Assembly (NCBI RefSeq): GCF_004138395.1
Contig: NZ_PRLM01000003.1
Span: forward strand, 1 to 64,000
Source: Candidatus Nanosyncoccus alces
GTDB lineage: Bacteria; Patescibacteriota; Saccharimonadia; Saccharimonadales; Saccharimonadaceae
Direction: 5' to 3'
Length of the DNA stretch: 64,000 nucleotides
The position numbers and the translations under genes are program-made. This document shows, in pieces, positions 1-64,000 of this stretch; the first letter of the stretch is position 1, and every line of letters begins with the position of its first letter. The notes below the pieces were generated by a model. The model was not told the DNA's origin. It saw only the letters and a list, made by a program, of their open reading frames with translations, and searched no databases.

Positions 1-74
1 GGCTGGCAAGTAATGTTCGGCGCTTCCGACAGTTGTTCTAAGATAAAATCGCGATATTCTTTGGTGCTTGCCAC
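1..74 (-). CDS. TfoX/Sxy N-terminal domain protein, partial
   Basis: The N-terminal 24 residues are visible and the rest lies off the left edge. The frame opens with GTG at 74-72, overlapping the TAA of the zinc-ribbon gene upstream, and stays open to base 1. The visible start, VASTKEYRDFILEQL, matches the usual beginning of TfoX N-terminal domain proteins (M-A-S-S-K-E-Y-x-D-F-I-L-E-Q-L). Family members range from competence regulators to small proteins of unknown role. The tight overlap suggests translational coupling with the zinc-ribbon gene. Only the first helix is visible, so the family call is moderately sure and the function is open. Confidence 0.6.
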   Translation of the reverse strand, partial: MASTKEYRDFILEQLSEAPNITCQ

Positions 75-75
75 A

Positions 76-333
76 TTACGCTTTCTTCCATCTCTTGAGT
101 GTTGGAAAAACTTTCGTGCAATATTCTTTCATTTGCTCGTTCGTCATACCGGCCTGTTCGCCAAACTTCGAGCACATTTCGATATATTCTTCCATGGAAA
201 CTTTATCTACGAATTCACCATCTTTGTAGCACCACTTACAATAATCTTTATTAATACTGCCGTCTTTTTCAGTAGAGTACATATCTTCTGAAGTTAGCGG
301 CATTGCACAGCTTTGGCAAATAGTTTGCTCCAT
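76..333 (-). CDS. small zinc-ribbon protein
   Basis: An 85-residue protein with an N-terminal CQSC (residues 7-10) and a second CKWC about 22 residues later, the four-cysteine layout of the putative zinc-ribbon family PF12674. The C-terminal half is helical and acidic (SMEEYIEMCSKFGEQAGMT) and ends in a basic tail. The family is usually annotated as a probable transcription-associated protein, but the ligand or target is unknown. A TATAAT box lies about 35 nt upstream of the ATG and an AAAGGATC Shine-Dalgarno-like site is present, so this gene is not leaderless. The TfoX-like gene follows with overlapping stop/start codons. Confidence 0.8.
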   Translation of the reverse strand: MEQTICQSCAMPLTSEDMYSTEKDGSINKDYCKWCYKDGEFVDKVSMEEYIEMCSKFGEQAGMTNEQMKEYCTKVFPTLKRWKKA

Positions 334-380
334 AAAAGATCCTTTGTTTACTTACTACAATTATACCATTGATGACAAAA

Positions 381-422
381 AGAGAGTGTCGCCAGCTCCA
401 AAGGAGCCTTGTTCCACTCTCT
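381..422 (-). terminator. intrinsic terminator after the NYN gene
   Basis: AGAGAGTG (381-388) pairs with CACTCTCT (415-422), and the loop holds a second small GCTCC/GGAGC hairpin. On the minus strand the stem is followed by a run of T. It lies about 110 nt downstream of the NYN-domain gene stop and before the zinc-ribbon gene promoter, so it most likely ends the NYN transcript. Confidence 0.6.
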
Positions 423-439
423 ATTAATTCTGCTACGTA

Positions 440-468
440 TTGACTTTTTGGCCCCGATTTGATATAAT
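440..468 (+). promoter_or_regulatory. orphan consensus promoter
   Basis: TTGACT (440-445), a 17-nt spacer and TATAAT (463-468) make a near-perfect sigma-70-type promoter pointing right. No coding sequence follows on this strand before the convergent NYN gene ends at 531. It may drive a short untranslated RNA. Confidence 0.6.
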
Positions 469-474
469 GTAAGT

Positions 475-529
475 ATATTCCGATGCGGGTAATTCGAACG
501 GAGTAATACCTAAGAAGAGCCCGTTTTTT
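475..529 (+). ncRNA. candidate short RNA
   Basis: This is the stretch expected to be transcribed from the orphan promoter at 440-468. It is about 50 nt long, has a weak CGGG (486-489) / CCCG (520-523) pairing, and ends in six T (524-529), which could act as a terminator. No match to a known RNA family was recognised. The T run directly abuts the 3' end of the convergent NYN gene, so it could also be an antisense or insulating transcript. The call rests on promoter plus T run only. Confidence 0.3.
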
Positions 530-530
530 G

Positions 531-1034
531 CTATTTCTTTTTCTTGTATTCAATCTTTTTCTTGACGCCAGTGTTATCTAGAAAATCTACGTATTTTGGC
601 GTAAATGGACGGTAAAGCGACGAAGTAGAATGGCGATTTGGTGCTAATAATTTAGCGAAACGCTCTTTCTCAATAAGATATTTAACCATTTTATAATAGT
701 CTCCATCGCCAGAAACAAGAACTACATTATCAAATTGCTCCTTGTCGGCGATTTTTGACATTACGGTAAAGACGATATCGGTATCTACGTTGCCTTTCTT
801 CTTGCCAATCATACTTTGGCTATGCTCACGGAATACGAGAATGAAGCCTGCAGTCTGGATCTTTTCGTACAGGTCTTGGTTATCTTCGTCTACTGCGCCT
901 AGGAAATAGTAAGCTTTTTCGATATCATAGCGTTCTTTGAGATATATTCTGAAGCGTACCAAATCAACTGTCCACGAATTAGCTTTCGTGTTCATGTAGA
1001 GATTTTGTCCATCTATGAACGCTTGATTACTCAT
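531..1034 (-). CDS. NYN-domain (LabA/DUF88-like) putative ribonuclease
   Basis: A 167-residue protein with the NYN/PIN-like fold signature. It has an N-terminal acidic 'FIDGQNLY' (about residues 6-13), a mid-protein 'KGNVDTDIVFTVM', and 'VVLVSGDGDYYKMV' (about 105-118) carrying the acidic residues expected to bind metal. The family contains predicted single-domain RNases. The C-terminus is lysine-rich (KKKIEYKKKK). A TATAAT box (1046-1041 on the minus strand) sits 6 nt before the ATG, with no room for a Shine-Dalgarno site, so the mRNA is probably leaderless. The substrate is not known. Confidence 0.8.
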   Translation of the reverse strand: MSNQAFIDGQNLYMNTKANSWTVDLVRFRIYLKERYDIEKAYYFLGAVDEDNQDLYEKIQTAGFILVFREHSQSMIGKKKGNVDTDIVFTVMSKIADKEQFDNVVLVSGDGDYYKMVKYLIEKERFAKLLAPNRHSTSSLYRPFTPKYVDFLDNTGVKKKIEYKKKK

Positions 1035-1229
1035 ACTCTATATTATACCATTTTTCTTGGTCTTTAGATCATAATCACTAATTATACCATTGACATTGTA
1101 TTTCTTTTATTTTCTTCATTATCATTGTTTTGGTTTCTACAGCTCCAGTTAAGTCATATATCCTTAAAAGTTAAAATCTCTTTGCCTGCAAAAGTATACC
1201 TCAGAACTCGCAAGGCATCAGAATAGGGT

Positions 1230-1411
1230 ATTCCTTTTTAGGCATAACCTTGATCTTAGTCATGTATTCAGGGTGGTCAATACACTAGTCCACCACCATG
1301 CAAAGCCGAGCAACAACGTCTGGTCGCCCCTCATCACAGGGGAACCTGTGGAAAACTCAGGTTCGAAGATGAAATTAAAGGGTGATTTAATCTCAAAAAT
1401 CACCCTTTTTT
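1230..1411 (+). ncRNA. candidate structured RNA ending in an intrinsic terminator
   Basis: A run of adjacent hairpins on the plus strand ends in AAAGGGTGATTT/AAATCACCCTTT (1377-1411) followed by T. It has stems and a 3' terminator but no open frame with plausible protein composition. It does not show the conserved cores of RNase P RNA, tmRNA or SRP RNA that I could look for. No clear promoter was found, so the 5' end is a guess. Confidence 0.3.
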
Positions 1412-1643
1412 GTGCGTCGATTTTTTCAGATAATTCTGCGTCGTCTCAGAAAAGAAAATAAATTTTCTTTTCACTTGTCTCCTTGAACTATCGAGGTTCG
1501 AAACCATATTTCGTACCAAAATGTCCTTTTCGACGAGATCTCCTTTTTCTAATCTGTCAATAACAATGGTTGAAGAGCTCAAAACCACCGAATATAAACT
1601 TTTGTTGGCTATATGAAAGGATGTATACCGCAGGGTATTTATC

Positions 1644-1671
1644 AAAAAGCCTCCTTTACAGGTGGCTTTTT
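1644..1671 (-). terminator. terminator of the AIPR gene
   Basis: AAAAAGCC (1644-1651) pairs with GGCTTTTT (1664-1671), starting 10 nt beyond the AIPR stop codon. The A and T tracts make it usable from either side. Confidence 0.7.
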
Positions 1672-1680
1672 GAAGTAAAT

Positions 1681-2874
1681 TTATAAACCTAATTTGAGAG
1701 ATGTTAGGACGACATAGTCATAACATGATTGCCAGACGGTCTTTTCTTTGCCGAGTTTGTTTGGATTTCTAAAGACTAGTGCTTGCTCGATGAGTCTTCT
1801 AACTAGTTCACCTTTGTGTTTGCTAAAGAAGCTTACCGGAGATGTTTTCCATGAGCATCCTTCGTCTGTTACTTCGACTAAAGCGCGGAAGGAGGCAAGA
1901 ATCGGATATATGAATGAACTTGGGATAGCATATGAAGTTGTAGTATTTTTGAACGGCAACTCCACGGAATCTTGCTTTTTTCGATTCACGCCTTCTAATG
2001 CGCCAAATTTGCCGCCAATGTCATTCCATGTTGCAGGCATCTGTTCGTAAATTTCGTCGCGAAGGACTAAGATTTTTGGCAATAGCGGAAGGTATTTTTG
2101 CAGTCTTTGACGGTTATCTTCGGCGTCCGCGTATTTCAAAACGGATGATTTTCCAGAGTAGGCAATTACTGGGTGATTATTATCTCCGAACCCTTCGCGG
2201 TCAAAACAGATAAGATAAGACAAAATCTCTTTGACGTCGATATCTTTTCGGCTTCCATCTTCGTTGAATTCAGTTTCCTTATATGCAATTCTGTTTGCAT
2301 AGGGCTCGTTTTTAAGAATTTCCTTAATAATGTCAAAGTGTTGTGAAAGGTTGGCTAGGCTTTGGTCTTTTACTTGTGTAGATGTGTTTCTAGCTCCTAC
2401 AATCTCGGTTGTCTCATCTTTAGAGGTAATACCTTCTAGGATTTCCAGTTTTACGTAGGCGTTGTTTAAATTTGTGTCCGCTTTTTCATCTTCTGCTAGC
2501 GAATCAAATGCCTCACGAATTACTGCGTATGTATGGCCGCCGTCTAGAAGACCGTGCATTGTTTTATCTGAAAATTCTACCGCTAATATGTTTGATTCAT
2601 TATTGAAGGATACACTTTCGGATAGTAGAGTCAAACCTCTGTTTCTAAACAAGAAACATTCCGGTTGGTTTTGTAATGAATCGGCAATTCTTTTTGCTAC
2701 GCCGGAAGATTTGTTTGGATCGCGCGGGTTAATGCCCCTCCATTCTTCAAGGTCTTTTGGTAGGTCTTTTGCTTTGAGGACGGCAAGATAGATCTTTTTA
2801 CCTTCCTGTTCAAATGGTGTGCTAATGCGTCGGAAAGAAACAACTGGCATCGTAATTTTGGTTGTAGTGGTCAT
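1681..2874 (-). CDS. AIPR-family protein (abortive infection/phage resistance family)
   Basis: A 397-residue protein resembling the AIPR family (PF10592). The recognisable blocks are 'FLFRNRGLTLLSESV' (about 97-111), 'HGLLDGGHTYAVI' (about 128-140), 'EIVGARNTSTQVKDQSL' (about 168-184) and a C-terminal helical part. The family was named for plasmid-borne phage abortive infection, and most members are untested. The gene stands alone between gene-poor flanks with its own promoter and a 207-nt structured leader. An AAGGAG site about 6 nt before the ATG gives ordinary SD initiation, unlike most neighbours. This and the isolated location fit an acquired accessory gene. The family call is fairly good; the defence role is inference. 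Confidence 0.7.
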   Translation of the reverse strand: MTTTTKITMPVVSFRRISTPFEQEGKKIYLAVLKAKDLPKDLEEWRGINPRDPNKSSGVAKRIADSLQNQPECFLFRNRGLTLLSESVSFNNESNILAVEFSDKTMHGLLDGGHTYAVIREAFDSLAEDEKADTNLNNAYVKLEILEGITSKDETTEIVGARNTSTQVKDQSLANLSQHFDIIKEILKNEPYANRIAYKETEFNEDGSRKDIDVKEILSYLICFDREGFGDNNHPVIAYSGKSSVLKYADAEDNRQRLQKYLPLLPKILVLRDEIYEQMPATWNDIGGKFGALEGVNRKKQDSVELPFKNTTTSYAIPSSFIYPILASFRALVEVTDEGCSWKTSPVSFFSKHKGELVRRLIEQALVFRNPNKLGKEKTVWQSCYDYVVLTSLKLGL

Positions 2875-3087
2875 ATCGACTCCTTATTAGTTAGATATTA
2901 TTAACAAGCCGCATTGAGAGCGGCCGGATTCATGCATATCTATCTATTTCAAAACAAGAGTTAAATGTTAGAAATACTAAACACCTTTTCGAGCGTTGAC
3001 TACGAAACACTGCAGAAGGGGTAGTCTTAAAACGTATCTTCTACCAGCGACTGGTCTTGCATGAGGAAACCAGGTAGGCTTGAGGCG
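2875..3087 (-). promoter_or_regulatory. structured 5' leader of the AIPR gene
   Basis: About 207 nt lie between the predicted transcription start (near 3081) and the ATG. On the minus strand the leader can form CTACC/GGTAG enclosing a TGGT/ACCA stem, a GACTAC/GTAGTC hairpin around 3000-3030 and a GCCGC/GCGGC hairpin near 2912-2930. No known riboswitch core is recognised. Nothing else is seen in this stretch. Confidence 0.45.
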
Positions 3088-3116
3088 ATAGTAACATGTT
3101 GCGAGGTCAGTGTCAA
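3088..3116 (-). promoter_or_regulatory. AIPR gene promoter
   Basis: On the minus strand TTGACA (3116-3111), a 17-nt spacer and TACTAT (3093-3088). Confidence 0.7.
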
Positions 3117-3209
3117 GACTGGGTAATATAAGCTAGCTTACTGGGATATTGAAATACTTTGTTATTATTAGTGATTTGACGTTGACTACGAGAAAGAATA
3201 AAGTAGTAG

Positions 3210-3230
3210 TATATCATCGTATGATATAAT
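3210..3230 (+). promoter_or_regulatory. extended -10 with overlapping palindrome, LiaF-like gene
   Basis: TATAAT at 3225-3230 is preceded by TG at the extended -10 position. TATATCAT (3210-3217) and ATGATATA (3221-3228) form an 8-bp inverted repeat with a 3-nt centre overlapping the -10 box, a good position for a repressor. Confidence 0.4.
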
Positions 3231-3251
3231 TGGCTTATAAAAAGGAGTTTT

Positions 3252-3968
3252 ATGAAGCGAGTTGGGCCAATTGTTTGGGGACTAGCAATTATTGCGTTAG
3301 GGGTGATATTTGGCGGGAATGCGGCGGGGCTGTTTAGTTTTAACGTATTTTTTGATGGGTGGTGGACGCTGTTTATTATTATACCGAGTGCGATTAGTTT
3401 GATTACGGAAAAGGAGAAGTTGTCTAGCTTAGGGTTTTTAGCGGCGGGGGTGATACTGCTGCTCGCGGCACAGAATGTGTTTTCGTATGAAGTGGCTTGG
3501 AAGGTGATAGTGGCGGTATTTTTAGTAATGATTGGGATTGGTATAATTGTAAAAAGTATTGTTGGCAATAAAAATGACAAGGAAGTAGAGAAGAAAATTG
3601 AGGATTTGAAAAGCGATAAGGTGATGGATTCACAAATTGCAATTTTTTCGGGGAGCGAGAGGACTTATAATGACGAAACTTTCACTGGGTCTAACCTAGT
3701 GGCGGTATTTGGCGGAGTGGATTTAGATTTAAGGGAAGCAAAATTCACTAAAGACACGGTGATTAAGGCGTTTTGTTTATTTGGTGGGATTGATATAAAG
3801 GTGTCGGAAGACGTGCAAGTGAAAATAAAATCTGGTTTTATCTTTGGTGGGGCGTCGGACGAGCGAAAGAGTAGTGCCGGCAAGGGTAAGTATACGATTT
3901 ATCTGGATGCGGCTGGCGGGTTTGGTGGCGTAAGTGTTGGCGATACTGTGAAAGCAAGGAAAAAGTAG
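3252..3968 (+). CDS. LiaF-like membrane protein
   Basis: A 238-residue protein. Four hydrophobic segments fill the first about 105 residues, resembling the LiaI/LiaF transmembrane region. A soluble C-terminal half (about 125-235) shows the repeated 'FGGVDLDLREA' and 'LFGGIDIKVSED' beta-strand pattern of the LiaF/VraT C-terminal domain. In Firmicutes, LiaF proteins modulate a cell-envelope stress two-component system, but no liaRS genes are visible here. An AAAGGAG site lies before the ATG. The promoter carries an overlapping palindrome, so regulation is likely. The specific stress signal is unknown. Confidence 0.7.
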   Translation: MKRVGPIVWGLAIIALGVIFGGNAAGLFSFNVFFDGWWTLFIIIPSAISLITEKEKLSSLGFLAAGVILLLAAQNVFSYEVAWKVIVAVFLVMIGIGIIVKSIVGNKNDKEVEKKIEDLKSDKVMDSQIAIFSGSERTYNDETFTGSNLVAVFGGVDLDLREAKFTKDTVIKAFCLFGGIDIKVSEDVQVKIKSGFIFGGASDERKSSAGKGKYTIYLDAAGGFGGVSVGDTVKARKK

Positions 3969-4029
3969 AAGCTAACTATTTTGCTATTTGTCGAGTAGCA
4001 TTCTGTAAGAATGATAGGTCAGGTCATGT

Positions 4030-4035
4030 TATAAT
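4030..4035 (+). promoter_or_regulatory. glmS -10 box
   Basis: TATAAT at 4030-4035, with no convincing -35 at the correct spacing. An AGGAGGTGA Shine-Dalgarno site follows just before the ATG at 4064. Confidence 0.45.
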
Positions 4036-4063
4036 GTAGGTACATTTAAGTGGAGGTGATAAA

Positions 4064-5890
4064 ATGTGCGGAATTGTAGGGTATGTAGGTAAAGGGGAAG
4101 CGCAAGGTTTTTTGTTGTCTGGCCTTAAGAGGTTGGAGTATCGTGGCTATGATTCGGCCGGAATAGTGACGATAGCGGAGGATGGTACGGCGACTTTGAT
4201 TCGGGCAAAGGGAAAAATTGCGAATTTGGAAGAAAAATTAGCTAAAAGTCGGCGGAGCGATAAGATTGGTATAGGCCATACGCGTTGGGCTACACATGGC
4301 GAGCCGAGTGAAGAGAACGCTCATCCGCACAAAGCGGGCGATATATATTTGGTACACAATGGAATAATTGAGAACTATAAAGAGTTGAAGAAGACTTTAA
4401 CAGAGCATAAGTTTGAGTCCGAGACGGATTCGGAAGTGTTGGCGGCGTTGGTTAATTCATTCTACAAGGATGGAAAGTATCCTTTGGTAAATGCTGTGGT
4501 GCAGGCTTTGAAGCTGGTGCAGGGTACATACGGGATAGCAGTGGTATCTAGTAAAAACCCGGAAGAAATAGTGGTGGCGCGGAGTGGTTCGCCGTTAGTG
4601 ATTGGAATCGGAAACGATGAGACTTTGATTGCGAGTGACGCTTCGGCGTTGGTGGGTCATACAAAGCGAGCGATATATTTGAATGACGGAGAAGTGGCGA
4701 GGTTAACTAAAAATAGTATTGAAGTTAAAACTTTGAACTCCGAGCCGGTATCGGCAAAAGTGGAAGAAATCGAAACGAATTTGGCGGCGATTCAGAAGGG
4801 AGGTTATGAGCATTTCTTATTAAAAGAGATAGTGGAACAGCCGAACTCTTTGAAAGAGACGTTGCGTGGACGGGTAAATGTGGAAAATGGTACGGTGCAT
4901 TTGGGCGGTCCAGGACTCACAGAAGCGGAACTTCGCAAGATTAAACACTTAATTATAGTGGGATGCGGCACAGCATATCACGCGGGGCTTTTGGCAGGAT
5001 ATTATATCGAACAATTTACGCCAGAGATTACGATTGAAACGGTGATAGCGAGTGAGTATCGTTATCGTTCGGCATATATTCCAAAAGATGCAGTAGCGCT
5101 AATTGTGTCACAGTCTGGAGAAACGGCAGATACTTTGGCGTGTTTGCGCGAAATTAAGAAGCAGGGAATTAAAACGATAGGGATAGTGAATGCGATTGGC
5201 TCGACGATTGCACGAGAAGTAGATGGTGGTACATATGTGCATGTGGGTCCGGAAATTTCGGTGGCTTCTACGAAAGCGTTTACTTCGCAAGCGATAGCGA
5301 TGGTGATGTTTGGGTTGACTATAGCACAGGCGAAGGGAGTGAAACCGGGAGTTTTGCGGCCGTATGTGGAAGAAATTGCGAAGTTGCCGGAAGAGATTGG
5401 TAAGGTGTTGAGTGGTGTACAGCCAGAAGTAGAAGAAATTGCAAAAAAATACGCTGATTATGATCACGCAATATATTTGGGACGTGATACGGCTTATCCA
5501 ACGGCGATGGAGGGAGCACTAAAACTAAAGGAGATATCCTATGTAGATGCAAATGCGTATGCGTTTGGTGAACTAAAACATGGACCGTTGGCGTTGGTGG
5601 ATGATAGATTTTTTGAGTTGGCGCTTTTGCCAAAGGGCGCGCTTTATGATAAAGCGATTTCTAATGTACAAGAGGTATTGGCGCGGGGTGGTCATGTGAT
5701 AGCAGTGACGAATGTGGCGGACTTTGACATGCCGGTAGAGGGTGTTGTAAAAATTACAACAGATATTGAGATGTTCGCACCGGTGTTAATGAATTTGGTG
5801 TCGCAGTTGTTTGCATATTATATGACAATCGCTAAGGGATACAATGTAGACCAGCCTCGCAATCTTGCCAAGTCCGTTACCGTAGAGTAA
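4064..5890 (+). CDS. glmS: glutamine-fructose-6-phosphate aminotransferase (isomerizing)
   Basis: Makes glucosamine-6-phosphate from fructose-6-phosphate and glutamine, the first step to UDP-GlcNAc. The 608-residue length is normal. After Met removal Cys1 of MCGIVGYVG is the glutaminase nucleophile; 'RLEYRGYDSAG' and 'GHTRWATHG' belong to the Ntn glutaminase domain (about 1-215). Two SIS domains follow, with 'GCGTAYHAG' near 304 and 'SQSGETADTLACL' near 350. The C-terminus has the family-typical 'DQPRNLAKSVTVE'. A strong SD precedes the ATG. It sits directly upstream of surface-glycan genes, and glmM lies on the opposite strand at 10.4-11.7 kb, consistent with UDP-sugar supply for cell wall and surface glycan. 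Confidence 0.96.
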   Translation: MCGIVGYVGKGEAQGFLLSGLKRLEYRGYDSAGIVTIAEDGTATLIRAKGKIANLEEKLAKSRRSDKIGIGHTRWATHGEPSEENAHPHKAGDIYLVHNGIIENYKELKKTLTEHKFESETDSEVLAALVNSFYKDGKYPLVNAVVQALKLVQGTYGIAVVSSKNPEEIVVARSGSPLVIGIGNDETLIASDASALVGHTKRAIYLNDGEVARLTKNSIEVKTLNSEPVSAKVEEIETNLAAIQKGGYEHFLLKEIVEQPNSLKETLRGRVNVENGTVHLGGPGLTEAELRKIKHLIIVGCGTAYHAGLLAGYYIEQFTPEITIETVIASEYRYRSAYIPKDAVALIVSQSGETADTLACLREIKKQGIKTIGIVNAIGSTIAREVDGGTYVHVGPEISVASTKAFTSQAIAMVMFGLTIAQAKGVKPGVLRPYVEEIAKLPEEIGKVLSGVQPEVEEIAKKYADYDHAIYLGRDTAYPTAMEGALKLKEISYVDANAYAFGELKHGPLALVDDRFFELALLPKGALYDKAISNVQEVLARGGHVIAVTNVADFDMPVEGVVKITTDIEMFAPVLMNLVSQLFAYYMTIAKGYNVDQPRNLAKSVTVE

Positions 5891-5899
5891 AATTAAGAT

Positions 5900-7324
5900 A
5901 TGCGGAAAAAATCCGATTTTGTTTTAAGATTTTGTTTAATTTTGGGGGATGCGGTAGCGTTGATACTGTCGTTTGCGATGGCATACTTTGTTCGGGTGCA
6001 TGTGGATCCGCGACCGTATGTGTTTGAGTCTCAGCTTTTGGATTTTACGATGACGATAGTGTTTTTGGTGCCAATAATGTTGGTGATTTTAGTAGCGTTG
6101 GGGTTATATAAAAAATCTATTTTTCTAGGGAGATCTAGATTTCCGGAAAGGATGAGGCTGGTGTTGGCGGCGGTGCTTTCGGTAGCGGCGCTCATAGTAT
6201 ATGATTTCTTTGTGGGGGAGAATTTATTTCCGGTGAGAGTGATGGCGGTGACAGCAGTGGGGTTATGTTTTGTGTTTTTGCTAATTGAACGGATAATTGT
6301 GAGATTGTTTATCCGACAGGTTTTTAAGAGTGATTATGGCGTAAAGCGAGTAGTGATTGTCGGAAACCATAAGAACACTGAATACTTGGCAGATTATATT
6401 ACGTCTACGCCGGAGTGCGGCTATAGATTAGCGGGAATTGTGGCGAACCGGAGGTATATTCCGCGGGACTTAAAAACTCATCAGTACTCATCGTTAAAAG
6501 ATGCTTTGAAAAGGGCACGGGCGGATGTGATTTTTCAGACCGATGAAAAATCTACAGAGTATGTGTATAAGCAGGCAGTTTTGAGGCACTTGTTATATTA
6601 TTTTGTGCCAAGTGAGACGGCGCTTTCATCGCATTTTGGGGAGCTTGAGTTAGTAGGAAATACTCCGGCGGTATTAGTGATGGCGACACCACTGACCGGT
6701 GGATACGCGGTGATTAAAAGGACGTTTGATATTTTGTTTAGTTTGGTGGCGATAATCGTTACGGCGATTCCAATGATGATCGTCTGGTTAGTACTAAAGT
6801 TGACGGATTTTAAACATTCGCCGATTTACAAGGATGACCGATTAACGCAGTATAATCGAAAATTTAAATGTTATAAGTTTCGGTCGATGAAATCTAAATA
6901 TTCGGGGCTGACGGCAGAAGAAGCGTTTATTAAGATGGGTAAGCCAGAGTTAATTAAAAAATATCGTAAAAACGGTGATTATATGAAGAATGATCCGCGG
7001 ATTACGACGGTAGGGAAGTTTATTCGGAAGACTTCGTTGGACGAATTGCCACAGCTTTTTAATATTTTGAAAGGTGATATTTCCTTGATAGGCCCGCGAG
7101 CGCTTTTGCCGGGAGAATTACGTGATTATGGTGATAGATCGCTTTTGTTGACGGTAAAATCTGGGCTGACAGGATTTGCTCAAGTGAGTGGGCGGAGAGA
7201 CATCTCGTTTGAGGAACGAAGAGCCTTAGATATTTATTATGTGAGGAACTGGTCGCTTGCTTTGGATCTTTCGATTTTTTTCAAGACAATTGCGGTGGTA
7301 TTTAGACGCGAAGGAGCCAAGTAG
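5900..7324 (+). CDS. polyprenyl-phosphate glycosylphosphotransferase (WcaJ/WbaP-type)
   Basis: Transfers a sugar-1-phosphate from a nucleotide sugar onto undecaprenyl phosphate to start a surface glycan repeat. The 474-residue protein has about four N-terminal membrane helices, a middle nucleotide-binding-like segment (about 145-200, 'RVVIVGNHKN'), a fifth helix 'KRTFDILFSLVAI', then the bacterial sugar-transferase domain (about 268-470). That domain shows 'YKFRSMKSKY', 'SLDELPQLFNILKGDISLIG' and 'KSGLTGFAQVSGR'. A TAAAAT box ends 6 nt before the ATG, so it may start leaderless, 9 nt after the glmS stop. It overlaps the downstream glycosyltransferase by one base (TAGTG). Confidence 0.9.
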   Translation: MRKKSDFVLRFCLILGDAVALILSFAMAYFVRVHVDPRPYVFESQLLDFTMTIVFLVPIMLVILVALGLYKKSIFLGRSRFPERMRLVLAAVLSVAALIVYDFFVGENLFPVRVMAVTAVGLCFVFLLIERIIVRLFIRQVFKSDYGVKRVVIVGNHKNTEYLADYITSTPECGYRLAGIVANRRYIPRDLKTHQYSSLKDALKRARADVIFQTDEKSTEYVYKQAVLRHLLYYFVPSETALSSHFGELELVGNTPAVLVMATPLTGGYAVIKRTFDILFSLVAIIVTAIPMMIVWLVLKLTDFKHSPIYKDDRLTQYNRKFKCYKFRSMKSKYSGLTAEEAFIKMGKPELIKKYRKNGDYMKNDPRITTVGKFIRKTSLDELPQLFNILKGDISLIGPRALLPGELRDYGDRSLLLTVKSGLTGFAQVSGRRDISFEERRALDIYYVRNWSLALDLSIFFKTIAVVFRREGAK

Positions 7325-8544
7325 TGAAGGCGAAGGTGCGGCAAAAATACAGTGGTAGTACGAAAGTGCGCAAAGAATTTGTCGGGTTAAAAGTGGCTTT
7401 GGTGTGTGATTGGCTAACGAACGTAGGAGGAGCAGAAAAACTGTTGCTACGTATTCACGAATTATTCCCGGAGGCACCGATTTATACTTCAAAATACGAT
7501 CTGAAGGGGATTGATTGGTTTAAAGATGCGGAGATTAGAACCGGATGGTTGCAGAACTTTCCGAGTAAGATGCGGCGGATTTTGGGTCCTTTGAGACAGT
7601 GGTATTTTTCGCATTTGGATTTGTCGGAATATGATTTAATTATTTCGGTGACAGGTGCGGAAGCGAAGGCTGTGAAGTCTGGTCGGAGACTTCACGAAAA
7701 GGGGAAGAAGAATGTGAAAAATCCGGATGGGCTTCACATATCATATTGTCATGTGCCGACGCAGTATTATTGGCAGATGTATGATGATTATGTGGAAAAC
7801 CCGGGTTTTGGTGTGCTGAACCCGTTTGTGAGATTTTTCTTTAAGTTGTTGGTGAGACCTTTGCGTAAGGCGGATTTGAAGGCTGCGCAAAATCCAGATT
7901 ATTTTGTGACGATTTCTGAGTATGCGAAGGATGCAATAAAAAAATATTATGGACGAGATTCTGTGGTGATACACCCGCCGGTGGAGGTAGAAGATTTTAA
8001 GGCGGGCAAGGTTATGACTTCGTTTGAGCCGTATTACGTTGTTACTTCCCGACAGGTGAATTGGAAAAGATTGGATTTGGCAGTGCAAGCGTGTATGATG
8101 ACGCAGCGACGTTTGATGGTAATAGGCGAAGGCCCGGAACACGAGAAACTCGTAAAAATGGCGGAAGGATCGGACTTGGTGAAATTTTTGCCATTGAAGC
8201 AAAAGAGGGAGTTATCAAAATATTTGGCGGGATCTCGGGGGTACTTATTCCCTAGTTTGGAGCCGTTCGGAATAGCTCCAGTGGAGGCGTTAGCAGCTGG
8301 TTGTCCGGTGGTAGCGTATGGAGTTGGGGGCGCAAAAGATTATATAAAAGATGGAGAGAACGGATTATTGTTTGAGCCGCAATCAGCGAAAGCTTTGGCG
8401 GAAGCGATTTTGAAATTTGAGAAGATGAGTTTTGATCGTAAAAAGGTGGCAGAGACAGTAAGTGATTTTGGAATAGGAAGATTCGACAAGGAACTAGTTG
8501 GGTTTGTGCGAGGGAAGGTAGAAAAAAAGAATGGAAAGAATTAA
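7324..8544 (+). CDS. glycosyltransferase family 4 (GT-B fold)
   Basis: A 406-residue cytoplasmic or membrane-associated glycosyltransferase. The N-terminal Rossmann half begins 'KVALVCDWLTNVGGAEKLL' with the acceptor-side Gly-Gly turn. The C-terminal half has 'SRQVNWKRLDLAVQA', 'VIGEGPEHEKL', and 'EPFGIAPVEALAAGCPVVA' carrying the E-x7-E motif that binds the nucleotide sugar. The GTG start overlaps the previous stop, with GGAG about 8 nt upstream. The 3' end overlaps the next membrane gene by 14 nt. Its place between the initiating transferase and an O-antigen-ligase-like protein suggests it extends the lipid-linked glycan. Donor and linkage cannot be read from sequence. Confidence 0.88.
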   Translation: MKAKVRQKYSGSTKVRKEFVGLKVALVCDWLTNVGGAEKLLLRIHELFPEAPIYTSKYDLKGIDWFKDAEIRTGWLQNFPSKMRRILGPLRQWYFSHLDLSEYDLIISVTGAEAKAVKSGRRLHEKGKKNVKNPDGLHISYCHVPTQYYWQMYDDYVENPGFGVLNPFVRFFFKLLVRPLRKADLKAAQNPDYFVTISEYAKDAIKKYYGRDSVVIHPPVEVEDFKAGKVMTSFEPYYVVTSRQVNWKRLDLAVQACMMTQRRLMVIGEGPEHEKLVKMAEGSDLVKFLPLKQKRELSKYLAGSRGYLFPSLEPFGIAPVEALAAGCPVVAYGVGGAKDYIKDGENGLLFEPQSAKALAEAILKFEKMSFDRKKVAETVSDFGIGRFDKELVGFVRGKVEKKNGKN

Positions 8545-9985
8545 GAAAGGCTATCGGTTTTTGATATATATTTTGCCGGCGACGTTATTTTTTTCTTATT
8601 ATCCATTAATTTCTTTGGGCGCGAGCGAGTCGATGAATTTTGAACTTTCTTTGCCAATTTTATGGTTAGTGATTTTTGATGTGGTGGCGTTGTATCTTTT
8701 GATAAAAAAGAGGGCGTTAGGTGGGATTTGGAAAGATTGGAAGTGGCTGCTATTCCCTATTTTTGTGACGTTATCAGCATTTTGGTCAATGAATTTTTTG
8801 AGGGGATTATTGACGGTAGGGGTATTGTGGCTATTGTATTTTGCGGGATACGCGTTTTGGAATCTTAAGAGTTTATTTTTGGAAGTCGGTTTTAAAGAAA
8901 GATTTTGGAAGATATTTTTCGGATCAGCACTTGTGGCGTGTGGGTGGTGTTGGGCGCAGTGTATTTTGGATTTGGCTGGAGTACCAAGAGAGGGGAGTTT
9001 GATGTGTGCGGGGTGCACATATAGGATGTTTGGATTTCCGCATCCGAATGGGTTTGCGATAGAGCCGCAATTTATGGGGAATTTATTGTTGGCGCCAGCG
9101 ATAATGGCAGGATATATGTTAGAAACTAAAGCAATACTCACTAAGGACACACTCAAGGGCGTTCGCTCAAGCTTACGGTACTTAGTGAGTATTGCTTTAG
9201 TTTTTGTATTGTCCGCAACTTTGTTCTTGACGTTTTCGCGGGGAGCGATCTATGCTTTTGTGGTAGCGGTGATTTTTATGGTAGCGGTGGAAGGGGTGTG
9301 GCAGAAGACTTGGCGAGTTTGTAGAACTTTCCTAGTGGTTGCCGGGGCTTTTGTGTTTACGTTGAATTTGCAAGGGATAATGGCACAAGTTGGCCCAACG
9401 GATGATACGTATGGAAGTGGGGTGGCGAAGGTTTTGAACCATTTGTCGCTTGGAGTCGTTGACATTCGTTCTGATATTAATGAGGGGGAAGAAGATGCTC
9501 TAGAGGAACAAAACGTGCCTATGCTAGAGGAAGTAGAGGGGCATGATGAGAATGAAGGGGAGCAGGCGGTGTTTGATGGGTATGTAGAAGAATCTACTGA
9601 TACGCGGGTGCGATTGTCTAATGCGGCGGTAGATGTGTGGCGAAAAGATTTTGGGACTATGCTGTTTGGAGTAGGGATTGGGGGAGCTGGACAGGCACTT
9701 TATGCAAATGGGTTGTCCCCGGCACCAAAAGAGATTATACAGAATGAATATGCAAGTTTGCTTTTGGAGACAGGTTTAATAGGTGTTGTTTTATTGATTT
9801 TGACGATTATATTGATAGTACGGGCGGCAATGAAGAGCGTGATAGCTCCAGTAATATTGACTTTGACAGTGGCATATGCGATTACTTTGTTGTTTTTCTC
9901 TGGTTTGCCAAATGCGCTACATATTTATTTGTTGCCGGCGCTTTTTATATCTCTTTACGGAAAAAGTTTGTATCGTAAACAGTAG
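8531..9985 (+). CDS. O-antigen ligase/polymerase-like membrane protein
   Basis: A 484-residue protein with about eleven hydrophobic segments and one long hydrophilic loop (about 305-360, acidic) in the C-terminal half, the usual WaaL/Wzy layout. 'LTFSRGAIYAF' (about 235-245) matches the Wzy_C family region. The expected role is polymerising or ligating lipid-linked glycan at the outer face of the membrane. The start overlaps the glycosyltransferase gene and the 3' end overlaps the opposing GNAT gene by 41 nt. A 23-bp perfect inverted repeat lies inside the coding sequence at 9123-9203, encoding a loop between helices. The exact substrate is unknown. Confidence 0.75.
   Translation: MERIKKGYRFLIYILPATLFFSYYPLISLGASESMNFELSLPILWLVIFDVVALYLLIKKRALGGIWKDWKWLLFPIFVTLSAFWSMNFLRGLLTVGVLWLLYFAGYAFWNLKSLFLEVGFKERFWKIFFGSALVACGWCWAQCILDLAGVPREGSLMCAGCTYRMFGFPHPNGFAIEPQFMGNLLLAPAIMAGYMLETKAILTKDTLKGVRSSLRYLVSIALVFVLSATLFLTFSRGAIYAFVVAVIFMVAVEGVWQKTWRVCRTFLVVAGAFVFTLNLQGIMAQVGPTDDTYGSGVAKVLNHLSLGVVDIRSDINEGEEDALEEQNVPMLEEVEGHDENEGEQAVFDGYVEESTDTRVRLSNAAVDVWRKDFGTMLFGVGIGGAGQALYANGLSPAPKEIIQNEYASLLLETGLIGVVLLILTIILIVRAAMKSVIAPVILTLTVAYAITLLFFSGLPNALHIYLLPALFISLYGKSLYRKQ
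9123..9203. repeat. 23-bp perfect inverted repeat inside a coding sequence
   Basis: The arm at 9123-9145 is the exact reverse complement of 9181-9203, with a 35-nt centre that contains a smaller GCG/CGC fold. It is in frame and encodes a polar loop (about residues 198-224: ETKAILTKDTLKGVRSS). Such a long perfect arm inside a gene is unusual. Confidence 0.9.
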
Positions 9986-10382
9986 CACCGTGGTTTTTGT
10001 AAAATTGTTGAGCGATTTCGCGGCCATTGCCACAGGTGAATTCTAGGTTTTTGCAGCCTTTTTCAGCGGCCCATTCTAGGATTACTTGCCAAAGGGCCGA
10101 GCCGATGCCTTTGCCACGGACAGTTTGATCGGTGACGAAATCTTCGAGATAAGCGTTTCTGCGAATAATTGGCCCCATGTGAACGGAGAGCGTTGCTATA
10201 CCAATGATTTTGTCTTCCTCTGTGGCGATGAGCATGTCGTGGTAAGGAGAAGAGATGAGCTCTTCGAACCATTCACGAGGAATTTCGCCGCGGTCTTTGC
10301 CGCTGCGGGAAAGTTGGATTAGTAACTTTCGAATTTGGTTGGCGACTTCGGGGGTGTATTTTTCGAGTTTGGCGATTTTCAT
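9945..10382 (-). CDS. GNAT-family N-acetyltransferase
   Basis: A 145-residue acetyltransferase. 'YLEDFVTDQTVRGKGIGSAL' (about 78-97) holds the R/Q-x-x-G-x-G/A acetyl-CoA pyrophosphate loop. 'CGNGREIAQQFYKNHGATV' near the C-terminus is the usual motif B region. The size and the C-terminal 'FYKNHGA' resemble small-molecule amine acetyltransferases. The start overlaps the glmM stop by 4 nt (ATGA), and glmM overlaps a phosphate-acetyltransferase-like gene in the same way, so the three are probably co-translated. From that context it may acetylate an amino sugar phosphate, but this is inference. The 3' end overlaps the opposing membrane gene. Confidence 0.85.
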   Translation of the reverse strand: MKIAKLEKYTPEVANQIRKLLIQLSRSGKDRGEIPREWFEELISSPYHDMLIATEEDKIIGIATLSVHMGPIIRRNAYLEDFVTDQTVRGKGIGSALWQVILEWAAEKGCKNLEFTCGNGREIAQQFYKNHGATVYDTNFFRKEI

Positions 10383-11692
10383 AAGATTTCTCCTAACTTA
10401 TTCTTTAGTTCGTTGGCGAGGGTAGTGATTTCCTTTTTGTCCTTGCCCCACATAGTAATACGGATTAGGTTTTCAGTGCCGGAGGGGCGGACAAGTAGGC
10501 GACCTGAGGTAGTTTGTAACTTTTTTTCATATTCCAGGAGTAGGTTTTTGATTTCTGGGTTTTTTAAGTGTTGTTTTTGTGTGGGCGAAGCTTCTAGTGA
10601 AAGATTAACTTGGGGAAATTTAGTGATGGTTCTAGCAAGTTCGGCTAGGTTTTTATGAGTAACTAAGACCACTTTGCACATTAATAGGGCGGCGAGCATG
10701 CCGTCGCCGGTGGCTTCGCCTGGTAAAATAATGTGTCCAGATTGTTCCCCGCCGATGGCGATATTTTTTTCGCGCATGGCAGCAGCGACATTTGAGTCAC
10801 CGACTGGAGTGATTTCTAATGTGAGGCGATGGTCTCTTGCCCAGTCCAGAATGCCTTGATTAGCCATGACAGTGACTGCGACGGATTTAAGGTTTAAGAA
10901 ATCTGCGAGGACGGCAATAATTTGATCGCCATCTACTATTTGTCCGTTTTGGTCTACCATTAGGACGCGGTCGCCGTCACCGTCAAAGGCGATGCCAAAA
11001 TCTAAGTTTTGGTTTTTGACAAGCTTTTGTAGGCTTTCTAAGTGAGTACTGCCACAATTGTAATTGATTTTGGTGCCATAAGTTTGGTCGGCGTTAATGA
11101 GCTCGACGGTAGCATCGAATTCTTCAAAAACAGTTTTATTTAGCGCGCTGGTGGCGCCATTGGCACAGTCTAAACCGATGTGGAGATTAGAAAAGCTTAT
11201 ATTGCCGATGTAAGATATAAGGTGGGCTTTGTAGATACTTACGGCTTCTTCGTGTAGATTTTCGCGGATGCTAGGGGGGATAGGTGTATAAGGTTGAGCC
11301 TCTTCGATAGCCTTTTCGATGAGATTGCAACCTTTTTGACAGAGTTTTTGAGAGCCGTCTTTGCCGTGTTCGAAAATTTTGATGCCGTTATCGGTGTAGG
11401 GGTTGTGAGAGGCAGTGACGTCGATAGCGATGTCGAAACCCATTTTGGTAAAGCAATAGTTGATGGCTGGGGTGGGAAGTACGCCGACGTTACCGTACTC
11501 GACGCCGAAAGTCTCGAGAGCAGTTTCGAGGTCGGCTAAAATCCATTCGGTAGACTCGCGGGTATCGCCGCCAATTAAAACTTTAATATCGTCACCGGCG
11601 TAATTTATGAGACCTCTGATAATGGAAGCCAAAAAATCCGGGGTGAATTTTTCTGCTTTTTGGCGGATGCCGTCGGTGCCAAAATATTTCAT
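10379..11692 (-). CDS. glmM: phosphoglucosamine mutase
   Basis: Interconverts GlcN-6-P and GlcN-1-P, feeding UDP-GlcNAc. The 437-residue length is close to the usual about 445. 'MKYFGTDGIRQKA' is the N-terminal signature, 'VTASHNPYTDNGIKIF' holds the phosphoserine, 'FDGDGDRVLMVD' is the metal loop, 'GGEQSGHII' the sugar-binding loop and 'RPSGTENLIRI' the phosphate-binding loop. It lies between a pta-like gene and a GNAT gene with 4-nt overlaps on both sides, forming one operon read leftward, opposite glmS. The mutase family also contains phosphomannomutases, but the GlcN assignment is supported by glmS nearby and the N-terminal signature. Confidence 0.93.
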   Translation of the reverse strand: MKYFGTDGIRQKAEKFTPDFLASIIRGLINYAGDDIKVLIGGDTRESTEWILADLETALETFGVEYGNVGVLPTPAINYCFTKMGFDIAIDVTASHNPYTDNGIKIFEHGKDGSQKLCQKGCNLIEKAIEEAQPYTPIPPSIRENLHEEAVSIYKAHLISYIGNISFSNLHIGLDCANGATSALNKTVFEEFDATVELINADQTYGTKINYNCGSTHLESLQKLVKNQNLDFGIAFDGDGDRVLMVDQNGQIVDGDQIIAVLADFLNLKSVAVTVMANQGILDWARDHRLTLEITPVGDSNVAAAMREKNIAIGGEQSGHIILPGEATGDGMLAALLMCKVVLVTHKNLAELARTITKFPQVNLSLEASPTQKQHLKNPEIKNLLLEYEKKLQTTSGRLLVRPSGTENLIRITMWGKDKKEITTLANELKNKLGEIL

Positions 11693-12432
11693 AGTAGACT
11701 CCTAATAACTTTGATAGTAAGGACGACGTCTGCAAGGGAACTGCCTCTAGAAAGGTCCGCTAGTGGCATTGTGAAGCCTTGGATAATGGGACCAGCACAG
11801 ATAAAGCCACTGAACTGTTCTAGTGATTTGTATAGTATATTGCCGGAGTTTAAGTCTGGGGTGATGAGGATGTTGGCTTGACCGGATATTTGAGAGCTTG
11901 GGAATTTTCGAGAAGAGATGATGGGATTGATTGCGGCGTCGAGCTGCATTTCGCCGTCTATTCGCCAATCTGGATGATTTTGACGGATTTGGTTGATGAC
12001 GAAGTGAATTTTTTCTAGGTCGGGATTTTTACCACCACTACCGTTAGTGGAATAGGAGAGCATAGCGATGATCGGAGTTTCTTGATAATATGCCTGGTAA
12101 GTTTTGGCAGTGTCTTCGACTATGGCGTAAAGTTGCTCTTTGGTGGGGAGCTTATTAACTCCGCCGTCAGCAAGAGCAAAATGTGTACCACCTTTTTCAC
12201 AAATAAAACAACTAGAAAAATATTGAGATTTTAAAGCTAACCGATCTTTGTATGCGAGCAAGACGTCGCGAGAAGAGTATTCAAGACCTGATATCATAGA
12301 ATCGGCAGCGTTTTGGGATAATAACTCGGTAGCGTCTTGAAGGTTTTCGGTATTGATAAACTCTATTTCTGGAAAGGTTTGGATAGCTTTTTGGACGATG
12401 GGGTTTTCGAGTTCTGGGATAAGTATTTTCAT
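11689..12432 (-). CDS. phosphate acetyltransferase-like protein (short form)
   Basis: A 247-residue protein of the phosphate acetyl/butyryltransferase family, shorter than typical Pta (about 320-330). The family pattern is seen in 'MLSYSTNGSGGKNPDLEKIH' (about 128-147), 'DGEMQLDAAINPIIS' (about 162-176), 'ANILITPDLNSGNILYKS' (about 189-206) and 'GPIIQGFTMPLADLSRGSS' (about 218-236). It would exchange acetyl between phosphate and CoA. The N-terminal part is reduced. TATAAT (12444-12439 on the minus strand) lies 6 nt before the ATG, so it is probably leaderless and heads the operon with glmM and a GNAT enzyme. It may supply acetyl-CoA for the acetyltransferase. Confidence 0.8.
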   Translation of the reverse strand: MKILIPELENPIVQKAIQTFPEIEFINTENLQDATELLSQNAADSMISGLEYSSRDVLLAYKDRLALKSQYFSSCFICEKGGTHFALADGGVNKLPTKEQLYAIVEDTAKTYQAYYQETPIIAMLSYSTNGSGGKNPDLEKIHFVINQIRQNHPDWRIDGEMQLDAAINPIISSRKFPSSQISGQANILITPDLNSGNILYKSLEQFSGFICAGPIIQGFTMPLADLSRGSSLADVVLTIKVIRSLL

Positions 12433-12450
12433 AGGTAAATTATAACATAT

Positions 12451-12481
12451 AAAAATAGCCCCACTGGGTGGAGCTATTTTT
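12451..12481 (-). terminator. dnaK terminator
   Basis: AAAAATAGC (12451-12459) pairs with GCTATTTTT (12473-12481), just beyond the dnaK stop. It is placed to stop dnaK transcription before the pta-like promoter. Confidence 0.75.
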
Positions 12482-12496
12482 GCGGAAGACCGTAGG

Positions 12497-14386
12497 CTAT
12501 TTGTCTACGACTTCACCTTCGACGGGTTCGTCATCGGAAGATTTGTCGTCTTTTTTATCTTCTGGTTTGGCCTCGTTGGTAGAAGCTTGGTACATTTTTG
12601 CACCGATTGGCATGATTTTGTCGCTGAGTTCTTTAGTGGCAGCTTCAAATTTGTCTTTGTCGGCAGCCGCGTCGTTTAGCACTTTGCGGGCTTCTTCGAC
12701 GGCTTTTTTGATAGTTTCTTTGTCCTCGTCGCTGATTTTGTCCTTATACTCGTCTGGCATTTTCTCAGCTTGATAGATAGTATTTTCTAGGTGGTTTTTG
12801 GCGTCGATACCTTCCTTTTTCTTTTTGTCTTCTTCGGCGTGCATTTCGGCTTCTTTCTGAGCCTTTTCAATATCTTCTTTGCTCATGTTGCCAGAGTTTT
12901 GGATAGTGATGGACTGCTCTTTGCCGGTGCCCTTATCTTTGGCAGTAACGTTTAGGATGCCGTTGGCGTCTAGGTTGAAGGTGACTTCAATTTGTGGAAC
13001 GCCGCGTGGGGCTGGAGCGATACCGTCTAGAATAAAGCGGCCGAGAGATTTGTTATCGGCGGCAAATTCACGCTCGCCTTGGAGAACGTGAATCTCTACC
13101 TGCGGCTGATTGTCGCTAGCAGTAGAGAAGACTTCGGACTTAGAAGTAGGAATGGTAGTGTTTCGATCGATCAATGGAGTACGGACGCCACCCATAGTTT
13201 CGATGCCAAGAGTAAGCGGGGTAACATCTAGGAGGAGGATATCCTTGACGTCGCCTTGGAGCACGCCGCCTTGAATAGCTGCGCCGACAGCTACAACTTC
13301 GTCTGGGTTTACACCTTGCATTGGATCTTTACCGAAGATAGATTTAACCTTTTCAACTACGGCTGGCATACGAGTCATACCACCGACCATGACGATCTCG
13401 TTGATGTCTGAGGTTTTGAGTTTAGCGTCCTTGAGAGCTTTTTCTACTGGTTCTGCTAAGCGGTCTAGAAGTGGCGCCACAAGCTCTTCTAGCTTAGCGC
13501 GAGTGAGAGTGTATTCAAAATGTTTTGGCCCATCGGCGTCGGCACTTAAAAACGGTAGGTTAATATCGGTGCTAGTGCTGCTTGATAGTTCCTTCTTGGC
13601 TTTTTCGGCCTCATCCTTAACGCGTTGCATCGCGGCTGCGTCGCCTTTAATATCAATACTGGATTCTTTCTTGAATTCGTCTACTAGGAAGTTAACAATA
13701 ATATTGTCGAAATCTTCACCGCCTAGATGGGTATCACCGTTGGTGGACATCACTTCGAATACGCCGTCACCAAGCTCAAGGATAGAGACATCGAAAGTAC
13801 CACCACCGAGGTCGAAAACGACGATTTTTTCGTCTTTTTTGCTTTCTAGACCGTAAGCTAAAGCGGCTGCGGTAGGTTCGTTGATAATGCGTTTGACTTC
13901 GAGACCGGCAATTTTACCAGCATCTTTGGTGGCTTGACGTTGGGAATCGTCAAAATAAGCTGGCACAGTAATAATAGCTTCGGTAACTTTTTCGCCAAGA
14001 AAGGCTTCAGCGTCGGCTTTGATTTTGGAAAGCACCATGGCGCTGATTTCTTCTGGCGTGTATTCTTTGCCATCCATTTCTACGGCTACACCGTTGCCTT
14101 TTTTGACGATTTTGTATGGGCTGATATCTTTATCACGCTCAACTTCTTTGTCGGTAAATTTGCGGCCGATTAGGCGTTTGATGCCGTAGATGGTGTTTTT
14201 AGGGTTGGTAACGCGTTGGCGTTGAGCGACTTTACCTACTAGGCGTTCGCCTTTTTTGGTGACGGCTACTACGGATGGGGTAGTACGGTCACCTTCTGAA
14301 TTAGTGATAACTTCTGGCTTGCCGGCTACCATGTACGCAAAGGCGCTGTTGGTGGTGCCGAGATCGATGCCGATGATTTTACTCAT
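12497..14386 (-). CDS. dnaK: chaperone DnaK (Hsp70)
   Basis: ATP-dependent Hsp70 chaperone, 629 residues, full length. The N-terminal '[16 protein letters not shown]' and '[14 protein letters not shown]' are the ATPase phosphate loops, '[11 protein letters not shown]' (about 335) the adenosine motif. The substrate-binding domain and helical lid follow, with the acidic C-terminal end '[12 protein letters not shown]'. An AAGGAGGAAAAT site precedes the ATG. It is transcribed alone from a consensus promoter flanked by two CIRCE operators. grpE and hrcA are at 48-49 kb and no dnaJ is visible here. HrcA repression with heat induction is strongly indicated. Confidence 0.98.
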
Positions 14387-14414
14387 TAATTTTCCTCCTT
14401 TTAAGGTTATTTTG

Positions 14415-14441
14415 TTGGCACTCGTCTTGTTAGAGTGCTAA
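14415..14441 (-). promoter_or_regulatory. CIRCE operator 1 (HrcA site) of dnaK
   Basis: TTGGCACTC (14415-14423), nine bases, GAGTGCTAA (14433-14441). This matches the CIRCE consensus TTAGCACTC-N9-GAGTGCTAA with one mismatch. It lies just downstream of the -10 box, in the leader. Confidence 0.93.
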
Positions 14442-14450
14442 TCTTTCTCT

Positions 14451-14479
14451 ATTGTAGCAAACTGGCACTCGGTTGTCAA
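14451..14479 (-). promoter_or_regulatory. dnaK promoter
   Basis: On the minus strand TTGACA (14479-14474), a 17-nt spacer and TACAAT (14456-14451). It lies between the two CIRCE copies and its -35 overlaps the distal copy. Confidence 0.85.
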
Positions 14480-14488
14480 TAGTGCTAA
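14462..14488 (-). promoter_or_regulatory. CIRCE operator 2 of dnaK
   Basis: CTGGCACTC (14462-14470), nine bases, TAGTGCTAA (14480-14488). It is a slightly degenerate CIRCE overlapping the -35 box. Confidence 0.85.
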
Positions 14489-14582
14489 ATAAGAAATTTA
14501 TTGTTTCGTCCCAAGGGGGAGTAAGACTACTAATGAATGGTTAATTTATAAAGATGTAAGATATATCTGTTATAATAGGGAT

Positions 14583-15602
14583 ATGGCAATCGAGAGGTTA
14601 GTGGAGCCAACATTGGCGGAAGATAATTCTGAAGAGGAAAAGATTGAGATTTCTTTGCGACCGGTGAGCTTTGAAGAGTATATTGGCCAGGAGCACTTGA
14701 AGAACAATATCAAGCTGGCAATAGAGGCTGTAAAAAAGCGGAGCGATGGTTCTACATTGGACCACGTATTATTGTATGGACCGCCTGGATTAGGCAAGAC
14801 AACAATGGCGGGTGTGATAGCGCACGAACTAGGCGCATCTCTTAGGGTGACTTCGGGTCCAGCAATAGAGCGGGCGGGGGATTTGGCATCTATCCTTACA
14901 AATTTAAAAGATGGCGACGTGTTGTTCATTGATGAAATTCATCGGTTGCGTAGGGCAGTGGAAGAGGTGTTATACTCCGCGATGGAAGATTATAAGTTGG
15001 ACATCGTGATTGGCAAGGGTCCGGCGGCACGTAGTGTGCGGTTAGATTTGCCGAAGTTTACGGTGATAGGAGCTACTACGCGTACAGGGTCGCTTGCAGG
15101 GCCACTGAGAGATAGGTTTGGGATAATTCATCGGCTAGAGTATTATAAAGAGTCAGAGATTGAGCAGATTATTAATCGTACCGCGGGGATATTAAATACG
15201 AAGATTATGCCGGAGGCGACGGGGCTTCTTGCAGCGCGGTCGCGTTTGACGCCGCGGATTGCGAACCGGATTTTTAAACGTGTGAGAGATTATGCGGACG
15301 TGAATGGGGATGGGATCATTGATGTGGCGGTGGCTAAGAGTGCGCTAGATTTGATGGAGATAGACTACTTGGGGTTAGATCCGGCGGATCGTAATATGCT
15401 CGAATTGATGTATGAAAATTATGGAGATAGACCGGTAGGGTTAACGACTATAGCGGCGCTCACTGGTGACGAAGCGGCGACGATTGAAGATTACTATGAG
15501 CCTTACCTTTTACAGCTTGGACTTTTGGCAAGAACGCCGCGGGGGCGAGTAGTAACCGATAAGGGTAGACGTCATTTACAAGGTCGCAAAAGTAAGGCAT
15601 AA
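14583..15602 (+). CDS. ruvB: Holliday junction branch-migration ATPase RuvB
   Basis: The hexameric AAA+ motor that works with RuvA on Holliday junctions. It has 339 residues, the normal length. '[16 protein letters not shown]' (about 61-76) is Walker A, '[16 protein letters not shown]' (about 112-127) Walker B, '[19 protein letters not shown]' (about 159-177) sensor 1 and arginine finger region, and '[16 protein letters not shown]' the C-terminal winged-helix end. TATAAT at 14571-14576 leaves only 6 nt before the ATG, so a leaderless mRNA is likely. ruvA and ruvC are not in the window. Confidence 0.97.
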
Positions 15603-15620
15603 TAGCAGAAAGGAGTTGTG

Positions 15621-16208
15621 ATGGATGAATCTTTGGCGAGAATTAGACATGAACGGAGTAAAAAGGATTTTCCGGGGTTGAGGCTTGAGGATGACGAATA
15701 TGTGGAGTTCGCTTTCAAGAGAGCGAGAGTTTGTCTTTTGATGATAATTGGTGGGGTGATGTTTGGGCTAATTGTAGTGTTGTTAGCGTTTTTGCTAGTA
15801 TTGATGGGTCAATCCATGATAGATGAGATGGGGCGGAACTTTTTGTTTATTATCTTGGCGGCATTATTGGCGTCGGCGGTGATAATTGGTGTTGTGTCGC
15901 TAGTGGTTTACAATGGTAACCGGTTATTTATTACAAACAGACGAGTAATCCAAATGGTGATGACTTCGCCAGTAGTGAACTCGGTGAATATTATTGATCT
16001 TAGTTCGGTGGAAGATGCAAGTTTTCGACAGGAAAATTTATTGCAGAATCTTTTTCATTACGGGACCTTTAGACTGTCTACTGTAGGTGATGAAACTACA
16101 TATACTTTTAAGTATTCAGATATTTCGGGTGAGGAATTGAAAGCGGTGACGGATTTGATCTCAAATGCGAAAAAACGCGGACGCAAAAAGAAGGAACCAG
16201 AAGAATAG
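15621..16208 (+). CDS. PH-like domain membrane protein
   Basis: A 195-residue protein with an N-terminal soluble stretch, two membrane helices (about 33-62 and 70-96), and a C-terminal bacterial PH-like domain. 'NGNRLFITNRRVIQMVMTS' and 'IDLSSVEDASFRQENLLQNL' fit the bPH/YdbS-type pattern. It ends in a basic tail. I chose ATG at 15621 because an AAAGGAG site lies 6 nt upstream; a GTG directly before it is also in frame. It follows ruvB by 18 nt, so it is probably in the same transcript. The function is unknown. Confidence 0.75.
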   Translation: MDESLARIRHERSKKDFPGLRLEDDEYVEFAFKRARVCLLMIIGGVMFGLIVVLLAFLLVLMGQSMIDEMGRNFLFIILAALLASAVIIGVVSLVVYNGNRLFITNRRVIQMVMTSPVVNSVNIIDLSSVEDASFRQENLLQNLFHYGTFRLSTVGDETTYTFKYSDISGEELKAVTDLISNAKKRGRKKKEPEE

Positions 16209-16214
16209 TTAAAC

Positions 16215-16604
16215 TTAATTGCGATTGTATTTGATGTAAGCGTCTTCTTTTTCGAGCTCAGCCTTTAAGATGTATTCTTTGCACTTGCCATCGTTGCAGT
16301 TGGCCGGTTCATAAGAGTATGAGCTGAGCGGATCGCCAAGGTTGAAACCGAGTGGGTCGGTCCAGAGGGCTGGATCGATGACTTTGATGTTTTCTTCGGA
16401 GATTGATTCTGGGTAATAATTGTGATCCTTGTAAAAACTTTCTTCGAGAGCATAGTACATAGCGTTGATGGCGGTTTTGCGATTTTCATCACGTTCCATG
16501 GCGTCTATGTTAGATTTCTGAACAAAGAAGAGAATGAGCAAGAGGGAGGCAAAGATTGCAACAATGATGATTTCTAAGATGGTGAAGCCTTTTTTGGATT
16601 TCAT
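16215..16604 (-). CDS. type IV pilin-like prepilin
   Basis: A 129-residue protein with the class III prepilin start 'MKSKKGFTILEIIIVAIFAS': a short basic leader, Gly|Phe cleavage site and Glu at +5, followed by a hydrophobic helix. The remainder is a small globular domain with two cysteines (CNDGKC, about 103-108) that could form a disulfide loop. It is encoded alone, convergent with the PH-like gene, away from the main pilin cluster at 40-43 kb. It is likely a minor or major pilin of the type IV pilus system driven by the PilB-like ATPase at 26.4 kb. Confidence 0.85.
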   Translation of the reverse strand: MKSKKGFTILEIIIVAIFASLLLILFFVQKSNIDAMERDENRKTAINAMYYALEESFYKDHNYYPESISEENIKVIDPALWTDPLGFNLGDPLSSYSYEPANCNDGKCKEYILKAELEKEDAYIKYNRN

Positions 16605-16626
16605 AGAAGTATTATAGCATAAAAAT

Positions 16627-16644
16627 AAAGACCGAGAGGTCTTT
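16627..16644 (-). terminator. terminator of tRNA-Met
   Basis: AAAGACC-GAGA-GGTCTTT hairpin immediately 3' of the tRNA on the minus strand. Confidence 0.6.
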
Positions 16645-16721
16645 TGGTAGTACCGGGTGGGCTTGAACCACCGACCTTGGGCTTATGAGTCCCACGCTCT
16701 AACCAGCTGAGCTACGGTACC
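16645..16721 (-). tRNA. tRNA-Met (CAT)
   Basis: A 77-nt cloverleaf with CCA encoded. The acceptor GGTACCG pairs with CGGTACT and the anticodon loop is CTCATAA. CAT could also be the lysidine-modified Ile tRNA, but a tRNA-Ile with TAT anticodon exists at 39.4 kb and an initiator at 43.1 kb, so elongator Met is favoured. The pair next to the anticodon loop (A31, G39) is mismatched. TATAAT lies 9 nt upstream. Confidence 0.9.
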
Positions 16722-16752
16722 ATGTTGCGATTATAACATATTTTTTAAATTT

Positions 16753-16879
16753 GGTATACTCTAGTGGGACAGGTAGCAACTATGCTAAAGGAAGGTGGAT
16801 TTATTGTACTTTCCGGCAGCCCCCGCTCTCTCTTTCCTCTAGTTATTTTCCAAACTACGATACCTGTTAGTATTATACC
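16753..16879. other. element flanked by inward-facing -10 boxes and ACAGGTA repeats
   Basis: TGG-TATACT (16753-16760) faces right and TGG-TATAAT (16880-16872, minus) faces left. ACAGGTA (16769-16775) is inversely repeated as TACCTGT (16861-16867). The inside holds a GGAAGGT/ACTTTCC hairpin. A 65-residue plus-strand open frame crosses it but has no support. It may be a small RNA gene or a miniature mobile element. Confidence 0.3.
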
Positions 16880-16970
16880 ACAGATTATGATGGGTCGTTC
16901 TCCATTGAACTTTTATTTTTTATCTACGGATATTAGATCATTTTGTCGATATAAGGTATAATTATCCTTG

Positions 16971-18053
16971 ATGAATAAGGGATTGCGGATAATTGATGTT
17001 GGTGAGGTGATAGTTGAATTAAAGAAGTCGGCTTCTTGTTCTCCATTTAAAAAAATTGTTATCAAATGCCCATCACGATTAGATGCTGCCTGTACTGACC
17101 CGGGGAAGCTATATAGTGTTAGCCCTAAGGACAATATCTACCCGACGGGACAAATTAATTTCTGTGCTAATATTTGCAAGACAATTTCTGTAGAACCAAG
17201 GGACGACGATGAGATTTTTATTACGGGGAATTATAGTCGTAAGTCCTTGGTTCGACATGCTGCAATATTGATGCGAAAAGCTTTAGGTGTTTCTACGGGG
17301 TTTTCTATTAATGTAGAAACAGACTTAGATTTGAGACATTGCGGATTAGGCTCAAGTGCATCTGCGATTCAGGGTGTTGGGGTGGCAATAAACGAATTAT
17401 ATGGTAAGCCGATAGAACGGATGGAATTGATTAGGTATCTTGCTGGCAATCATGCAGAGGAAATTGATGGGGATGATAGTCATTTAGTATACGTGCAATC
17501 GGTTGGAGGTTCTGGAGTTTGCGGGCATTTTAGTGGTGGATTAATTATAATAACAGGCAGAGCAACGCCAATAGTCAAAGTTAATTTGCCGGAGGAGCTT
17601 AAAATTGTTTTTGGAGTTCCGAATGAATATTTACATCCAGATGCTAATACATTGATAGCTGACGAAATAGACGCTTCCGAGAATTTCGAAAAAGCCAGTA
17701 TCGATTTTTCTAGAGAGATTGCTTATAGGCTTTTGAATGAGGCTATCCCGGAATTGCTAGATGGCAATTATAAACCAATGAAAGACTTTATTTTCGATTA
17801 TCGTTGGGATATGGGTAGTATAAAAAACTGTGCATATGCGTATCCGAAAATTGTTGAGCTTGCGGAAAAAATGCGACCACTTCGTGATGATAAAGATATA
17901 GAGTTTATATTTTTATCGACAGCTGGTCCAGGTTTTTGTATCGTAACCAAAAATACGGAAAAAGCCAGAAGTGTTTTTGAAAGTTTGGATATGAAAGTGT
18001 ATGTCGCCGATATTCATAATGATAAATATAAAATAATTAAGTTAATTAAATGA
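16971..18053 (+). CDS. GHMP-family small-molecule kinase
   Basis: A 360-residue kinase of the GHMP superfamily (galacto-, homoserine-, mevalonate-, phosphomevalonate kinases). 'LDLRHCGLGSSASAIQGVG' (about 120-138) is the glycine/serine-rich ATP phosphate loop. 'FIFLSTAGPGFCIVTKN' (about 308-324) corresponds to motif 3. The N-terminal motif 'CPSRLDAACTDPGK' differs from the common 'PGRxxLxGEH', so the substrate is probably not a standard one. ATG at 16971 is preferred over the TTG before it, because TATAAT (16957-16962) lies 8 nt upstream. It heads a tight cluster with a HAM1-like protein and a TrpB-like enzyme. The substrate is unknown. Confidence 0.82.
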   Translation: MNKGLRIIDVGEVIVELKKSASCSPFKKIVIKCPSRLDAACTDPGKLYSVSPKDNIYPTGQINFCANICKTISVEPRDDDEIFITGNYSRKSLVRHAAILMRKALGVSTGFSINVETDLDLRHCGLGSSASAIQGVGVAINELYGKPIERMELIRYLAGNHAEEIDGDDSHLVYVQSVGGSGVCGHFSGGLIIITGRATPIVKVNLPEELKIVFGVPNEYLHPDANTLIADEIDASENFEKASIDFSREIAYRLLNEAIPELLDGNYKPMKDFIFDYRWDMGSIKNCAYAYPKIVELAEKMRPLRDDKDIEFIFLSTAGPGFCIVTKNTEKARSVFESLDMKVYVADIHNDKYKIIKLIK

Positions 18054-18066
18054 AAGGAAATAAGAC

Positions 18067-18633
18067 ATGATTTATTTAACGTCAAATCCAGACAAAATGC
18101 GGGAAGCAAAAGAATTTTTTGAAAAGAAATATGGGATTGAAGTAGAGATATTGAATCCTGATTTTGAGCCAGTAGAGATTCAGGCAACGACTTGTTCGGA
18201 GGTTGTCGCATATACCGTCAAAGATGCAGCAGAACGTTTAGGGAAGGCTGTCGTAAAGTCTGATGCTGGATTTTATGCAGACGCTCTGGGGGGACTTCCT
18301 GGACCATACAGCAAATATTTCGACAAGCAGATTGGCGTAGAAAAATTTTTGCACATGTTAAAGGATGAAAGTAATCGTAAAGCTAGAATCGAGCACTGTT
18401 GGGCGTATTGTGAGCCAGGGGAAGAACCGAAAGTATTTATTGGCGGGAGTGACGGAACTATAGCTACGGAAGAATCTGGCCAGAGTAGTCGGTGGGTCGA
18501 TAAATTCTTTATACCAGACGGAGAAACCAGAACAATTAGTGCTATCCGTGATGAGAATTATGAGGAATCTAATAAATATTGGGGCGATGCTAAACAGCAA
18601 TTAGTTAATTATTTACTGAGTAAGGAGAAATAA
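18067..18633 (+). CDS. HAM1/RdgB-like nucleotide pyrophosphatase
   Basis: A 188-residue protein of the HAM1/ITPase fold. 'MIYLTSNPDKMREAKEFF' matches the N-terminal nucleotide loop of RdgB proteins, and 'KSDAGFYADALGGLPGPYSK' (about 65-84) matches the catalytic 'D-S/A-G-L-x-V-D-A-L-G-G-x-P-G-x-Y-S' block. Known members hydrolyse non-canonical purine NTPs. It has no partner DNA-repair gene here; instead it is 13 nt after a GHMP kinase and 3 nt before a trpB-like gene. That raises the possibility of a pathway role rather than house-cleaning. Confidence 0.8.
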   Translation: MIYLTSNPDKMREAKEFFEKKYGIEVEILNPDFEPVEIQATTCSEVVAYTVKDAAERLGKAVVKSDAGFYADALGGLPGPYSKYFDKQIGVEKFLHMLKDESNRKARIEHCWAYCEPGEEPKVFIGGSDGTIATEESGQSSRWVDKFFIPDGETRTISAIRDENYEESNKYWGDAKQQLVNYLLSKEK

Positions 18634-18636
18634 TAA

Positions 18637-19851
18637 ATGAAATATTCCATTAATGATTTTCCTGACAAGAATGGGTTTTACGGAAAATATGGTGGCAGTT
18701 TTCTTTCACCAGAAATGAACGAAGAGTTTCAACGGATAAATGATTTTTATCAGAGGATTAGGAATGATGCTGAATTTATTGATGAATTAAAATATATTAG
18801 AAAACATTATCAGGGTAGACCGACACCTATTACTTTTGCGAAAAATTTGACCGATAAGTTGGGCGGAGCGGCTATTTATCTAAAGCGTGAAGACTTAAAT
18901 CATACTGGAGCCCATAAATTAAACCATGCTATGGCGTACGGATTGGTGGCGAAAAAGATGGGCAAAACGAAAATTATCGCCGATACTGGCGCCGGACAAC
19001 ATGGGGTCGCGATGGCTGCTGCAGCTGCGTATTTCGGGATGGAATGCGATATTTATATGGGGAAAATAGATGCAGAAAAAGAGGCTCCGAATGTGGATAG
19101 GATGAAAATAATGGGGACGAATGTTATTGTCGTAGAGGATGGAGCGGGTAAATTGATAGATGCTGCCGCTGCATCTTTTGCTGCGTATGAGAAAGATTAT
19201 GAGCGTTGTTTCTATCCAATAGGTTCAGCGTTGGGCCCAGCTCCGATTCCCCAAATGGTTAGAGATTTTCAGTCTATTGTTGGCAAAGAGGCTCGTGAAC
19301 AATTTGCTGAAATGACTGACGGGAAGATGCCAAATAAAGTAATTGCTGTAGTCGGAGGTGGTTCAAATGCTATGGGATTATTTAGCGGCTTTATTGATAA
19401 TGATGATATCGAGTTGCTTGCTGCTGAAGCTTTAGGAAAGATGAGAGAGGGCGAAGAAGAGCGTGTGGGTGAACACGCCGCTACGGCAACATTTGGTGAG
19501 TTTAGAACAATGAGCGGTTTTAAGAGCTTGGCTTTAGCGGAAGAAGATGGAACTCCTAAACCGGCTTATTCGGTTGCTTCTGGTCTTGATTATCCAGGAT
19601 TAGGACCAGAATTAGCATATCTAAAAGAAATAGGCAGAATTAAGTTTAATGCAATAAATGATGAGGAAGCGATTGACGCATTTTATGATCTATCAAAGGC
19701 TGAGGGAATAATACCGGCTCTTGAATCATCTCATGCATTGGCGTTGGCTATGAAAATGGCACCGAGCCATCCTGGAGAAACGTTCTTAGTAAATCTTTCT
19801 GGACGCGGAGATAAGGATATAGAATTTGTGCTAAATAATTTTGATAAATGA
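18637..19851 (+). CDS. tryptophan synthase beta-chain-like PLP enzyme, without TrpA
   Basis: A 404-residue fold-type II PLP enzyme with full TrpB architecture. 'KREDLNHTGAHKLNHAMA' (about 84-101) holds the PLP lysine, 'GGGSNAMGLF' (about 241-250) the phosphate loop, and 'LSGRGDKDI' near the C-terminus. In canonical TrpB the catalytic acid lies in 'AETGAGQHG'; here the stretch is 'IADTGAGQHG', so the usual Glu is Asp. No trpA or other tryptophan gene is visible. The gene starts 3 nt after the HAM1-like stop. The family catalyses beta-replacement on serine. The acid change and the company of a kinase suggest an altered substrate, which remains to be shown. Confidence 0.88.
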   Translation: MKYSINDFPDKNGFYGKYGGSFLSPEMNEEFQRINDFYQRIRNDAEFIDELKYIRKHYQGRPTPITFAKNLTDKLGGAAIYLKREDLNHTGAHKLNHAMAYGLVAKKMGKTKIIADTGAGQHGVAMAAAAAYFGMECDIYMGKIDAEKEAPNVDRMKIMGTNVIVVEDGAGKLIDAAAASFAAYEKDYERCFYPIGSALGPAPIPQMVRDFQSIVGKEAREQFAEMTDGKMPNKVIAVVGGGSNAMGLFSGFIDNDDIELLAAEALGKMREGEEERVGEHAATATFGEFRTMSGFKSLALAEEDGTPKPAYSVASGLDYPGLGPELAYLKEIGRIKFNAINDEEAIDAFYDLSKAEGIIPALESSHALALAMKMAPSHPGETFLVNLSGRGDKDIEFVLNNFDK

Positions 19852-19862
19852 TAGGAATATGG

Positions 19863-19868
19863 TATAAT
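19863..19868 (+). promoter_or_regulatory. extended -10 box before the P-loop kinase
   Basis: TGG-TATAAT with TATAAT at 19863-19868, followed by a leader of about 60 nt and a GGGGAGGTGATG Shine-Dalgarno site before the ATG at 19936. Confidence 0.45.
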
Positions 19869-19935
19869 ATAAGAGTGGAGTAGGGGCATACTAGGAGCTT
19901 AACAATAAAATGATAACATTAGGGGAGGTGATGTT

Positions 19936-20523
19936 ATGTTTAGTCTTGGACAAAAAGTGCCAGAGGGAGTTGTATTTTTTTCTGGCCATCACGGAGCTGG
20001 TAAGACATATACGGCAACGGCTATGTTGGATTATTTTGATGCTAAAATCATTGATTGTGGTCCGATAATACGCAATACGTTTGCGGAAAGTGGCTTTAAC
20101 TCTTTTGGAGGCTGGGTGAAGGATATGGAGCAAAAGTTAGGACAGCGATGGGATGATGAGCTGCTACTCACGGCAATAAAAAATCGCATTGCTTGCGAAA
20201 GATTCTTGTTTATTGTTGGTAATAGAGATATAGAGACGATTTTATTTCTTTCAGAGAAATTACCACATAGAAGACCACCCGTTATAATTTACCTAGAAAA
20301 ACCTACACTTGTTATTAAAAGTGGCTACGAGCTTAGAACCAAGTCGGTTTTAACGGATGGGGAGTTTGAGGCAATTCTGCATTCTGGTCCGGATGCGAAA
20401 CTTGGACTAGTTAAGGAATATGTCATGAAAAACCCTGACCATTGCAAACTTATTTATGAGGATGACTATAGTAGTTTTTCTATTGACGAGGCGGTTTCAT
20501 TTGTCAGGACAAAATATCAATAA
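19936..20523 (+). CDS. P-loop nucleotide/nucleoside kinase-like protein
   Basis: A 195-residue P-loop NTPase. 'VVFFSGHHGAGKTYTATAML' (about 11-30) holds Walker A. The size and the 'IIDCGPIIRNTF' segment resemble adenylate-kinase or dephospho-CoA-kinase-like small-molecule kinases, and 'VIIYLEKP' looks like a strand preceding a substrate loop. No typical LID signature was recognised. It lies 84 nt after the TrpB-like gene with its own -10 box and strong SD, and is followed by a terminator at 20538, so it may be co-regulated with the cassette. Specific substrate unknown. Confidence 0.65.
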   Translation: MFSLGQKVPEGVVFFSGHHGAGKTYTATAMLDYFDAKIIDCGPIIRNTFAESGFNSFGGWVKDMEQKLGQRWDDELLLTAIKNRIACERFLFIVGNRDIETILFLSEKLPHRRPPVIIYLEKPTLVIKSGYELRTKSVLTDGEFEAILHSGPDAKLGLVKEYVMKNPDHCKLIYEDDYSSFSIDEAVSFVRTKYQ

Positions 20524-20537
20524 ACTATTCCGCATTT

Positions 20538-20562
20538 GGCACGGGTTATTCCGTGCCTTTTT
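20538..20562 (+). terminator. terminator of the GHMP/TrpB cassette
   Basis: GGCACGG (20538-20544) pairs with CCGTGCC (20551-20557), followed by TTTTT. Confidence 0.85.
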
Positions 20563-20639
20563 GTTCTGATGCACTCATCTCAATATTTATCTGTTCACAT
20601 AGCTTAGGATCTGGTGGTGTTTTAATCATACAATTTACC

Positions 20640-20759
20640 CCTGCAAAGTATCTTGTGCTGGTTGAAAAAGCGTATCCCGAGCTAAAAGAGAAATATGATT
20701 TGGCTCGAACCGACTTCCAACAGATGAAAAAAGACCTCAAAGAGGACTTAATTTCACAA
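20640..20759 (+). pseudogene. possible coding remnant
   Basis: An open frame here reads KYLVLVEKAYPELKEKYDL followed by a lysine-rich helix (...QMKKDLKEDLIS), which has natural protein composition. It has no good start codon or ribosome site and its stop lies inside the tRNA-Arg gene on the opposite strand. It may be a leftover 3' fragment of a gene. Low confidence. Confidence 0.2.
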
Positions 20760-20836
20760 TGGTACACCGGATAGGATTCGAACCTACGACCCTCTGTTCC
20801 GAAGACAGATGCTCTAATCCACTGAGCTACCGGTGC
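20760..20836 (-). tRNA. tRNA-Arg (TCG)
   Basis: A 77-nt cloverleaf with CCA encoded. Acceptor GCACCGG/CCGGTGT; anticodon stem TCTGT/ACAGA with loop CTTCGGA, anticodon TCG, reading CGA and probably CGN. Most bacteria use an ACG anticodon modified to inosine instead. Confidence 0.93.
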
Positions 20837-20851
20837 AAATTTGGTATATTC

Positions 20852-20926
20852 TGGTACACCCGACCGGAATCGAACCGATATCATTGGTTCCGGAAACCAA
20901 CGTTCTATCCGTTGAACTACGGGTGC
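20852..20926 (-). tRNA. tRNA-Arg (CCG)
   Basis: A 75-nt cloverleaf with CCA encoded. Acceptor GCACCCG/CGGGTGT; anticodon stem TTGGT/ACCAA with loop TTCCGGA, anticodon CCG, reading CGG. It lies 16 nt upstream of the TCG gene and may be co-transcribed with it. Confidence 0.93.
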
Positions 20927-21012
20927 GTGGGTGAATTATACCATATTTTGAGGTGGTTAGAAAGCGTGAGCGGCACTAGAGAGTTGAAAAAATATGTATT
21001 CCGTGGTAGATA

Positions 21013-22476
21013 GTGCGCATGTTGGAGTTCTTGGGTAGAAGCTTGCACCAATCTTATTTTGTAGTGGTGATGTGCGGAGGCATAGTATTTGGTACGATAT
21101 TGGCGCTAGTATTCAGGATCAATTATTTTGCGTCGCCAATTTGGATAGGATGTGCGTTGGCATTAATGATATTGGCATACTGTTGGCCAAAAATGGTTTT
21201 TGTGGTGATAGCTTTGGTAGCAGGAATGATATTATCTTTTGTAAGAAGTTCTGTGGAGTTAGTGAGTGAAGATTATATCAGGCAGTTTTATGGAAAAGCT
21301 GTGATAGTAAGTGGGGTGGTGGATGGCGATCCGGAAACAGACGGTAATGGGACGAAGTTTAAATTAAAAGAGTTAAAATTCGGTGGAGATGAGGGGCATG
21401 TGACGGGTGGGAGCTTGTATATTTCGGAGTATAAGAATGAGGACTTGGCGAGAGAAGATAAAATAGTTTTAAATGGAAAATTGATGGAGGGGTTTGGGAC
21501 TTACGCGGGATATATGTATAAGCCTGAGATAAAGAGTTGGCTGAGGCCAGAGCCGGGTGATTTGATACTAAAAGTGCGGAACTGGTTTGCAATGAGGGTC
21601 GAAAGCTTGATACCAGAGCCGCAAGTGAGACTGGGGCTGTCATATCTCTTGGGGATGAAGTCCGGTTTGCCGGATGATTTGGACGAGAATTTGCGAGTGG
21701 TTGGGCTAGTGCACATAGTGGTAGCGAGTGGGGCGCATTTGTCTATTTTGGTCGGGATAGCGCGTAAGTTTTTTGGGAGGTTATCGCGATTTAGTGGGTT
21801 GATATTCTCAATTTTGTTTGTAGTGTTTTTTATGGTAATGGTAGGTTGGACGCCGTCAATTATGCGGGCAGGGATTATGACAATTTTAACTCTGCTGGCA
21901 TGGTATGTGGGGAGAAAGATCGAGCCGTGGCGAATAATTTTGTTGGTGGCGGCAGGAACTTTGTTGGTTAATCCGATGTTTATAATTAATCTTGGGTGGC
22001 TGTTGTCGTTTGCGAGTTTTGCAGGGATTATGATTTTGGGGCCGAAGTTTACGAAGTTTTGTTATGGCGGGAAGAAACCTGGATTTGTGGCGGGAACAAT
22101 AATTACTACAGTAGCAGCAACAGTAATGACCTTGCCGATAGTTTTGTATTATTATGGCACGATATCTTTGATTAGTGTGATAGCAAATCTTTTGATTTTG
22201 CCAACTTTACCGTATGCGATGGGGTTGGTGTTTTTAACTGGTGTGGTGGCAGGGCTACCTGGTGTAGAGACGGTTGTGGCATTTGTGGCGACGAAGCTAC
22301 TGGATTTTCATATTGTAGTAGTGGAGTTTTTTGGTGAAATGAAAAGTTTTATGGTAGAGATAGAGCCGTATCAGGCGTGGGTATTTGGGATTTATTTTTT
22401 AATATTTGTCCCCTTGTTAATTGGACTTTTGTGGAGAAAAATGGTAAAATTAAGGGAAGCAAAAATACTAATTTAA
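21013..22476 (+). CDS. comEC: ComEC/Rec2 competence membrane channel, short form
   Basis: Carries single-stranded DNA across the membrane during natural transformation. The 487-residue protein has N-terminal helices, an OB-like DUF4131 region (about 95-170, 'VIVSGVVDGDPETDGNG'), and the Competence domain with 'GLVHIVVASGAHLSILVGI' (about 229-247) and 'GWTPSIMRAGIM' (about 278-289). The C-terminal metallo-beta-lactamase-like nuclease domain of full-length ComEC is absent, as in many small-genome bacteria. The start could be GTG 21013 or ATG 21019; no clear SD. With a pilus system in the same window it fits DNA scavenging from the environment. Confidence 0.9.
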   Translation: MRMLEFLGRSLHQSYFVVVMCGGIVFGTILALVFRINYFASPIWIGCALALMILAYCWPKMVFVVIALVAGMILSFVRSSVELVSEDYIRQFYGKAVIVSGVVDGDPETDGNGTKFKLKELKFGGDEGHVTGGSLYISEYKNEDLAREDKIVLNGKLMEGFGTYAGYMYKPEIKSWLRPEPGDLILKVRNWFAMRVESLIPEPQVRLGLSYLLGMKSGLPDDLDENLRVVGLVHIVVASGAHLSILVGIARKFFGRLSRFSGLIFSILFVVFFMVMVGWTPSIMRAGIMTILTLLAWYVGRKIEPWRIILLVAAGTLLVNPMFIINLGWLLSFASFAGIMILGPKFTKFCYGGKKPGFVAGTIITTVAATVMTLPIVLYYYGTISLISVIANLLILPTLPYAMGLVFLTGVVAGLPGVETVVAFVATKLLDFHIVVVEFFGEMKSFMVEIEPYQAWVFGIYFLIFVPLLIGLLWRKMVKLREAKILI

Positions 22477-22488
22477 GTTGGAGAGAAT

Positions 22489-23190
22489 ATGTCTGGACAT
22501 AGTAAGTGGGCGACGACTAAGAGGCAAAAGGCAGTAGTTGACGCCAAACGCGGGGCGCTTTTTACGAAAATTGGTAATCAGATTGCAATTGCGGCGAGGC
22601 AGGGTACTGATCCGGCGATGAATCCTTCTCTTGCAATGGTGCTAGAAAAGGCACGACATGCGAATATGCCAAAGGCGAATATTGAGCGGGCGATTGCGCG
22701 AGCGGCGGACAAGTCGGCAGCGGCGTTGATTGAGGAAGTTTATGAGGCGTATGGTCCTGGTGGAGTAGGTATAGTGATAGAGGTGGCGACGGATAACAAA
22801 AACCGCACAATGCCAGAGGTGCGTCATACTTTGGATAAGTCTGGTGGGCGGATGGCAGATCCGGGTTCGGTGATGTTCCAGTTTACTAGAAAAGGCGTGA
22901 TTGAGATTTCGGAGAAGGGTGAAGATGCTTTGATGATAGCGTTAGAGGCGGGGGCAGAAGATGCTACTGAAGAAGACGAAGGAATTGTGATTTATACTGC
23001 TTCTTCGGATTTGATGAAGGTGCGAAAGGCTTTGGCGGATGCAGGTTTGACAGTGACTTCGGCGGAACTACAATATGTGCCAAATAATTATGTGCCGGTA
23101 GAAGGTGAAAATGCCGAGAAATTGGAAAAGTTGTTGGGCGCAATAGATGATCTTGATGATGTGACGAACGTCTATACGAATGCAGAGTAA
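22489..23190 (+). CDS. yebC: YebC/PmpR (TACO1)-family protein
   Basis: A 233-residue member of the TACO1/YebC family. 'MSGHSKWATTKRQKAVVDAK' is the canonical N-terminus, 'YEAYGPGGVGIVIEVATDN' (about 84-102) and 'LQYVPNNYVPVE' (about 199-210) are family blocks. Members have been described as transcription regulators and more recently as ribosome-associated translation factors that relieve stalling. A GGAGAG site lies 6 nt before the ATG, 12 nt after comEC. In many bacteria the gene sits near ruvC; here it follows comEC. Confidence 0.95.
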   Translation: MSGHSKWATTKRQKAVVDAKRGALFTKIGNQIAIAARQGTDPAMNPSLAMVLEKARHANMPKANIERAIARAADKSAAALIEEVYEAYGPGGVGIVIEVATDNKNRTMPEVRHTLDKSGGRMADPGSVMFQFTRKGVIEISEKGEDALMIALEAGAEDATEEDEGIVIYTASSDLMKVRKALADAGLTVTSAELQYVPNNYVPVEGENAEKLEKLLGAIDDLDDVTNVYTNAE

Positions 23191-23208
23191 TATGTTATAA
23201 TAGTTGGT

Positions 23209-23294
23209 GGAAAGGTGGCCGAGTGGTTGAAGGCACTGGTCTTGAAAACCAGAGACGGAAACGTCCGCAGGTTCGAATCCTGTCCTTTCCGCCA
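23209..23294 (+). tRNA. tRNA-Ser (TGA)
   Basis: An 86-nt type II tRNA with a long variable arm and CCA encoded. Acceptor GGAAAGG/CCTTTCC; anticodon stem CTGGT/ACCAG with loop CTTGAAA, anticodon TGA. TATAAT lies about 8 nt upstream. Confidence 0.95.
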
Positions 23295-23357
23295 CATTTG
23301 AGTGTGCATATAGAATGCGGATTCGAATCTTTGATGCGAATCCTGTCCTTTCCGCCA
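23274..23357 (+). repeat. direct repeat of the tRNA-Ser 3' end
   Basis: The last 21 nt of the tRNA (23274-23294) are repeated exactly at 23337-23357, starting 42 nt after the tRNA ends. The second copy's CCGCCAA pairs with TTGGCGG (23375-23381) to make a terminator hairpin. It could be an attachment-site remnant. Confidence 0.9.
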
Positions 23358-23387
23358 AGATATGATCGCCGGTTTTGGCGGTTTTTT
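23352..23387 (+). terminator. terminator built on the repeated tRNA 3' end
   Basis: CCGCCAA (23352-23358) pairs with TTGGCGG (23375-23381), followed by TTTTTT (23382-23387). Confidence 0.7.
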
Positions 23388-23392
23388 ATTGT

Positions 23393-25777
23393 CTAGCTGA
23401 TTTTGATTTCGTTTGGAGTAATATGGAGCGTAGAGCCAGGGGTGGCGTGGCCAGAAAGGATGGCGGCAGCCACAATATTTTCGACAGTTTTTTGGACGAT
23501 GCGGCGCATTGGACGGGCGCCCATTTTGGGATCATAGCCTTTATCGATTAGGATTTGTTTAGCGGCGGGGTCTACCACTACGGAGATTTTTTGTGGCTCT
23601 AAGGTCCTGTTGGTGGAAGCAATGATTAAGTCTAGTACACTGACTAGGTCTTCTTTAGATAATGGTTTGAACAGACAGATTTCGTCGAAGCGGTTTAAGA
23701 ATTCTGGTTTGAATTCATTACTGGAAATGAGGTTTTCAATGAATTCTTCTTTAAAGTCATCAATTTTGGCGCCGGAAGCGATTTTTTCGCGAATCTCATT
23801 GGCCCCGGCATTGGAAGTTGCGATAATGATACTATCGCGGAAGCTGATTTCGCGGTTCTTTTCGTCGCGGAGAATGCCCTCGTCTAATACTTGAAGTAAA
23901 GTGGTAAGCACGGACGGATGAGCTTTTTCAATTTCGTCTAATAAGATTACTGAAAATGGCTGTTTGGAGACTTGGGCAGTGAGACTGAGACCATCTTCGG
24001 CGCCGTCTTTGATGAGACGCGAGACGTCGGCGGCGGAAACAAATTCGTTCATATCTAGACGGATGATGTTGTCTTCGCCATTGAAGTAGACTTCGGATAG
24101 GCTTTTGGCGAGTTCGGTTTTGCCGACACCGGTGGGACCGAGGAAAAGGAAGGTGCCAATAGGCCGGCCAGCGTGTTTTACACCAGCGCCAGCGCGACGT
24201 AAAGCGTTGGCAACGGCAGAGACGGCTTCGGTTTGGTCTATCATGCGTTCGTGAATGAGGGCTTCTAGATTTAACAACTTGTTGCGGTCACTTTCATCCG
24301 AAGCAACTCTGACTTTGACTCCGTAGGATTTTTCTACGGCAGTTTGAACAGAGAGGGCAGTGACTAAGTTGCCTTCAGCGTAGCTAGTGGCACTTTCTAA
24401 TAGTAGTTTAGCTTTGCCGGGCATTTCTACGTCGTGGATGTATTGTTCGCTTAGACGATAGGCTTCAGTGAGGGCGCGATAGGTGTAGATCACATTTTTT
24501 TGATATTCGAGAAGCGGGACTTGATCCATTAAGATTTTTAAGGTTTCTTCACGATTGGACGGTGAGACCATGATTTTGTTCAAAGAGTTAGCTAGGGTAG
24601 AATTTTTAGAGGAGATTTCTAAGAATTTCTGATCATCCATGATTAGGATCATGCGAATGTGTCCGGCTTCTAGGATGGGAGTTAACAAATTAGCGATATC
24701 TACAGAACCAGGCCCTTCTTCAAAGAAAAGATGGGCGTTATCTAGACAGAGGATGATGTTTTTGGCGGAATAGATTTCATTAAAGATATTGACCATTAGA
24801 TATTCAAGCTCGCTGCTGTCTTTGGCGGCGGAAATTAAACTCGGTGCGTCTAAAGAGTAAATTTGACGGTATTTGAGTGAATGAGGGATTTTGCTGTCGG
24901 CATTCATTAGAGTTTCGGCGAGAGCGTTGACAATTGTAGAGCGACCACTACCGTAAGCGCCGATTAAAGCGACGTTTTGTCGGCCGCCGTGAGTAAAGGT
25001 TTCGATAATTTGACCGATGATTTTGGTATGGTCGGCCATTTGGAGTTTGGTGTGGGCGCCAGAATAACGTTCTGATAGGTTGATGGCGAAACGTTGCAAC
25101 GTAGGGGTATAACCGAAAGCGAAGTCGCGTGCGATTCCTCCGGAGTGGATTGGTTTTTTGCTGTTTTTTACCATGCCGTTGAGATAATTGAACCAAATGA
25201 TTCCTTGATGCAAGTCTGTTATAGTGAGTTGGAATTGGTTAAGAAGCAATTCGTAATTTGGTACGCTAGAAATAATGGCTACGGCCAGTACAGCTCCGGT
25301 GATTTCCTCAGAGTTGGTAGTTTCGCAAATGTGACGTGCGGTTTCATAAATGGGTTCAGGAGTGGCAGGAAGGAAGTTGGCAATTTCATTGAAAAAGGGA
25401 GTTGGCAAGTTAAAACGAGCCATGATAAAAGCGCCGCTTCTAGTTTTTGGTAAGATCTGGGTGAGATCCGCAGGAGAAGAATTTTTGGTGATGAGCAGAA
25501 GTAAATCTTCGGAAATTAGGTCGGTGAAGTTGTCGGTTTTGCCAATTGGTATGTCAACAAGGTCGTTTTTAATCCAGAAGATTAGCATGGCAGGCAGAGA
25601 AGAAAAACCGATTAAAGTCCAACTAATGGAGTTTTGGAAATATAATAGCGCAATGCCTCCGAAGAGTAGAGCAATAAATACTACAAGAGTGAGCGCAAGC
25701 ATTGGTGAGTTGTTTAGCGCGTGTTTTTGGTGGGCTTTTCTGACGCGGGGATTTTGAGGATCAAAAGAATTTTTCAT
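23393..25777 (-). CDS. membrane-anchored Clp-type AAA+ ATPase
   Basis: A 794-residue protein. Residues about 25-48 and 51-70 are membrane helices and the usual Clp N-domain is missing. The first AAA+ module has a weak Walker A 'LIGAYGSGRST' (about 271-281) and 'IILCLDNAHLFF' in place of Walker B. The second is intact: 'FLGPTGVGKTELAKSL' (about 545-560), 'VILLDEIEKAHPSV', 'DSIIIATSNAG' and a C-terminal Clp D2 domain ('GYDPKMGARPMRRIV'). It resembles ClpA/ClpC but is tethered to the membrane. ATG at 25777 overlaps the upstream stop (ATGA), which fixes the start. It may unfold membrane or envelope proteins; no clpP is visible here. Confidence 0.85.
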   Translation of the reverse strand: MKNSFDPQNPRVRKAHQKHALNNSPMLALTLVVFIALLFGGIALLYFQNSISWTLIGFSSLPAMLIFWIKNDLVDIPIGKTDNFTDLISEDLLLLITKNSSPADLTQILPKTRSGAFIMARFNLPTPFFNEIANFLPATPEPIYETARHICETTNSEEITGAVLAVAIISSVPNYELLLNQFQLTITDLHQGIIWFNYLNGMVKNSKKPIHSGGIARDFAFGYTPTLQRFAINLSERYSGAHTKLQMADHTKIIGQIIETFTHGGRQNVALIGAYGSGRSTIVNALAETLMNADSKIPHSLKYRQIYSLDAPSLISAAKDSSELEYLMVNIFNEIYSAKNIILCLDNAHLFFEEGPGSVDIANLLTPILEAGHIRMILIMDDQKFLEISSKNSTLANSLNKIMVSPSNREETLKILMDQVPLLEYQKNVIYTYRALTEAYRLSEQYIHDVEMPGKAKLLLESATSYAEGNLVTALSVQTAVEKSYGVKVRVASDESDRNKLLNLEALIHERMIDQTEAVSAVANALRRAGAGVKHAGRPIGTFLFLGPTGVGKTELAKSLSEVYFNGEDNIIRLDMNEFVSAADVSRLIKDGAEDGLSLTAQVSKQPFSVILLDEIEKAHPSVLTTLLQVLDEGILRDEKNREISFRDSIIIATSNAGANEIREKIASGAKIDDFKEEFIENLISSNEFKPEFLNRFDEICLFKPLSKEDLVSVLDLIIASTNRTLEPQKISVVVDPAAKQILIDKGYDPKMGARPMRRIVQKTVENIVAAAILSGHATPGSTLHITPNEIKIS

Positions 25778-26154
25778 ATGGTAAGTCCTGTGGTGCTTAA
25801 AATAATACCGACGATGGGTAGCAGAGGGATTAAAGGCCAAAGTATTATAAATATAAGGCTAAAGACACTACCGATTATGATGATAAATGTACCAGCGAGC
25901 AATAAAACTAGGCGGGAAATAAAACCAATGAAGCGTGACACTAGCCGGTCTATAAACATGTGGAATTTAATATCTAGTGAGGCGGTACTAGAAGCGGATG
26001 CGGCGGAGATTTGGCGATAAGGTTTAAAAAGAGTACGAATTAGAGAATCCATAGAAAAGAAATCAGTGACACTAGAGAGAAAGGCGTGAGCTTTTGTAAT
26101 GAAAATCCGCCACCCGCGAGAATACCACCAGAAAAACATTTCGGTAATAGCCAT
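25774..26154 (-). CDS. small membrane protein coupled to the Clp-like gene
   Basis: A 126-residue protein starting MAITEMFFWWYSRGWRI. Two or three hydrophobic segments fill the second half ('LVLLLAGTFIIIIGSVFSLI', then another). The middle part (about 35-75) is amphipathic. I chose ATG at 26154 because TATAAT (26166-26161 on the minus strand) lies 6 nt upstream, giving a leaderless start; the longer frame would begin before transcription. The stop overlaps the start of the Clp-like gene by 4 nt, so the two are probably translated together and may form a membrane complex. No family recognised. Confidence 0.7.
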   Translation of the reverse strand: MAITEMFFWWYSRGWRIFITKAHAFLSSVTDFFSMDSLIRTLFKPYRQISAASASSTASLDIKFHMFIDRLVSRFIGFISRLVLLLAGTFIIIIGSVFSLIFIILWPLIPLLPIVGIILSTTGLTI

Positions 26155-26257
26155 AAGGATATTATAGCATAATAAATGCGCTATCATGATAAGAGGTGTG
26201 GCGCATTAAAGTTTTTGAGGTATTAGTAATTTGCGAGAAATGTGTTATAATGTAGGT

Positions 26258-26362
26258 ATGGCAAGAAAATTCAAAATGCGTCCGGTAGCGAAACAGAATC
26301 GGAACAATAATCACAAACACAGCGATAAGCGTAAACATCCACGTTTGAAGAATGGTCGCTAG
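26258..26362 (+). CDS. 34-residue highly basic protein
   Basis: A tiny gene of 34 codons, MARKFKMRPVAKQNRNNN then a His/Lys/Arg-rich tail ending PRLKNGR, ending at TAG 26362. It has its own TATAAT (26246-26251) 6 nt before the ATG and a strong terminator directly at the stop codon, so it is a complete transcription unit. The composition suggests binding to RNA or ribosomes. It does not match bL34, bL36 or bTHX by eye. It could instead be an RNA with a chance frame, but the codon-perfect fit between promoter and terminator favours a protein. Confidence 0.6.
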   Translation: MARKFKMRPVAKQNRNNNHKHSDKRKHPRLKNGR

Positions 26363-26387
26363 AGAGCCTTCAGGGGCTCTTTTTTTG
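26363..26387 (+). terminator. terminator of the 34-residue gene
   Basis: AGAGCC (26363-26368) pairs with GGCTCT (26375-26380), followed by seven T. Confidence 0.9.
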
Positions 26388-26425
26388 TTGTGCTATGTGT
26401 TTAAGCTTATGGTATAATAATAGTT

Positions 26426-28048
26426 ATGGACGAGAGTGATATTCAGTTGAAGCGACGCGAAAATGAAGAGCAGGCGACTGCGCAGCGGGCGCGGATATTG
26501 GGTCTGCCTTATCTGGATACACGTGAGTTTGAAAATGAGATTCCGTTGGTGCCGGACCTTTTAAATGTACAAGAAATGCATCAAAATTTTATTATTCCTT
26601 TGCAACGAGGTGGTGGCGAAGAGCATTATCAGTTTATGGTTACGAGTCAGACTCCGCGGACCTTGATTGAAAAAATGCAACGGGAGTACAATGATGAGGG
26701 CGAACGTACGGACTTTTTCTTGATTTCTAATTCTGCCTACAAGGTGTTTATGTTGAGATATGATCCGCCGAAAGTGATACAATATGATGATATTAAAATT
26801 GCGGGTGAAGGCGATTCGGAAACTATTGCTAGCGTATCCAAGACTCTTAGTACGGTATCTACGGAAAAAGTGTTTGATTTTTTGCTAGACCAGGCGGATA
26901 AGTTGGGCGCTTCGGATATTCATATTGAAAATATGCGTGACGAAATTCGGATTCGGATGCGGGTGGATGGGCTGCTTCATCCAGTAGCGAATATTGACAA
27001 GGATAGGTATCGGATATTTATGGGAGAACTGAGCTCTCGGGCTAATGTTTCTACGGCATCCAATAAGCCGCAGTCCGGACATATGCAAAAAGAAATCCAT
27101 CGTGAAGGTGCGACACATTTGCTAAATATTCGTGTGGAAACTATCCCGACAATGTATGGGCAGGATGCGGTGCTAAGGTTATTTAACTTCGATGAGAGTT
27201 TATTAAATTTGGATTTGCTCGGTTTGTCTAGAGAAGAGCGAGCAGAAATAGACGAAGTGGTTTCGCATCCGCGAGGATTAGTGCTGATGGTGGGGCCGAC
27301 GGGTTCTGGTAAGTCTACTACTTTGTATTCGATGTTGAACGCCTTGAACACTTCGGACAAAAAGATTATTACTTTGGAGGATCCGATAGAATATGGTATC
27401 ACGGGGATTTCGCAGATTCCGGTGAACACAAATGCGGGTGGGTCGTTTGCGGATGGTCTACGCTCGGTGCTAAGGTTGGACCCAGACGTGGTGATGGTGG
27501 GCGAGATACGCGATGCGGATACGGCTAAGACTGCCATTCAGGCGTCTATTACTGGGCACTTGGTGTTGTCTTCTTTTCATGCGAATTCTACTAGCGCAGC
27601 GTTTTCTAGGATGATAGATTTGATTGGCGTGAATCCGATTTTTGCAAGTTCGATTCGTTTAATAATAGCACAGCGGTTGGTTCGGAAACTTTCTAATGCA
27701 AAGAAGGCGCGGCCGGCTACGGAGGCAGAGCGAGACTACATTAAGAAGGTGATGTCGGGTGTAGATAGTGATATATTGTCTGATTTTGATATGGAGAGCC
27801 CACTATTATATGATCCGGTGCCTACTAGTGAGGACCCGTTTGGATATAAAGGCCGCACAGTGATAATGGAACAGTTGGTAGTAAGTGATGATATTCAAGC
27901 GTTTATTCGGGGGGATGTTGCTGATGTTAATACGAAAGCGATTGAAGAGACGGCGAAACGAAATGGAATGCTCACCTTGGAACAAAAAGGGGTGTTGGCA
28001 GTACTTCGTGGCGAGACGACTTTAGAAGAAGTTTCGCGTGTGATATAA
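26426..28048 (+). CDS. pilB: type IV pilus assembly ATPase (PilB/GspE family)
   Basis: The hexameric motor that extends type IV pili. The 540-residue protein has an N-terminal domain with 'DFLLDQADKLGASDIHIE' (about 152-169), then the secretion ATPase core. 'LVLMVGPTGSGKSTTLYSML' is Walker A, 'KIITLEDPIEYGITGISQ' the Asp box, 'RLDPDVVMVGEIRDADTA' Walker B and 'ASITGHLVLSSFHANST' the His box. The zinc tetracysteine insert of classical GspE/PilB is missing. TATAAT (26413-26418) lies 7 nt before the ATG, so a leaderless start is likely. It serves the pilins at 16.2 and 40-43 kb and, with ComEC, probably DNA uptake or host attachment. Confidence 0.93.
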   Translation: MDESDIQLKRRENEEQATAQRARILGLPYLDTREFENEIPLVPDLLNVQEMHQNFIIPLQRGGGEEHYQFMVTSQTPRTLIEKMQREYNDEGERTDFFLISNSAYKVFMLRYDPPKVIQYDDIKIAGEGDSETIASVSKTLSTVSTEKVFDFLLDQADKLGASDIHIENMRDEIRIRMRVDGLLHPVANIDKDRYRIFMGELSSRANVSTASNKPQSGHMQKEIHREGATHLLNIRVETIPTMYGQDAVLRLFNFDESLLNLDLLGLSREERAEIDEVVSHPRGLVLMVGPTGSGKSTTLYSMLNALNTSDKKIITLEDPIEYGITGISQIPVNTNAGGSFADGLRSVLRLDPDVVMVGEIRDADTAKTAIQASITGHLVLSSFHANSTSAAFSRMIDLIGVNPIFASSIRLIIAQRLVRKLSNAKKARPATEAERDYIKKVMSGVDSDILSDFDMESPLLYDPVPTSEDPFGYKGRTVIMEQLVVSDDIQAFIRGDVADVNTKAIEETAKRNGMLTLEQKGVLAVLRGETTLEEVSRVI

Positions 28049-28806
28049 TGGTGGCTATGAGTGAAAAAGTTATTTCGGACTATAATGGTTACGATTATAA
28101 AAAAATCTTTTGGGAAGATGCGGATCGCGAATACGAAGATCAGGCAGATCGAATGGCGATACGAAAGTTGTTGCCAAAGCGGATGGAAAAATTTGCGGAT
28201 ATTGGTGGCGGTTATGGTAGACTAGCGAATGAGTATTTGAGGCGAGCGCGCAAGGTATATCTTTTTGATTATTCCAAAACGGAACTAGAACAAGCGAAAG
28301 AGATTTACGGTGATAAGATTGAGACTAAAGCTGGCGACATTTATGAATTGCCGTTTAAGGACAATGAATTAGATGGTTTATTGATGGTACGGGTAACTCA
28401 TCACTTGAAGAATATGGACAAGGCAATAGCAGAACTTTATCGTGTGTTAAAGCCGGGTGGCGTAGCCGTGATAGAAGTAGCGAATAAACGGACTTTACCA
28501 AAGATGGCGCGGTATGTGACTGGGCGTAGCAAGGTGAATCCATTTGACAGGAAAGTAGCAAATTACAAGAATATATCTAAAGATGGATTTTACAACTATC
28601 ATCCGAAGTATGTGGAAGAGATTTTTGCGAAAACTGGGTTTAAAACGGAAAAAGTACTGTCAGTGTCTAATTTTCGTAGCAAAGGTTTGAAAAAGATATT
28701 CGGTACGAAGAATTTGGTAAAGATGGAAGATTCGGCGCAGCAGTTGCTAGCAGGTGTGAGGTTTGCGCCATCTATCTATTATAAGTTGAGAAAACCGGAA
28801 GAATAG
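28048..28806 (+). CDS. SAM-dependent methyltransferase (class I)
   Basis: A 252-residue Rossmann methyltransferase. 'FADIGGGYGRLANEYLRRA' (about 52-70) is motif I, 'AGDIYELPFKDNELDGLLMV' (about 98-117) motifs II/III, 'VLKPGGVAVIEVANK' (about 138-152) post-motif III. The best general match is Methyltransf_11/UbiE-like. The frame begins at ATG 28048, overlapping the pilB stop, but TATAAT at 28044-28049 with ATG at 28057 suggests a second, leaderless start from the same site. The substrate cannot be told. Confidence 0.85.
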   Translation: MVAMSEKVISDYNGYDYKKIFWEDADREYEDQADRMAIRKLLPKRMEKFADIGGGYGRLANEYLRRARKVYLFDYSKTELEQAKEIYGDKIETKAGDIYELPFKDNELDGLLMVRVTHHLKNMDKAIAELYRVLKPGGVAVIEVANKRTLPKMARYVTGRSKVNPFDRKVANYKNISKDGFYNYHPKYVEEIFAKTGFKTEKVLSVSNFRSKGLKKIFGTKNLVKMEDSAQQLLAGVRFAPSIYYKLRKPEE

Positions 28807-28828
28807 GATATAATATAGAAAGTTGGAC

Positions 28829-28903
28829 GGGGCCGTCGTTCAACGGATAGGACATATCCCCTCTAAGGATACAATGGTGGTTCGATTCCACCCGGCCTCG
28901 CCA
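28829..28903 (+). tRNA. tRNA-Arg (TCT)
   Basis: A 75-nt cloverleaf with CCA encoded. Acceptor GGGGCCG/CGGCCTC; anticodon stem TATCC/GGATA with loop CCTCTAA, anticodon TCT, reading AGA/AGG. A T run follows directly. Confidence 0.94.
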
Positions 28904-28925
28904 TTTTTTGTGTTAAAATAGAGAT

Positions 28926-29651
28926 ATGAAAAATATTGTCGAGGTAAACCATTTTAAAATGGTTTTTGGGGACAAAACAGTTATCCAAGACCTGAATTTT
29001 GAAGTAAAGAAGGGGGAAATATTTGGACTTTTGGGTGCAAATGGGTCGGGGAAAACTACGACGATTCGGGCGTTGCTAGGATTATATGCGCCAACGAGTG
29101 GGGAACTTTTAGTTGATGGCAAAGGATATAAACCAGAAGATACAGAAATAAAGGTAGGGTATTTGCCGGAAGAGCGGGGACTTTATCGTAAAGAAAATGT
29201 AATAGATACGATGGTATATTTTGGCGAGTTGAAGGGCGTGAAAGACCCATATGGCTGGGCGATGAAGTATCTGAAACGAGTAGGGCTAGAAGATAAAGCG
29301 AAAATGCGGGTAGAAAAACTGTCTGGCGGGCAGCAGCAGAAGATCCAGTTGGGCATTACTATCATGGATAATCCGAAACTTTTGATTTTGGACGAGCCAA
29401 CGAAAGGATTTGACCCGATGAACCGTAAACTCTTGATGGAAATAATTGAAGAGCACCATAAGAAGGGTGCGGCAATAGTTATGATTACACATTACATGGA
29501 TGAAGTGGAGAGATTGTGTGATAGGGCTTTGCTTTTGAAAGATGGTACAGCTAGGGCGTATGGCACGATTAGCGAAATTAGAAAAGAATTTGGCGGGAAG
29601 AGCTTAGATGAAATTTTTGTGAAGGTTTATGGAGACCAAAATGAGCAGTAG
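28926..29651 (+). CDS. ABC transporter ATP-binding protein (NatA-like)
   Basis: A 241-residue ATPase. 'LLGANGSGKTTTIRALLGLY' is Walker A (about 35-54), 'EKLSGGQQQKIQLGI' the signature (about 131-145), 'LLILDEPTKGFDPMNRK' Walker B and D-loop, and 'VMITHYMDE' the switch histidine. The C-terminal extension after the H-loop is typical of ABC-2 exporters such as NatA. TAAAAT (28914-28919) 6 nt before the ATG suggests a leaderless start. The partner permease overlaps its end. Substrate unknown; drug, lipid or ion efflux are all possible. Confidence 0.92.
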   Translation: MKNIVEVNHFKMVFGDKTVIQDLNFEVKKGEIFGLLGANGSGKTTTIRALLGLYAPTSGELLVDGKGYKPEDTEIKVGYLPEERGLYRKENVIDTMVYFGELKGVKDPYGWAMKYLKRVGLEDKAKMRVEKLSGGQQQKIQLGITIMDNPKLLILDEPTKGFDPMNRKLLMEIIEEHHKKGAAIVMITHYMDEVERLCDRALLLKDGTARAYGTISEIRKEFGGKSLDEIFVKVYGDQNEQ

Positions 29652-30834
29652 TAAAGCAATTTTAAAAGTTTTTAAATTTGAGTTTTTACGGCAAGTGAGA
29701 AAGCCAGCGTTTTGGGCGGCGACACTTTTGATTCCTTTATTAATTGGCGGGATATATTTGATTAGTTTTATTTCGTCACAAGGGGTGGACACAGAACCGA
29801 CGCTAGACGAAAATACTAAAGTGGCGATTACGGACGAAGCGGGAATTTTCTCGGCGGGGATGCCGTTTGTAATTGATGGCGATAAAGAAGTTGGCGTGGA
29901 GATGGTGAAAAATGGGGAGGTGGATTTATATTTTTATATTCCGGCAGATTTTGCGGAAAGTAAAAAAGCGGAATTTTATCATATATCCGAAGGGCTGGAA
30001 ATATTTAATTACGATGGTAATATCTTAAAAGGACTACTGTCAAATGATGCGGTAAGCAGAGTGGGCGAGCTAGACGCACTAGCTCTCACAGGACAATATG
30101 AGATAGTGGATAATAAATTAACTGGCGCTGGCGAAGATGCGAATGCTTTAGGCAAAGCGATAATTCCGTTTTTCATTGGGATATTGTTTTTTATGTTTGT
30201 GGCGCTGTGTGGTAATAGGTTTTTGATGACGGTAGTGGAAGAAAAAGAAAACCGGATTAGTGAGATGATTTTGACGTCGGTGTCGTCTAAGCATTTGATT
30301 GTAGGAAAAATATTGGCAATGTTGGCACTAGGTATGATACAAGTGGTGGCGATAGCGGTGCCGGTGTTACTTCTGGTTTTCTTTAACCGTAATAACTCAT
30401 TGGTGGGGCCGATTTTGGCAATGATTGAAATTGACCCGGCGATGATAATTTTGAGTATATTATTATTTGCGGTATCGGCGGTGTTTTACGCGGGGGTTTG
30501 TACTTTTGTGGGGTCTTTGGTATCCACAGCGCGGGATGCATCGCAATTTATTGGGCCGGCAATTATTGCAATGGTGATGCCGTTATACTTTATGCAAATG
30601 TTTATGATGACTGAACCGAGTGTGGTGGTGCAGATTATGACTTATTTCCCGTTTACGGCACCGGTGGCGTTGATGCTAAGAAGTGGGTTTGGCACGATAT
30701 CGGTATGGGAATATTGCATTGGGCTAGTAGTGGTGGCAGTATCTTCGGTAATAGCGATAAAGTTTGCGGTAGTTACATTTCAAAAGAATGCAATTAATTT
30801 TTCTATTGCCAAGCCGAAGTTTTTGAAGAAATAA
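29641..30834 (+). CDS. ABC-2 type permease (NatB-like)
   Basis: A 397-residue permease. The first helix (about 22-43) is followed by a long extracytoplasmic segment (about 45-175), then five to six helices. 'VVEEKENRISEMILTSVSSK' (about 196-215) is the coupling-helix region characteristic of ABC-2/NatB families. I chose ATG 29641 because GGAG sits 6 nt upstream within the ATPase gene; an in-frame ATG at 29629 lacks one. It overlaps the ATPase end by 11 nt, so both make one exporter. Confidence 0.88.
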   Translation: MSSSKAILKVFKFEFLRQVRKPAFWAATLLIPLLIGGIYLISFISSQGVDTEPTLDENTKVAITDEAGIFSAGMPFVIDGDKEVGVEMVKNGEVDLYFYIPADFAESKKAEFYHISEGLEIFNYDGNILKGLLSNDAVSRVGELDALALTGQYEIVDNKLTGAGEDANALGKAIIPFFIGILFFMFVALCGNRFLMTVVEEKENRISEMILTSVSSKHLIVGKILAMLALGMIQVVAIAVPVLLLVFFNRNNSLVGPILAMIEIDPAMIILSILLFAVSAVFYAGVCTFVGSLVSTARDASQFIGPAIIAMVMPLYFMQMFMMTEPSVVVQIMTYFPFTAPVALMLRSGFGTISVWEYCIGLVVVAVSSVIAIKFAVVTFQKNAINFSIAKPKFLKK

Positions 30835-32175
30835 TTATTTGATAGATGGGGTTTTGAAGATAAGCTTAGTGTGAGCTTTGTAATTTTGAGCGGCGGTAAC
30901 GGTTTGGCGGAAATTGTAAAGGAAGGAATTAAGATCTTGGTTAGCGAAATTGACTAGCTTATCAATACCTTGGGTTTTGAAGGTAGTGAGACCGGATTGC
31001 AAAGTTTGGCTGCCGGTAGCGAGTTGGTTTGCGCCAACGGCTAGATTATCGATACCGATTTTGAGTTCGGCGGTGCCAGCAGCAAGATTGGTGGCACCGG
31101 TGGATAGGTCGTTGGCACCATTAGCTAAAGCTTCAATATTGCCAGTGTAGGTAGTGACGGCAGTGTTGATCTTGTTGTAATATTCTACAATTGGTGCGGT
31201 AAGCTCAGCGACAAGAGTTGGATCTACATCATATTTTGCGATGATACTTTCGGCGGTGGCAGTAACTTGGTTTACTGCGCTATAGGCTTTGGCTAATATT
31301 TCGTTGTCAAAAGCAACGAGCGAATTTAGGCCATCGGAAAGCTTAGCGGCACCGGTAGCGAGATCATTGGCGCCGGTATTTAGGGAAGTGGCGCCGGCTT
31401 GAAGCTTAGTAATGCCGGCGGTAAGCGCACCAAGACCATTATTTAGATCGTTGGTACCGGCGATAATTTGATCTAGACTGTTGCCTAATTCGTTTACGGA
31501 ATTAATTAGGTTATCAATAGAATTAATTTTGCTGGTGTCAATTTCGGCAAAAAGTTCGTTGGTGGCAAAACTATAGACGGTGCCAAGTTCAAAATTGGTA
31601 GTGTCGGCTTCTATAGTGAAAGTATCTGGCAAGAAGTCAGTATTAAAATCTTGATTGAGACCAGCAAAGGTGTAGCCGAGTAAAGTGATGTTATCGCTTT
31701 CGGAAATGATTTTGCCGTTGTCAATTTTGACGTTATTAAATTTGGCACTATCTAAACTGAGACCAGTGACGGTGAGAAATGGAACGAGTTTGTTTTGATA
31801 AGTAGAAGTAGCAGAAAAACTATAGGTGATTTTGATGTGGCCGGATTTGCTAGCGAGATCATCGGCAGAGAGTTCGGCGCCATCTAAGAAATAATGGATT
31901 TTCATCTCTACGGGCAAGGTTTCATCTTCGGCGAGAGTGTTACCGACAAAAGTTTTGTTAGTAGTGCCGGTGGTGTCCGTAATGACGTAAGTGTTGGATT
32001 TTTCGGAAACTATTTTTTTGATGTTGTCGGTAGCGAGATCAGTACTAGTAGTGATGAGATTTTGTGGTGTGTTGTCGGTTTCAGCGGAGCTAGTGCTACC
32101 GATGGCTAAAGTGGCGACACTACTTAATAGCAAAGTAGTGATTAAAGTTGACGCGAAAATTAAAGGTTTTTTCAT
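30835..32175 (-). CDS. secreted YhgE/Pip-like coiled repeat protein
   Basis: A 446-residue protein with an N-terminal signal-like helix ('MKKPLIFASTLITTLLLSSV'), a beta-rich domain (about 60-230), then repeats of the form L-x-x-G-A-x-x-L-x-x-G. Examples are 'LQAGATSLNTGANDLATGA' (about 283-301) and 'LANGANDLSTGATNLAAGT'. These resemble YhgE/Pip-type extracellular helical rods. ATG 32175 overlaps the stop of the MMPL-like gene (ATGA), which fixes the start; a longer frame upstream runs inside that gene. It may be the periplasmic or extracellular partner of the MMPL pump. The C-terminus has no obvious membrane anchor. Confidence 0.72.
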   Translation of the reverse strand: MKKPLIFASTLITTLLLSSVATLAIGSTSSAETDNTPQNLITTSTDLATDNIKKIVSEKSNTYVITDTTGTTNKTFVGNTLAEDETLPVEMKIHYFLDGAELSADDLASKSGHIKITYSFSATSTYQNKLVPFLTVTGLSLDSAKFNNVKIDNGKIISESDNITLLGYTFAGLNQDFNTDFLPDTFTIEADTTNFELGTVYSFATNELFAEIDTSKINSIDNLINSVNELGNSLDQIIAGTNDLNNGLGALTAGITKLQAGATSLNTGANDLATGAAKLSDGLNSLVAFDNEILAKAYSAVNQVTATAESIIAKYDVDPTLVAELTAPIVEYYNKINTAVTTYTGNIEALANGANDLSTGATNLAAGTAELKIGIDNLAVGANQLATGSQTLQSGLTTFKTQGIDKLVNFANQDLNSFLYNFRQTVTAAQNYKAHTKLIFKTPSIK

Positions 32176-34250
32176 TTGGTGGATCCTTTCGTTAATTTTT
32201 TCATGCCTAGAGTGGTGCGAATAATCAAGGGGTCGGCGAGAATAAGTAGTGATGGTAAGAAGGTGGGGACAACGAAGATACTGATAATAGCGCCACGGGC
32301 CATTAGCATACACATGGAAGAAATCATGTCAGCTTGAGAGTAGACAGCTACGCCAATAGTGGCGGCGAATAATACGGCACCAGAAACGATGATGGAAGGC
32401 AAAGAAGTCTTGATAGAAATTTTGGCGGCTTCTCGTTTGTTGCGACCGGCCAGGCGTTCACGATTATAACGCGTAGTCATGAGAATTGCGTAATCTACAG
32501 TAGCACCGAGTTGGATAGTGCTGATACAAATTGGCGTGATGAATGAAAGTTCGGTGCCGGTAAAATAGCAAAGACCAAGATTGATGAAAATAGCGGATTC
32601 AATCACGGCGATTAAAATAAACGGTAAAGAAATGCTGCGAGTAACAATGGCGATAATAATGAAGATGGCGATGATAGAGATGGTATTAACTACTTGGAAA
32701 TCTACAGAAGTGAGGTTGATCATATCCTGGGTGAGGCTGGATTCGCCAACTAAAAGAGCATCTTCGTCGTAAGTTTTGATAGTTTGATTGATGCTTTGAA
32801 TTTGCTCGGCGATTTCGGGTGTGGCGGTTTGATATTCGGAAATGACGAGGGTAAGTTTGTAGTTTTCGCTTTTTAGGATGTCGGTGAGTTCAGAAGGTAA
32901 GATTTCGGCGGGGATTTGATCGCCGATAACGCTTTCTAGATTTAAGACGGATTTGACACCAGCGATGTTTTTAAGCTCATTTGTCATTTGGATAGCGGAG
33001 TTAGTATCTAGATTGGCATCGGATAAAATCATATGGACGTTTTGCAGGCCGAAATTTTCGCTAAGTTTTTGGTTGGCGATGGCAAATGGCATATCGCTAG
33101 GTAAACTATCGCTGATGGTATAGTAAACATTTTCGTTGGTTTTTTGATAGCCGTAAAGAAATGGTGGGATGATAGCTACAAAGAGGATTAAGAAGACAGG
33201 GAAGAACTTAACGATTTTGTTACTGAGCTTGGTAAAATCTGGCAAAATGGATTTGTGATCTAGGTGGCGTAAAGTTTTATCAAAGGTAAGGATAAGAGCA
33301 GGTAAAACGGTAACGCTACCAAGTACGCCTAGGATAACGCCTTTGGCCATGACAATGCCGAGATCTAGACCAAGAGTAAAAGTCATAAAACAAAGGGCGA
33401 TAAAGCCGGCTACAGTAGTGGCAGAAGAACCAAAGACGGAACTAAGAGTGGCTTTGATAGCGTTTGCCATAGCATGGTCGGGATTATTGGTGGTAGCGAG
33501 ATGTTCACGGTAAGAGTGCCAAAGGAAAATAGAATAATCCATTGTAACGGCAAGTTGCAGAATGGCAGAAAGAGCTTTAGTGATGTAAGAAATTTCGCCT
33601 AAGAAAAGGTTGGTGCCGAGATTGTATAAAATCATTACGCCGATGCTGACAAGGAAAAGAACGGGTGCGAGCCAGTTGTCTAGCAAAAGTAGCATTACGA
33701 TAAGGGCGAGTGTGACGGCGATGATAATGTAAAAGAGTTCTTCGTTGCCGGAGAGTTCGCGTAGGTCGGTAGTGAAAGCGGACATGCCGGAGACGTAAGC
33801 TTTGTCGTCCACGATGGTGCGAATATCTTTGATAGCGGCGATGGTTTCTTCAGCGGAAGAAGATGTGTCAAAGAAAACGGCGACGAGAGACTCGTCATCT
33901 TTATGAAAAGTATTGTAGATATTGTCAGGTAGGAATTCGGCAGGTAAGCCAGCGTTTTCAATGGTGCCGAGGCCAAGCACGGTATCAACGTGATTGACAT
34001 TTTTGATTGCGGTTTCAAGGTTGGCTTCTTTAGAATTCGTGAGGCCTTCGGTGATAATCATCGAAAAGGCGCCTTTGCCGAATTCGTCCATTAGTTTTTC
34101 CTGACCGATGACGGTTTCCATACTGTCTGGCAGGTAATTTAGCATATCGTAATTGACACGAGTGTTAAACATGCCAATTAACGCTGGAATTATTAATATT
34201 ACAGCGAGAGCCAAAATAAATTTGCGGTATTTTACAACGAATTTTCCCAT
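32172..34250 (-). CDS. MMPL/RND-superfamily transporter
   Basis: A 692-residue membrane protein with duplicated six-helix halves. Helix 1 is about 10-30 and an extracytoplasmic domain spans about 35-170. Helix blocks follow ('FGSSATTVAGFIALCFMTFT', 'LGVLGSVTVLPALIL'), and the second half has 'FILIAVIESAIFINLGLCYF' and 'SIQLGATVDYAILMTTRYN'. The latter matches the RND motif with the helix-4/10 acidic residue used for proton coupling. Members export lipids or drugs. A TetR-family gene lies directly upstream on the same strand and is the likely regulator; a YhgE-like secreted protein follows with a 4-nt overlap. Confidence 0.87.
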   Translation of the reverse strand: MGKFVVKYRKFILALAVILIIPALIGMFNTRVNYDMLNYLPDSMETVIGQEKLMDEFGKGAFSMIITEGLTNSKEANLETAIKNVNHVDTVLGLGTIENAGLPAEFLPDNIYNTFHKDDESLVAVFFDTSSSAEETIAAIKDIRTIVDDKAYVSGMSAFTTDLRELSGNEELFYIIIAVTLALIVMLLLLDNWLAPVLFLVSIGVMILYNLGTNLFLGEISYITKALSAILQLAVTMDYSIFLWHSYREHLATTNNPDHAMANAIKATLSSVFGSSATTVAGFIALCFMTFTLGLDLGIVMAKGVILGVLGSVTVLPALILTFDKTLRHLDHKSILPDFTKLSNKIVKFFPVFLILFVAIIPPFLYGYQKTNENVYYTISDSLPSDMPFAIANQKLSENFGLQNVHMILSDANLDTNSAIQMTNELKNIAGVKSVLNLESVIGDQIPAEILPSELTDILKSENYKLTLVISEYQTATPEIAEQIQSINQTIKTYDEDALLVGESSLTQDMINLTSVDFQVVNTISIIAIFIIIAIVTRSISLPFILIAVIESAIFINLGLCYFTGTELSFITPICISTIQLGATVDYAILMTTRYNRERLAGRNKREAAKISIKTSLPSIIVSGAVLFAATIGVAVYSQADMISSMCMLMARGAIISIFVVPTFLPSLLILADPLIIRTTLGMKKLTKGSTK

Positions 34251-34325
34251 AAAAACCTATATATTATATATGGTGATTGTATCTGTTAAACAGGGGAAAA
34301 TCAATAGACATTTTTGGACACGTGC
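34251..34325 (-). promoter_or_regulatory. promoter region of the MMPL gene with AT-rich palindrome
   Basis: On the minus strand TTGATT, a 17-nt spacer and TACAAT are present, followed by an ATATATTATATAT palindrome near 34259-34271. The palindrome is a plausible binding site for the adjacent TetR protein. Confidence 0.4.
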
Positions 34326-34874
34326 CTAAAAATGGTACAGATTACTAAGAATTTTGATTTTTTCGGTGACGTTTTCGGGCATATCGTGGTTAATCCAATC
34401 AATGACGAAACCAAAGCATTCAAATTTTAAGAAATCCTTAACAATTTCGCGTTCTTCAGGAGTGCTGATTGGTAAAAGTTCGGGCGGAACAGAGTTTAGA
34501 TAAGCATTGACAGAGTATTCGCAAACGTGCCAAAGGTGGCGTTCGAAGATAGCACGGTTAGTGGAGTGGTAAATATGATTGATGGCTTGTTTGTTTTCGC
34601 GAGCGAAATTTAGGGCAGCGATAAAACAATCTTCTAGAGAGTTGATTTTGGGTGGGTGTTTGGCGATTAGATTGTCAACGTTATTTTTGATGACATATTC
34701 AATTAGGTCGGCGACGTTACCAAAATGATAGTAAAAAGTGTTGCGATTGACGCCGCAAGTTCTGGTAATATCTTTGATAGAAATTTCGTTTAGTGGGCAG
34801 GCGTTCAAAAGAAAGAGAAAAGTAGAAGCGATTTCCTCTTTGGTTTGATCGGATTTGGATTTGAGTTTTGGCAT
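34326..34874 (-). CDS. TetR-family transcriptional regulator
   Basis: A 182-residue regulator. The N-terminal HTH reads 'DQTKEEIASTFLFLLNACPL' then 'ISIKDITRTCGVNRNTFYYH' (about 32-51), the normal TetR recognition-helix pattern. The C-terminal part resembles the TetR_C_7/DhaS-like subgroup. ATG 34874 lies one base after the aspS stop, so it is translated from the aspS transcript. The next genes downstream encode an MMPL pump and its partner; repression of these is the simplest reading. Confidence 0.85.
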   Translation of the reverse strand: MPKLKSKSDQTKEEIASTFLFLLNACPLNEISIKDITRTCGVNRNTFYYHFGNVADLIEYVIKNNVDNLIAKHPPKINSLEDCFIAALNFARENKQAINHIYHSTNRAIFERHLWHVCEYSVNAYLNSVPPELLPISTPEEREIVKDFLKFECFGFVIDWINHDMPENVTEKIKILSNLYHF

Positions 34875-34875
34875 A

Positions 34876-36675
34876 TTAGCCTTCTTCGGGGATGATGGCG
34901 AGATGGGCTTCATCAAGCTGGACTTGGTCTACAGCAGAAGGTGAGTTCATCATTAGGTCTACGCCGGAACCGTTTTTGGGGAAGGCGATGATGTCACGAA
35001 TATTTTTTTCACTTTCTAGGACCATAAAGATACGATCTAGTCCAGGTGCGCAGCCAGCGTGCGGCGGAGCACCGAATTTGAAGGCGTTTAGCATGCCGCC
35101 AAAACGAGCTTCGACATATTCATTATTGTAGCCTAGGATGTTAAAAACTTTATACATGATTTCGGGGTTGTAGTTGCGTACGGCACCAGAAGCGACTTCG
35201 TAGCCGTTCATCACCATATCGTATTGATCAGCGACGATGGTAAGTTTTTCTTCGTCTGTCTTGGCGTTTTCTAGTGCAGCTAGGCCACCTTTTGGCATAG
35301 AGAATGGGTTGTGCCCGAAATCTAGTTTGTGATTTTTGTCGTCCCATTCGTAAAATGGAAAATCGATAATCCAGCAGAAGGCGACTTCGTTGTCATTAGT
35401 GAGGTTGAAATGTTCGGCGAAGGAAATACGTAAAGCACCAAGTACTTTGTTGACTTTTTTGCGGTCGTCTGCGCCAAAGAATACGGCATCGCCATCTTCT
35501 GCACCAGTTTTTTCTTTGATAGCTTTTAGCTCTTCTGGTTTTAAGAATTTAGCAATTGGAGATTTGGCTTCATCATCTACGTATAGGATGTAGGCTAGGC
35601 CACCAGCGCCTTCTTTTTTGGCTTGGTCGGTAAATTCGTCGATTTCGCGGCGGGTTAGTTTGGCGCCACCTTTTACACAAAGAGCTTTGACGCATTCAGA
35701 TTTAAAGACTTTAAATTCGGTGTCTTTAAAATCTGCGGTAAGGTCGATCAGTTCCATGCTGTAGCGCAAATCTGGCTTGTCGGTGCCGTAAGTCTCCATC
35801 GCTTCGGTAAATGGGATGCGAGGGATATCGCTACCTTTCACCAAGAATTTCTTAGCGGCGGCGGATCTTAAGACGAGTTTTTTGTGGGCGAAATCGGTAA
35901 CTAAGGAAGTATAGAGGGGTTCGATTTCTTTACGGACAGTTTCGCCGTCTTCTACGAAAGCCATTTCTAAGTCTAGTTGGTAGAAATCACCATATAATCT
36001 GTCGGCTCGTGGGTCTTCGTCGCGGAAACAAGGGGCAATTTGGAAATATTTGTCTACACCGCCCACCATTAAAAGTTGCTTGAATTGCTGAGGGGCTTGA
36101 GGTAAAGCGTAGAATTTGCCTGGATGTAGACGTGATGGTACGAGGAAATCGCGTGCACCTTCGGGGGAGGAGTTGGCGAGAATTGGTGTGGTGATTTCGG
36201 TAAAATCGTGATCATACATGTAGTTGCGAATAAAACGATAATATTCGGAGCGGCGTTTGAGACGATTTTGCATGCTAGGACGGCGGAGGTCTAGGTAGCG
36301 ATACTTAAGCCGGAGTTCTTCGGAGGATTTTTCGCCGTCATCGTGGGTGTTAACTGGCAAAGGCTCGGATTTGTTTAGCAGTTCTAGATTTTCGACAACA
36401 AGCTCAATTTTGCCGGTGGGGATATTGGGGTTAATTAGCCCTGGTTCGCGCTCGCGCATCTTGCCGGTAGCCTTTAAGACGAATTCATCACGGACGGTCT
36501 CGGCAAGTTTAAAAGATTCAGTATTTTCTGGCGTAATAACTAGTTGGATGATACCAGTGTGGTCACGTAGATCAATGAAGATAAGACCGCCGTGGTCGCG
36601 ACGGGAGTTGACCCAGCCTTCCACTGTTACGGTTTTGCCTAGGAAATCGTTTAGCGCATTTACTGAAATTCTCAT
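34876..36675 (-). CDS. aspS: aspartyl-tRNA synthetase
   Basis: Class II aminoacyl-tRNA synthetase, 599 residues, bacterial type with the GAD insertion. The N-terminal OB anticodon-binding domain begins 'VTVEGWVNSRRDHGGLIFID'. The class II core shows motif 2 ('QIAPCFRDEDPRADR') and motif 3 near the end ('GCAPGLDRIFMVL'). 'FTEITTPILANSSPEGARDF' precedes the aspartate pocket. Without checking key residues I cannot say whether it is discriminating or also charges tRNA-Asn. A TATAAT-like box lies close upstream of the ATG. A tetR gene follows one base after the stop. Confidence 0.97.
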   Translation of the reverse strand: MRISVNALNDFLGKTVTVEGWVNSRRDHGGLIFIDLRDHTGIIQLVITPENTESFKLAETVRDEFVLKATGKMREREPGLINPNIPTGKIELVVENLELLNKSEPLPVNTHDDGEKSSEELRLKYRYLDLRRPSMQNRLKRRSEYYRFIRNYMYDHDFTEITTPILANSSPEGARDFLVPSRLHPGKFYALPQAPQQFKQLLMVGGVDKYFQIAPCFRDEDPRADRLYGDFYQLDLEMAFVEDGETVRKEIEPLYTSLVTDFAHKKLVLRSAAAKKFLVKGSDIPRIPFTEAMETYGTDKPDLRYSMELIDLTADFKDTEFKVFKSECVKALCVKGGAKLTRREIDEFTDQAKKEGAGGLAYILYVDDEAKSPIAKFLKPEELKAIKEKTGAEDGDAVFFGADDRKKVNKVLGALRISFAEHFNLTNDNEVAFCWIIDFPFYEWDDKNHKLDFGHNPFSMPKGGLAALENAKTDEEKLTIVADQYDMVMNGYEVASGAVRNYNPEIMYKVFNILGYNNEYVEARFGGMLNAFKFGAPPHAGCAPGLDRIFMVLESEKNIRDIIAFPKNGSGVDLMMNSPSAVDQVQLDEAHLAIIPEEG

Positions 36676-36695
36676 GGAATATATTATATCATATT

Positions 36696-37271
36696 TTAGC
36701 TAAGAAGATAGTCTAGTAGCATTTGGATGGTGAAAAAGCCGGCGAGGGAATTTTCCTCGTTTAGGACGAGGAAATAGTAGCTATTAGTGCGTTCGATTTC
36801 TTCTACGACGAACTGCAAAGAATCATTGATGTGGAGGTAATTGACAGAAGGGTCTAAATATTTGCTAGCACGGTCGGTTTGTTTGATTTCAAGTGCATTG
36901 AGTGCCTCGGTATGAATAATGCCAAGAACTTTATCTTTAGCGTCCACAACTGGAAAATTGGTAAAACCGGACTTGTAAAGTTTATCCAGGACAAGAGGCC
37001 CGAGGATTTCTTTTTCGCCGACGAAGACCATTTTGTTTTTGGGTACCATTAGGTGACCAACTCTGCGGTCATCAAAGCTCATGATTGCGGCGATGCGATC
37101 GCGATCGCGGTTACTCAAAATAGATTTGGGGGTACGACGTAAAACATCAATGAAGTCGGCGAGAGTTTTGGGAGTGTATTTGGGTGCAGGGGAAGTTGGT
37201 TTGTGGCTACGGTATCTTTCGAGTTTGGGGTCAATGAATTTGACAAACTTACGCATCAAGTTTTCGAACAT
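36696..37271 (-). CDS. CBS-domain protein (CorC/HlyC-like fragment)
   Basis: A 191-residue protein with two CBS domains. 'DDRRVGHLMVPKNKMVFVGE' (about 67-86) opens the first, with 'GFTNFPVVDAKDKVLGIIHT' (about 101-120), and 'YLHINDSLQFVVEEI' then 'YYFLVLNEENSLAGFFTIQ' the second. The arrangement resembles the CBS pair of CorC/CNNM-type proteins, but the DUF21 membrane domain is missing. A TATAAT box (37286-37281, minus) lies 9 nt before the ATG, inside a palindrome shared with the divergent dsbA-like gene. It might bind an adenosine nucleotide; target unknown. Confidence 0.8.
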   Translation of the reverse strand: MFENLMRKFVKFIDPKLERYRSHKPTSPAPKYTPKTLADFIDVLRRTPKSILSNRDRDRIAAIMSFDDRRVGHLMVPKNKMVFVGEKEILGPLVLDKLYKSGFTNFPVVDAKDKVLGIIHTEALNALEIKQTDRASKYLDPSVNYLHINDSLQFVVEEIERTNSYYFLVLNEENSLAGFFTIQMLLDYLLS

Positions 37272-37290
37272 GATATAATAATTATATCAT
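37270..37290. promoter_or_regulatory. palindromic divergent promoter
   Basis: ATGATATAAT (37270-37279), one base, ATTATATCAT (37281-37290). The perfect palindrome carries a TATAAT on each strand: 37274-37279 for the dsbA-like gene and 37286-37281 for the CBS gene. Confidence 0.7.
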
Positions 37291-37302
37291 TAAAGGAGTT
37301 AT

Positions 37303-38061
37303 ATGAAAAAGTTTAGAGGTTTTTCTACGTTGGGGGCGATAGTTGGAGTGATAGCAGTGGTATTGCTTGGCGTGGCGACGTATTTTATCGTTGATGGGAA
37401 TAACAAGGCAACGGATTTTAATGAATATGATTTTTATTCGGTAATAGAGCCAACCAAAGACAATGGCAATATTGGTGACCATGTGAAGGGTAATGCAGAT
37501 GCACCGGTATTGATATTTGAGTATGCAGACTATCAATGTCCAGGCTGTGCTTCGATTAACCCGCGGGTGAATAAAGTGATAGAAGAACTAGACGGGAAAT
37601 TGGGAGTAGTGTATCGTAGTTTCTTGTTATCCTATCATCAAAATGGCACCGCGGCGGCATCAGCAGCAGAAGCAGCAGGTTTGCAGGGTTATTGGAAAGA
37701 ATATGCGGATAAGCTGTTTGAAGAGCAGGCAGAATGGGAATATGCTTCAGCGAGTGAGCGTACTGCATTGTTTGACAAGTATTTTGAAGAAGTAACGAAC
37801 GGGGAAGGGGATGTCGAAAAATTTAACCAAGATTTAGCAAGTGAGAATGTGTCGAAGAAAATCAGCTTCGATATGGGCATAGGTAAGAGAGTTGATGTGG
37901 GTGGTACACCAGCGTTTTATATAGATGGACAGTTGATTAATTGGGGGAGTGCAGGCGAAGTGACGGTGAATGGCAAGAAAATTACGTGGGAGTCTACTAG
38001 ATCGGGTGACGATTTTGTAAAGCTATTAAAAGACATTGTGGCGGCAAAGTTAGGCGAATAG
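37303..38061 (+). CDS. DsbA/BdbD-like thiol-disulfide oxidase
   Basis: A 252-residue exported thioredoxin-fold protein. An N-terminal signal anchor (about 10-30) is followed by the domain with active site 'YQCPGCASI' (Cys79-Pro-Gly-Cys82), a helical insertion, and 'VGGTPAFYIDG' containing the cis-proline loop. This is the layout of DsbA/BdbD enzymes that put disulfides into secreted proteins. Likely clients here are the cysteine-bearing pilins and surface proteins. A strong AAAGGAGTT site precedes the ATG. No clear DsbB/VKOR partner is seen, though a membrane protein with cysteines at 44.9-45.6 kb could be considered. Confidence 0.88.
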   Translation: MKKFRGFSTLGAIVGVIAVVLLGVATYFIVDGNNKATDFNEYDFYSVIEPTKDNGNIGDHVKGNADAPVLIFEYADYQCPGCASINPRVNKVIEELDGKLGVVYRSFLLSYHQNGTAAASAAEAAGLQGYWKEYADKLFEEQAEWEYASASERTALFDKYFEEVTNGEGDVEKFNQDLASENVSKKISFDMGIGKRVDVGGTPAFYIDGQLINWGSAGEVTVNGKKITWESTRSGDDFVKLLKDIVAAKLGE

Positions 38062-38076
38062 AATTAGAGTGTGCTC

Positions 38077-38108
38077 AAAAAACTCCGAGTTTTTGCCCGG
38101 AGTTTTTT
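38077..38108 (+). terminator. terminator of the dsbA-like gene
   Basis: AAAAAACTCCG pairs with CGGAGTTTTTT; it can act on both strands and also ends the small minus-strand frame at 38116. Confidence 0.9.
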
Positions 38109-38115
38109 GGCGAAA

Positions 38116-38337
38116 TTAAATTTCGATAAACTCTTGCCAAGCGGCAGGAGGAATTTTTGACTTTTTGCGTTCCGAAGAACGGCTCAGTCTTTTGATACGC
38201 ATGTATCGAATTTTCTCCTTAATGTTTATCGCTCTTACGACCATCCTATATGGACAATTCAAGTTTCGTCCCATATAGGGATCCCACCTCGCGAAAGACT
38301 TTGGCCAATAGTCTATTGGGAATTTAACGAGCGACAA
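38116..38337 (-). CDS. small hypothetical basic protein
   Basis: A 73-codon frame with credible composition ('FPIDYWPKSFARWDPYMGR', then a basic tail ending 'IPPAAWQEFIEI'). On the minus strand TTGCAA, 17 nt and TAGAAT lie at its 5' end, but the -10 overlaps the first ATG. The true start is therefore probably internal, perhaps ATG 38201 (28 residues), which has AAGGAG 12 nt upstream. Hairpins in the 5' half leave open that part of this is an RNA leader. It is closed by the terminator at 38077-38108. No family recognised. Confidence 0.4.
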   Translation of the reverse strand: MSLVKFPIDYWPKSFARWDPYMGRNLNCPYRMVVRAINIKEKIRYMRIKRLSRSSERKKSKIPPAAWQEFIEI

Positions 38338-38395
38338 GACTCATTCTAGCAAAGGTTTTTTAAGTTTGCAAGCATAAAATGTTATAATGAAGAAT

Positions 38396-39070
38396 ATGAA
38401 AAAGCGTGGGCGTCTTAAGTTTCGGAGAGTAAAAACTTGGAAACTAGTAGTTGTGCTAATACCATTGCTTTTTGTGGACGCAACACTTCTCAGGATTGAT
38501 CATATTAAGATGACGGAGCTGCGCGATGCGGTGCTTGAAGCTGATAGGGATGAAGATGACGAGAGGATATCGCAGACTCTAGAGGAGTTAAAAGGTTTTG
38601 TGTTTTCGAATATCGTAATTAATGTGGTAGATGATAATGGGAATCAGAGAGTGACTTTTGGTACGGGGCCGTTTTATTTAGAGCATCAGTATATTAGGGC
38701 GGCGAACGCAGCGCTTGCGGAGGCGGAGAACACGATATCGGCCGATAGTAATCCAAACGGGAATATCTATCAGTTGGCGTCTGAAACATGCAGGGCTCAG
38801 GCAATTGCAAACGGGTGGACTTGGGATAACGCAAATTATATCAACTGTATGGTGAGTGAGATCCAAAAGTATCCGGCGGCGGATGAATTGCAGGACACGA
38901 TTGCGGCGAGCTTACCATCGACGGAGTTGTACCGTAAGAATTATGCTTCGCCGTTGTGGGCACCGACTTTGACTGGTTTTATGATTTTGTTAACGTTGAT
39001 AATAATTGTTGTAATTTTTATCAGGGGGGTAATTTGGGTGATACTGAGATTGTCTCTATTGTTTGTGTGA
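38396..39070 (+). CDS. hypothetical membrane protein
   Basis: A 224-residue protein: basic N-terminus, helix about 15-32, an extracytoplasmic domain (about 35-185), and a C-terminal helix (about 192-217). The middle domain has two cysteines ('ASETCRAQAIANGWTW' and 'NYINCMVSE') that could form a disulfide and has acidic, helix-prone composition. I take ATG 38396 because the TATAAT at 38383-38388 overlaps the earlier in-frame ATG at 38387, so transcription must begin later. Unknown family; monocistronic. Confidence 0.7.
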   Translation: MKKRGRLKFRRVKTWKLVVVLIPLLFVDATLLRIDHIKMTELRDAVLEADRDEDDERISQTLEELKGFVFSNIVINVVDDNGNQRVTFGTGPFYLEHQYIRAANAALAEAENTISADSNPNGNIYQLASETCRAQAIANGWTWDNANYINCMVSEIQKYPAADELQDTIAASLPSTELYRKNYASPLWAPTLTGFMILLTLIIIVVIFIRGVIWVILRLSLLFV

Positions 39071-39097
39071 TTTTACTGGGAAACCCCTAAAAACCTC

Positions 39098-39126
39098 TTG
39101 ACAATTGGGGTACTGGGTCATAAGAT
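39098..39126 (+). promoter_or_regulatory. promoter of the 68-residue gene
   Basis: TTGACA (39098-39103), a 17-nt spacer and TAAGAT (39121-39126). Confidence 0.75.
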
Positions 39127-39159
39127 AGGAATATATTAACTTAAGGAGGAAGCTTAAAA

Positions 39160-39366
39160 ATGGCTTACGAACATACCAATGGCAAGGGAGTAAAGTACTA
39201 CCTTCATAAATCTGAAGTAACTCTTCGCGGTGGCAAACCTCAAACCATTTATTTCTTTACTAAGAATGCTGAAGGTGGTAAGGGTACGCCTTGCGATCTC
39301 CCAGAAGACCGTGTGGTTTGTGAAAATCCTCGCAACGGATTCTTGACTCTTAAGAAGAAAGCTTAA
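39160..39366 (+). CDS. conserved-looking 68-residue protein
   Basis: A small protein, 'MAYEHTNGKGVKYYLHKSEV' ... 'GKPQTIYFFTKNAEGGKGT', ending in KKKA. The composition suggests a small beta-rich fold of the kind seen in conserved small proteins of Patescibacteria, but no named family was recognised. It has a consensus promoter, a strong TAAGGAGGA ribosome site 8 nt before the ATG and an immediate terminator, all suggesting high expression. Two cysteines (CDLPEDRVVC) are 10 residues apart. Confidence 0.75.
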   Translation: MAYEHTNGKGVKYYLHKSEVTLRGGKPQTIYFFTKNAEGGKGTPCDLPEDRVVCENPRNGFLTLKKKA

Positions 39367-39394
39367 TCCAGCGCGCGAGTTAATTAGGTGCGAA

Positions 39395-39420
39395 AAAGAA
39401 GTCCTCTCGGGGACTTCTTT
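39395..39420 (+). terminator. terminator
   Basis: AAAGAAGTCC pairs with GGACTTCTTT (39411-39420), directly after the 68-residue gene. Confidence 0.85.
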
Positions 39421-39435
39421 TGGTTGATTCTTGAT

Positions 39436-39512
39436 TGGTGGGGGTACTTGGACTCGAACCAAGGACACTGCGTGTATAAGACGCATGCTCTGACCAACTG
39501 AGCTATACCCCC
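39436..39512 (-). tRNA. tRNA-Ile (TAT)
   Basis: A 77-nt cloverleaf with CCA encoded. Acceptor GGGGGTA/TACCCCC; anticodon stem TGCGT/ACGCA with loop CTTATAC, anticodon TAT. It decodes AUA directly, where most bacteria use a CAU tRNA modified to lysidine by TilS. AUA codons are frequent in the genes of this window. Confidence 0.93.
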
Positions 39513-39550
39513 GCTACTCTATTTTATCACAAAATGTTATAATATTAAGC

Positions 39551-39976
39551 ATGAGCGTGAATGACAGTTTGCGGCGGGTGAAGTTCAAAATGAAACACGA
39601 TTTTTTTACGGTGGAAAATATAGTACTTTTGGTTGCTATCGCGCTATGTTTGGTGTGGACTTATCAGTCTATTGCTGCGATGTCTAGGAATTGGGAATTG
39701 TCTGAGACGTTGATGAGAGAGAAAAAAGAGCTGGAATTACTGAGTGTGGAAGTGGAAACGGCGGAACTTGAGAATGAATATTATAAAACTGAAGAATATC
39801 AAGAGTTGATGGCGCGAAAGTTTTTGGATAAAAAATTGGATGGAGAAAATATGGTAATAATGCCGGAAAATTCGGAGGAAGCGAAAAACAAACATAAGGT
39901 AGAGAAGACGGAAAAAACCGAAAAGACTTATTCGAATTTTGAAAAGTGGATGATGTATTTGTTTCCGACCTATTAA
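39551..39976 (+). CDS. FtsL/DivIC-like single-pass coiled-coil protein
   Basis: A 141-residue protein: short cytoplasmic N-terminus, one helix (about 22-44, 'TVENIVLLVAIALCLVWTYQ'), a coiled coil (about 48-85) and a charged, repetitive C-terminus ('KVEKTEKTEKTYS'). The layout is that of the divisome proteins FtsL, FtsB and DivIC, which are too divergent to be sure by eye. TATAAT (39538-39543) 7 nt before the ATG makes it apparently leaderless. Its place just before the pilin genes leaves a pilus role as an alternative. Confidence 0.6.
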   Translation: MSVNDSLRRVKFKMKHDFFTVENIVLLVAIALCLVWTYQSIAAMSRNWELSETLMREKKELELLSVEVETAELENEYYKTEEYQELMARKFLDKKLDGENMVIMPENSEEAKNKHKVEKTEKTEKTYSNFEKWMMYLFPTY

Positions 39977-40015
39977 TTTTGACGTAGATAAAAATGCTTG
40001 TGGTATAATAGTATT

Positions 40016-40843
40016 ATGAAGAAACTCAAGAGTGGGTTTACGCTGGTAGAGGTGTCGTTGTTTTTGGTGATTACAGCGGCGGTGTTTGTGAGCGTTGCTG
40101 TGGGCACGCAAAATTCGATTTTTCAGCAAAGGTATAATGATTCGATACAGAACTTTGCGGAGTTTCTGAGGACGGCCTATTCGCAAGTGACGAATGTACA
40201 AAATGAGGGTACCGGAAGAAGCGACAAGGCGATTTACGGTAAGTTGATAGTGTTTAGAGAGGATAGCGGTAGGAATAAGATTACTTCTTACAATGTTATT
40301 GGTGGTATAGGTGATATTGGTAGTGGAAGGGTTTTGACTCAGCTAGAATCTTTAGGCGCAAACGTTGTCATAGAAAAAGATGGTGGGGGCTACTCGGCGG
40401 TTGGTTTTGTGGAAGATTATACTCCGAGGTGGGCTTCGCAAATTCAGACTACGAGTGGCTGGGAAGATGACAAATATGATATCTTTACTGGCGCGGTGTT
40501 AATAGTGCGCCACCCAAAGTCCGGAACGGTATATACTTATAAAACTAATAATGACTTTGTAGATGACGATCTCATGGATATTGATGATTATCTGCGTAAG
40601 TTGAACGATGGCTCTACTACGGCGGAGAGTCTATTGTCTGGGTCGCTAGAGGATAAGTTCGAGATGGGGGATGTGGATTTTTGCGTGAATCCGAACGGAG
40701 CAGATAGAAGCAATTTACGGAAGGATATTCGGATAGTAGCGGGAGCGAGGAATGCTTCAGGAGTAGAGATTGTACCCGATGGCGAAGATCTAGTTGAGGT
40801 TGGTGGTGTAAGTTTGAATGTTGGCAATAGGTGTGAGCCGTAA
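40016..40843 (+). CDS. type IV pilin-like protein 1
   Basis: A 275-residue prepilin. 'MKKLKSGFTLVEVSLFLVIT' has the basic leader, Gly|Phe site and Glu at +5, then the pilin helix. The rest is a large globular domain, larger than a standard major pilin, so a minor or tip-type pilin is likely. I moved the start to ATG 40016, since TATAAT at 40004-40009 ends 6 nt before it. It is followed by two more pilus-type genes, each close behind. Confidence 0.85.
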   Translation: MKKLKSGFTLVEVSLFLVITAAVFVSVAVGTQNSIFQQRYNDSIQNFAEFLRTAYSQVTNVQNEGTGRSDKAIYGKLIVFREDSGRNKITSYNVIGGIGDIGSGRVLTQLESLGANVVIEKDGGGYSAVGFVEDYTPRWASQIQTTSGWEDDKYDIFTGAVLIVRHPKSGTVYTYKTNNDFVDDDLMDIDDYLRKLNDGSTTAESLLSGSLEDKFEMGDVDFCVNPNGADRSNLRKDIRIVAGARNASGVEIVPDGEDLVEVGGVSLNVGNRCEP

Positions 40844-40866
40844 AGTGTTTATGGTATAATGGGGTT

Positions 40867-41664
40867 ATGCGGAAGATAAGAAGTAAGAGAGGGTTTACGT
40901 TAGTAGAGTTGTCGCTTTCGATTGCCTTTATTGCGATACTTTCGATTACTATAGCATTGATTATTAATGATGCAATTTCAACTTATCGGAGGGGGTTGAC
41001 TTTAAATCAGATTAATACCGTTGGGATGGATCTAGTGGATGATATAAGAGCGGCGATTCAGAATTCGCCAGCGAGCATCCCTAGTGTTTGCAAAGATGAA
41101 GATATAATGGGATGTATTTCTATAACAAAACGTGCTGATGTCGAGTTGGGCGGAGAGACCATAGAGGACGTGCCGGTACTTGGTGCTTTTTGTACTGGGC
41201 GATACTCGTACATTTGGAATACTGGGTATTTCTTTATGGGTGGTGATGCTATCGTAGATGCAGAGCAAGCTAAGCTGAGTGGTTATGATGGTGGCAGTTT
41301 TCGTTTGATTAAAATAAGGGATGACGAACGTGCAGTGTGTAATTCTGAGTTGGATAGTGAGAATGTTTTTGATGGGATTGATGTTGCTGGAGAAGATGTG
41401 GTTACGGTCTTATTGTCTGATGATGGCGCAAATAGCTTGGCTTTATATGACTTTTCGGTGTTTGAGCCAGCCATTAGCGACGCGAATAACTCGGCGTTTT
41501 ACTCTATGTCGTTTATTTTGGGCACAGTTCAGGGTGGAGTTAATGTGATGTCTAATGGAAACTTTTGTACTGCGCCAGAGGATTTGGAAAACGCCGGTGT
41601 AGAAAACTTTGATTATTGTGCGATTAATAAATTTAATTTTGCCGCTCAGGCAAATGGAGGATAA
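40867..41664 (+). CDS. type IV pilin-like protein 2
   Basis: A 265-residue prepilin: 'MRKIRSKRGFTLVELSLSIA' with Gly|Phe and Glu +5, a hydrophobic helix and a cysteine-containing globular domain ('VCKDEDIMGCIS', about 75-86). It is similar in size to pilin 1 and probably part of the same minor-pilin complex. TATAAT (40855-40860) is 6 nt before the ATG, so this gene also has its own leaderless promoter even within the cluster. Its stop abuts the ATG of the next gene. Confidence 0.85.
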   Translation: MRKIRSKRGFTLVELSLSIAFIAILSITIALIINDAISTYRRGLTLNQINTVGMDLVDDIRAAIQNSPASIPSVCKDEDIMGCISITKRADVELGGETIEDVPVLGAFCTGRYSYIWNTGYFFMGGDAIVDAEQAKLSGYDGGSFRLIKIRDDERAVCNSELDSENVFDGIDVAGEDVVTVLLSDDGANSLALYDFSVFEPAISDANNSAFYSMSFILGTVQGGVNVMSNGNFCTAPEDLENAGVENFDYCAINKFNFAAQANGG

Positions 41665-43035
41665 ATGGGTAAGTTTAAAAAAGGTGCGGCATCATTTTAT
41701 ATTGTGGCGATATCAACGTTAATATTGGTGATAGTAGCGGCGAGTTTTGCAGCGGTAATAATTTCGGAAGTAACGCGGACTTCCAATGATGATTTGGCAC
41801 AGTCGGCGTACGATTCGGCTTTGGCTGGGGTAGAAGACGCAAAGTTGGCTTATTATAATTATCAGAGTTGTAAGGAAGGCGGCGCTTCAAGTAGCGAGTT
41901 AAGTTGTACGCAAATAGTGAATTGGGTAGAAGGTAATGAAGACGAGAGTCTCGTTGGGAAAGATTCTTGTGATATGGTTGCTATGATTCTTGGAAGAGAA
42001 GAAGGTGAGGTTTTGGTACAAGAGTCTACCGTGGGGAATGATATGCAACAAGCTTATACATGTGTAAAGGTGACAAATAAGACTGATAATGTGGAGGGGA
42101 CTATTTCTGAAACCAACCCTAGTTTTACAGTAAGGGTAAGGTTTGATGAGAATGACGAAGAGGTAGATGAGGCAAATAGTGTCATGAATAGGATAACAAA
42201 AATGATAGTGAGATGGCATTCGGATACTGATGGTGAAATTGATGGTTCTTCCGTGGGGGCCGATTATGACTCTGTAAGTGGCGGGCTATTTGGTGATAAG
42301 AAGCTTACGCCGGCAGTCATTTCGGTAGGTATGGCTCAGACGAGTAAAAGTTTTAAATTAGATGATTTTGAGATTACTAAGGGTAATAGAACGAATCGCG
42401 GTACGGTTTATTTGGTTCCGTTTATGAAGGGGGAGACTCTGGAGGGGAGCGACAATCGTTATAATTTGACCAGTGATAATTTTGTTAACGCGGCGGATGG
42501 TATGTTGAAATCGAACGATAAAAGAGCAAATAATAAGCCTTTTGCTGTTGAGTGTAGCGAAGATAGTGACTATGCATGTTTTGCGACTGTAGAGATACCC
42601 CGACCTATACAGAGCGATGGGAGTGAGGATATACGTAATAATGAGACTTTTGTGTTTAGAGTTGCTTTGCCGTATGGGGGGCCTGCGACGCATTTTTCTC
42701 TGGAATTTTATTGTGGGGATACGGATAAGTGCTCTGAAAAGGTGATAGAGAGCGAGGGGACTGATGAATCGTTGATTACTGATATCGGTATGACAGTGGA
42801 AAAAGAAGAATCCAATCAAGCTATTTTGGATGGGGTGCAAGTTAAGATTGACTCTACTGGGAGAGCGAATGATTTGTATCGTAGGGTAGAAACCACGTTG
42901 ATGTCGGCAGACACTGCAATGCCGTATCCGTTGTACGCGATTCAAGTGTTAGGTACGGGAAAGAATAGCTCGTTAATTAACAAGATTCCTTATACAACTT
43001 GTGAATATGATTTTTCACCTACTTGTTCGAGATAA
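41665..43035 (+). CDS. pilus-associated protein (PilX-like)
   Basis: A 456-residue protein starting 'MGKFKKGAASFYIVAISTLI', a short basic leader and an N-terminal helix, then a large extracellular domain. There is no Glu at +5, as in several PilX/GspK-type minor components. 'EVTRTSNDDLAQSAYDSALA' following the helix is the PilX-like alpha1 pattern. Several cysteines (CKEGG, SCTQ, DSCD, CVKV, CSED, CFAT) may form disulfides through the DsbA-like oxidase at 37.3 kb. Start directly after the preceding stop (TAA-ATG). Likely tip or surface component of the type IV pilus. Confidence 0.7.
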   Translation: MGKFKKGAASFYIVAISTLILVIVAASFAAVIISEVTRTSNDDLAQSAYDSALAGVEDAKLAYYNYQSCKEGGASSSELSCTQIVNWVEGNEDESLVGKDSCDMVAMILGREEGEVLVQESTVGNDMQQAYTCVKVTNKTDNVEGTISETNPSFTVRVRFDENDEEVDEANSVMNRITKMIVRWHSDTDGEIDGSSVGADYDSVSGGLFGDKKLTPAVISVGMAQTSKSFKLDDFEITKGNRTNRGTVYLVPFMKGETLEGSDNRYNLTSDNFVNAADGMLKSNDKRANNKPFAVECSEDSDYACFATVEIPRPIQSDGSEDIRNNETFVFRVALPYGGPATHFSLEFYCGDTDKCSEKVIESEGTDESLITDIGMTVEKEESNQAILDGVQVKIDSTGRANDLYRRVETTLMSADTAMPYPLYAIQVLGTGKNSSLINKIPYTTCEYDFSPTCSR

Positions 43036-43054
43036 CACCATAAACAGTATAAAT

Positions 43055-43083
43055 TTGACAATTTCATTAAAGCGCGCTATAAT
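43055..43083 (+). promoter_or_regulatory. promoter of the initiator tRNA
   Basis: TTGACA (43055-43060), a 17-nt spacer and TATAAT (43078-43083): full consensus. Confidence 0.9.
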
Positions 43084-43117
43084 TGTGTAGTGTTTGTGTA
43101 TTGCAAGCACTATGCGT

Positions 43118-43194
43118 CGCGGGGTAGAGCAGCCTGGTAGCTCGTTTGGCTCATAACCAAAAGGTCGTTGGTTCAAATCCAACCCCCGCAACCA
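43118..43194 (+). tRNA. tRNA-fMet (CAT), initiator
   Basis: A 77-nt cloverleaf with CCA encoded. The first base C faces A72, the unpaired 1-72 position typical of bacterial initiators. The anticodon loop is CTCATAA. The anticodon stem is TTTGG/CCAAA, so the conserved three G:C pairs are reduced to two. Confidence 0.94.
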
Positions 43195-43215
43195 CGTAAA
43201 TTTAGTAATCAACTT

Positions 43216-43258
43216 TAAGTTCAGCTTGAGTTACCCCCCTAACTCGGGCTGAACTTAG
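43216..43258. terminator. terminator between the initiator tRNA and the oxidoreductase operon
   Basis: TAAGTTCAGC pairs with GCTGAACTTA, with an inner GAGTTA/TAACTC stem. It lies between convergent units and can serve both. Confidence 0.8.
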
Positions 43259-43264
43259 GGTTGA

Positions 43265-44650
43265 TTATTTTTTATTGGTGGTTAACTTTTCTGTGGCCAA
43301 TTTGATAGCGTAGCTATAGTCATTGGCGATGTGTGGTGTACTGGCAAGATTTGATGCGGTGAGGTTGTGACGCACGGCTAAGGCGATTTCGCCGGACATG
43401 GCTTTGGCGTTTGGGGCAACGATGCAGCCACCGATAATGTGGTTGGTGTGGCTGAAGAGTAATTTTACGAAACCGTAGTGAAGGCCGAAAATCTTGCCGG
43501 CGGGGGTTTCTCTGAGATAGACGATGGATTTTTTATATTTGCGTTTGTGGTGTTTCAGCTCTGCTTCAGTGGCTCCGACGGAGGCAACAGTTAGAGAAGT
43601 ATCTACTACATAGGTGAATCCTTTGTAATTTGGGGTATTTTTGGTTTTATTGATGATGTTGGTGGCTAGTAGTTTGCCTTCGTATCCGGCGCGTTCGGTA
43701 GAGGAAATAGATGGGTCGTCATTGGTACAGTCTCCGATGGCAAAGATATTTTTGGCAGAAGTTTGGAAATATTTGTCTATTTTGATGCTGCCGGATTTTG
43801 TAAAATTGATGTCGGCATTTTCTAAGCCATAATCTGTGGTGGGTCTATTGCCAGTGGCGAGAACGATGCAATCTACGCGAACCATTTTTTCGGTACGGTT
43901 GTTTTGAAAAATAACACGTTTTGAGAGGTCGTCTTGTTCTAGGGCGATGACTTTGCAATTTGGCAGTACCATGATGCCAAGATCGTTGGAAAAATGCTCG
44001 GCAATGGCTTGGCTAGTTTCGATGTCTTGGAGTGGGAGGAGACGGCCAGATTTTTCCATGATGAGAACTTTGGCGCCGAGTTCGGCGTAGTATTCGGCGA
44101 TTTCGCATCCGGTAGGTCCGCCACCAACGACGAGAACGGCACGAGGTAAGCGTCGGATTTTGATGGCAGTTTCGGGGGTGAGATAATTAACAGCGTTAGT
44201 ACCAGCGATGGCGGAAGTGTCTAGGTGTGAGCCGGTGGCGAGGATGAAGTTTTTGGAGGTAAACTTTTGGTCACCAATAGCGATGGTGTTTTGGTCTAAG
44301 AAATTGGCGTAGCCGTGCAAACAAGTGACCCCAGCGTTATCGTAGAGTTTTTGGTTGTTCCCTCCACCGGTTTCGATAACAGCTTTTAATTGATGTGCAA
44401 CGATAGTAGGGAAATTAAAGGAAAAATCTTGATGGGCGAGCTCTGGGGAATGTGAAATTTTGTGATAAGTGTGGGCAAAATCTAAAGTTACGCTGTAGGG
44501 GACATCGCGAGTATTAAGGTTGGCGCCACCGAAATAACGGCCTTCGACGAGAGCAATATGTTTTTTGGATTTGGCAAGTGTTAGGGCAGCGGTGGAACCA
44601 GCTGGTCCACTACCGATGACGATATAATCAAAATTATACTTCCTACCCAT
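43265..44650 (-). CDS. FAD/NAD pyridine-nucleotide oxidoreductase lacking the redox disulfide
   Basis: A 461-residue flavoprotein of the mercuric reductase/lipoamide dehydrogenase family. 'YIVIGSGPAGSTAALTLAKS' (about 9-28) binds FAD, 'VLVVGGGPTGCEIAEYYAEL' (about 172-191) NAD(P)H, and 'NIFAIGDCTNDDPSISSTE' (about 306-324) the FAD ribityl. In this family the first domain normally carries GGTCLNxGCIPSK; here it is 'GGANLNTRDVPYS', so both cysteines are gone. The C-terminal dimerisation domain is present but lacks the His-x-x-x-x-Glu base motif. It must use another acceptor. It is one base after a 79-residue gene and in operon with a membrane protein. Confidence 0.82.
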   Translation of the reverse strand: MGRKYNFDYIVIGSGPAGSTAALTLAKSKKHIALVEGRYFGGANLNTRDVPYSVTLDFAHTYHKISHSPELAHQDFSFNFPTIVAHQLKAVIETGGGNNQKLYDNAGVTCLHGYANFLDQNTIAIGDQKFTSKNFILATGSHLDTSAIAGTNAVNYLTPETAIKIRRLPRAVLVVGGGPTGCEIAEYYAELGAKVLIMEKSGRLLPLQDIETSQAIAEHFSNDLGIMVLPNCKVIALEQDDLSKRVIFQNNRTEKMVRVDCIVLATGNRPTTDYGLENADINFTKSGSIKIDKYFQTSAKNIFAIGDCTNDDPSISSTERAGYEGKLLATNIINKTKNTPNYKGFTYVVDTSLTVASVGATEAELKHHKRKYKKSIVYLRETPAGKIFGLHYGFVKLLFSHTNHIIGGCIVAPNAKAMSGEIALAVRHNLTASNLASTPHIANDYSYAIKLATEKLTTNKK

Positions 44651-44651
44651 T

Positions 44652-44891
44652 TTATATTATTTTATCATGGTTTTCGTAAACATAAGCGAAATCAGTATTG
44701 TATTTTCTGAGCTCTTTGACGATGGCTAATTTTAGGTCCTGATCAGTGATGATTTTTTTGGATTTGAGAGATTTTTGGGCGGCAGTGAGAGATTTATTGA
44801 TGAAAATTTCAGCGGCGCCAGTGGGAATGCCGATGGCTTTGGCGTCGATTTTGAGATTTTTGATGAGGGTCTTATTGTTTGTAATTTCCAT
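44652..44891 (-). CDS. small protein of the redox operon
   Basis: A 79-residue helical protein ('IKNLKIDAKAIGIPTGAAEI', then a lysine-rich helix, then 'KLAIVKELRKYNTDFAYVYE'). No cysteine and no membrane segment. The size and 'ITDQDLKLAIVKELRKYN' segment vaguely recall ATP-cone-like helical domains, but I do not assign a family. It overlaps the upstream membrane gene by one base (TAATG) and precedes the flavoprotein by one base, so the three are probably translated as a unit. Confidence 0.7.
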   Translation of the reverse strand: MEITNNKTLIKNLKIDAKAIGIPTGAAEIFINKSLTAAQKSLKSKKIITDQDLKLAIVKELRKYNTDFAYVYENHDKII

Positions 44892-45598
44892 TATGCAAGA
44901 ATCCTAAAATAGATAAATAAAACAGCGATGGCAGTATAGATGAGACTTAATATGATGCGGGTGAAATTTTTATCCTTGACGCGGGACCTTTGGATATTGG
45001 CAAGGTTATGTCCGAGTTGGAATTTCCAGCGGGTAATAAAAAGTGGGATGGTGGGGATGACGATGTAGAGGATAGTCAGAAGGTTGCTGGGGAAAAATTC
45101 AACAGTCATTTCCATAATTTCGATAGAAGTGACTATATATAATGGCAAAGTAAAGGGAAGTTCGCAGATGCCGGATAAAGCACCGAGTGCGAAAGCATCG
45201 GAACGGGAACTGGCGGTACGGGCGTGGCTGTCGAGATTTTGTGCACAGCGCCGGGGGATGAAGAGTTTAGTGCCGGGGCCGGGGCGGAAATAACAAAAGA
45301 TGCTCATGATGGCGAGAGCCAGTAGGGCTCCGGCTATAATCCAGGCAAAGAAACTGGTTTCGGGGCGGAATTTGTAAAGAAAAAGGAAATCGGCAATATA
45401 ATAAGAACAAAGAAAAAGACAGGCGGCGGAAGTCTCGGCGCCAAGGATGAAAAATAAAGTGATATCGGAAGTTCGAGCTTTGGAATATTTACCGGAAGCG
45501 TAATGATAGAAAAGTGAAAAAACGCCGGGCTGTAACTGTAAACAAGCCATGATAAGCATAGCGAGAATGACGATTCCTAAAGAGACAAAAAAGCTCAT
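44891..45598 (-). CDS. six-helix membrane protein, CcdA/DsbD-like shape
   Basis: A 235-residue protein with about six membrane helices. A TATAAT (45610-45605, minus) lies 6 nt before ATG 45598, so I use that start and not the longer frame. 'GALSGICELPFTLPLYIVTS' (about 145-164) has a Cys-x-x-Pro within a helix, as in CcdA/DsbD transmembrane electron carriers, and another Cys lies in helix 1 ('IMACLQLQPGV', about 17-27). The family is uncertain; LysE-like exporters have a similar shape. Context with a flavin oxidoreductase favours an electron-transfer role, which is inference. Confidence 0.55.
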   Translation of the reverse strand: MSFFVSLGIVILAMLIMACLQLQPGVFSLFYHYASGKYSKARTSDITLFFILGAETSAACLFLCSYYIADFLFLYKFRPETSFFAWIIAGALLALAIMSIFCYFRPGPGTKLFIPRRCAQNLDSHARTASSRSDAFALGALSGICELPFTLPLYIVTSIEIMEMTVEFFPSNLLTILYIVIPTIPLFITRWKFQLGHNLANIQRSRVKDKNFTRIILSLIYTAIAVLFIYFRILA

Positions 45599-45658
45599 GG
45601 TTAAATTATAGCATGCAGGGGGTTGATTTTCTAGTGTGCCCATGCTAGAGAAGGAGGC

Positions 45659-47041
45659 ATGAAAAAATTTGGAATATTTTTAGGTGTGATTTGCTGGGTG
45701 GTTTTGGGATTTTGGAGTCAGGTAGATCATGCGCAAGCTATAGAAACAAGTGAAAAAATTCCGGAAATTTATATTAAAGCCATTAACCCGGGATATACGG
45801 TTGATGGTAAAAGTAATGTCGGCGAAATGATAGAAATTGCCCGAAAGAATGCCGACGCACCGATTTCGCTCGCTGGAGCCACTGTAGGCTATACTAATTC
45901 AAGCGGGAATTACACCGTGTTGGTGGAGTTTCCCGAGTACAGTTGGATGACTGGCGAGACTCTCCTCCTTCGCTTAGCCAGCTCGCCGGATAGCGAGCTG
46001 GCAGCCGTGAACTATATGAAGACGCTGGCTTTTAAAGCGGCGTTAGAGTTAAAAATTGGCGATGAGGTGGTGGATAGTGTGTGCTGGACTGGGAAGGACG
46101 GGTGCTATAAAGAATTCAGGTCGGCTAGTCCAACTGTGCTGGTAAGGAATTTGGAAACTGGAGATTTTGAACATTTAGTAGAATATGAAGCGCAGTATGA
46201 TACGGAAAGTTACTATGTAGAGACGGTAAAGGAAGAAGATGGATACGGCAAAATGGTGAGCCAGTGCAGGGGACTACAATTTTCGGAGATTTTGAGTTAT
46301 TACGAGAGCGCCAAGACGGAGCAATTTATTGAGTTTTATAATCCTGGAGCGGAGCAAATTCTGTTAGATGGGTGTCAGCTGCGATATAAAAATAAAAATT
46401 ATGCTTTAAGTGGCGTAGTAGCGGCGGAAGGATATTTTGTATATTATCCGGCGGGAGAATTTAGTTTAACAAAAAATCCTACGAACTCGAACTCGCTAGA
46501 ATTGATTGATGTGACTGGCGAAACAGTGGACGCTTTAGCCTATCCAAATGGCCAGCGAAAGGGGACATCTTATGCGTTGATTGGCTACGGTGATGAAGGT
46601 GAAGAAGTTTGGAAAGTTACTTATGCACCGACTCCGGGTGGGGCAAATAATTATCAAGAGTTCAAAACTTGTGAGGCAGGGAAAGTGATAAATGAAGCAA
46701 CGGGAAATTGCGTAAAAATAACTAGTGTAGCAGAAAAATTTTGTAAGGAGGGGTATTATCTGAATGTTTTGACTGGAAGATGTAATAAAGTAAAAATAGT
46801 AGCAGAAAAGACTTGCAAAGAAGGATATTATCTTAATCCAGAGACTAATAGATGCAGAAAGATAAAAGAAAATGATGGGGCGGATTATAATTTGACACCA
46901 GAAAATTACGAGGAGCAATCTTCATTTGTGGCACTTTATGCGGTGTTAGGGGTAGTGGGTGTAGGCCTGGGATATTTGATCTACGAATTTAGGCACGAGA
47001 TTGTGCGGCTTTGGCGTAAAGTTTTTCGACGAGTTCGTTAA
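45659..47041 (+). CDS. surface protein with lamin-tail-like domains and cysteine repeats
   Basis: A 460-residue exported protein. Signal peptide about 1-28 (cleavage near 'DHAQA'), then two lamin-tail (LTD)-like beta domains. The first (about 35-165) contains 'GEMIEIARKNADAPISLAGA' and the second (about 205-340) contains 'TEQFIEFYNPGAEQILLDGC'. Three repeats of a Cys-rich unit follow (about 340-412, 'CKEGYYLNPETNRCRKI'). A C-terminal helix and a basic end ('RLWRKVFRRVR') anchor it in the membrane. It probably faces outward and may bind a host or matrix. A 10-bp in-frame hairpin sits at 45977-46002. A GAGAAGGAGG site precedes the ATG. Confidence 0.75.
   Translation: MKKFGIFLGVICWVVLGFWSQVDHAQAIETSEKIPEIYIKAINPGYTVDGKSNVGEMIEIARKNADAPISLAGATVGYTNSSGNYTVLVEFPEYSWMTGETLLLRLASSPDSELAAVNYMKTLAFKAALELKIGDEVVDSVCWTGKDGCYKEFRSASPTVLVRNLETGDFEHLVEYEAQYDTESYYVETVKEEDGYGKMVSQCRGLQFSEILSYYESAKTEQFIEFYNPGAEQILLDGCQLRYKNKNYALSGVVAAEGYFVYYPAGEFSLTKNPTNSNSLELIDVTGETVDALAYPNGQRKGTSYALIGYGDEGEEVWKVTYAPTPGGANNYQEFKTCEAGKVINEATGNCVKITSVAEKFCKEGYYLNVLTGRCNKVKIVAEKTCKEGYYLNPETNRCRKIKENDGADYNLTPENYEEQSSFVALYAVLGVVGVGLGYLIYEFRHEIVRLWRKVFRRVR
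45977..46002. repeat. in-frame GC-rich hairpin inside the surface gene
   Basis: GCCAGCTCGC (45977-45986) and GCGAGCTGGC (45993-46002) with a six-base loop. It encodes a short polar loop in the first lamin-tail-like domain. Confidence 0.85.
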
Positions 47042-47618
47042 AGACGGCTTCGCGAGTCTGATCACCGTTGACTTCGACGAGCAGGCCGAGAGTCTGATAG
47101 TGTTGGAGTACTGGTAAGGTTTTGGTGCGGAACTCTTGGAGGCGGTTATGAAAAATTTCGAGATCTTTATCATCGGCGCGCTCGCCGCGGTCATTAAGAA
47201 CTTTGGACTCTTTGAAGCGGTTTTCAACGTCTGCTTCAGAGATATTGAGGATGACGGCGGCTTTGATTTCGTGGCCGGCGCCAGCAGCTACAGACATAAC
47301 TTGGTCTTCTTCGCCGCTCCAGCGTCCGATGGAAGAAAGAATAAGTGGGTAACTAAAAAGATCGCGACGTTCAAAATAAGGCAAAACCCATTCATAAAAA
47401 ATGTTAGTAGGGATGAGATTGCCTTTATCAGAAAGTTTTTGTTTGGTCTCGGTTTCCATGGCACGAACGATCATGCCGGAAGAAAGGAATTTGGCATCTA
47501 ATGCTTCGGCAAGCTTGACGCCTTGGGTATCCTTGCCGGACATTGGTAGACCGAAGATGTTGATAGAACCAGTACCAAGCCATTCTTTAATAATTGTGAG
47601 TTTTTGTTCAATTTCCAT
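46989..47618 (-). CDS. adenylate kinase-like nucleoside monophosphate kinase
   Basis: A 209-residue NMP kinase. 'INIFGLPMSGKDTQGVKLAE' (about 19-38) is a variant P-loop where the usual GxPGSGKGTQ has Met and Asp. 'FLSSGMIVRAMETETKQKL' corresponds to the NMP-binding helix and 'LNDRGERADDKDLEIFHNRL' (about 142-161) to the LID arginine region, with a short LID. It probably phosphorylates AMP or another NMP. The 3' end overlaps the opposing surface gene by 53 nt. It could alternatively be a specialised kinase, as adenylate kinase is usually near secY in bacteria. Confidence 0.75.
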   Translation of the reverse strand: MEIEQKLTIIKEWLGTGSINIFGLPMSGKDTQGVKLAEALDAKFLSSGMIVRAMETETKQKLSDKGNLIPTNIFYEWVLPYFERRDLFSYPLILSSIGRWSGEEDQVMSVAAGAGHEIKAAVILNISEADVENRFKESKVLNDRGERADDKDLEIFHNRLQEFRTKTLPVLQHYQTLGLLVEVNGDQTREAVFNELVEKLYAKAAQSRA

Positions 47619-47640
47619 AAGGTTATTTTAGCACAGAATA

Positions 47641-47662
47641 GCCCCGACGAAAATGTCGGGGC
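47641..47662 (-). terminator. hairpin between convergent flank genes
   Basis: GCCCCGAC pairs with GTCGGGGC. No T run follows, so termination is uncertain. It lies after the small basic gene at 47697. Confidence 0.45.
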
Positions 47663-47696
47663 GGGGTAATAGATGTATAGGCGGATGGGGTAAGAA

Positions 47697-47930
47697 TTAG
47701 TAAGAGAAGATCCTTTCGACCTCATTCTTGATGTGGCTAGGGAGCGGTGCGCTCCTGTTGTTGGCGTTTTGCCAAGTCCCATCGACGAGGTTGAGAGTGC
47801 CGGCGAGCATGATTTGCCCGTGCGCAGTGCGCTTGACGCGGACGGCTACTTTGGCGTTTCTCAAAACGCAAACGTATTTTGTCCCTTTGTACTCGATAGT
47901 CTTCTGCTTCTGTTTCTTAGTCTTTGCCAT
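47697..47930 (-). CDS. small basic protein
   Basis: A 77-residue protein: 'MAKTKKQKQKTIEYKGTKYV', a beta-rich middle ('LRNAKVAVRVKRTAHGQIML') and 'PLPSHIKNEVERIFSY'. The basic N-terminus suggests nucleic-acid contact; no family recognised. I chose ATG 47930 because CTTAGGAGGATAAAT precedes it. A consensus-spaced promoter and a structured leader of about 90 nt lie upstream, so expression may be regulated at the RNA level. Confidence 0.7.
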   Translation of the reverse strand: MAKTKKQKQKTIEYKGTKYVCVLRNAKVAVRVKRTAHGQIMLAGTLNLVDGTWQNANNRSAPLPSHIKNEVERIFSY

Positions 47931-48022
47931 ATTTATCCTCCTAAGGTACTCTGGGTGGCTGGCCCAGTTGTGAAGTCCCGCGTATACGACCAAAAACATG
48001 GTCGTTCTCACGAGCTGGCTTG

Positions 48023-48051
48023 ATTATATCACAGAATAAGCGTTTTGTAAA
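48023..48051 (-). promoter_or_regulatory. promoter of the small basic gene
   Basis: On the minus strand TTTACA (48051-48046), 17 nt and TATAAT (48028-48023). The leader below contains ACGACC/GGTCGT and CTGGG/CCCAG hairpins. Confidence 0.7.
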
Positions 48052-48075
48052 GACCAGAATACTGGAATGAAAAAG

Positions 48076-48102
48076 TTGGCACTCTTGCATTTTGGGTGCT
48101 AA
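48076..48102 (+). promoter_or_regulatory. CIRCE operator of hrcA-grpE
   Basis: TTGGCACTC (48076-48084), nine bases, GGGTGCTAA (48094-48102), two mismatches to consensus. The -10 TATAAT is at 48108-48113, so the operator covers the -35 region (autoregulation by HrcA). Confidence 0.9.
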
Positions 48103-48119
48103 TTTATTATAATTAAGAT

Positions 48120-48845
48120 ATGGAAATTACTGAGCGGCAAAAAAAGATACTTTGTCAGATTATAGAGGAATACGCTGAAACGGCATCTCCGGTAGGGAGT
48201 GTGACGTTAGCGAAGCTTTTTGGGGTGTCGCCGGCTACGATTAGAGCGGAAATGGCGCGACTAGAAACGTTGGGGTTAATTGCGCAGCCGCATACTTCGG
48301 CGGGTCGGGTGCCAACGGATGCTGGATATAGATTTTATGTAAATAATTTGGATGGATTGGAAGCGAGTACTAAAGCGGAGACGGAACGACGGTCGATAGA
48401 GCGGGGAACGCACGCATTAGAGGTGCGGGTAGGCTCACAGTCGCGGGCCGATACGGCGATTCGTGGAGCGGTGGACGCTTTGGTGGAACTGACAGGAAAT
48501 TTGGGTTTAGCAACAATTGGTAGTCAATTGTATCTGGCTGGTTTGACGCGGCTTTTCACGCAACCGGAATTTGGTGACACTAGACGTGTGCAGGCGGTAG
48601 CGAAATTGTTGGATAATCTGGAACCGTGGCTTCGTGAGGCGGCGCCAGGTGAAGCGTTAAATATTTTTATTGGACACGAGAACCCTATTGGGAAGAATTC
48701 GGAGGTGTCGTTGATTATTTCGAAGTTTCGATCGCCATTTTCGGACCGGAGCTACATAGGAGTATTGGGGCCGACGCGTCAAAATTATTCAAAAGTAATG
48801 TCACTGGTGCGATATGCTGGTAATATGTTAGAGGAGATACTATGA
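48120..48845 (+). CDS. hrcA: heat-inducible transcription repressor HrcA (short form)
   Basis: Repressor that binds CIRCE. 241 residues, about 100 shorter than typical HrcA (about 340). The N-terminal winged helix is intact: 'EITERQKKILCQIIEEYAET' and 'SVTLAKLFGVSPATIRAEMA'. The sensor part (about 75-241) is reduced, keeping 'HENPIGKNSEVSLIISKFRS' and 'GVLGPTRQNYSKVMSLVRY'. The predicted transcription start coincides with the ATG, six bases after TATAAT, so it is leaderless. grpE overlaps by 4 nt. Together with the two CIRCE sites at dnaK this is a complete HrcA circuit. Confidence 0.94.
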   Translation: MEITERQKKILCQIIEEYAETASPVGSVTLAKLFGVSPATIRAEMARLETLGLIAQPHTSAGRVPTDAGYRFYVNNLDGLEASTKAETERRSIERGTHALEVRVGSQSRADTAIRGAVDALVELTGNLGLATIGSQLYLAGLTRLFTQPEFGDTRRVQAVAKLLDNLEPWLREAAPGEALNIFIGHENPIGKNSEVSLIISKFRSPFSDRSYIGVLGPTRQNYSKVMSLVRYAGNMLEEIL

Positions 48846-49333
48846 AAAAGCAGCAAAAAGATGAAGAAATAGAGGTCACACTGAAGAGCGAAGATTTGAA
48901 GAATTTGAAAGTGGAAGTGGATACTTCGGAAATAGAAAAGCAGGTCAATGAATTAACGAATGACTTGCAACGGACGCGGGCGGATTTTGAGAACTTTCGT
49001 AAACAGGTAGAAGTACAAAAGGAGAATGTAAAGAAAACAACTCAATTAGCGACGGTATATAAGATGTTGCCTCTATTAGATGATTTGGATAGGGCGATTG
49101 GCAGTTATATGGAACTTAAACCTTTGGAAAAATCGCTAGAAAAGACATTGAAAGATTTGAATTTGGCGAAGATTGTATCTAGTGAGGGGGTGGAGTTTAA
49201 TCCGGATTTGCATGATGCGGTGATGGTAGAGGGTGATGGCGAGAAAGAGGTGATAGGTGAGACGTTGCGACCGGGGTATTATTATGAGGGCGAAGTACTA
49301 AGGCCGGCGATGGTAAAAGTCAAGAAAATATGA
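48842..49333 (+). CDS. grpE: nucleotide exchange factor GrpE
   Basis: Partner of DnaK that exchanges ADP for ATP. 163 residues: a long coiled N-terminus ('EKQVNELTNDLQRTRADFEN', about 33-52), 'FRKQVEVQKENVKKTTQ', then the head domain with 'LPLLDDLDRAIGS' (about 75-87) and 'EGVEFNPDLHDAVMVEGDGE' (about 115-134). It overlaps the hrcA stop by 4 nt (ATGA), giving coupled translation under the CIRCE promoter. Confidence 0.95.
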   Translation: MKKQQKDEEIEVTLKSEDLKNLKVEVDTSEIEKQVNELTNDLQRTRADFENFRKQVEVQKENVKKTTQLATVYKMLPLLDDLDRAIGSYMELKPLEKSLEKTLKDLNLAKIVSSEGVEFNPDLHDAVMVEGDGEKEVIGETLRPGYYYEGEVLRPAMVKVKKI

Positions 49334-49359
49334 TATAATAAACAGAGAAAGGAATTTTT

Positions 49360-50040
49360 ATGGCTGAATATAAGTTGACATTAGAAAAACGGGAAGTGAC
49401 TGGCAAGAAGATAAAGAGTTTGAGGGAAAAAGGGATGATCCCTTCGGTGGTATACGGCGGTAAAGAGCCAGTGCTTTTGGCATCTGAATATGTAGCGACA
49501 GAGAAAGTTTTGGAAAAGGCAGGATATCATTCTCCAATTGATCTTGATATGGCCGGAAAGAAACATCTTGCAATTGTGAAAGACGTGCAGATTGATCCAG
49601 TGTCACGTAAGATTATGAATGTAGAATTCCAAGCGATTTCAGCGAAAGAGGTAGTGGAAGCTACTACTCCAGTAGTGATTGTGAACTTTGAGGCATCAGA
49701 GGCTGCCAAGACTTATCATTTTGCTTTGACTCAAGCGATTGAAGAGTTAGATGTGAAGGCGAAGCCGGCAGATTTGCCAAAAGAGCTAGAGATTGATGCA
49801 TCTAAGATGAAGGAAGTGGATGATAAGATTGTGATTTCGGATATCGTATTGCCGAAAGGTGTGGAGTTAGCAGATAAAGAATTAGACCCAGAGCAGGTAG
49901 TAGCGTCCTTGTATGATCCAGCAGCAGAGGCCGAAAAGCGTGAAGCTGAAGAAAAGGCGGCAGCTGAGGTTGAGGAAACGTCGGAATCAGAGGCGGCTGA
50001 GGCTCCAAAAGAAGAGGCAACCGAGTCAGTACAAGAATAG
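49360..50040 (+). CDS. rplY: ribosomal protein bL25 (CTC/long form)
   Basis: 5S rRNA-binding protein of the large subunit. 226 residues, the long CTC type with the N-terminal L25 domain ('KLTLEKREVTGKKIKSLREK', about 4-23) and the C-terminal TL5/CTC domain (about 100-185, 'LEIDASKMKEVDDKIVISDI'). A low-complexity Glu/Ala-rich tail follows. AAGGA lies 7 nt before the ATG and a TATAAT-like box lies in the short gap after grpE. Confidence 0.95.
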   Translation: MAEYKLTLEKREVTGKKIKSLREKGMIPSVVYGGKEPVLLASEYVATEKVLEKAGYHSPIDLDMAGKKHLAIVKDVQIDPVSRKIMNVEFQAISAKEVVEATTPVVIVNFEASEAAKTYHFALTQAIEELDVKAKPADLPKELEIDASKMKEVDDKIVISDIVLPKGVELADKELDPEQVVASLYDPAAEAEKREAEEKAAAEVEETSESEAAEAPKEEATESVQE

Positions 50041-50076
50041 AATTTACATAAGATTTATCGGAAAGCGCAAGGAAAT

Positions 50077-51927
50077 TTATCCTTGCGCTTTTAGCGCTTC
50101 AGCATTTGCCTTTAATCTCGCTAGGAATGCCTGGCGGGCAGTATCGGTATTAGCATTGTTCCCAGCCCAGGCATAAAGAGCAGGATCTTGCAGAGCGCGA
50201 GCAAAAGAGAAGGTGACTGGCCAGGGGAAGGGACCGTTTTTTTCTATTTCGGCTAGGTTGTCGGTGGCTTGTTCTACGGTTTGGCCGCCAGAGAGGAACA
50301 CAACGCCAGCGAGATCGGTCGGGACGTGTTCTTTGAGAACTTTGGCAGTAGTTTCGCCGACTACTTTTGGAGTGGAAGGAGTATCGTAATTTTTACCGGC
50401 TAGAACCATGTTGACTTTGAGAATACAAGCGCGCAAGTTTACTCCGAAGTCTGTGAGGCTTTGAAAGAGGACATCTAGGATGTGGCCAGTGACTTCGGAA
50501 TTTTGCTCGAGAGAATAGTAACCGTTATAAACGACTTCTGGCTCGACAATGGGTACAAGGCCGGCGGATTGGCAATTTAGGGCGTATTCAGCTAAGATAC
50601 GGCAATTTTCTTCTATAGCGTGGGTGGTGGGGGTAATAATGCTGCCGGAAGTAGAAAGGTGGATTTCGAAAGCGGCGCGCCATTTGGCGAAGCGGAGCCC
50701 TTGCAAATAATAGGTTTTTAATCTGTCGCTGAGGTTTTCGAGACCTTTGGTATAAGTTTCTAGAGAATTGTCGAATCTTGCTAGACCTTGATCTACTTTG
50801 ATCCCGGGGATAATTCGGCGAGAGGTGAGAAAATCTACGTAATTTTGGCCGTTGTCGGCGAGCTGACGGGCGGTTTCGTCAAAGAGAATTACACCGTTGA
50901 CATACTTTTCTAGATCTGGGGTAGTGAAGAAGATATTGCGGTAATCGCGACGATTTTCGTAAGTATCAGGGATATTTAGGCTAGCGAATTTTTTCTTGAT
51001 TGAACCGCCGGACTCATCGGCTGCAAGGATACCTTTGCCCTTGAGGACTAAGCTGGCAGCGATGAGTTCGAGATCATCTTGAGGGGAAGTGTTTTCGGCG
51101 ATTTCTTGCATTTCTTTAAGAGGTAAAACGGAGTTGAGGCGAGAATTTTCAATGTTGACGCGGGCGAGAGTGAGGCTGTCTTCTACGGAGTTACCGAGGA
51201 TAAAACCGCCTAGGACGGTAGCTGCGGCGATGGAATATACTGAAAGATGCGTGAGCATATCTATTCTATCTACAGAGATGTTTTCAGTGATTTTTTGATA
51301 AGTAATTTGGGTTTCGGAAATATGGACGAGTTTATTGGTATCGAAGTCGGCCAAAATTGATAGGTCCTGAGATTTTGCGCTCTCTTTGCTGTCCTCTAGG
51401 AAAATGAGGTCGGCGCGAGGGATGAGTTCATTTAGATGAGGATTTTCAGAATTTTGGACATAGAGTATTAGTTTGGTAGTTTGAGAAATGTCTAGGTAAG
51501 CGTTGATTCTAGCGGTTGCAGCGGCGTCTAATGTGGCGGAACGGTCTACATAGAGATAATCTACTGGTTCGGCTGGGGGGTTAAAAGTGGTGATGCGAGG
51601 TGCCGTAGGAACGAAATAACTGACTTTGCCGTCTACAATGAAAATGTAGCGATAAGTTTCGGGGGGAGCGGTGGAGGTGAATTCGTCGCCAGACAATTGC
51701 AAGTCTGAATTAGAGATAGTAACAGGTAAACCCATTTTTTGAAGAACTTCTAGGGAAATGGCGGCTCCGCCGAGACTGCTGCTGCGGTTAAAAAAGTGGT
51801 GCTCGCTGGCGTCAAAACTAAGATTTAGCCATTTGGTGTTGTTTTTGTCGGTTTCTAGGTGTTCGGTACGGCTATCTAAGTTAAGATAGACGTCTTTTAA
51901 GACATTTCCCACCACTATAATATTCAT
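50077..51927 (-). CDS. fusion: degenerate PfkB-like domain plus class I fructose-bisphosphate aldolase
   Basis: A 616-residue two-domain protein. Residues about 1-265 have a PfkB/ribokinase-like shape ('MNIIVVGNVLKDVYLNLDSR', 'SSSLGGAAISLEVLQKMGLP') but the expected D-T-x-G-A-G-D signature is replaced by 'HLSVYSIAAATVLGGFILG', so kinase activity is doubtful. Residues about 285-616 are a normal class I aldolase: 'KGKGILAADESGGSIKKKFA', 'GVILFDETARQ', 'LVPIVEPEVVYNG', 'ACILKVNMVLAGK' with the Schiff-base lysine, 'FLSGGQTVEQA' and 'FSFARALQDPALYAWAG'. It would cleave fructose-1,6-bisphosphate; tpiA lies 0.8 kb away. I know of no common protein with this fusion. Confidence 0.85.
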   Translation of the reverse strand: MNIIVVGNVLKDVYLNLDSRTEHLETDKNNTKWLNLSFDASEHHFFNRSSSLGGAAISLEVLQKMGLPVTISNSDLQLSGDEFTSTAPPETYRYIFIVDGKVSYFVPTAPRITTFNPPAEPVDYLYVDRSATLDAAATARINAYLDISQTTKLILYVQNSENPHLNELIPRADLIFLEDSKESAKSQDLSILADFDTNKLVHISETQITYQKITENISVDRIDMLTHLSVYSIAAATVLGGFILGNSVEDSLTLARVNIENSRLNSVLPLKEMQEIAENTSPQDDLELIAASLVLKGKGILAADESGGSIKKKFASLNIPDTYENRRDYRNIFFTTPDLEKYVNGVILFDETARQLADNGQNYVDFLTSRRIIPGIKVDQGLARFDNSLETYTKGLENLSDRLKTYYLQGLRFAKWRAAFEIHLSTSGSIITPTTHAIEENCRILAEYALNCQSAGLVPIVEPEVVYNGYYSLEQNSEVTGHILDVLFQSLTDFGVNLRACILKVNMVLAGKNYDTPSTPKVVGETTAKVLKEHVPTDLAGVVFLSGGQTVEQATDNLAEIEKNGPFPWPVTFSFARALQDPALYAWAGNNANTDTARQAFLARLKANAEALKAQG

Positions 51928-51951
51928 AAGTACATTATAGCATGAAATCGA

Positions 51952-52716
51952 TTAAAGTATGCCGAGAATACCACGCAGACAAAAGGCAGTGTCTTCGTGG
52001 TTGCGGACGGTAATGGTGTCGATACCCATTTGGACTACTGGGTAATCGTTGCCGCCGGGTTGGGTCATGTCGCCGAAGTAGAGAATATCTTCTTTTTCGA
52101 CGTTTAGCTCTTCCAAGAGGTGAGTCATACCGAAGACTTTGTTCATACCGGGAGTGATAGCGTTGATAGAGGTAGTGCCACCAATTTCGTATTCGAATTC
52201 TGGAGCGAGTTCTCGGCAGCGAGCGCAGATAGCTTCGCGTTTTTTGCAGTCTGGGTCCCAGGCGTATTTCGCATCAGTGCCAGCTTTTTGACCGAGAGCT
52301 GAAAAAGTGACTTGAGAGAGGCGGTTTTCGATGATTTCGTCGCCAGGCTGGAGTTTGTCTTCTTCCCAGTAGCCGAGTTCGCGAGCGGATTTCTCAATAG
52401 TTTCGGTGATCTTAGCGACTTGCTCATCTGTAAGAGGATAATTGTAGACTTGTTCCCAGTCGTTTTTGGTGGTGTTAAAACGATAATATTGCGTTCCTTG
52501 GGCTACAAATAGGTGTAGGTGGCTTAGGAGTTCGGGAGTAGGGTGGGGAAGCCGGTCGACGATTTGGATTAAAAATTGGTCGAATTTTTGACCTGAAATA
52601 GGGCAAATTTCGAAGTGTGCGAGACATTTTACTAGTAAATCGGCGATATCGTCGGTAATGGGAGTTTTGGCGACGTTTAAAGTTTGGTCTATGTCAAATG
52701 CTAATACTTTTTTCAT
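51952..52716 (-). CDS. HAD-family sugar phosphatase-like protein
   Basis: A 254-residue haloacid-dehalogenase hydrolase. 'MKKVLAFDIDQTLNVAKTPI' has the catalytic Asp-x-Asp, 'FEICPISGQKFDQF' motif II, 'KVFGMTHLLEEL' the lysine motif III region, and 'ILYFGDMTQPGGNDYPVVQM' motif IV. The overall arrangement resembles eukaryotic-type phosphomannomutase or sucrose-phosphatase-like C2 HADs. I use ATG 52716: TATAAT (52728-52723, minus) is 6 nt upstream, so the longer frame is not transcribed. Divergent to tpiA, downstream gene is the aldolase fusion; a sugar-phosphate substrate is plausible. Confidence 0.82.
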   Translation of the reverse strand: MKKVLAFDIDQTLNVAKTPITDDIADLLVKCLAHFEICPISGQKFDQFLIQIVDRLPHPTPELLSHLHLFVAQGTQYYRFNTTKNDWEQVYNYPLTDEQVAKITETIEKSARELGYWEEDKLQPGDEIIENRLSQVTFSALGQKAGTDAKYAWDPDCKKREAICARCRELAPEFEYEIGGTTSINAITPGMNKVFGMTHLLEELNVEKEDILYFGDMTQPGGNDYPVVQMGIDTITVRNHEDTAFCLRGILGIL

Positions 52717-52722
52717 AGATAC

Positions 52723-52740
52723 ATTATAACATGCTATAAT
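52723..52740. promoter_or_regulatory. divergent leaderless promoters of the HAD gene and tpiA
   Basis: TATAAT at 52728-52723 (minus, HAD) and 52735-52740 (plus, tpiA), each 6 nt from its own ATG. The two start codons are only 30 bases apart. Confidence 0.8.
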
Positions 52741-52746
52741 AAGGTT

Positions 52747-53517
52747 ATGAAAACTTATATTGTGGGCAACTGGAAGTTGAATTTTACGGTCGGAGAGGCT
52801 TCCATCTATCTTCATAAGCTGTTAAAGGCTTTACCAAATTACAGAGATATAGACGTAGTAGTGGCGCCTTCAACGATTGCGTTACAGCCTTTGTCTTTGC
52901 AGGTGGATAGGCACAAGATAAAGTTGGCGGCCCAGAATGCATTTTATCGGGATTATGGGGCGTTTACGGGGGAGACGGCGTTCTCCCAGTTGAGGGGGGT
53001 TGCGGACTATTCGATAATTGGCCATTCGGAACGGCGGTATATTTTTGGCGAAGATGATAAGATGATTGCAAAGAAGGTAGCTGCAGCGATTCGCAACAGA
53101 ATTACTCCGATTTTATGTATTGGTGAAACAGAAAGTGAGCGAGCTTTTGGCGAGACGGCGGATGTGATTCGTGACCAGCTAATAGGTGGTTTGTCGGAGG
53201 TGGCAGATGATAATGTAGATAAAGTGATTGTTGCCTATGAACCGGTGTGGGCGATATCATCTTCGAAAGTGGCAAAGATGGCTACGCCGGATGAGATTGC
53301 GGAAGTTGTGAAGTTGATTAGGGCGAACTTAAAAGAAGTTTACGGAGAAAAGACGGCAAAGGAAATTCCAGTGTTGTTTGGTGGCAGTGTGAGTCCGGCT
53401 AACGCAGGAGCTTATTTGATGGTACCGGGGGTAAATGGTCTTTTGATAGGTGGATCTTCCTTGATTCTGAGTGAGTTCGTTGATATAATCGAGACAGCTA
53501 AAAGAACTAGATCATGA
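52747..53517 (+). CDS. tpiA: triosephosphate isomerase
   Basis: Interconverts dihydroxyacetone phosphate and glyceraldehyde-3-phosphate. 256 residues, normal. 'YIVGNWKLNFTV' holds Asn and Lys at the substrate site, 'IIGHSERRYIFGEDD' (about 92-106) the catalytic His, 'VIVAYEPVWAISS' (about 161-173) the catalytic Glu, and 'LFGGSVSPANAGAYL' the phosphate-binding end. TATAAT lies 6 nt before the ATG. The stop overlaps the start of the next small gene (ATGA). With the aldolase fusion and the HAD phosphatase it forms a lower-glycolysis locus. Confidence 0.97.
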   Translation: MKTYIVGNWKLNFTVGEASIYLHKLLKALPNYRDIDVVVAPSTIALQPLSLQVDRHKIKLAAQNAFYRDYGAFTGETAFSQLRGVADYSIIGHSERRYIFGEDDKMIAKKVAAAIRNRITPILCIGETESERAFGETADVIRDQLIGGLSEVADDNVDKVIVAYEPVWAISSSKVAKMATPDEIAEVVKLIRANLKEVYGEKTAKEIPVLFGGSVSPANAGAYLMVPGVNGLLIGGSSLILSEFVDIIETAKRTRS

Positions 53518-54137
53518 ATAAAAGATACATGGATTTTGTGCCAACGAAGCCGGCTAAGACGCCGGTAAAGAAGGCTGTGGCGCGAAAATCTGTTACGAGT
53601 GGTGGGGTTGCTTCTAAGCAACTGGTACGAGCAAAGGCATCACGGAAAGATGATGTGCTGAAAGCGGATGCCGATACGTTTTCGCTGAAACGAGAACCAG
53701 AGTATGGGGTGATTGAGGATTTTCGACCGAAATTTGTAAAAACAGAAGTAGAGAAGAGGCCTTTGTCGCGGGGGCATTTCGCACAGAAAAAGTCTGATTT
53801 GGCAGAGGCAAAATCCGTAAAAGTGGCGGCCAAAAAGTTGGAGAAACCGGCGAAGGCTGTGGAAAAACCTGTGGAAAAGTCTGAAAAGCCGGACAAAACA
53901 AAGATGAAAATTCCGAAATCGCCGTTTATTAATCAGGGCAAGTTAGAGAAACGACCTTTGTCGAAGAATGTATATGAAAAGGCGATTAAGCCAACCGAAG
54001 AGAAAGACACTGGCCCAATTACAATTATTTCGAAACCAGAAAAAGATACTAAAGTAAGTCTGATAGTGACAATAATTTTGACAATTATATTGGGGGCGGC
54101 GGCAGGGACGATAGCATTTTTGCTGTTACCGAAATAG
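53514..54137 (+). CDS. lysine-rich tail-anchored hypothetical protein
   Basis: A 207-residue protein. The first about 175 residues are disordered and basic with Pro/Lys/Ala-rich repeats ('KKLEKPAKAVEKPVEKSEK'), and 'EKRPLSRGHFA' and 'EKRPLSKNVYE' are repeated about 70 residues apart. A single C-terminal helix (about 182-204, 'SLIVTIILTIILGAAAG') anchors it with most mass in the cytoplasm. It overlaps the tpiA stop by 4 nt. No family recognised; it could bind nucleic acid or wall-related machinery through the basic part. Confidence 0.65.
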   Translation: MNKRYMDFVPTKPAKTPVKKAVARKSVTSGGVASKQLVRAKASRKDDVLKADADTFSLKREPEYGVIEDFRPKFVKTEVEKRPLSRGHFAQKKSDLAEAKSVKVAAKKLEKPAKAVEKPVEKSEKPDKTKMKIPKSPFINQGKLEKRPLSKNVYEKAIKPTEEKDTGPITIISKPEKDTKVSLIVTIILTIILGAAAGTIAFLLLPK

Positions 54138-54160
54138 AGACGGTTTGATAAGAGGATGCG

Positions 54161-54532
54161 ATGAAGAATCCGTTTCTTAAGTATATAATGAAAGAGAAGA
54201 AAGAGGATATTTTCCATTCTTCGGCGTATGGTAAGGTTCAGAGTGCGGACGCGATGGGGACGGCTTCGGTGGAGACTTTTGATGAGCGGATGAAGGTGGA
54301 GAGGAATCGACAGATTGTGCGAGGGTATAATGATTCGCGGATTGCCAGTAGGTCTTTTGCGGAAGGTCCACGAGCAAAGAAATATGTACCGTCCGAGAAG
54401 AAACAGAGTGGGATGAAGAGGGGTGACAATCTTGGTGATGGTGTAAGGGGTGGTACGAATAAAGCCCCTGCGCAGGCGCCGAGCCAAGTGAAAAGGTCGT
54501 TTATACCGCCAATCAGACCAAAGTTTGGCTAA
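54161..54532 (+). CDS. hypothetical basic protein
   Basis: A 123-residue soluble, highly charged protein: 'MKNPFLKYIMKEKKEDIFHS', 'RMKVERNRQIVRGYND', and a Gly/Ala/Pro-rich end ('SFIPPIRPKFG'). No cysteine, no membrane helix and low predicted order. It follows the tail-anchored protein by 23 nt and ends 41 nt before the tRNA-His gene. No family recognised. The codon use resembles the neighbours. Confidence 0.6.
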   Translation: MKNPFLKYIMKEKKEDIFHSSAYGKVQSADAMGTASVETFDERMKVERNRQIVRGYNDSRIASRSFAEGPRAKKYVPSEKKQSGMKRGDNLGDGVRGGTNKAPAQAPSQVKRSFIPPIRPKFG

Positions 54533-54573
54533 ATGGTTGGTTAAAGAGGGAATTGTGGTATAATATGGGGTAT

Positions 54574-54651
54574 GGTGGGATTAGCTCAGATGGTTAGAGC
54601 GTCTGATTGTGGTCCAGAAGGTCGTCGGTTCGATCCCGATATCCCACCCCA
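54574..54651 (+). tRNA. tRNA-His (GTG)
   Basis: A 78-nt cloverleaf including the G at -1 that pairs with the discriminator C, typical for His, and with CCA encoded. Acceptor GTGGGAT/ATCCCAC; anticodon loop TTGTGGT, anticodon GTG. The base pair closing the anticodon loop is A-C. TATAAT lies close upstream. Confidence 0.94.
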
Positions 54652-54728
54652 CGGGGTTTTACATTAAAAGCAATATGAGTTGGGAACCGGAGCTTGCGCA
54701 AACGGTTCGATCCCGATATTCCACCCCA
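54627..54728 (+). repeat. direct repeat of the tRNA-His 3' end
   Basis: The last 25 nt of the tRNA (54627-54651) recur at 54704-54728 with one difference (C to T at 54720), 52 nt beyond the tRNA. The intervening sequence is not tRNA-like. It may be an attachment-site remnant of an earlier integration. Confidence 0.9.
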
Positions 54729-54731
54729 TTT

Positions 54732-54806
54732 GCGGGCATAGTACAGCGGTTAGTATGCGAGTTTTCCAAACTCGAGATGAGGTTTCGACTACCTCTGCCC
54801 GCACCA
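54732..54806 (+). tRNA. tRNA-Gly (TCC)
   Basis: A 75-nt cloverleaf with CCA encoded. Acceptor GCGGGCA/TGCCCGC; anticodon stem CGAGT/ACTCG, loop TTTCCAA, anticodon TCC. The foreign-looking right-hand region starts directly after it, so its 3' end is a candidate integration site. Confidence 0.94.
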
Positions 54807-54842
54807 CATTAAGACACCTTATTTGAACGCTGGTGTCATGAG

Positions 54843-54870
54843 GAAAACCTCTGATTTATCGGGGGTTTTC
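54843..54870 (+). terminator. terminator after tRNA-Gly
   Basis: GAAAACC (54843-54849) pairs with GGTTTTC (54864-54870). A GACACC/GGTGTC hairpin lies just before it at 54813-54838. Confidence 0.6.
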
Positions 54871-55177
54871 TTTATTTCTGTATTGAATTGCTAAATCAAA
54901 TCGTTCAGATAAGCACCAATATTCTCAGTATAGCTTTTTTATGTAAACTAGGAATTATGAATATGCACCATATTATTTGTACGATAGATATATTGACACG
55001 GATGTACAGAGGGTGTCCGTTTTAATAATTGCTTTGAAAGATTTAATCTGGTTTCTATTTTTTAAAGTATTATTCCATAATGATAAAACAAATTTAGATA
55101 CAAGAACAACCGCCATTTCATTGTTAAGTAAATGATGGCGGTTGTTGTTTTTATGTAAGAATTGATTTCTGTTTGTA
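54871..55177. other. gene-free boundary stretch
   Basis: No coding frame with a ribosome site was found. It holds an AT-rich region and a strong hairpin at 55105-55146 (AACAACCGCCAT/ATGGCGGTTGTT followed by T on the plus strand). The style changes from Patescibacteria-like to Firmicutes-like across this stretch. Confidence 0.55.
55105..55146. terminator. terminator at the left end of the right-hand gene block
   Basis: A 12-bp stem with an 18-nt loop (AACAACCGCCAT/ATGGCGGTTGTT). T run on the plus side; placed to end the leftward small-gene operon. Confidence 0.7.
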
Positions 55178-55363
55178 TTATTTTTTAAACCTATCAGCGA
55201 GACTTTCCTGCTGTGGGGGATTCTTTTTCTCATCTGATTTCTTTTTTGCGTTTCTGATTGCGTCCTCGGCTTTGTTTGCGCCTAAATTGATAAGGTATCT
55301 TATCGAAAAGATAACCGCTATCAAACCAATTGAGATAAGAATAATAGTTAAAGTCGGATTCAT
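55178..55363 (-). CDS. small membrane protein
   Basis: A 61-residue protein with one N-terminal helix (about 5-27, 'LTIILISIGLIAVIFSIRYL') and a lysine-rich cytoplasmic tail ending 'QQESLADRFKK'. TCAGGAGG lies 5 nt before the ATG, a strong Shine-Dalgarno site. It follows the next gene (stop at 55378) by 14 nt, so they are in one transcript. No family recognised. Confidence 0.7.
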   Translation of the reverse strand: MNPTLTIILISIGLIAVIFSIRYLINLGANKAEDAIRNAKKKSDEKKNPPQQESLADRFKK

Positions 55364-55377
55364 GATTAGCCTCCTGA

Positions 55378-55869
55378 TTAAAAGAATTTTGTTTTTGTGC
55401 TGACGTCCATTTTTCTGTTTTCAACGGTTGTTGCCGAATCGAGAGACAAAAATATCTTCTCGATGGTTGTAACGAACGCGTTCATAGAGTTTACGTCATA
55501 AGGCATTCCTCTATGTGTTTTCCAAACAGGGAAATATAGCTTAAATTTATTTTTGTCGCCTTGTGTCTCCAAGCAATCAAGCTCTGCGTTCCAAGAGTGA
55601 CTGGACTTAAATACGATTGCCTGCTTTCCGCCTGCGTTGTAGTAAATCTCCACCGAGCTGTCAGAAAAGCTGTTATTCTTAACAGCCGCTTTGACTTGTT
55701 CATATGTAGCTGTTGTGGTGAAGTATTCCGCACTCTCCCAAAAGCTCATTTGCCGCTGTATAATCTTTCCTTCTCTTGCCATTTGATCTGTTTTCTTTGC
55801 ATTTGAAACGCCTACAGCGATTCCAATTCCAACTACAGCTACTATAATAAGAATGATTAACCAAGTCAT
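55378..55869 (-). CDS. membrane-anchored hypothetical protein
   Basis: A 163-residue protein with one N-terminal helix ('MTWLIILIIVAVVGIGIAVG') and a soluble domain ('MSFWESAEYFTTTATYEQVK', 'SSVEIYYNAGGKQAIVFKSS'). It has one cysteine in the soluble domain. GGAAAGGAAAC precedes the ATG. Similar small proteins occur in Clostridia/Ruminococcaceae as far as style goes; no family recognised. It sits between an LRR lipoprotein and the small membrane protein, all read leftward. Confidence 0.7.
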   Translation of the reverse strand: MTWLIILIIVAVVGIGIAVGVSNAKKTDQMAREGKIIQRQMSFWESAEYFTTTATYEQVKAAVKNNSFSDSSVEIYYNAGGKQAIVFKSSHSWNAELDCLETQGDKNKFKLYFPVWKTHRGMPYDVNSMNAFVTTIEKIFLSLDSATTVENRKMDVSTKTKFF

Positions 55870-55916
55870 ACTTTGTTTCCTTTCCGTTATTTATATTTGT
55901 CATAAGACTAAACTGA

Positions 55917-56963
55917 CTAATAAGCGTTATAATGAATCGTTTTATCCTTTAAATAAAAATCATCAGTTCCCGATATAGCAGCCCATTCAGATTCATTGCC
56001 TTCATAGTAGATTTCAGAAACACTTGCTTCATCGAAATAGAAAACATTCTTGCCAAAATAATCCATTGTTTTGGGTATATATACCGACTTTAAAGCATCG
56101 TCGTTAGCAAATGCCATTTCGCCTACACTTGTACATTTTTTCCCGAATGCAATACTCTCTAATTCAAGGCAATTACCAAAAGCATATTCACCGATTGCAG
56201 TAACAGAATCAGGAATAAAGATATTTTTAAGCTTTTCACAATTTGCAAAGGCAAAGTCTTTTATTTCTGTGATATTATTTCCCAAAATGACGTCTGTAAG
56301 GTTGGTGCACTCATAAAAAACATCCTCACCAAGTTTGGTGACAGAATCAGGTATAGTAACCGATGTTAATGCATAACAACAACGAAAAGCGTTATCACCA
56401 ATTTCTTCAATATTATCATGAAACAAAACATTTGATAGGCTCTCGCAAGATATGAACGTTTCTTGCTTTATTTCAGTTACCCCTTCTGGTATTTCAATCG
56501 ATTTAAGACTTTTGCACGAGCTAAAAGCGGCACTATCAATGTTTGTTACACCCTTTCCAATTGATACCTCGGTCAAATTACTACATCTTGCAAATGCTCT
56601 TTTACTAATGCTCTCAACACCATCACCAATAACAATCGAAGTTATCATTTGAGTTGTAAAATTGTTTTGCCAATTTGTACCCCATTTGATTTCATCCATT
56701 TGTCCTGTGCCGATTATATAAAGTACACCGTCATCCGTTAAATTCCATGTCAAATTATCTCCACATGTACCTGAATCAGAAATATTCCCTATGATTTGAG
56801 GTTCAGCATCTGTAAAAAGCTCCTCATCTGTGTTCAAAGTGGGTGAAGAAATAACCGAGGTCGGTGTTTTATATCCATTTTCACTATTAGTGCTGGAATT
56901 TGAGCACCCAAATAATAGTACAACTATAATCATCGAAATTGCTAAAGATATATTCTTTTTCAT
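55917..56963 (-). CDS. BspA-type leucine-rich-repeat lipoprotein
   Basis: A 348-residue lipoprotein. The signal peptide ends in a lipobox at 'VVLLFGCSNS' (Cys about 20), then a Ser/Thr linker. The domain with 'SGTCGDNLTWNLTDDGVLYI' (about 64-83) is a typical BspA N-cap. Eight or so LRR_5 repeats follow ('AFARCSNLTEVSIGKGVTN', 'AFANCEKLKNIFIPDSVTA'). Such proteins are abundant in gut and rumen Firmicutes and bind proteins or other bacteria. An AGGAGGAAA site precedes the ATG. It sits 20 nt after the upstream lipoprotein gene. Confidence 0.9.
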   Translation of the reverse strand: MKKNISLAISMIIVVLLFGCSNSSTNSENGYKTPTSVISSPTLNTDEELFTDAEPQIIGNISDSGTCGDNLTWNLTDDGVLYIIGTGQMDEIKWGTNWQNNFTTQMITSIVIGDGVESISKRAFARCSNLTEVSIGKGVTNIDSAAFSSCKSLKSIEIPEGVTEIKQETFISCESLSNVLFHDNIEEIGDNAFRCCYALTSVTIPDSVTKLGEDVFYECTNLTDVILGNNITEIKDFAFANCEKLKNIFIPDSVTAIGEYAFGNCLELESIAFGKKCTSVGEMAFANDDALKSVYIPKTMDYFGKNVFYFDEASVSEIYYEGNESEWAAISGTDDFYLKDKTIHYNAY

Positions 56964-56983
56964 TTTGGATTTCCTCCTAATTT

Positions 56984-58813
56984 TTAGCTAACTCTTGTCA
57001 ATTCAACGATATCCGAGCCGTTGAATATATCTATATTGTTCTCGTCAATGATTTTAACCGTAAAGCTAACAGTATCAGCAAGTGGACTGGTGCAGTCGAG
57101 TTTATAGTTATCGCCGTTTTTATAAAAAGCGTATGTATCTTTCGGGCTGAAGAAGTTGCAGTTTGTTCCGTCAAATGAAATGATAGAACCTTTCTGCGCT
57201 TGACCAAAAGTGTATTCTCCTACGTTTTTCCACTTGCCGACGATGGAAAACTCGTTGATAGTTTGATAGATTTTGGTTGCTATCGTTTCTGACGTTTCTG
57301 TAGCTGTTGCATTAGGTTTTATTCCTGATTTCGATACCTCTTCATAATTGCTAAGTATGATAACCGTGTTTATCGTTGACCCATCTATACCTGAAAAACT
57401 ATCAAACTTATCGGTTTTGGCGTTTTTAATCTTTCGAAAACCATTATGTACAGTGATTTCACCAATAGCATAATCTTCACTCAATTGGTTTATCTCATTT
57501 AATGATGTTTTTTCTCCAGCGGGTGAGATGATAACATCTTCGTTGTCAATTTTTGCTTGTATATATCCGTGCCACGCCGGGAAGGTACATTCGTCAACCT
57601 TTATTGGTTTATATTGTTCCTTTCCGTTTTTATTAACCACAGTAACATAATACTTTTTGTCCGCACCTTTAATTTTTAATGCAGCCAATCCATTAGAAAA
57701 GCCATCACCCTGCTCAATATTCCATTCAGATGGGTATTCGGCTATCAATCTTCCATCGTAATCATAGATGCCTTTTTTGATCTTGTAGTATTCGTTATCC
57801 TCAGTGTTATTAATGAGTCCTTCCGATAAATAGTTTATTTTTATATTTGGACCCCAAATAATCTTTTGATTATCACAATAGCTCATCCACTTTTCATAGT
57901 TAGTCAAATCGCTTGGTGCAATAGAGCGTATTTCACTGACTGAATCATCCCATCTATCACTAGTTGTAGTTGATCCAATAGTTTTACTATCTTCAAATAC
58001 ATCATAAAAACGCAGGAAAGGAATACCCTTAGAAGTTGCACCTGTTTCTTCGTAAGTTTGAAACAACTCTTGATTGTTTTTGTTGTAGATCATATCAAGA
58101 TAACCGCCAAGGAAAATCCCTTCTCCATAATACCTAAACGAACCGGTAAGCCATTTGCTCTGATAGTCATCATCAAACACATACTTTTCTTCCAGCTTTG
58201 TTTCTTTCTCAATTTCACCGGATGTATTCATTTCGCATATGTATCCAGTATTTGACGAAAAGTCTGCAACCTGTTTTACAATCAGAATAGTTTCATCACC
58301 GTAACCCCAGTAAAAATAATTTATTGTATCGTCAGTTTCTCGACTGTCAAAAACTACATTTCCTTTGTTGTTAACAATAATCATTCCCGGTTTGGCTTTT
58401 GAAAATCTGCTGCTATTGTCTACGTGTAGACAGGAAACGCCATCTTTAAATTCAGATGCCGTTATTGAATACCATCCATCTCCAACTTCGGATTGTTTAA
58501 TGTTGTACACTAGGTAACCATTTGTATCAATAACACCGTAATTTAATTCATTATCGTTATCTACATATGTTACCCACGCTCTATCTTCAGAGAAGGGCGT
58601 GATTATCTCTTTGATTGAATGTCTTGATTCTACAATCGGTTGGACTTCTGTGGGTGCTTCAGTCGGCGCTTCTGTTATGCGCTCGGTAGCCTGCTGTACA
58701 CTAGATCCTTTAGCCTCGGTATGCTCTGATGTAGTGTCGCTATTGGTTTTTGAGCAACCAACTAATAACACTATCATTGCAAATGTGATGATAATTGACA
58801 ACGCTTTATTCAT
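56984..58813 (-). CDS. large lipoprotein with WG-like repeats and C-terminal lipocalin-like domain
   Basis: A 609-residue lipoprotein: signal peptide with lipobox 'IVLLVGCSKT' (Cys about 20), a Glu/Thr/Pro linker with 'TEAPTEAPTEV', then a long beta-rich region with repeated 'YGVIDTNGYLVYN' and 'GIYDYDGRLIAEYPS' units like WG/KWG repeats (about 70-420). The C-terminal part (about 520-605, 'IVGKWKNVGEYTFG') resembles small beta-barrel DUF5640-type domains. Function unknown; probably a cell-surface protein. AAGGGGAAA precedes the ATG. Divergent from a TetR-like gene. Confidence 0.75.
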   Translation of the reverse strand: MNKALSIIITFAMIVLLVGCSKTNSDTTSEHTEAKGSSVQQATERITEAPTEAPTEVQPIVESRHSIKEIITPFSEDRAWVTYVDNDNELNYGVIDTNGYLVYNIKQSEVGDGWYSITASEFKDGVSCLHVDNSSRFSKAKPGMIIVNNKGNVVFDSRETDDTINYFYWGYGDETILIVKQVADFSSNTGYICEMNTSGEIEKETKLEEKYVFDDDYQSKWLTGSFRYYGEGIFLGGYLDMIYNKNNQELFQTYEETGATSKGIPFLRFYDVFEDSKTIGSTTTSDRWDDSVSEIRSIAPSDLTNYEKWMSYCDNQKIIWGPNIKINYLSEGLINNTEDNEYYKIKKGIYDYDGRLIAEYPSEWNIEQGDGFSNGLAALKIKGADKKYYVTVVNKNGKEQYKPIKVDECTFPAWHGYIQAKIDNEDVIISPAGEKTSLNEINQLSEDYAIGEITVHNGFRKIKNAKTDKFDSFSGIDGSTINTVIILSNYEEVSKSGIKPNATATETSETIATKIYQTINEFSIVGKWKNVGEYTFGQAQKGSIISFDGTNCNFFSPKDTYAFYKNGDNYKLDCTSPLADTVSFTVKIIDENNIDIFNGSDIVELTRVS

Positions 58814-58894
58814 TTAAATTTTCCCCTTAAAATTTGATTTTTTATTTTAAACATATTGTTTATAAGGATAATGTGAGTATCCATGTGATAAACT

Positions 58895-58900
58895 TATAAT
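58895..58900 (+). promoter_or_regulatory. -10 box of the TetR-like gene
   Basis: TATAAT at 58895-58900, only 2 nt before the first in-frame ATG (58903). Transcription would start at or after that codon, which makes the start of this gene uncertain. Confidence 0.4.
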
Positions 58901-58902
58901 AA

Positions 58903-59493
58903 ATGAGGTTGCCTAATTCTCGGCGGAATCAAAAATATCAACGCAACCATATGACTATTCAAAAGGTCATACTTAATCTGACAAAGAATCCACGTAAACG
59001 ATTTACTGTTCTCCGAGTTGCGAAAGAAACAAAATTAAGCAAAAAAACTCTTTACTCTCATTACACAAATATATACAATGCACCGGAGGAAATAAAAAAG
59101 GAGATTTCAAAGAGCTATGGAATTGAACTTAAAAATCAGTATAGTTCACTGTCAAAAATTATCGTTGATAACAACGAGCGGCTATTTTATATTATGATGA
59201 TATTTATGGCGCACAACAAGGATATTTTTATCCCAATATGTAATAACCTAGCCAACCACACGATATTATTTGAGATGATGAAAATAACATTCCCACATTT
59301 AAGTATAATTTGGTTCCCGCTGAACGCTCCGTCTCCGATAATAGGTAGCGAAAAAGCTGATATGTACTTAAATATGTGCGTTGAGATATTAAGCAGATGG
59401 GGCTCTAGAACAAAATGCAACATACATAAAAGCAGACGTTATGTCAGGCGACTCTTGATTCTTACATCCGAAGCTTCTATGAGATGTAAGTGA
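58903..59493 (+). CDS. TetR-like regulator
   Basis: A 196-residue protein. The N-terminal part reads like a TetR HTH: 'HMTIQKVILNLTKNPRKRFT' and 'VLRVAKETKLSKKTLYSHYT' (about 36-55, recognition helix and the conserved Y-x-H-Y). The C-terminal part is helical without a known ligand domain. The start is uncertain: the first ATG overlaps the -10 region, and ATG 58951 is the next. It is divergent from the lipoprotein operon and may control it. Confidence 0.6.
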   Translation: MRLPNSRRNQKYQRNHMTIQKVILNLTKNPRKRFTVLRVAKETKLSKKTLYSHYTNIYNAPEEIKKEISKSYGIELKNQYSSLSKIIVDNNERLFYIMMIFMAHNKDIFIPICNNLANHTILFEMMKITFPHLSIIWFPLNAPSPIIGSEKADMYLNMCVEILSRWGSRTKCNIHKSRRYVRRLLILTSEASMRCK

Positions 59494-59704
59494 ATTGTTC
59501 TAAAGAAAAATGAGTATACAATCTCTAATGTAACATTTTTTGGATTCTGTTAAATACTATAACATATTTCCTATTGATTTTCAATACGATATCAAAAGTT
59601 TTAAGAAGTTGTTACGTGAAACTCCCCAATTACTACATATTTAACGCGCCAAGTGATTGGACAATCTCCCTAAAGAAATGTAACAATTTCCAAAGAGTGT
59701 TAAA

Positions 59705-59755
59705 AGCCCCTTACCTTAGTGCGTTACAATGTGTTTACACTAAGATAAGGGGGCT
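59705..59755 (+). repeat. 17-bp inverted repeat directly before the recombinase
   Basis: AGCCCCTTACCTTAGTG (59705-59721) and CACTAAGATAAGGGGGCT (59738-59755) are inversely repeated with a C/T difference and one extra C, leaving a 16-nt loop. No strong T run follows. It could be a terminator-like regulator or a folded recombination site. Confidence 0.8.
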
Positions 59756-59762
59756 ATTATTT

Positions 59763-60329
59763 ATGGCTAAAACCGAACCAATCAGAGATAAAGAACAGTT
59801 GAAAGCATTAAGCGAATACTTTTTGAGGCAGGGAAATTTGCGGAATTATACCTTGCTAATCATGGGGATATATACTGCCGTTAGGATCAGTGATCTTCTC
59901 AATCTCAGATGGAAAGATGTATATAATCAGGAAAGAGATGAATTTAGGCAGCATTTGTCGTTAGTTGAGCACAAGACCGGTAAGCGCAGATCAATTGCTT
60001 TAAACGATCATGTCATTAAAGCTTTAAATCTATATCTACCCTGCCGTAAAAGCGAATATATTTTTGATAACGGACGTGGCAAACCAATCAGTAGAGTACA
60101 GGCGTGGCGTATTATGCATGAAGCCACATTAGACGTTGGGATTGACGATACTATCGCTTGTCATGGGCTAAGAAAAACATGGGGATACCATGCATGGACA
60201 AGCCAACAGGTATCCCCGGTTGTTATTATGGATATTTATAATCACAGCAATTACGAAGTCACCAAACGCTATCTCGGCGTAGAGCAGGATGATTTGGATC
60301 AGGCGTATCTAGAGATGAAGCTACTATAA
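59763..60329 (+). CDS. short tyrosine recombinase (integrase catalytic core only)
   Basis: A 188-residue recombinase of a type common in Clostridia. The start MAKTEPIRDKEQ (ATG 59763) is preferred over a longer frame because it begins 7 nt after the inverted repeat. Catalytic blocks: 'IYTAVRISDLLNLRWKDV' (Arg I), 'VEHKTGKRRSIALN' (Lys region), 'ACHGLRKTWGYHAWT' (His-x-x-Arg), 'VIMDIYNHSNYEVTKRYLGV' (His/Asn and the Tyr nucleophile). The N-terminal arm/core-binding domain of full phage integrases is missing. It may move the surrounding block or invert a local segment. Confidence 0.88.
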   Translation: MAKTEPIRDKEQLKALSEYFLRQGNLRNYTLLIMGIYTAVRISDLLNLRWKDVYNQERDEFRQHLSLVEHKTGKRRSIALNDHVIKALNLYLPCRKSEYIFDNGRGKPISRVQAWRIMHEATLDVGIDDTIACHGLRKTWGYHAWTSQQVSPVVIMDIYNHSNYEVTKRYLGVEQDDLDQAYLEMKLL

Positions 60330-60346
60330 AAAGCACTATTATTCAG

Positions 60347-62728
60347 TTATTGAAGATTGTATTTGGATAAATCCTTACACGCTGATACACGCCAAGAGGG
60401 ATCTCCATCTAGTTTATATGAATCTGTTTCATCATTATCCCACACATCTATTGCTGCTTTAGCGGATGGGAGTCGGGGAGAATCGGTGAAATCACGAATT
60501 TGAGTGCATTCATATATGTAATCTGTCTGTGATTGCCTACGTTCAGAGGGCGTTGGGTATCTTCTCCAGATAATGAAATTTCCTAATTGCCATGACAATC
60601 GGTTATAAAAGATTCTTTCGTAGTAGAGCATCTTTTCTTTAAGATGGGTGATATCATCAGTACCGTAAATGTATTTTGATATTTTAAACCAAATACTCAT
60701 ACCGCGTTTTATCATATCTTCATCTGAATACTTTAGCAAACGGACAAAAACGGGATATAGCTTTACGGTTTCTTCTAATAGAAGATCTACACTGTTAAAC
60801 TCCGGATCTATGGGGTGATCGGATATTGAATCAATAACGGTTTCAACAATATTCATCTTATTTTCAAGCGCCAGTCGCTCATATTTGTTATATGACTCTT
60901 TATCGCCGTGATAATCATATATATCGGCTTTGAATGAATAAATTGAAAAATCATCTTTTTGTCCTACTGCAAACTCATCCCTTATTATTTCTGCAAGCAT
61001 AGGGTGCATAATCAACACTTCACCATCCCAACTGGCTAACGAATACTTTGTTAATGACCGTATGGCTTCGCCCCGTTCTAATTCATCTTGCAGCATTAAA
61101 AATGATTCGCTAGGATACTCAATGATGATATTTCCTTTGTTTTCTTCTGATATACACTCCCATTTTTCGGAATAATCATCACAAGCTTCAATCATTTTAT
61201 ACATATGTACAGAGGAGTTCCCAACAAAACCATCTTCAAAGGAATTGGTTGGGTTTTTGCCTTGTTTTATCAAAGTACGATAATATTGCAGCAATTCGTC
61301 TTTCAGACCCTTATAATAATCCGAAAAGCTCTTGATTGGGAAATATTCCAGTTTGTACTTTGCGCAGATTTCAAGCAGATATAGTACCTTATTATATTCT
61401 TCAGGGTTCTCTCTTAATTTATCCAAAGTGATTTTAAAAGCTTGCCGAATAGTCATTTCGGCGTAGTCTTTTTTATCAAACAACTTTGTTCCTTGCCTAT
61501 CCCACAAGTCTAAGTAGTCCTTATAGGATATCTGTTGTGTGGCAATATATGAGCCGACATAATCAAGCGCAAGGGGTAAATAACCAAGTTTTTCGGCTAA
61601 CTGCTTTGCGTTAGCGTTTCGTTTACGTCCTGATTTTAATTCTAAATACTCCAATGCTAACGAAGGATTAAACAAATCAATTTTGATACGTTTGATCCCA
61701 TGAAACTCGCTGTTACAGCGAGTTGTAATCAACACTCTTCCTGTATTAGCGGATATTAGTTTCGTAAGAGCATTTTTTGCAATAACAGCATTTTCATTAT
61801 CTTTATCCAAATAGTCTGCATTATCTATAATCAATAGGTAGTTTGCTCTTGAGTTAATAAAACGATTGAAAGCAATTAACACAGAATCGTAGTCATCTAA
61901 TGTGTTGACATCAGAATCTTTATCGTTTTCTTTCAAAAAGGTTTTGCAATCATCAATAAGTTTCGATATATCAGTTGCGTTTATCCAGACTACCGTATTA
62001 TATTCGTCCCTGTTAAGATAAGCATATTTCAATGCAATTTGTGTTTTTCCAACACCTCCCATACCATACAGTAACTGGATACACGGGCTATTGTCATTAT
62101 CAAAGTTTTCCTTGATTTTATTTAATATATCTTCACGTCCACAGAAAATGAGGTTTTCGATTCGATTTACAAAGAAAATCTTATTTGCATACTTTGACTT
62201 TAATGTAATGGCTATGCGAGTTCTTTTACCGGGGATTATCATTGTATATTTAATACAAGCATACTTGAAAAACGAAGCTTTCTCCGGTTTATCCATAAAA
62301 TGTTGGATTAGGCTGTTGAGTCGTGCATCCTCTGTTTTATATAAATCTTTCGCCTTAGATTTCAACTTGTTTTTAGGGAGGTCTCTATTATTAACAGATA
62401 ATGAGCCAAGATCACTTCTTTTGCCTTTGTAGTTACTTTCAACAAAAAACTTTTGTCGTCTTGCTTCTGCTCCCAAGGCAAAATAATCGCTATACAGTCC
62501 CGTGCAATAAAAAACAATCTCAGAGTCGATGGACTCCTCAAACTTGTCATATGTTAATCCAATCCAAAACGCCTTTGCACATTCTTTTTCATCGTATTGG
62601 TCTGAGCTCATCTGTGGATAACCGATTTTTGCTCTTTCGAAAAGAAACTTTGCGGCTTGAAGATAGCAGCCTTCCTTAAGCGCCTCAATAATATGGGTGT
62701 ATAATTGTGTGGGTTTTTGTTTCGGCAC
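60347..62728 (-). CDS. NB-ARC/STAND NTPase
   Basis: A large STAND protein (793 residues from the GTG used here). An N-terminal helical region of about 200 residues of unknown fold precedes 'IQLLYGMGGVGKTQIALK' (Walker A, about 217-234). 'ANYLLIIDNADYLDKD' is Walker B (about 295-310), 'TGRVLITTRCNSEFHG' the sensor, and 'KLGYLPLALDYVGS' the GxP motif. The C-terminal half is helical. Architectures of this type include antiphage STAND systems. GTG at 62728 is preferred because a GGGGGTG site ends 6 nt upstream; an in-frame GTG at 62737 lacks spacing. Promoter TTGAAA-17-TAAAAT at 62791-62763 (minus). Defence is a plausible but unproven role. Confidence 0.8.
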   Translation of the reverse strand: MPKQKPTQLYTHIIEALKEGCYLQAAKFLFERAKIGYPQMSSDQYDEKECAKAFWIGLTYDKFEESIDSEIVFYCTGLYSDYFALGAEARRQKFFVESNYKGKRSDLGSLSVNNRDLPKNKLKSKAKDLYKTEDARLNSLIQHFMDKPEKASFFKYACIKYTMIIPGKRTRIAITLKSKYANKIFFVNRIENLIFCGREDILNKIKENFDNDNSPCIQLLYGMGGVGKTQIALKYAYLNRDEYNTVVWINATDISKLIDDCKTFLKENDKDSDVNTLDDYDSVLIAFNRFINSRANYLLIIDNADYLDKDNENAVIAKNALTKLISANTGRVLITTRCNSEFHGIKRIKIDLFNPSLALEYLELKSGRKRNANAKQLAEKLGYLPLALDYVGSYIATQQISYKDYLDLWDRQGTKLFDKKDYAEMTIRQAFKITLDKLRENPEEYNKVLYLLEICAKYKLEYFPIKSFSDYYKGLKDELLQYYRTLIKQGKNPTNSFEDGFVGNSSVHMYKMIEACDDYSEKWECISEENKGNIIIEYPSESFLMLQDELERGEAIRSLTKYSLASWDGEVLIMHPMLAEIIRDEFAVGQKDDFSIYSFKADIYDYHGDKESYNKYERLALENKMNIVETVIDSISDHPIDPEFNSVDLLLEETVKLYPVFVRLLKYSDEDMIKRGMSIWFKISKYIYGTDDITHLKEKMLYYERIFYNRLSWQLGNFIIWRRYPTPSERRQSQTDYIYECTQIRDFTDSPRLPSAKAAIDVWDNDETDSYKLDGDPSWRVSACKDLSKYNLQ

Positions 62729-62762
62729 CAAATTCACCCCCTGCAGTAATGTCGTTAGTATT

Positions 62763-62791
62763 ATTTTAGTCTATTTAGAGACTTTTTTCAA
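62763..62791 (-). promoter_or_regulatory. promoter of the STAND NTPase
   Basis: On the minus strand TTGAAA (62791-62786), 17 nt and TAAAAT (62768-62763). Confidence 0.7.
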
Positions 62792-62827
62792 CAGGTAGTT
62801 TAATTTAATCATTTTCAGCAGAGATAG

Positions 62828-62870
62828 CACAATATATTGTGTTGCTATATAGCATAAACACAATATATTG
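62828..62870 (+). promoter_or_regulatory. pair of CACAATATATTGTG-type operators
   Basis: The full palindrome CACAATATATTGTG is at 62828-62841. A second copy without the last bases, CACAATATATTG, at 62859-62870 overlaps the -35 box. They are 31 bp apart, three helical turns, in the region shared by two divergent genes. Confidence 0.55.
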
Positions 62871-62896
62871 ACATTTTTTCAAATGTGTGCTATAAT
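62868..62896 (+). promoter_or_regulatory. full-consensus promoter of the 198-residue gene
   Basis: TTGACA (62868-62873), a 17-nt spacer and TATAAT (62891-62896). Confidence 0.9.
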
Positions 62897-62902
62897 ACAA
62901 TC

Positions 62903-63035
62903 ATAGAGCTTATGTTAAAAGCTCTATAGCAACTTAAAAGCTTATTGCTGAATGTCCCCGGATTATTGCAGATTTCGCTTGTTTATTGTAGACAGGCGAT
63001 GATGCAATAATCTATTATTATAAATAAGGGGGACA
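62903..63035 (+). promoter_or_regulatory. structured leader that can hide the ribosome site
   Basis: ATAGAGCTT (62903-62911) pairs with AAGCTCTAT (62919-62927). Then TGTCCCC (62953-62959) pairs with GGGGACA (63029-63035), which contains the Shine-Dalgarno GGGGG, and inside it GATTATTGCA (62961-62970) pairs with TGCAATAATC (63003-63012). The outer stem would block initiation at ATG 63041 unless opened. No known riboswitch core recognised. Confidence 0.6.
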
Positions 63036-63040
63036 TATCA

Positions 63041-63637
63041 ATGAAGTTCAAACAGTATTTTTGGGATGATTTCTACGGAAAGATCATTTGCGGTTTAAAG
63101 GACGGAGACGCTGACGAAATTCACGAACTTGAACATGAGGCATACAATTATTCAGTTGCTGATTTCAGTCAGATGAAAATATCTTTCTCCTCAGTGGACG
63201 ATCAGCTCGTGACGCTCAAGGGAAAAGATGGTATTTCAAATGATGATCCAATCGGCTTTAAGTACGATTGTGATGAACAGGATGACTTCTGGTTTACTCA
63301 AAACTATAGTCAAATAGTCAGAGGTAAAGTGCCTGAATGGAAGCCTGTTCTGATTGGTATACCTTATGATTCTGAAATCATGCTCGTATATTTCCACGCT
63401 GACGAAGACGGCGACTTTGACACCGCCGAAAGGATCCAGATTACTTATCTGCCCCATAACCTCAGTATCAGGATTTCCATTGAAAATGATGATCTGATGT
63501 ACGTTATTAGAAATATTTCAACCGAAATAGGCAAAATGGATATATTGGTAGAGGAATATAGAGGCAAAGATCTGCTGAGAACAAGTACAATCGGCGAAGA
63601 TGAAAACGGCGGATTTGAACTGATTGAGGAAGTATAA
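63041..63637 (+). CDS. hypothetical acidic protein
   Basis: A 198-residue soluble, strongly acidic protein ('YFHADEDGDFDTAERIQITY'). It has three cysteines and no membrane helix. The N-terminal 'MKFKQYFWDDFYGKIICGLK' and 'WFTQNYSQIVRGKVPEWKPV' segments are not assigned to any family. Its promoter, two operator-like palindromes and an SD-occluding leader indicate tight control; a STAND NTPase is transcribed divergently. Acidic proteins with this layout could act as inhibitors or decoys of nucleic-acid-binding partners, but nothing direct supports this. Confidence 0.65.
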   Translation: MKFKQYFWDDFYGKIICGLKDGDADEIHELEHEAYNYSVADFSQMKISFSSVDDQLVTLKGKDGISNDDPIGFKYDCDEQDDFWFTQNYSQIVRGKVPEWKPVLIGIPYDSEIMLVYFHADEDGDFDTAERIQITYLPHNLSIRISIENDDLMYVIRNISTEIGKMDILVEEYRGKDLLRTSTIGEDENGGFELIEEV

Positions 63638-63643
63638 GCAGGA

Positions 63644-63668
63644 GAGCTCACGGTAACGTGGGCTCTAT
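63644..63668 (+). terminator. terminator of the acidic protein gene
   Basis: AGAGCTCACG pairs with CGTGGGCTCT (one G-T pair) with a GTAA loop, just after the stop codon. Confidence 0.7.
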
Positions 63669-63738
63669 TTCTTTTGTGTAGTTTTCTTCTGCTATTTTCT
63701 GCTATTTTCTGCTGTGATAGAATTACCGAGAAATTGAA

Positions 63739-63780
63739 TTGACCTTTGTTTATTTGTACAGTAAAATGAGCTCGAGCTCA
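63739..63780 (+). promoter_or_regulatory. promoter with palindromic operator
   Basis: TTGACC (63739-63744), a 17-nt spacer and TAAAAT (63762-63767). TGAGCTCGAGCTCA (63767-63780), a perfect 14-bp palindrome, begins at the last -10 base and covers the transcription start. Confidence 0.65.
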
Positions 63781-63833
63781 AGAGAAAAAACAAAAATTCA
63801 AAGTCCCGGCGCCGAGACGGAAAGGATCTAAAA

Positions 63834-64000
63834 ATGATTACCGAAAACACACTCGCCGAAGACCTTATCATCAACAAGATGAAAACCCTGACCGAAGGTA
63901 CCTATGACGCTGTAAAGGAACTCCCATGTGATCAGTTTGGTACGATTATCTCTATGCTGATAACAATGTGGTGTTCCCGCAACGAGGTAGATACTCTAAA
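63834..64000 (+). CDS. hypothetical protein, partial (cut by the right edge)
   Basis: ATG at 63834 opens a frame that remains open to base 64000: MITENTLAEDLIINKMKTLT ... 'LITMWCSRNEVDTL'. AAAGGATC lies 6-8 nt upstream as an SD, and the promoter at 63739-63767 reads into it. The visible 55 residues are helical with no recognised family. Confidence 0.65.
   Translation, partial: MITENTLAEDLIINKMKTLTEGTYDAVKELPCDQFGTIISMLITMWCSRNEVDTL

Follow-up and report, generated by a model that had tools for sequence, protein, structure and literature searches.

A mobile four-gene cassette of Candidatus Nanosyncoccus alces, combining a lone TrpB with a RFAPS/ForT-like GHMP-superfamily protein, as a probable biosynthetic unit

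Within the window, the whole stretch of 64,000 nucleotides that was analyzed, a cassette of four intact open reading frames (ORFs) was distinguished on the + strand, with intergenic gaps of 13, 3 and 84 nt. It comprises: (i) gene 1 (16971..18053), encoding a GHMP-superfamily protein of 360 aa (Pfam, AF2/Foldseek, hhalign and motif table); (ii) gene 2 (18067..18633), encoding a divergent HAM1/RdgB-like hydrolase of 188 aa (Pfam PF01725; alignment with E. coli RdgB); (iii) gene 3 (18637..19851), encoding a TrpB1-type tryptophan synthase beta-like protein of 404 aa (TIGR00263; residue table); and (iv) gene 4 (19936..20523), encoding a P-loop kinase with an NMP-kinase fold of 195 aa (Walker A motif, AF2 and Foldseek). 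The tight arrangement described in the original prediction is borne out, all four ORFs being intact and assigned to families. The left border of the insertion site is a tRNA-Met gene (16645..16721, - strand) and the right border a pair of tRNA-Arg genes (20760..20926, - strand); all three were identified with ARAGORN and are also present in the sister genome G395. A strong intrinsic terminator (20538..20557, + strand; 8 pairs, 6 of them GC, with a T-tail) closes the cassette as predicted. Gene 4 may be transcribed separately from genes 1-3, because a promoter-like site (19841..19868, + strand; 11/12 consensus match, extended TG -10) lies in the 84-nt gap. This site is a consensus match only, such sites being overall no more frequent than in shuffled sequences. 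The less biased codon style noted earlier holds for GC3, which is low in the cassette genes (0.30-0.34, where the window has a median of 0.44 and a 5-95% range of 0.32-0.48), but not for overall codon distance, by which these genes are no outliers within the window.

The gene 3 protein exceeds the cut-off of TIGR00263 (475.5 bits; cut-off 392.45) and retains the PLP and serine residues of TrpB1 enzymes (K87, GAGQHG, GGGSN, S377 and E350; E. coli numbering). An O-phosphoserine-using TrpB, as had been suggested, was rejected, since the protein is of the TrpB1 type and reaches only 161 bits with TIGR01415 (TrpB2 type; cut-off 518.85). Searches for trpA (PF00290) and trpC, positive in 14/14 controls, found neither gene in the genome, whose only PALP-family gene is trpB, so that the enzyme is indeed a lone TrpB. 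Unlike ordinary TrpB1 enzymes, it thus has no TrpA in its genome but fixed gene partners, and is substituted at two indole-site positions (E109D, C230V) and at the TrpA contact (K167I; E. coli numbering, table against 27 other TrpBs). Position 109 is Asp in the proteins of the window, L011 and L012/L098, and Glu in 26 of the 28 sampled TrpBs. Glu109 activates indole and controls the choice of nucleophile (PMC12727527). The lone TrpBs of genomes G757 and G006 share 59-62% identity with the cassette TrpB; literature searches on Saccharibacteria TrpB and on E109D found nothing relevant.

The gene 2 protein is a member of the Ham1 family (PF01725, Ham1p_like; 101 bits, over the cut-off). With RdgB/HAM1 XTP/dITP pyrophosphatases it shares the N-x-x-K start, the general-base (catalytic) Asp of E. 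coli RdgB and a PG-x-(Y/F) segment, but it has lost the C-terminal SHR base-recognition motif and the GYDP segment and scores below the RdgB equivalog cut-offs. HAM1 is not specific to the cassette, as solo relatives (54-60% identical) are scattered through the genus outside it; these likewise lack SHR, so the loss of this motif is not cassette-specific either. The gene 4 protein contains the Walker A motif GHHGAGKT, and its AF2 model (pLDDT 86.9) has the NMP-kinase fold, with UMP/CMP kinase and adenylate kinase as the top Foldseek matches. It differs from these enzymes in sequence, with only 12-21% identity; sequence models detect a P-loop kinase weakly, and no family model reaches its cut-off.

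The gene 1 protein carries the GHMP N-terminal domain (Pfam; 43 bits, over the cut-off) and had been taken for an ordinary GHMP kinase making amino-acid phosphates, a label that is now doubtful. Its AF2 model (pLDDT 89.6) has ForT, the PRPP-dependent C-glycoside synthase of formycin, as its top three Foldseek matches (E 9e-16, TM 0.66/0.72), and in hhalign comparisons it scores 110.9 over 294 columns with beta-RFAP synthase of the methanopterin pathway (RFAPS), a match spanning its whole length, vs. 97.1 over 255 columns with ThrB. The motifs P-x-R-L-x5-D and H-x-G-x-G-S are found in 12/12 members of the gene 1 family and in 5-6/6 RFAPS, vs. 0/7 ThrB; R36, D43, H123, E163 and the GLGSS loop are invariant in the family alignment. 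The shared motifs include Arg19 and His99 of ForT, both of which bind PRPP (PMC8183095), and the first contains Asp19 of RFAPS, needed for activity (PMC6787355). By fold, profile-profile comparison and motifs, the protein is nearer to beta-RFAP synthase/ForT than to an ordinary kinase. It differs from both in lacking the 5'-phosphate motif GR..S (0/12 family members) and equivalents of ForT Thr106 and Arg135, which are essential for PRPP binding, in carrying a Mg-type Glu163, and in being encoded in a genome without PRPP synthetase.

A kinase role for gene 1, judged from sequence, is still quite possible, because plain profiles favor homoserine and mevalonate kinases (40 and 28 bits, vs. 17.5 for ForT) and in the alignment with archaeal homoserine kinase E163 falls on a Glu that we take to be the Mg ligand of that enzyme. 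Homoserine and mevalonate kinases are also the best PDB sequence-profile matches, and the best NCBIfam match is homoserine kinase, far below the cut-offs of its equivalogs (39 vs. 194 and 28 vs. 168 bits); the beta-RFAP synthase model gives 16.4 bits (cut-off 113.5). The loop (GLGSS, not GLGSG) together with the Glu is of the homoserine-kinase type. A true GHMP kinase could, with the P-loop kinase, place two phosphates onto an alcohol or amino-acid derivative, the TrpB-like enzyme using or making the amino-acid part and HAM1 trimming nucleotides, and the absence of PRPP synthetase would suit such a pathway, which would still be biosynthetic. The RFAPS-type first motif and loop His throughout the family, the ForT fold match and the better RFAPS profile-profile score speak against it, as does the lack of an evident mevalonate-kinase-type catalytic Asp (SGVC at 181-184), and we regard this whole scheme as somewhat unlikely. 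Assigning the pathway by family models alone was rejected, every equivalog score except that of TrpB lying below its cut-off.

All four genes recur in identical order in genome G422, and the first three, followed by the contig end, in G830, in both cases at chromosomal positions other than that in the window; of the two findings first named as counting against the idea, unlinked genes in related genomes and trpA with other trp genes elsewhere in the genome (searched as trpA and trpC), neither was made. The cassette is absent from the orthologous site of G395, where the interval from tRNA-Met to comEC holds the pair of tRNA-Arg genes along with two unrelated ORFs. Because this site is empty of it, the cassette is a horizontally mobile unit; the conserved order and the empty site together support its acquisition by transfer as one unit, as first proposed. 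Recent exchange between the sister genomes is not supported, the cassette identities (69-91%) falling in the range of RuvB (88%). A phage, plasmid or viral origin was discarded, no relatives of gene 1 occurring in plasmids, phages or viral contigs; searches of viral contigs for TrpB and HAM1 relatives found none. The conserved order, the empty site and the lack of trpA and trpC also support the idea of a linked pathway whose product would be an unusual compound, aromatic or phosphorylated, and we consider it probable that the cassette is a linked biosynthetic unit.

The gene 1 family was found at 14 distinct loci in Patescibacteria (G830 included), with HAM1 inside the cluster at 10 and MazG at 2. 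In ten further Patescibacteria clusters this family is accompanied by a P-loop kinase and, in most cases, by an NTP-pyrophosphatase-type protein (HAM1; MazG in two). Unlike its relatives, the window-type cassette contains neither an oxygenase nor a methyltransferase, a point against the reading preferred below. Six of the ten lack trpB and encode a PrnB/IDO-like heme enzyme, above the Pfam PrnB cut-off, with GGAQ/GSG segments and with the Pro-His expected as heme ligand kept in 6/6 proteins. These resemble heme-dependent aromatic oxygenases of the PrnB/IDO type, but they are embedded with the RFAPS-like core and no pyrrolnitrin genes were seen in the clusters. The PrnB family occurs in 4 of 393 genomes, each of them one of the eight that have the gene 1 family, and lies in the same clusters (chance 7e-8), and a cluster carries TrpB or the PrnB-like enzyme, never both. 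The absence of trpB from clusters holding a PrnB/IDO-like enzyme points to tryptophan/indole chemistry as the likely cluster theme. Literature searches on the cassette and the related clusters found no description of them.

The same comparison bears on a rival explanation, in which the lone TrpB would salvage host indole, joining it to serine to give tryptophan for protein synthesis, with the other three genes as unrelated neighbors. The intact PLP and serine residues would permit this, and eight other related Patescibacteria TrpBs have no adjacent trpA, three of them standing beside a TrpRS-like gene. Indole salvage is nonetheless quite unlikely in view of the fixed order with three partner genes at different loci, the combination of E109D and K167I, found among the 28 sampled TrpBs only in those of cassettes, and the clusters in which the same core goes with a PrnB-like enzyme in place of TrpB.

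PRPP synthetase was not found in the window's genome (G000) or in G422, G054 and G221, whereas 14/14 controls were positive; the only PRTase-domain protein of G000 is ComF-like. PRPP synthesis has already been reported missing in a Saccharibacterium (PMC6031116). Since the genome has no PRPP synthetase and the gene 1 protein no 5'-phosphate motif, the donor of this enzyme is probably not PRPP. This idea rests on the exclusion of PRPP, and no diphosphate donor, acceptor or transporter was identified. For the same two reasons a C-nucleotide pathway, as in formycin-like nucleoside antibiotics, is demoted to a very unlikely rival: gene 1 would be a PRPP-dependent C-ribosyl synthase, the kinase would form the di- and triphosphate and HAM1 would hydrolyze the triphosphate, in agreement with the ForT fold match, shared motifs, NMP-kinase fold and HAM1 partner and with an NDK-domain gene in one related cluster (L025). 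A nucleotide-based anti-phage defense, the cassette making or controlling a chain-terminating or signaling nucleotide, would suit its mobility and patchy occurrence at a variable site flanked by tRNAs, the HAM1 and kinase partners and a distant PDB match to the HAM-like subunit KomB (solved structure), a component of a defense system, but it is highly improbable, as no PADLOC model matches any of the four proteins, no effector, nuclease or SIR2 gene is present in the cassette, and searches of viral contigs and of phage records revealed no relatives.

Our preferred reading is a mobile specialized-metabolism cassette whose enzymes would join an aromatic amino acid to a donor that is phosphorylated or a diphosphate. 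The chemistry is offered tentatively, as we infer all substrates, the product and the direction in which each step runs. The TrpB-like enzyme would form an aminoacrylate from serine and condense it with indole or a similar nucleophile, giving tryptophan or an analog. The NMP-kinase-like gene 4 protein may produce the donor from a phosphorylated alcohol, to which it would add a second phosphate; the RFAPS/ForT-like gene 1 enzyme, its conserved loop holding the pyrophosphate leaving group, would then join this donor to an electron-rich aromatic ring. The HAM1-like protein, putatively an NTP- or diphosphate-cleaving hydrolase of changed base specificity, may act on the pathway or remove toxic nucleotide forms. 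In the related clusters, a PrnB/IDO-like heme enzyme replacing TrpB would yield product variants. A bolder version, a novel RFAPS/ForT branch in Patescibacteria that transfers a non-PRPP diphosphate donor onto tryptophan/indole-type rings, with modular TrpB or PrnB/IDO clusters, is unlikely as it stands; if true, it would mean a new small-molecule class in ultra-small epibionts otherwise making almost nothing.

The genomes of Saccharibacteria and other Patescibacteria are very small, and most descriptions hold these bacteria incapable of producing amino acids or nucleotides. The presence there of a mobile biosynthetic cassette of conserved order implies a valued product, which might affect the host or competing organisms. 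C-glycosidic bonds are formed by few enzyme groups, and one of these would gain a new activity should the RFAPS-like protein turn out to be a transferase that uses a new donor. The cassette TrpB, with its natural change at the indole-activating residue, provides a ready test of the natural use of that position.

The four cassette genes (16971-20523, forward strand), encoding in order a GHMP-superfamily protein, a HAM1-like hydrolase, a TrpB-like protein and a P-loop kinase, are all intact, are separated by gaps of 13, 3 and 84 nt and are closed by a strong intrinsic terminator (20538-20557), as originally predicted. Their GC3 is low. A TATAAT-like -10 element, recognized by eye within positions 16915-16971, ends about 10 bases ahead of the first start codon, which could leave gene 1 with a very short leader or none at all; gene 4, preceded by a promoter-like site, may be expressed separately. 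In the host genome (0.73 Mb, 98% complete), trpB is the only PALP-family gene, and a family search (14/14 controls positive) found neither trpA nor trpC, which bears out the proposed gap in the tryptophan pathway.

The gene order is shared by close relatives labelled Saccharibacteria. Genome G422 (locus L011) carries all four genes in identical order (76, 91, 87 and 69% identity to those of the window), the first three are visible in G830 (L012), whose contig stops inside trpB, and in G395 gene 1 is located at a contig end. The cassette flanks are unlike one another among these genomes, and the G395 site orthologous to that of the window (ruvB, membrane protein, pilin and tRNA-Met genes, then tRNA-Arg, comEC and yebC) lacks the cassette and holds two unrelated ORFs instead (L122:2521-4631). 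These two observations indicate that the cassette is mobile and occupies a variable site flanked by tRNA genes, which, given the unrelated ORFs, looks like a hotspot of gene turnover. Since the cassette has diverged to a level similar to RuvB (88% identity), exchange among these species would not be recent. The idea of a cassette is thereby strengthened; sequence comparison shows its linkage, its mobility and a modular aromatic partner.

The gene 1 product is a GHMP-superfamily protein by sequence, with no equivalog match among family models. The best three PDB matches of its AF2 model (pLDDT 89.6) are ForT, the PRPP-dependent C-glycoside synthase of formycin; IspE, homoserine kinase and mevalonate kinase come next, their E-values lying no more than about two orders of magnitude away. 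The family was compared with six annotated or recognizable beta-RFAP synthases (RFAPS) and seven homoserine kinases (ThrB) from plasmid and E. coli records. Its profile-profile score was 110.9 against RFAPS (294 columns) and 97.1 against ThrB (255 columns); RFAPS against ThrB scored 92.5. The motif P-x-R-L-x5-D is present in 12/12 family members, strictly in five of the six RFAPS and in no ThrB, while H-x-G-x-G-S occurs in all 12 members and in RFAPS, never in ThrB. Arg19 and His99 of ForT, with counterparts in these motifs, hold PRPP (PMC8183095), and RFAPS activity requires Asp19 (PMC6787355). Unlike ForT, the gene 1 protein does not keep the Thr106 and Arg135 site, and the GR..S motif is missing from all 12 members. 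By this pattern, the pyrophosphate half of the site is retained and the ribose-phosphate half lost. Glu163, in turn, matches a kinase Glu. PRPP synthetase was not found in the host genome, G422, G054 or G221 (all 14 controls positive), and the only PRTase-domain match of the host is a ComF-like protein; PRPP synthesis is reported to be lacking in another Saccharibacterium (PMC6031116). We read gene 1 as encoding either a transferase whose donor is a diphosphate other than PRPP or a kinase whose set of motifs is unusual, two readings that the data do not firmly separate. The chemistry of the original prediction is thus partly revised: its kinase stays as one of the two readings, set against motifs and a fold like those of RFAPS and ForT. 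Every substrate of the pathway, and its product, we infer.

The gene 3 protein is of TrpB1 type, and every PLP and serine residue is conserved in it. Among 28 aligned sequences, Asp109, Ile167 and Val230 (E. coli positions) are confined to cassette TrpBs, Asp109 being common also to the TrpBs of L012 and L098. In TrpB, Glu109 activates indole, and Gly, Ala or Ser at this position opens the enzyme to phenols (PMC12727527). Because Glu to Asp is a conservative change, altered nucleophile use by the cassette TrpB is a lead rather than a finding. Eight related lone TrpBs of other Patescibacteria, with no adjacent trpA (L044-L050 and L052 in G757, G720, G634, G787, G666, G705, G782 and G446), keep Glu109; they probably serve indole salvage, which fits the TrpRS-like (tryptophanyl-tRNA synthetase) gene seen by eye beside three of them. 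Another lone TrpB, at L029:4577-5782 in G006, a genome that lacks trpA, is 62% identical and retains Glu109; it directly adjoins comEC, which also flanks the cassette site of the window.

In the HAM1-like protein the general-base Asp is conserved but SHR and GYDP are gone, a loss shared by its solo relatives within the genus. Such solo genes (L086-L097; 54-60% identical to the cassette HAM1) occur in about 15 genomes, at scattered, unrelated positions. The gene 4 model matches UMP/CMP kinase and adenylate kinase.

The gene 1 family was found in 8/393 genomes of the order, with five further strong cases in 380 genomes of the phylum, from which three weak matches (E near 1e-4), probably ordinary GHMP proteins, were left out; 14 distinct loci, G830 included, were distinguished. 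In four genomes (G054, G100, G211 and G221), the homologue clusters with genes for a P-loop kinase, HAM1 and a PrnB/IDO-like heme enzyme. In G708 and G582, its cluster comprises HAM1, a PrnB-like gene, a methyltransferase gene and a gene for a P-loop protein whose Walker A was recognized by eye. In G496, a methyltransferase gene accompanies it, together with a HAM1 that shares 53% identity with that of the window. In G409 and G706, a P-loop kinase gene is likewise present and a MazG-type gene stands in place of HAM1. The variant order MazG, P-loop kinase, GHMP protein (L026:681-2685 and L043:763-2181) appears as if HAM1 had been replaced by MazG. In G531, a NUDIX-like and a P-loop gene are the sole neighbours visible before the contig end. 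PrnB occurs in 4/393 genomes, every one among the eight with the gene 1 family (chance 7e-8, a guide rather than an exact probability, since the genomes share descent and are not independent). At no gene 1 family locus were trpB and a PrnB-like gene seen together.

Short proteins adjoin PrnB in Saccharibacteria clusters (L022:6863-7390, L023:11382-11912 and L025:11624-12166); the one member searched had no Pfam match, and by eye they are nucleoside deoxyribosyltransferase-like with a ribbon-helix-helix-like tail. Next to the PrnB-type cluster of G582 (L041:11496-12305) lie a TrmB-like regulator and a protein judged by eye to be PLP-like, of fold type II.
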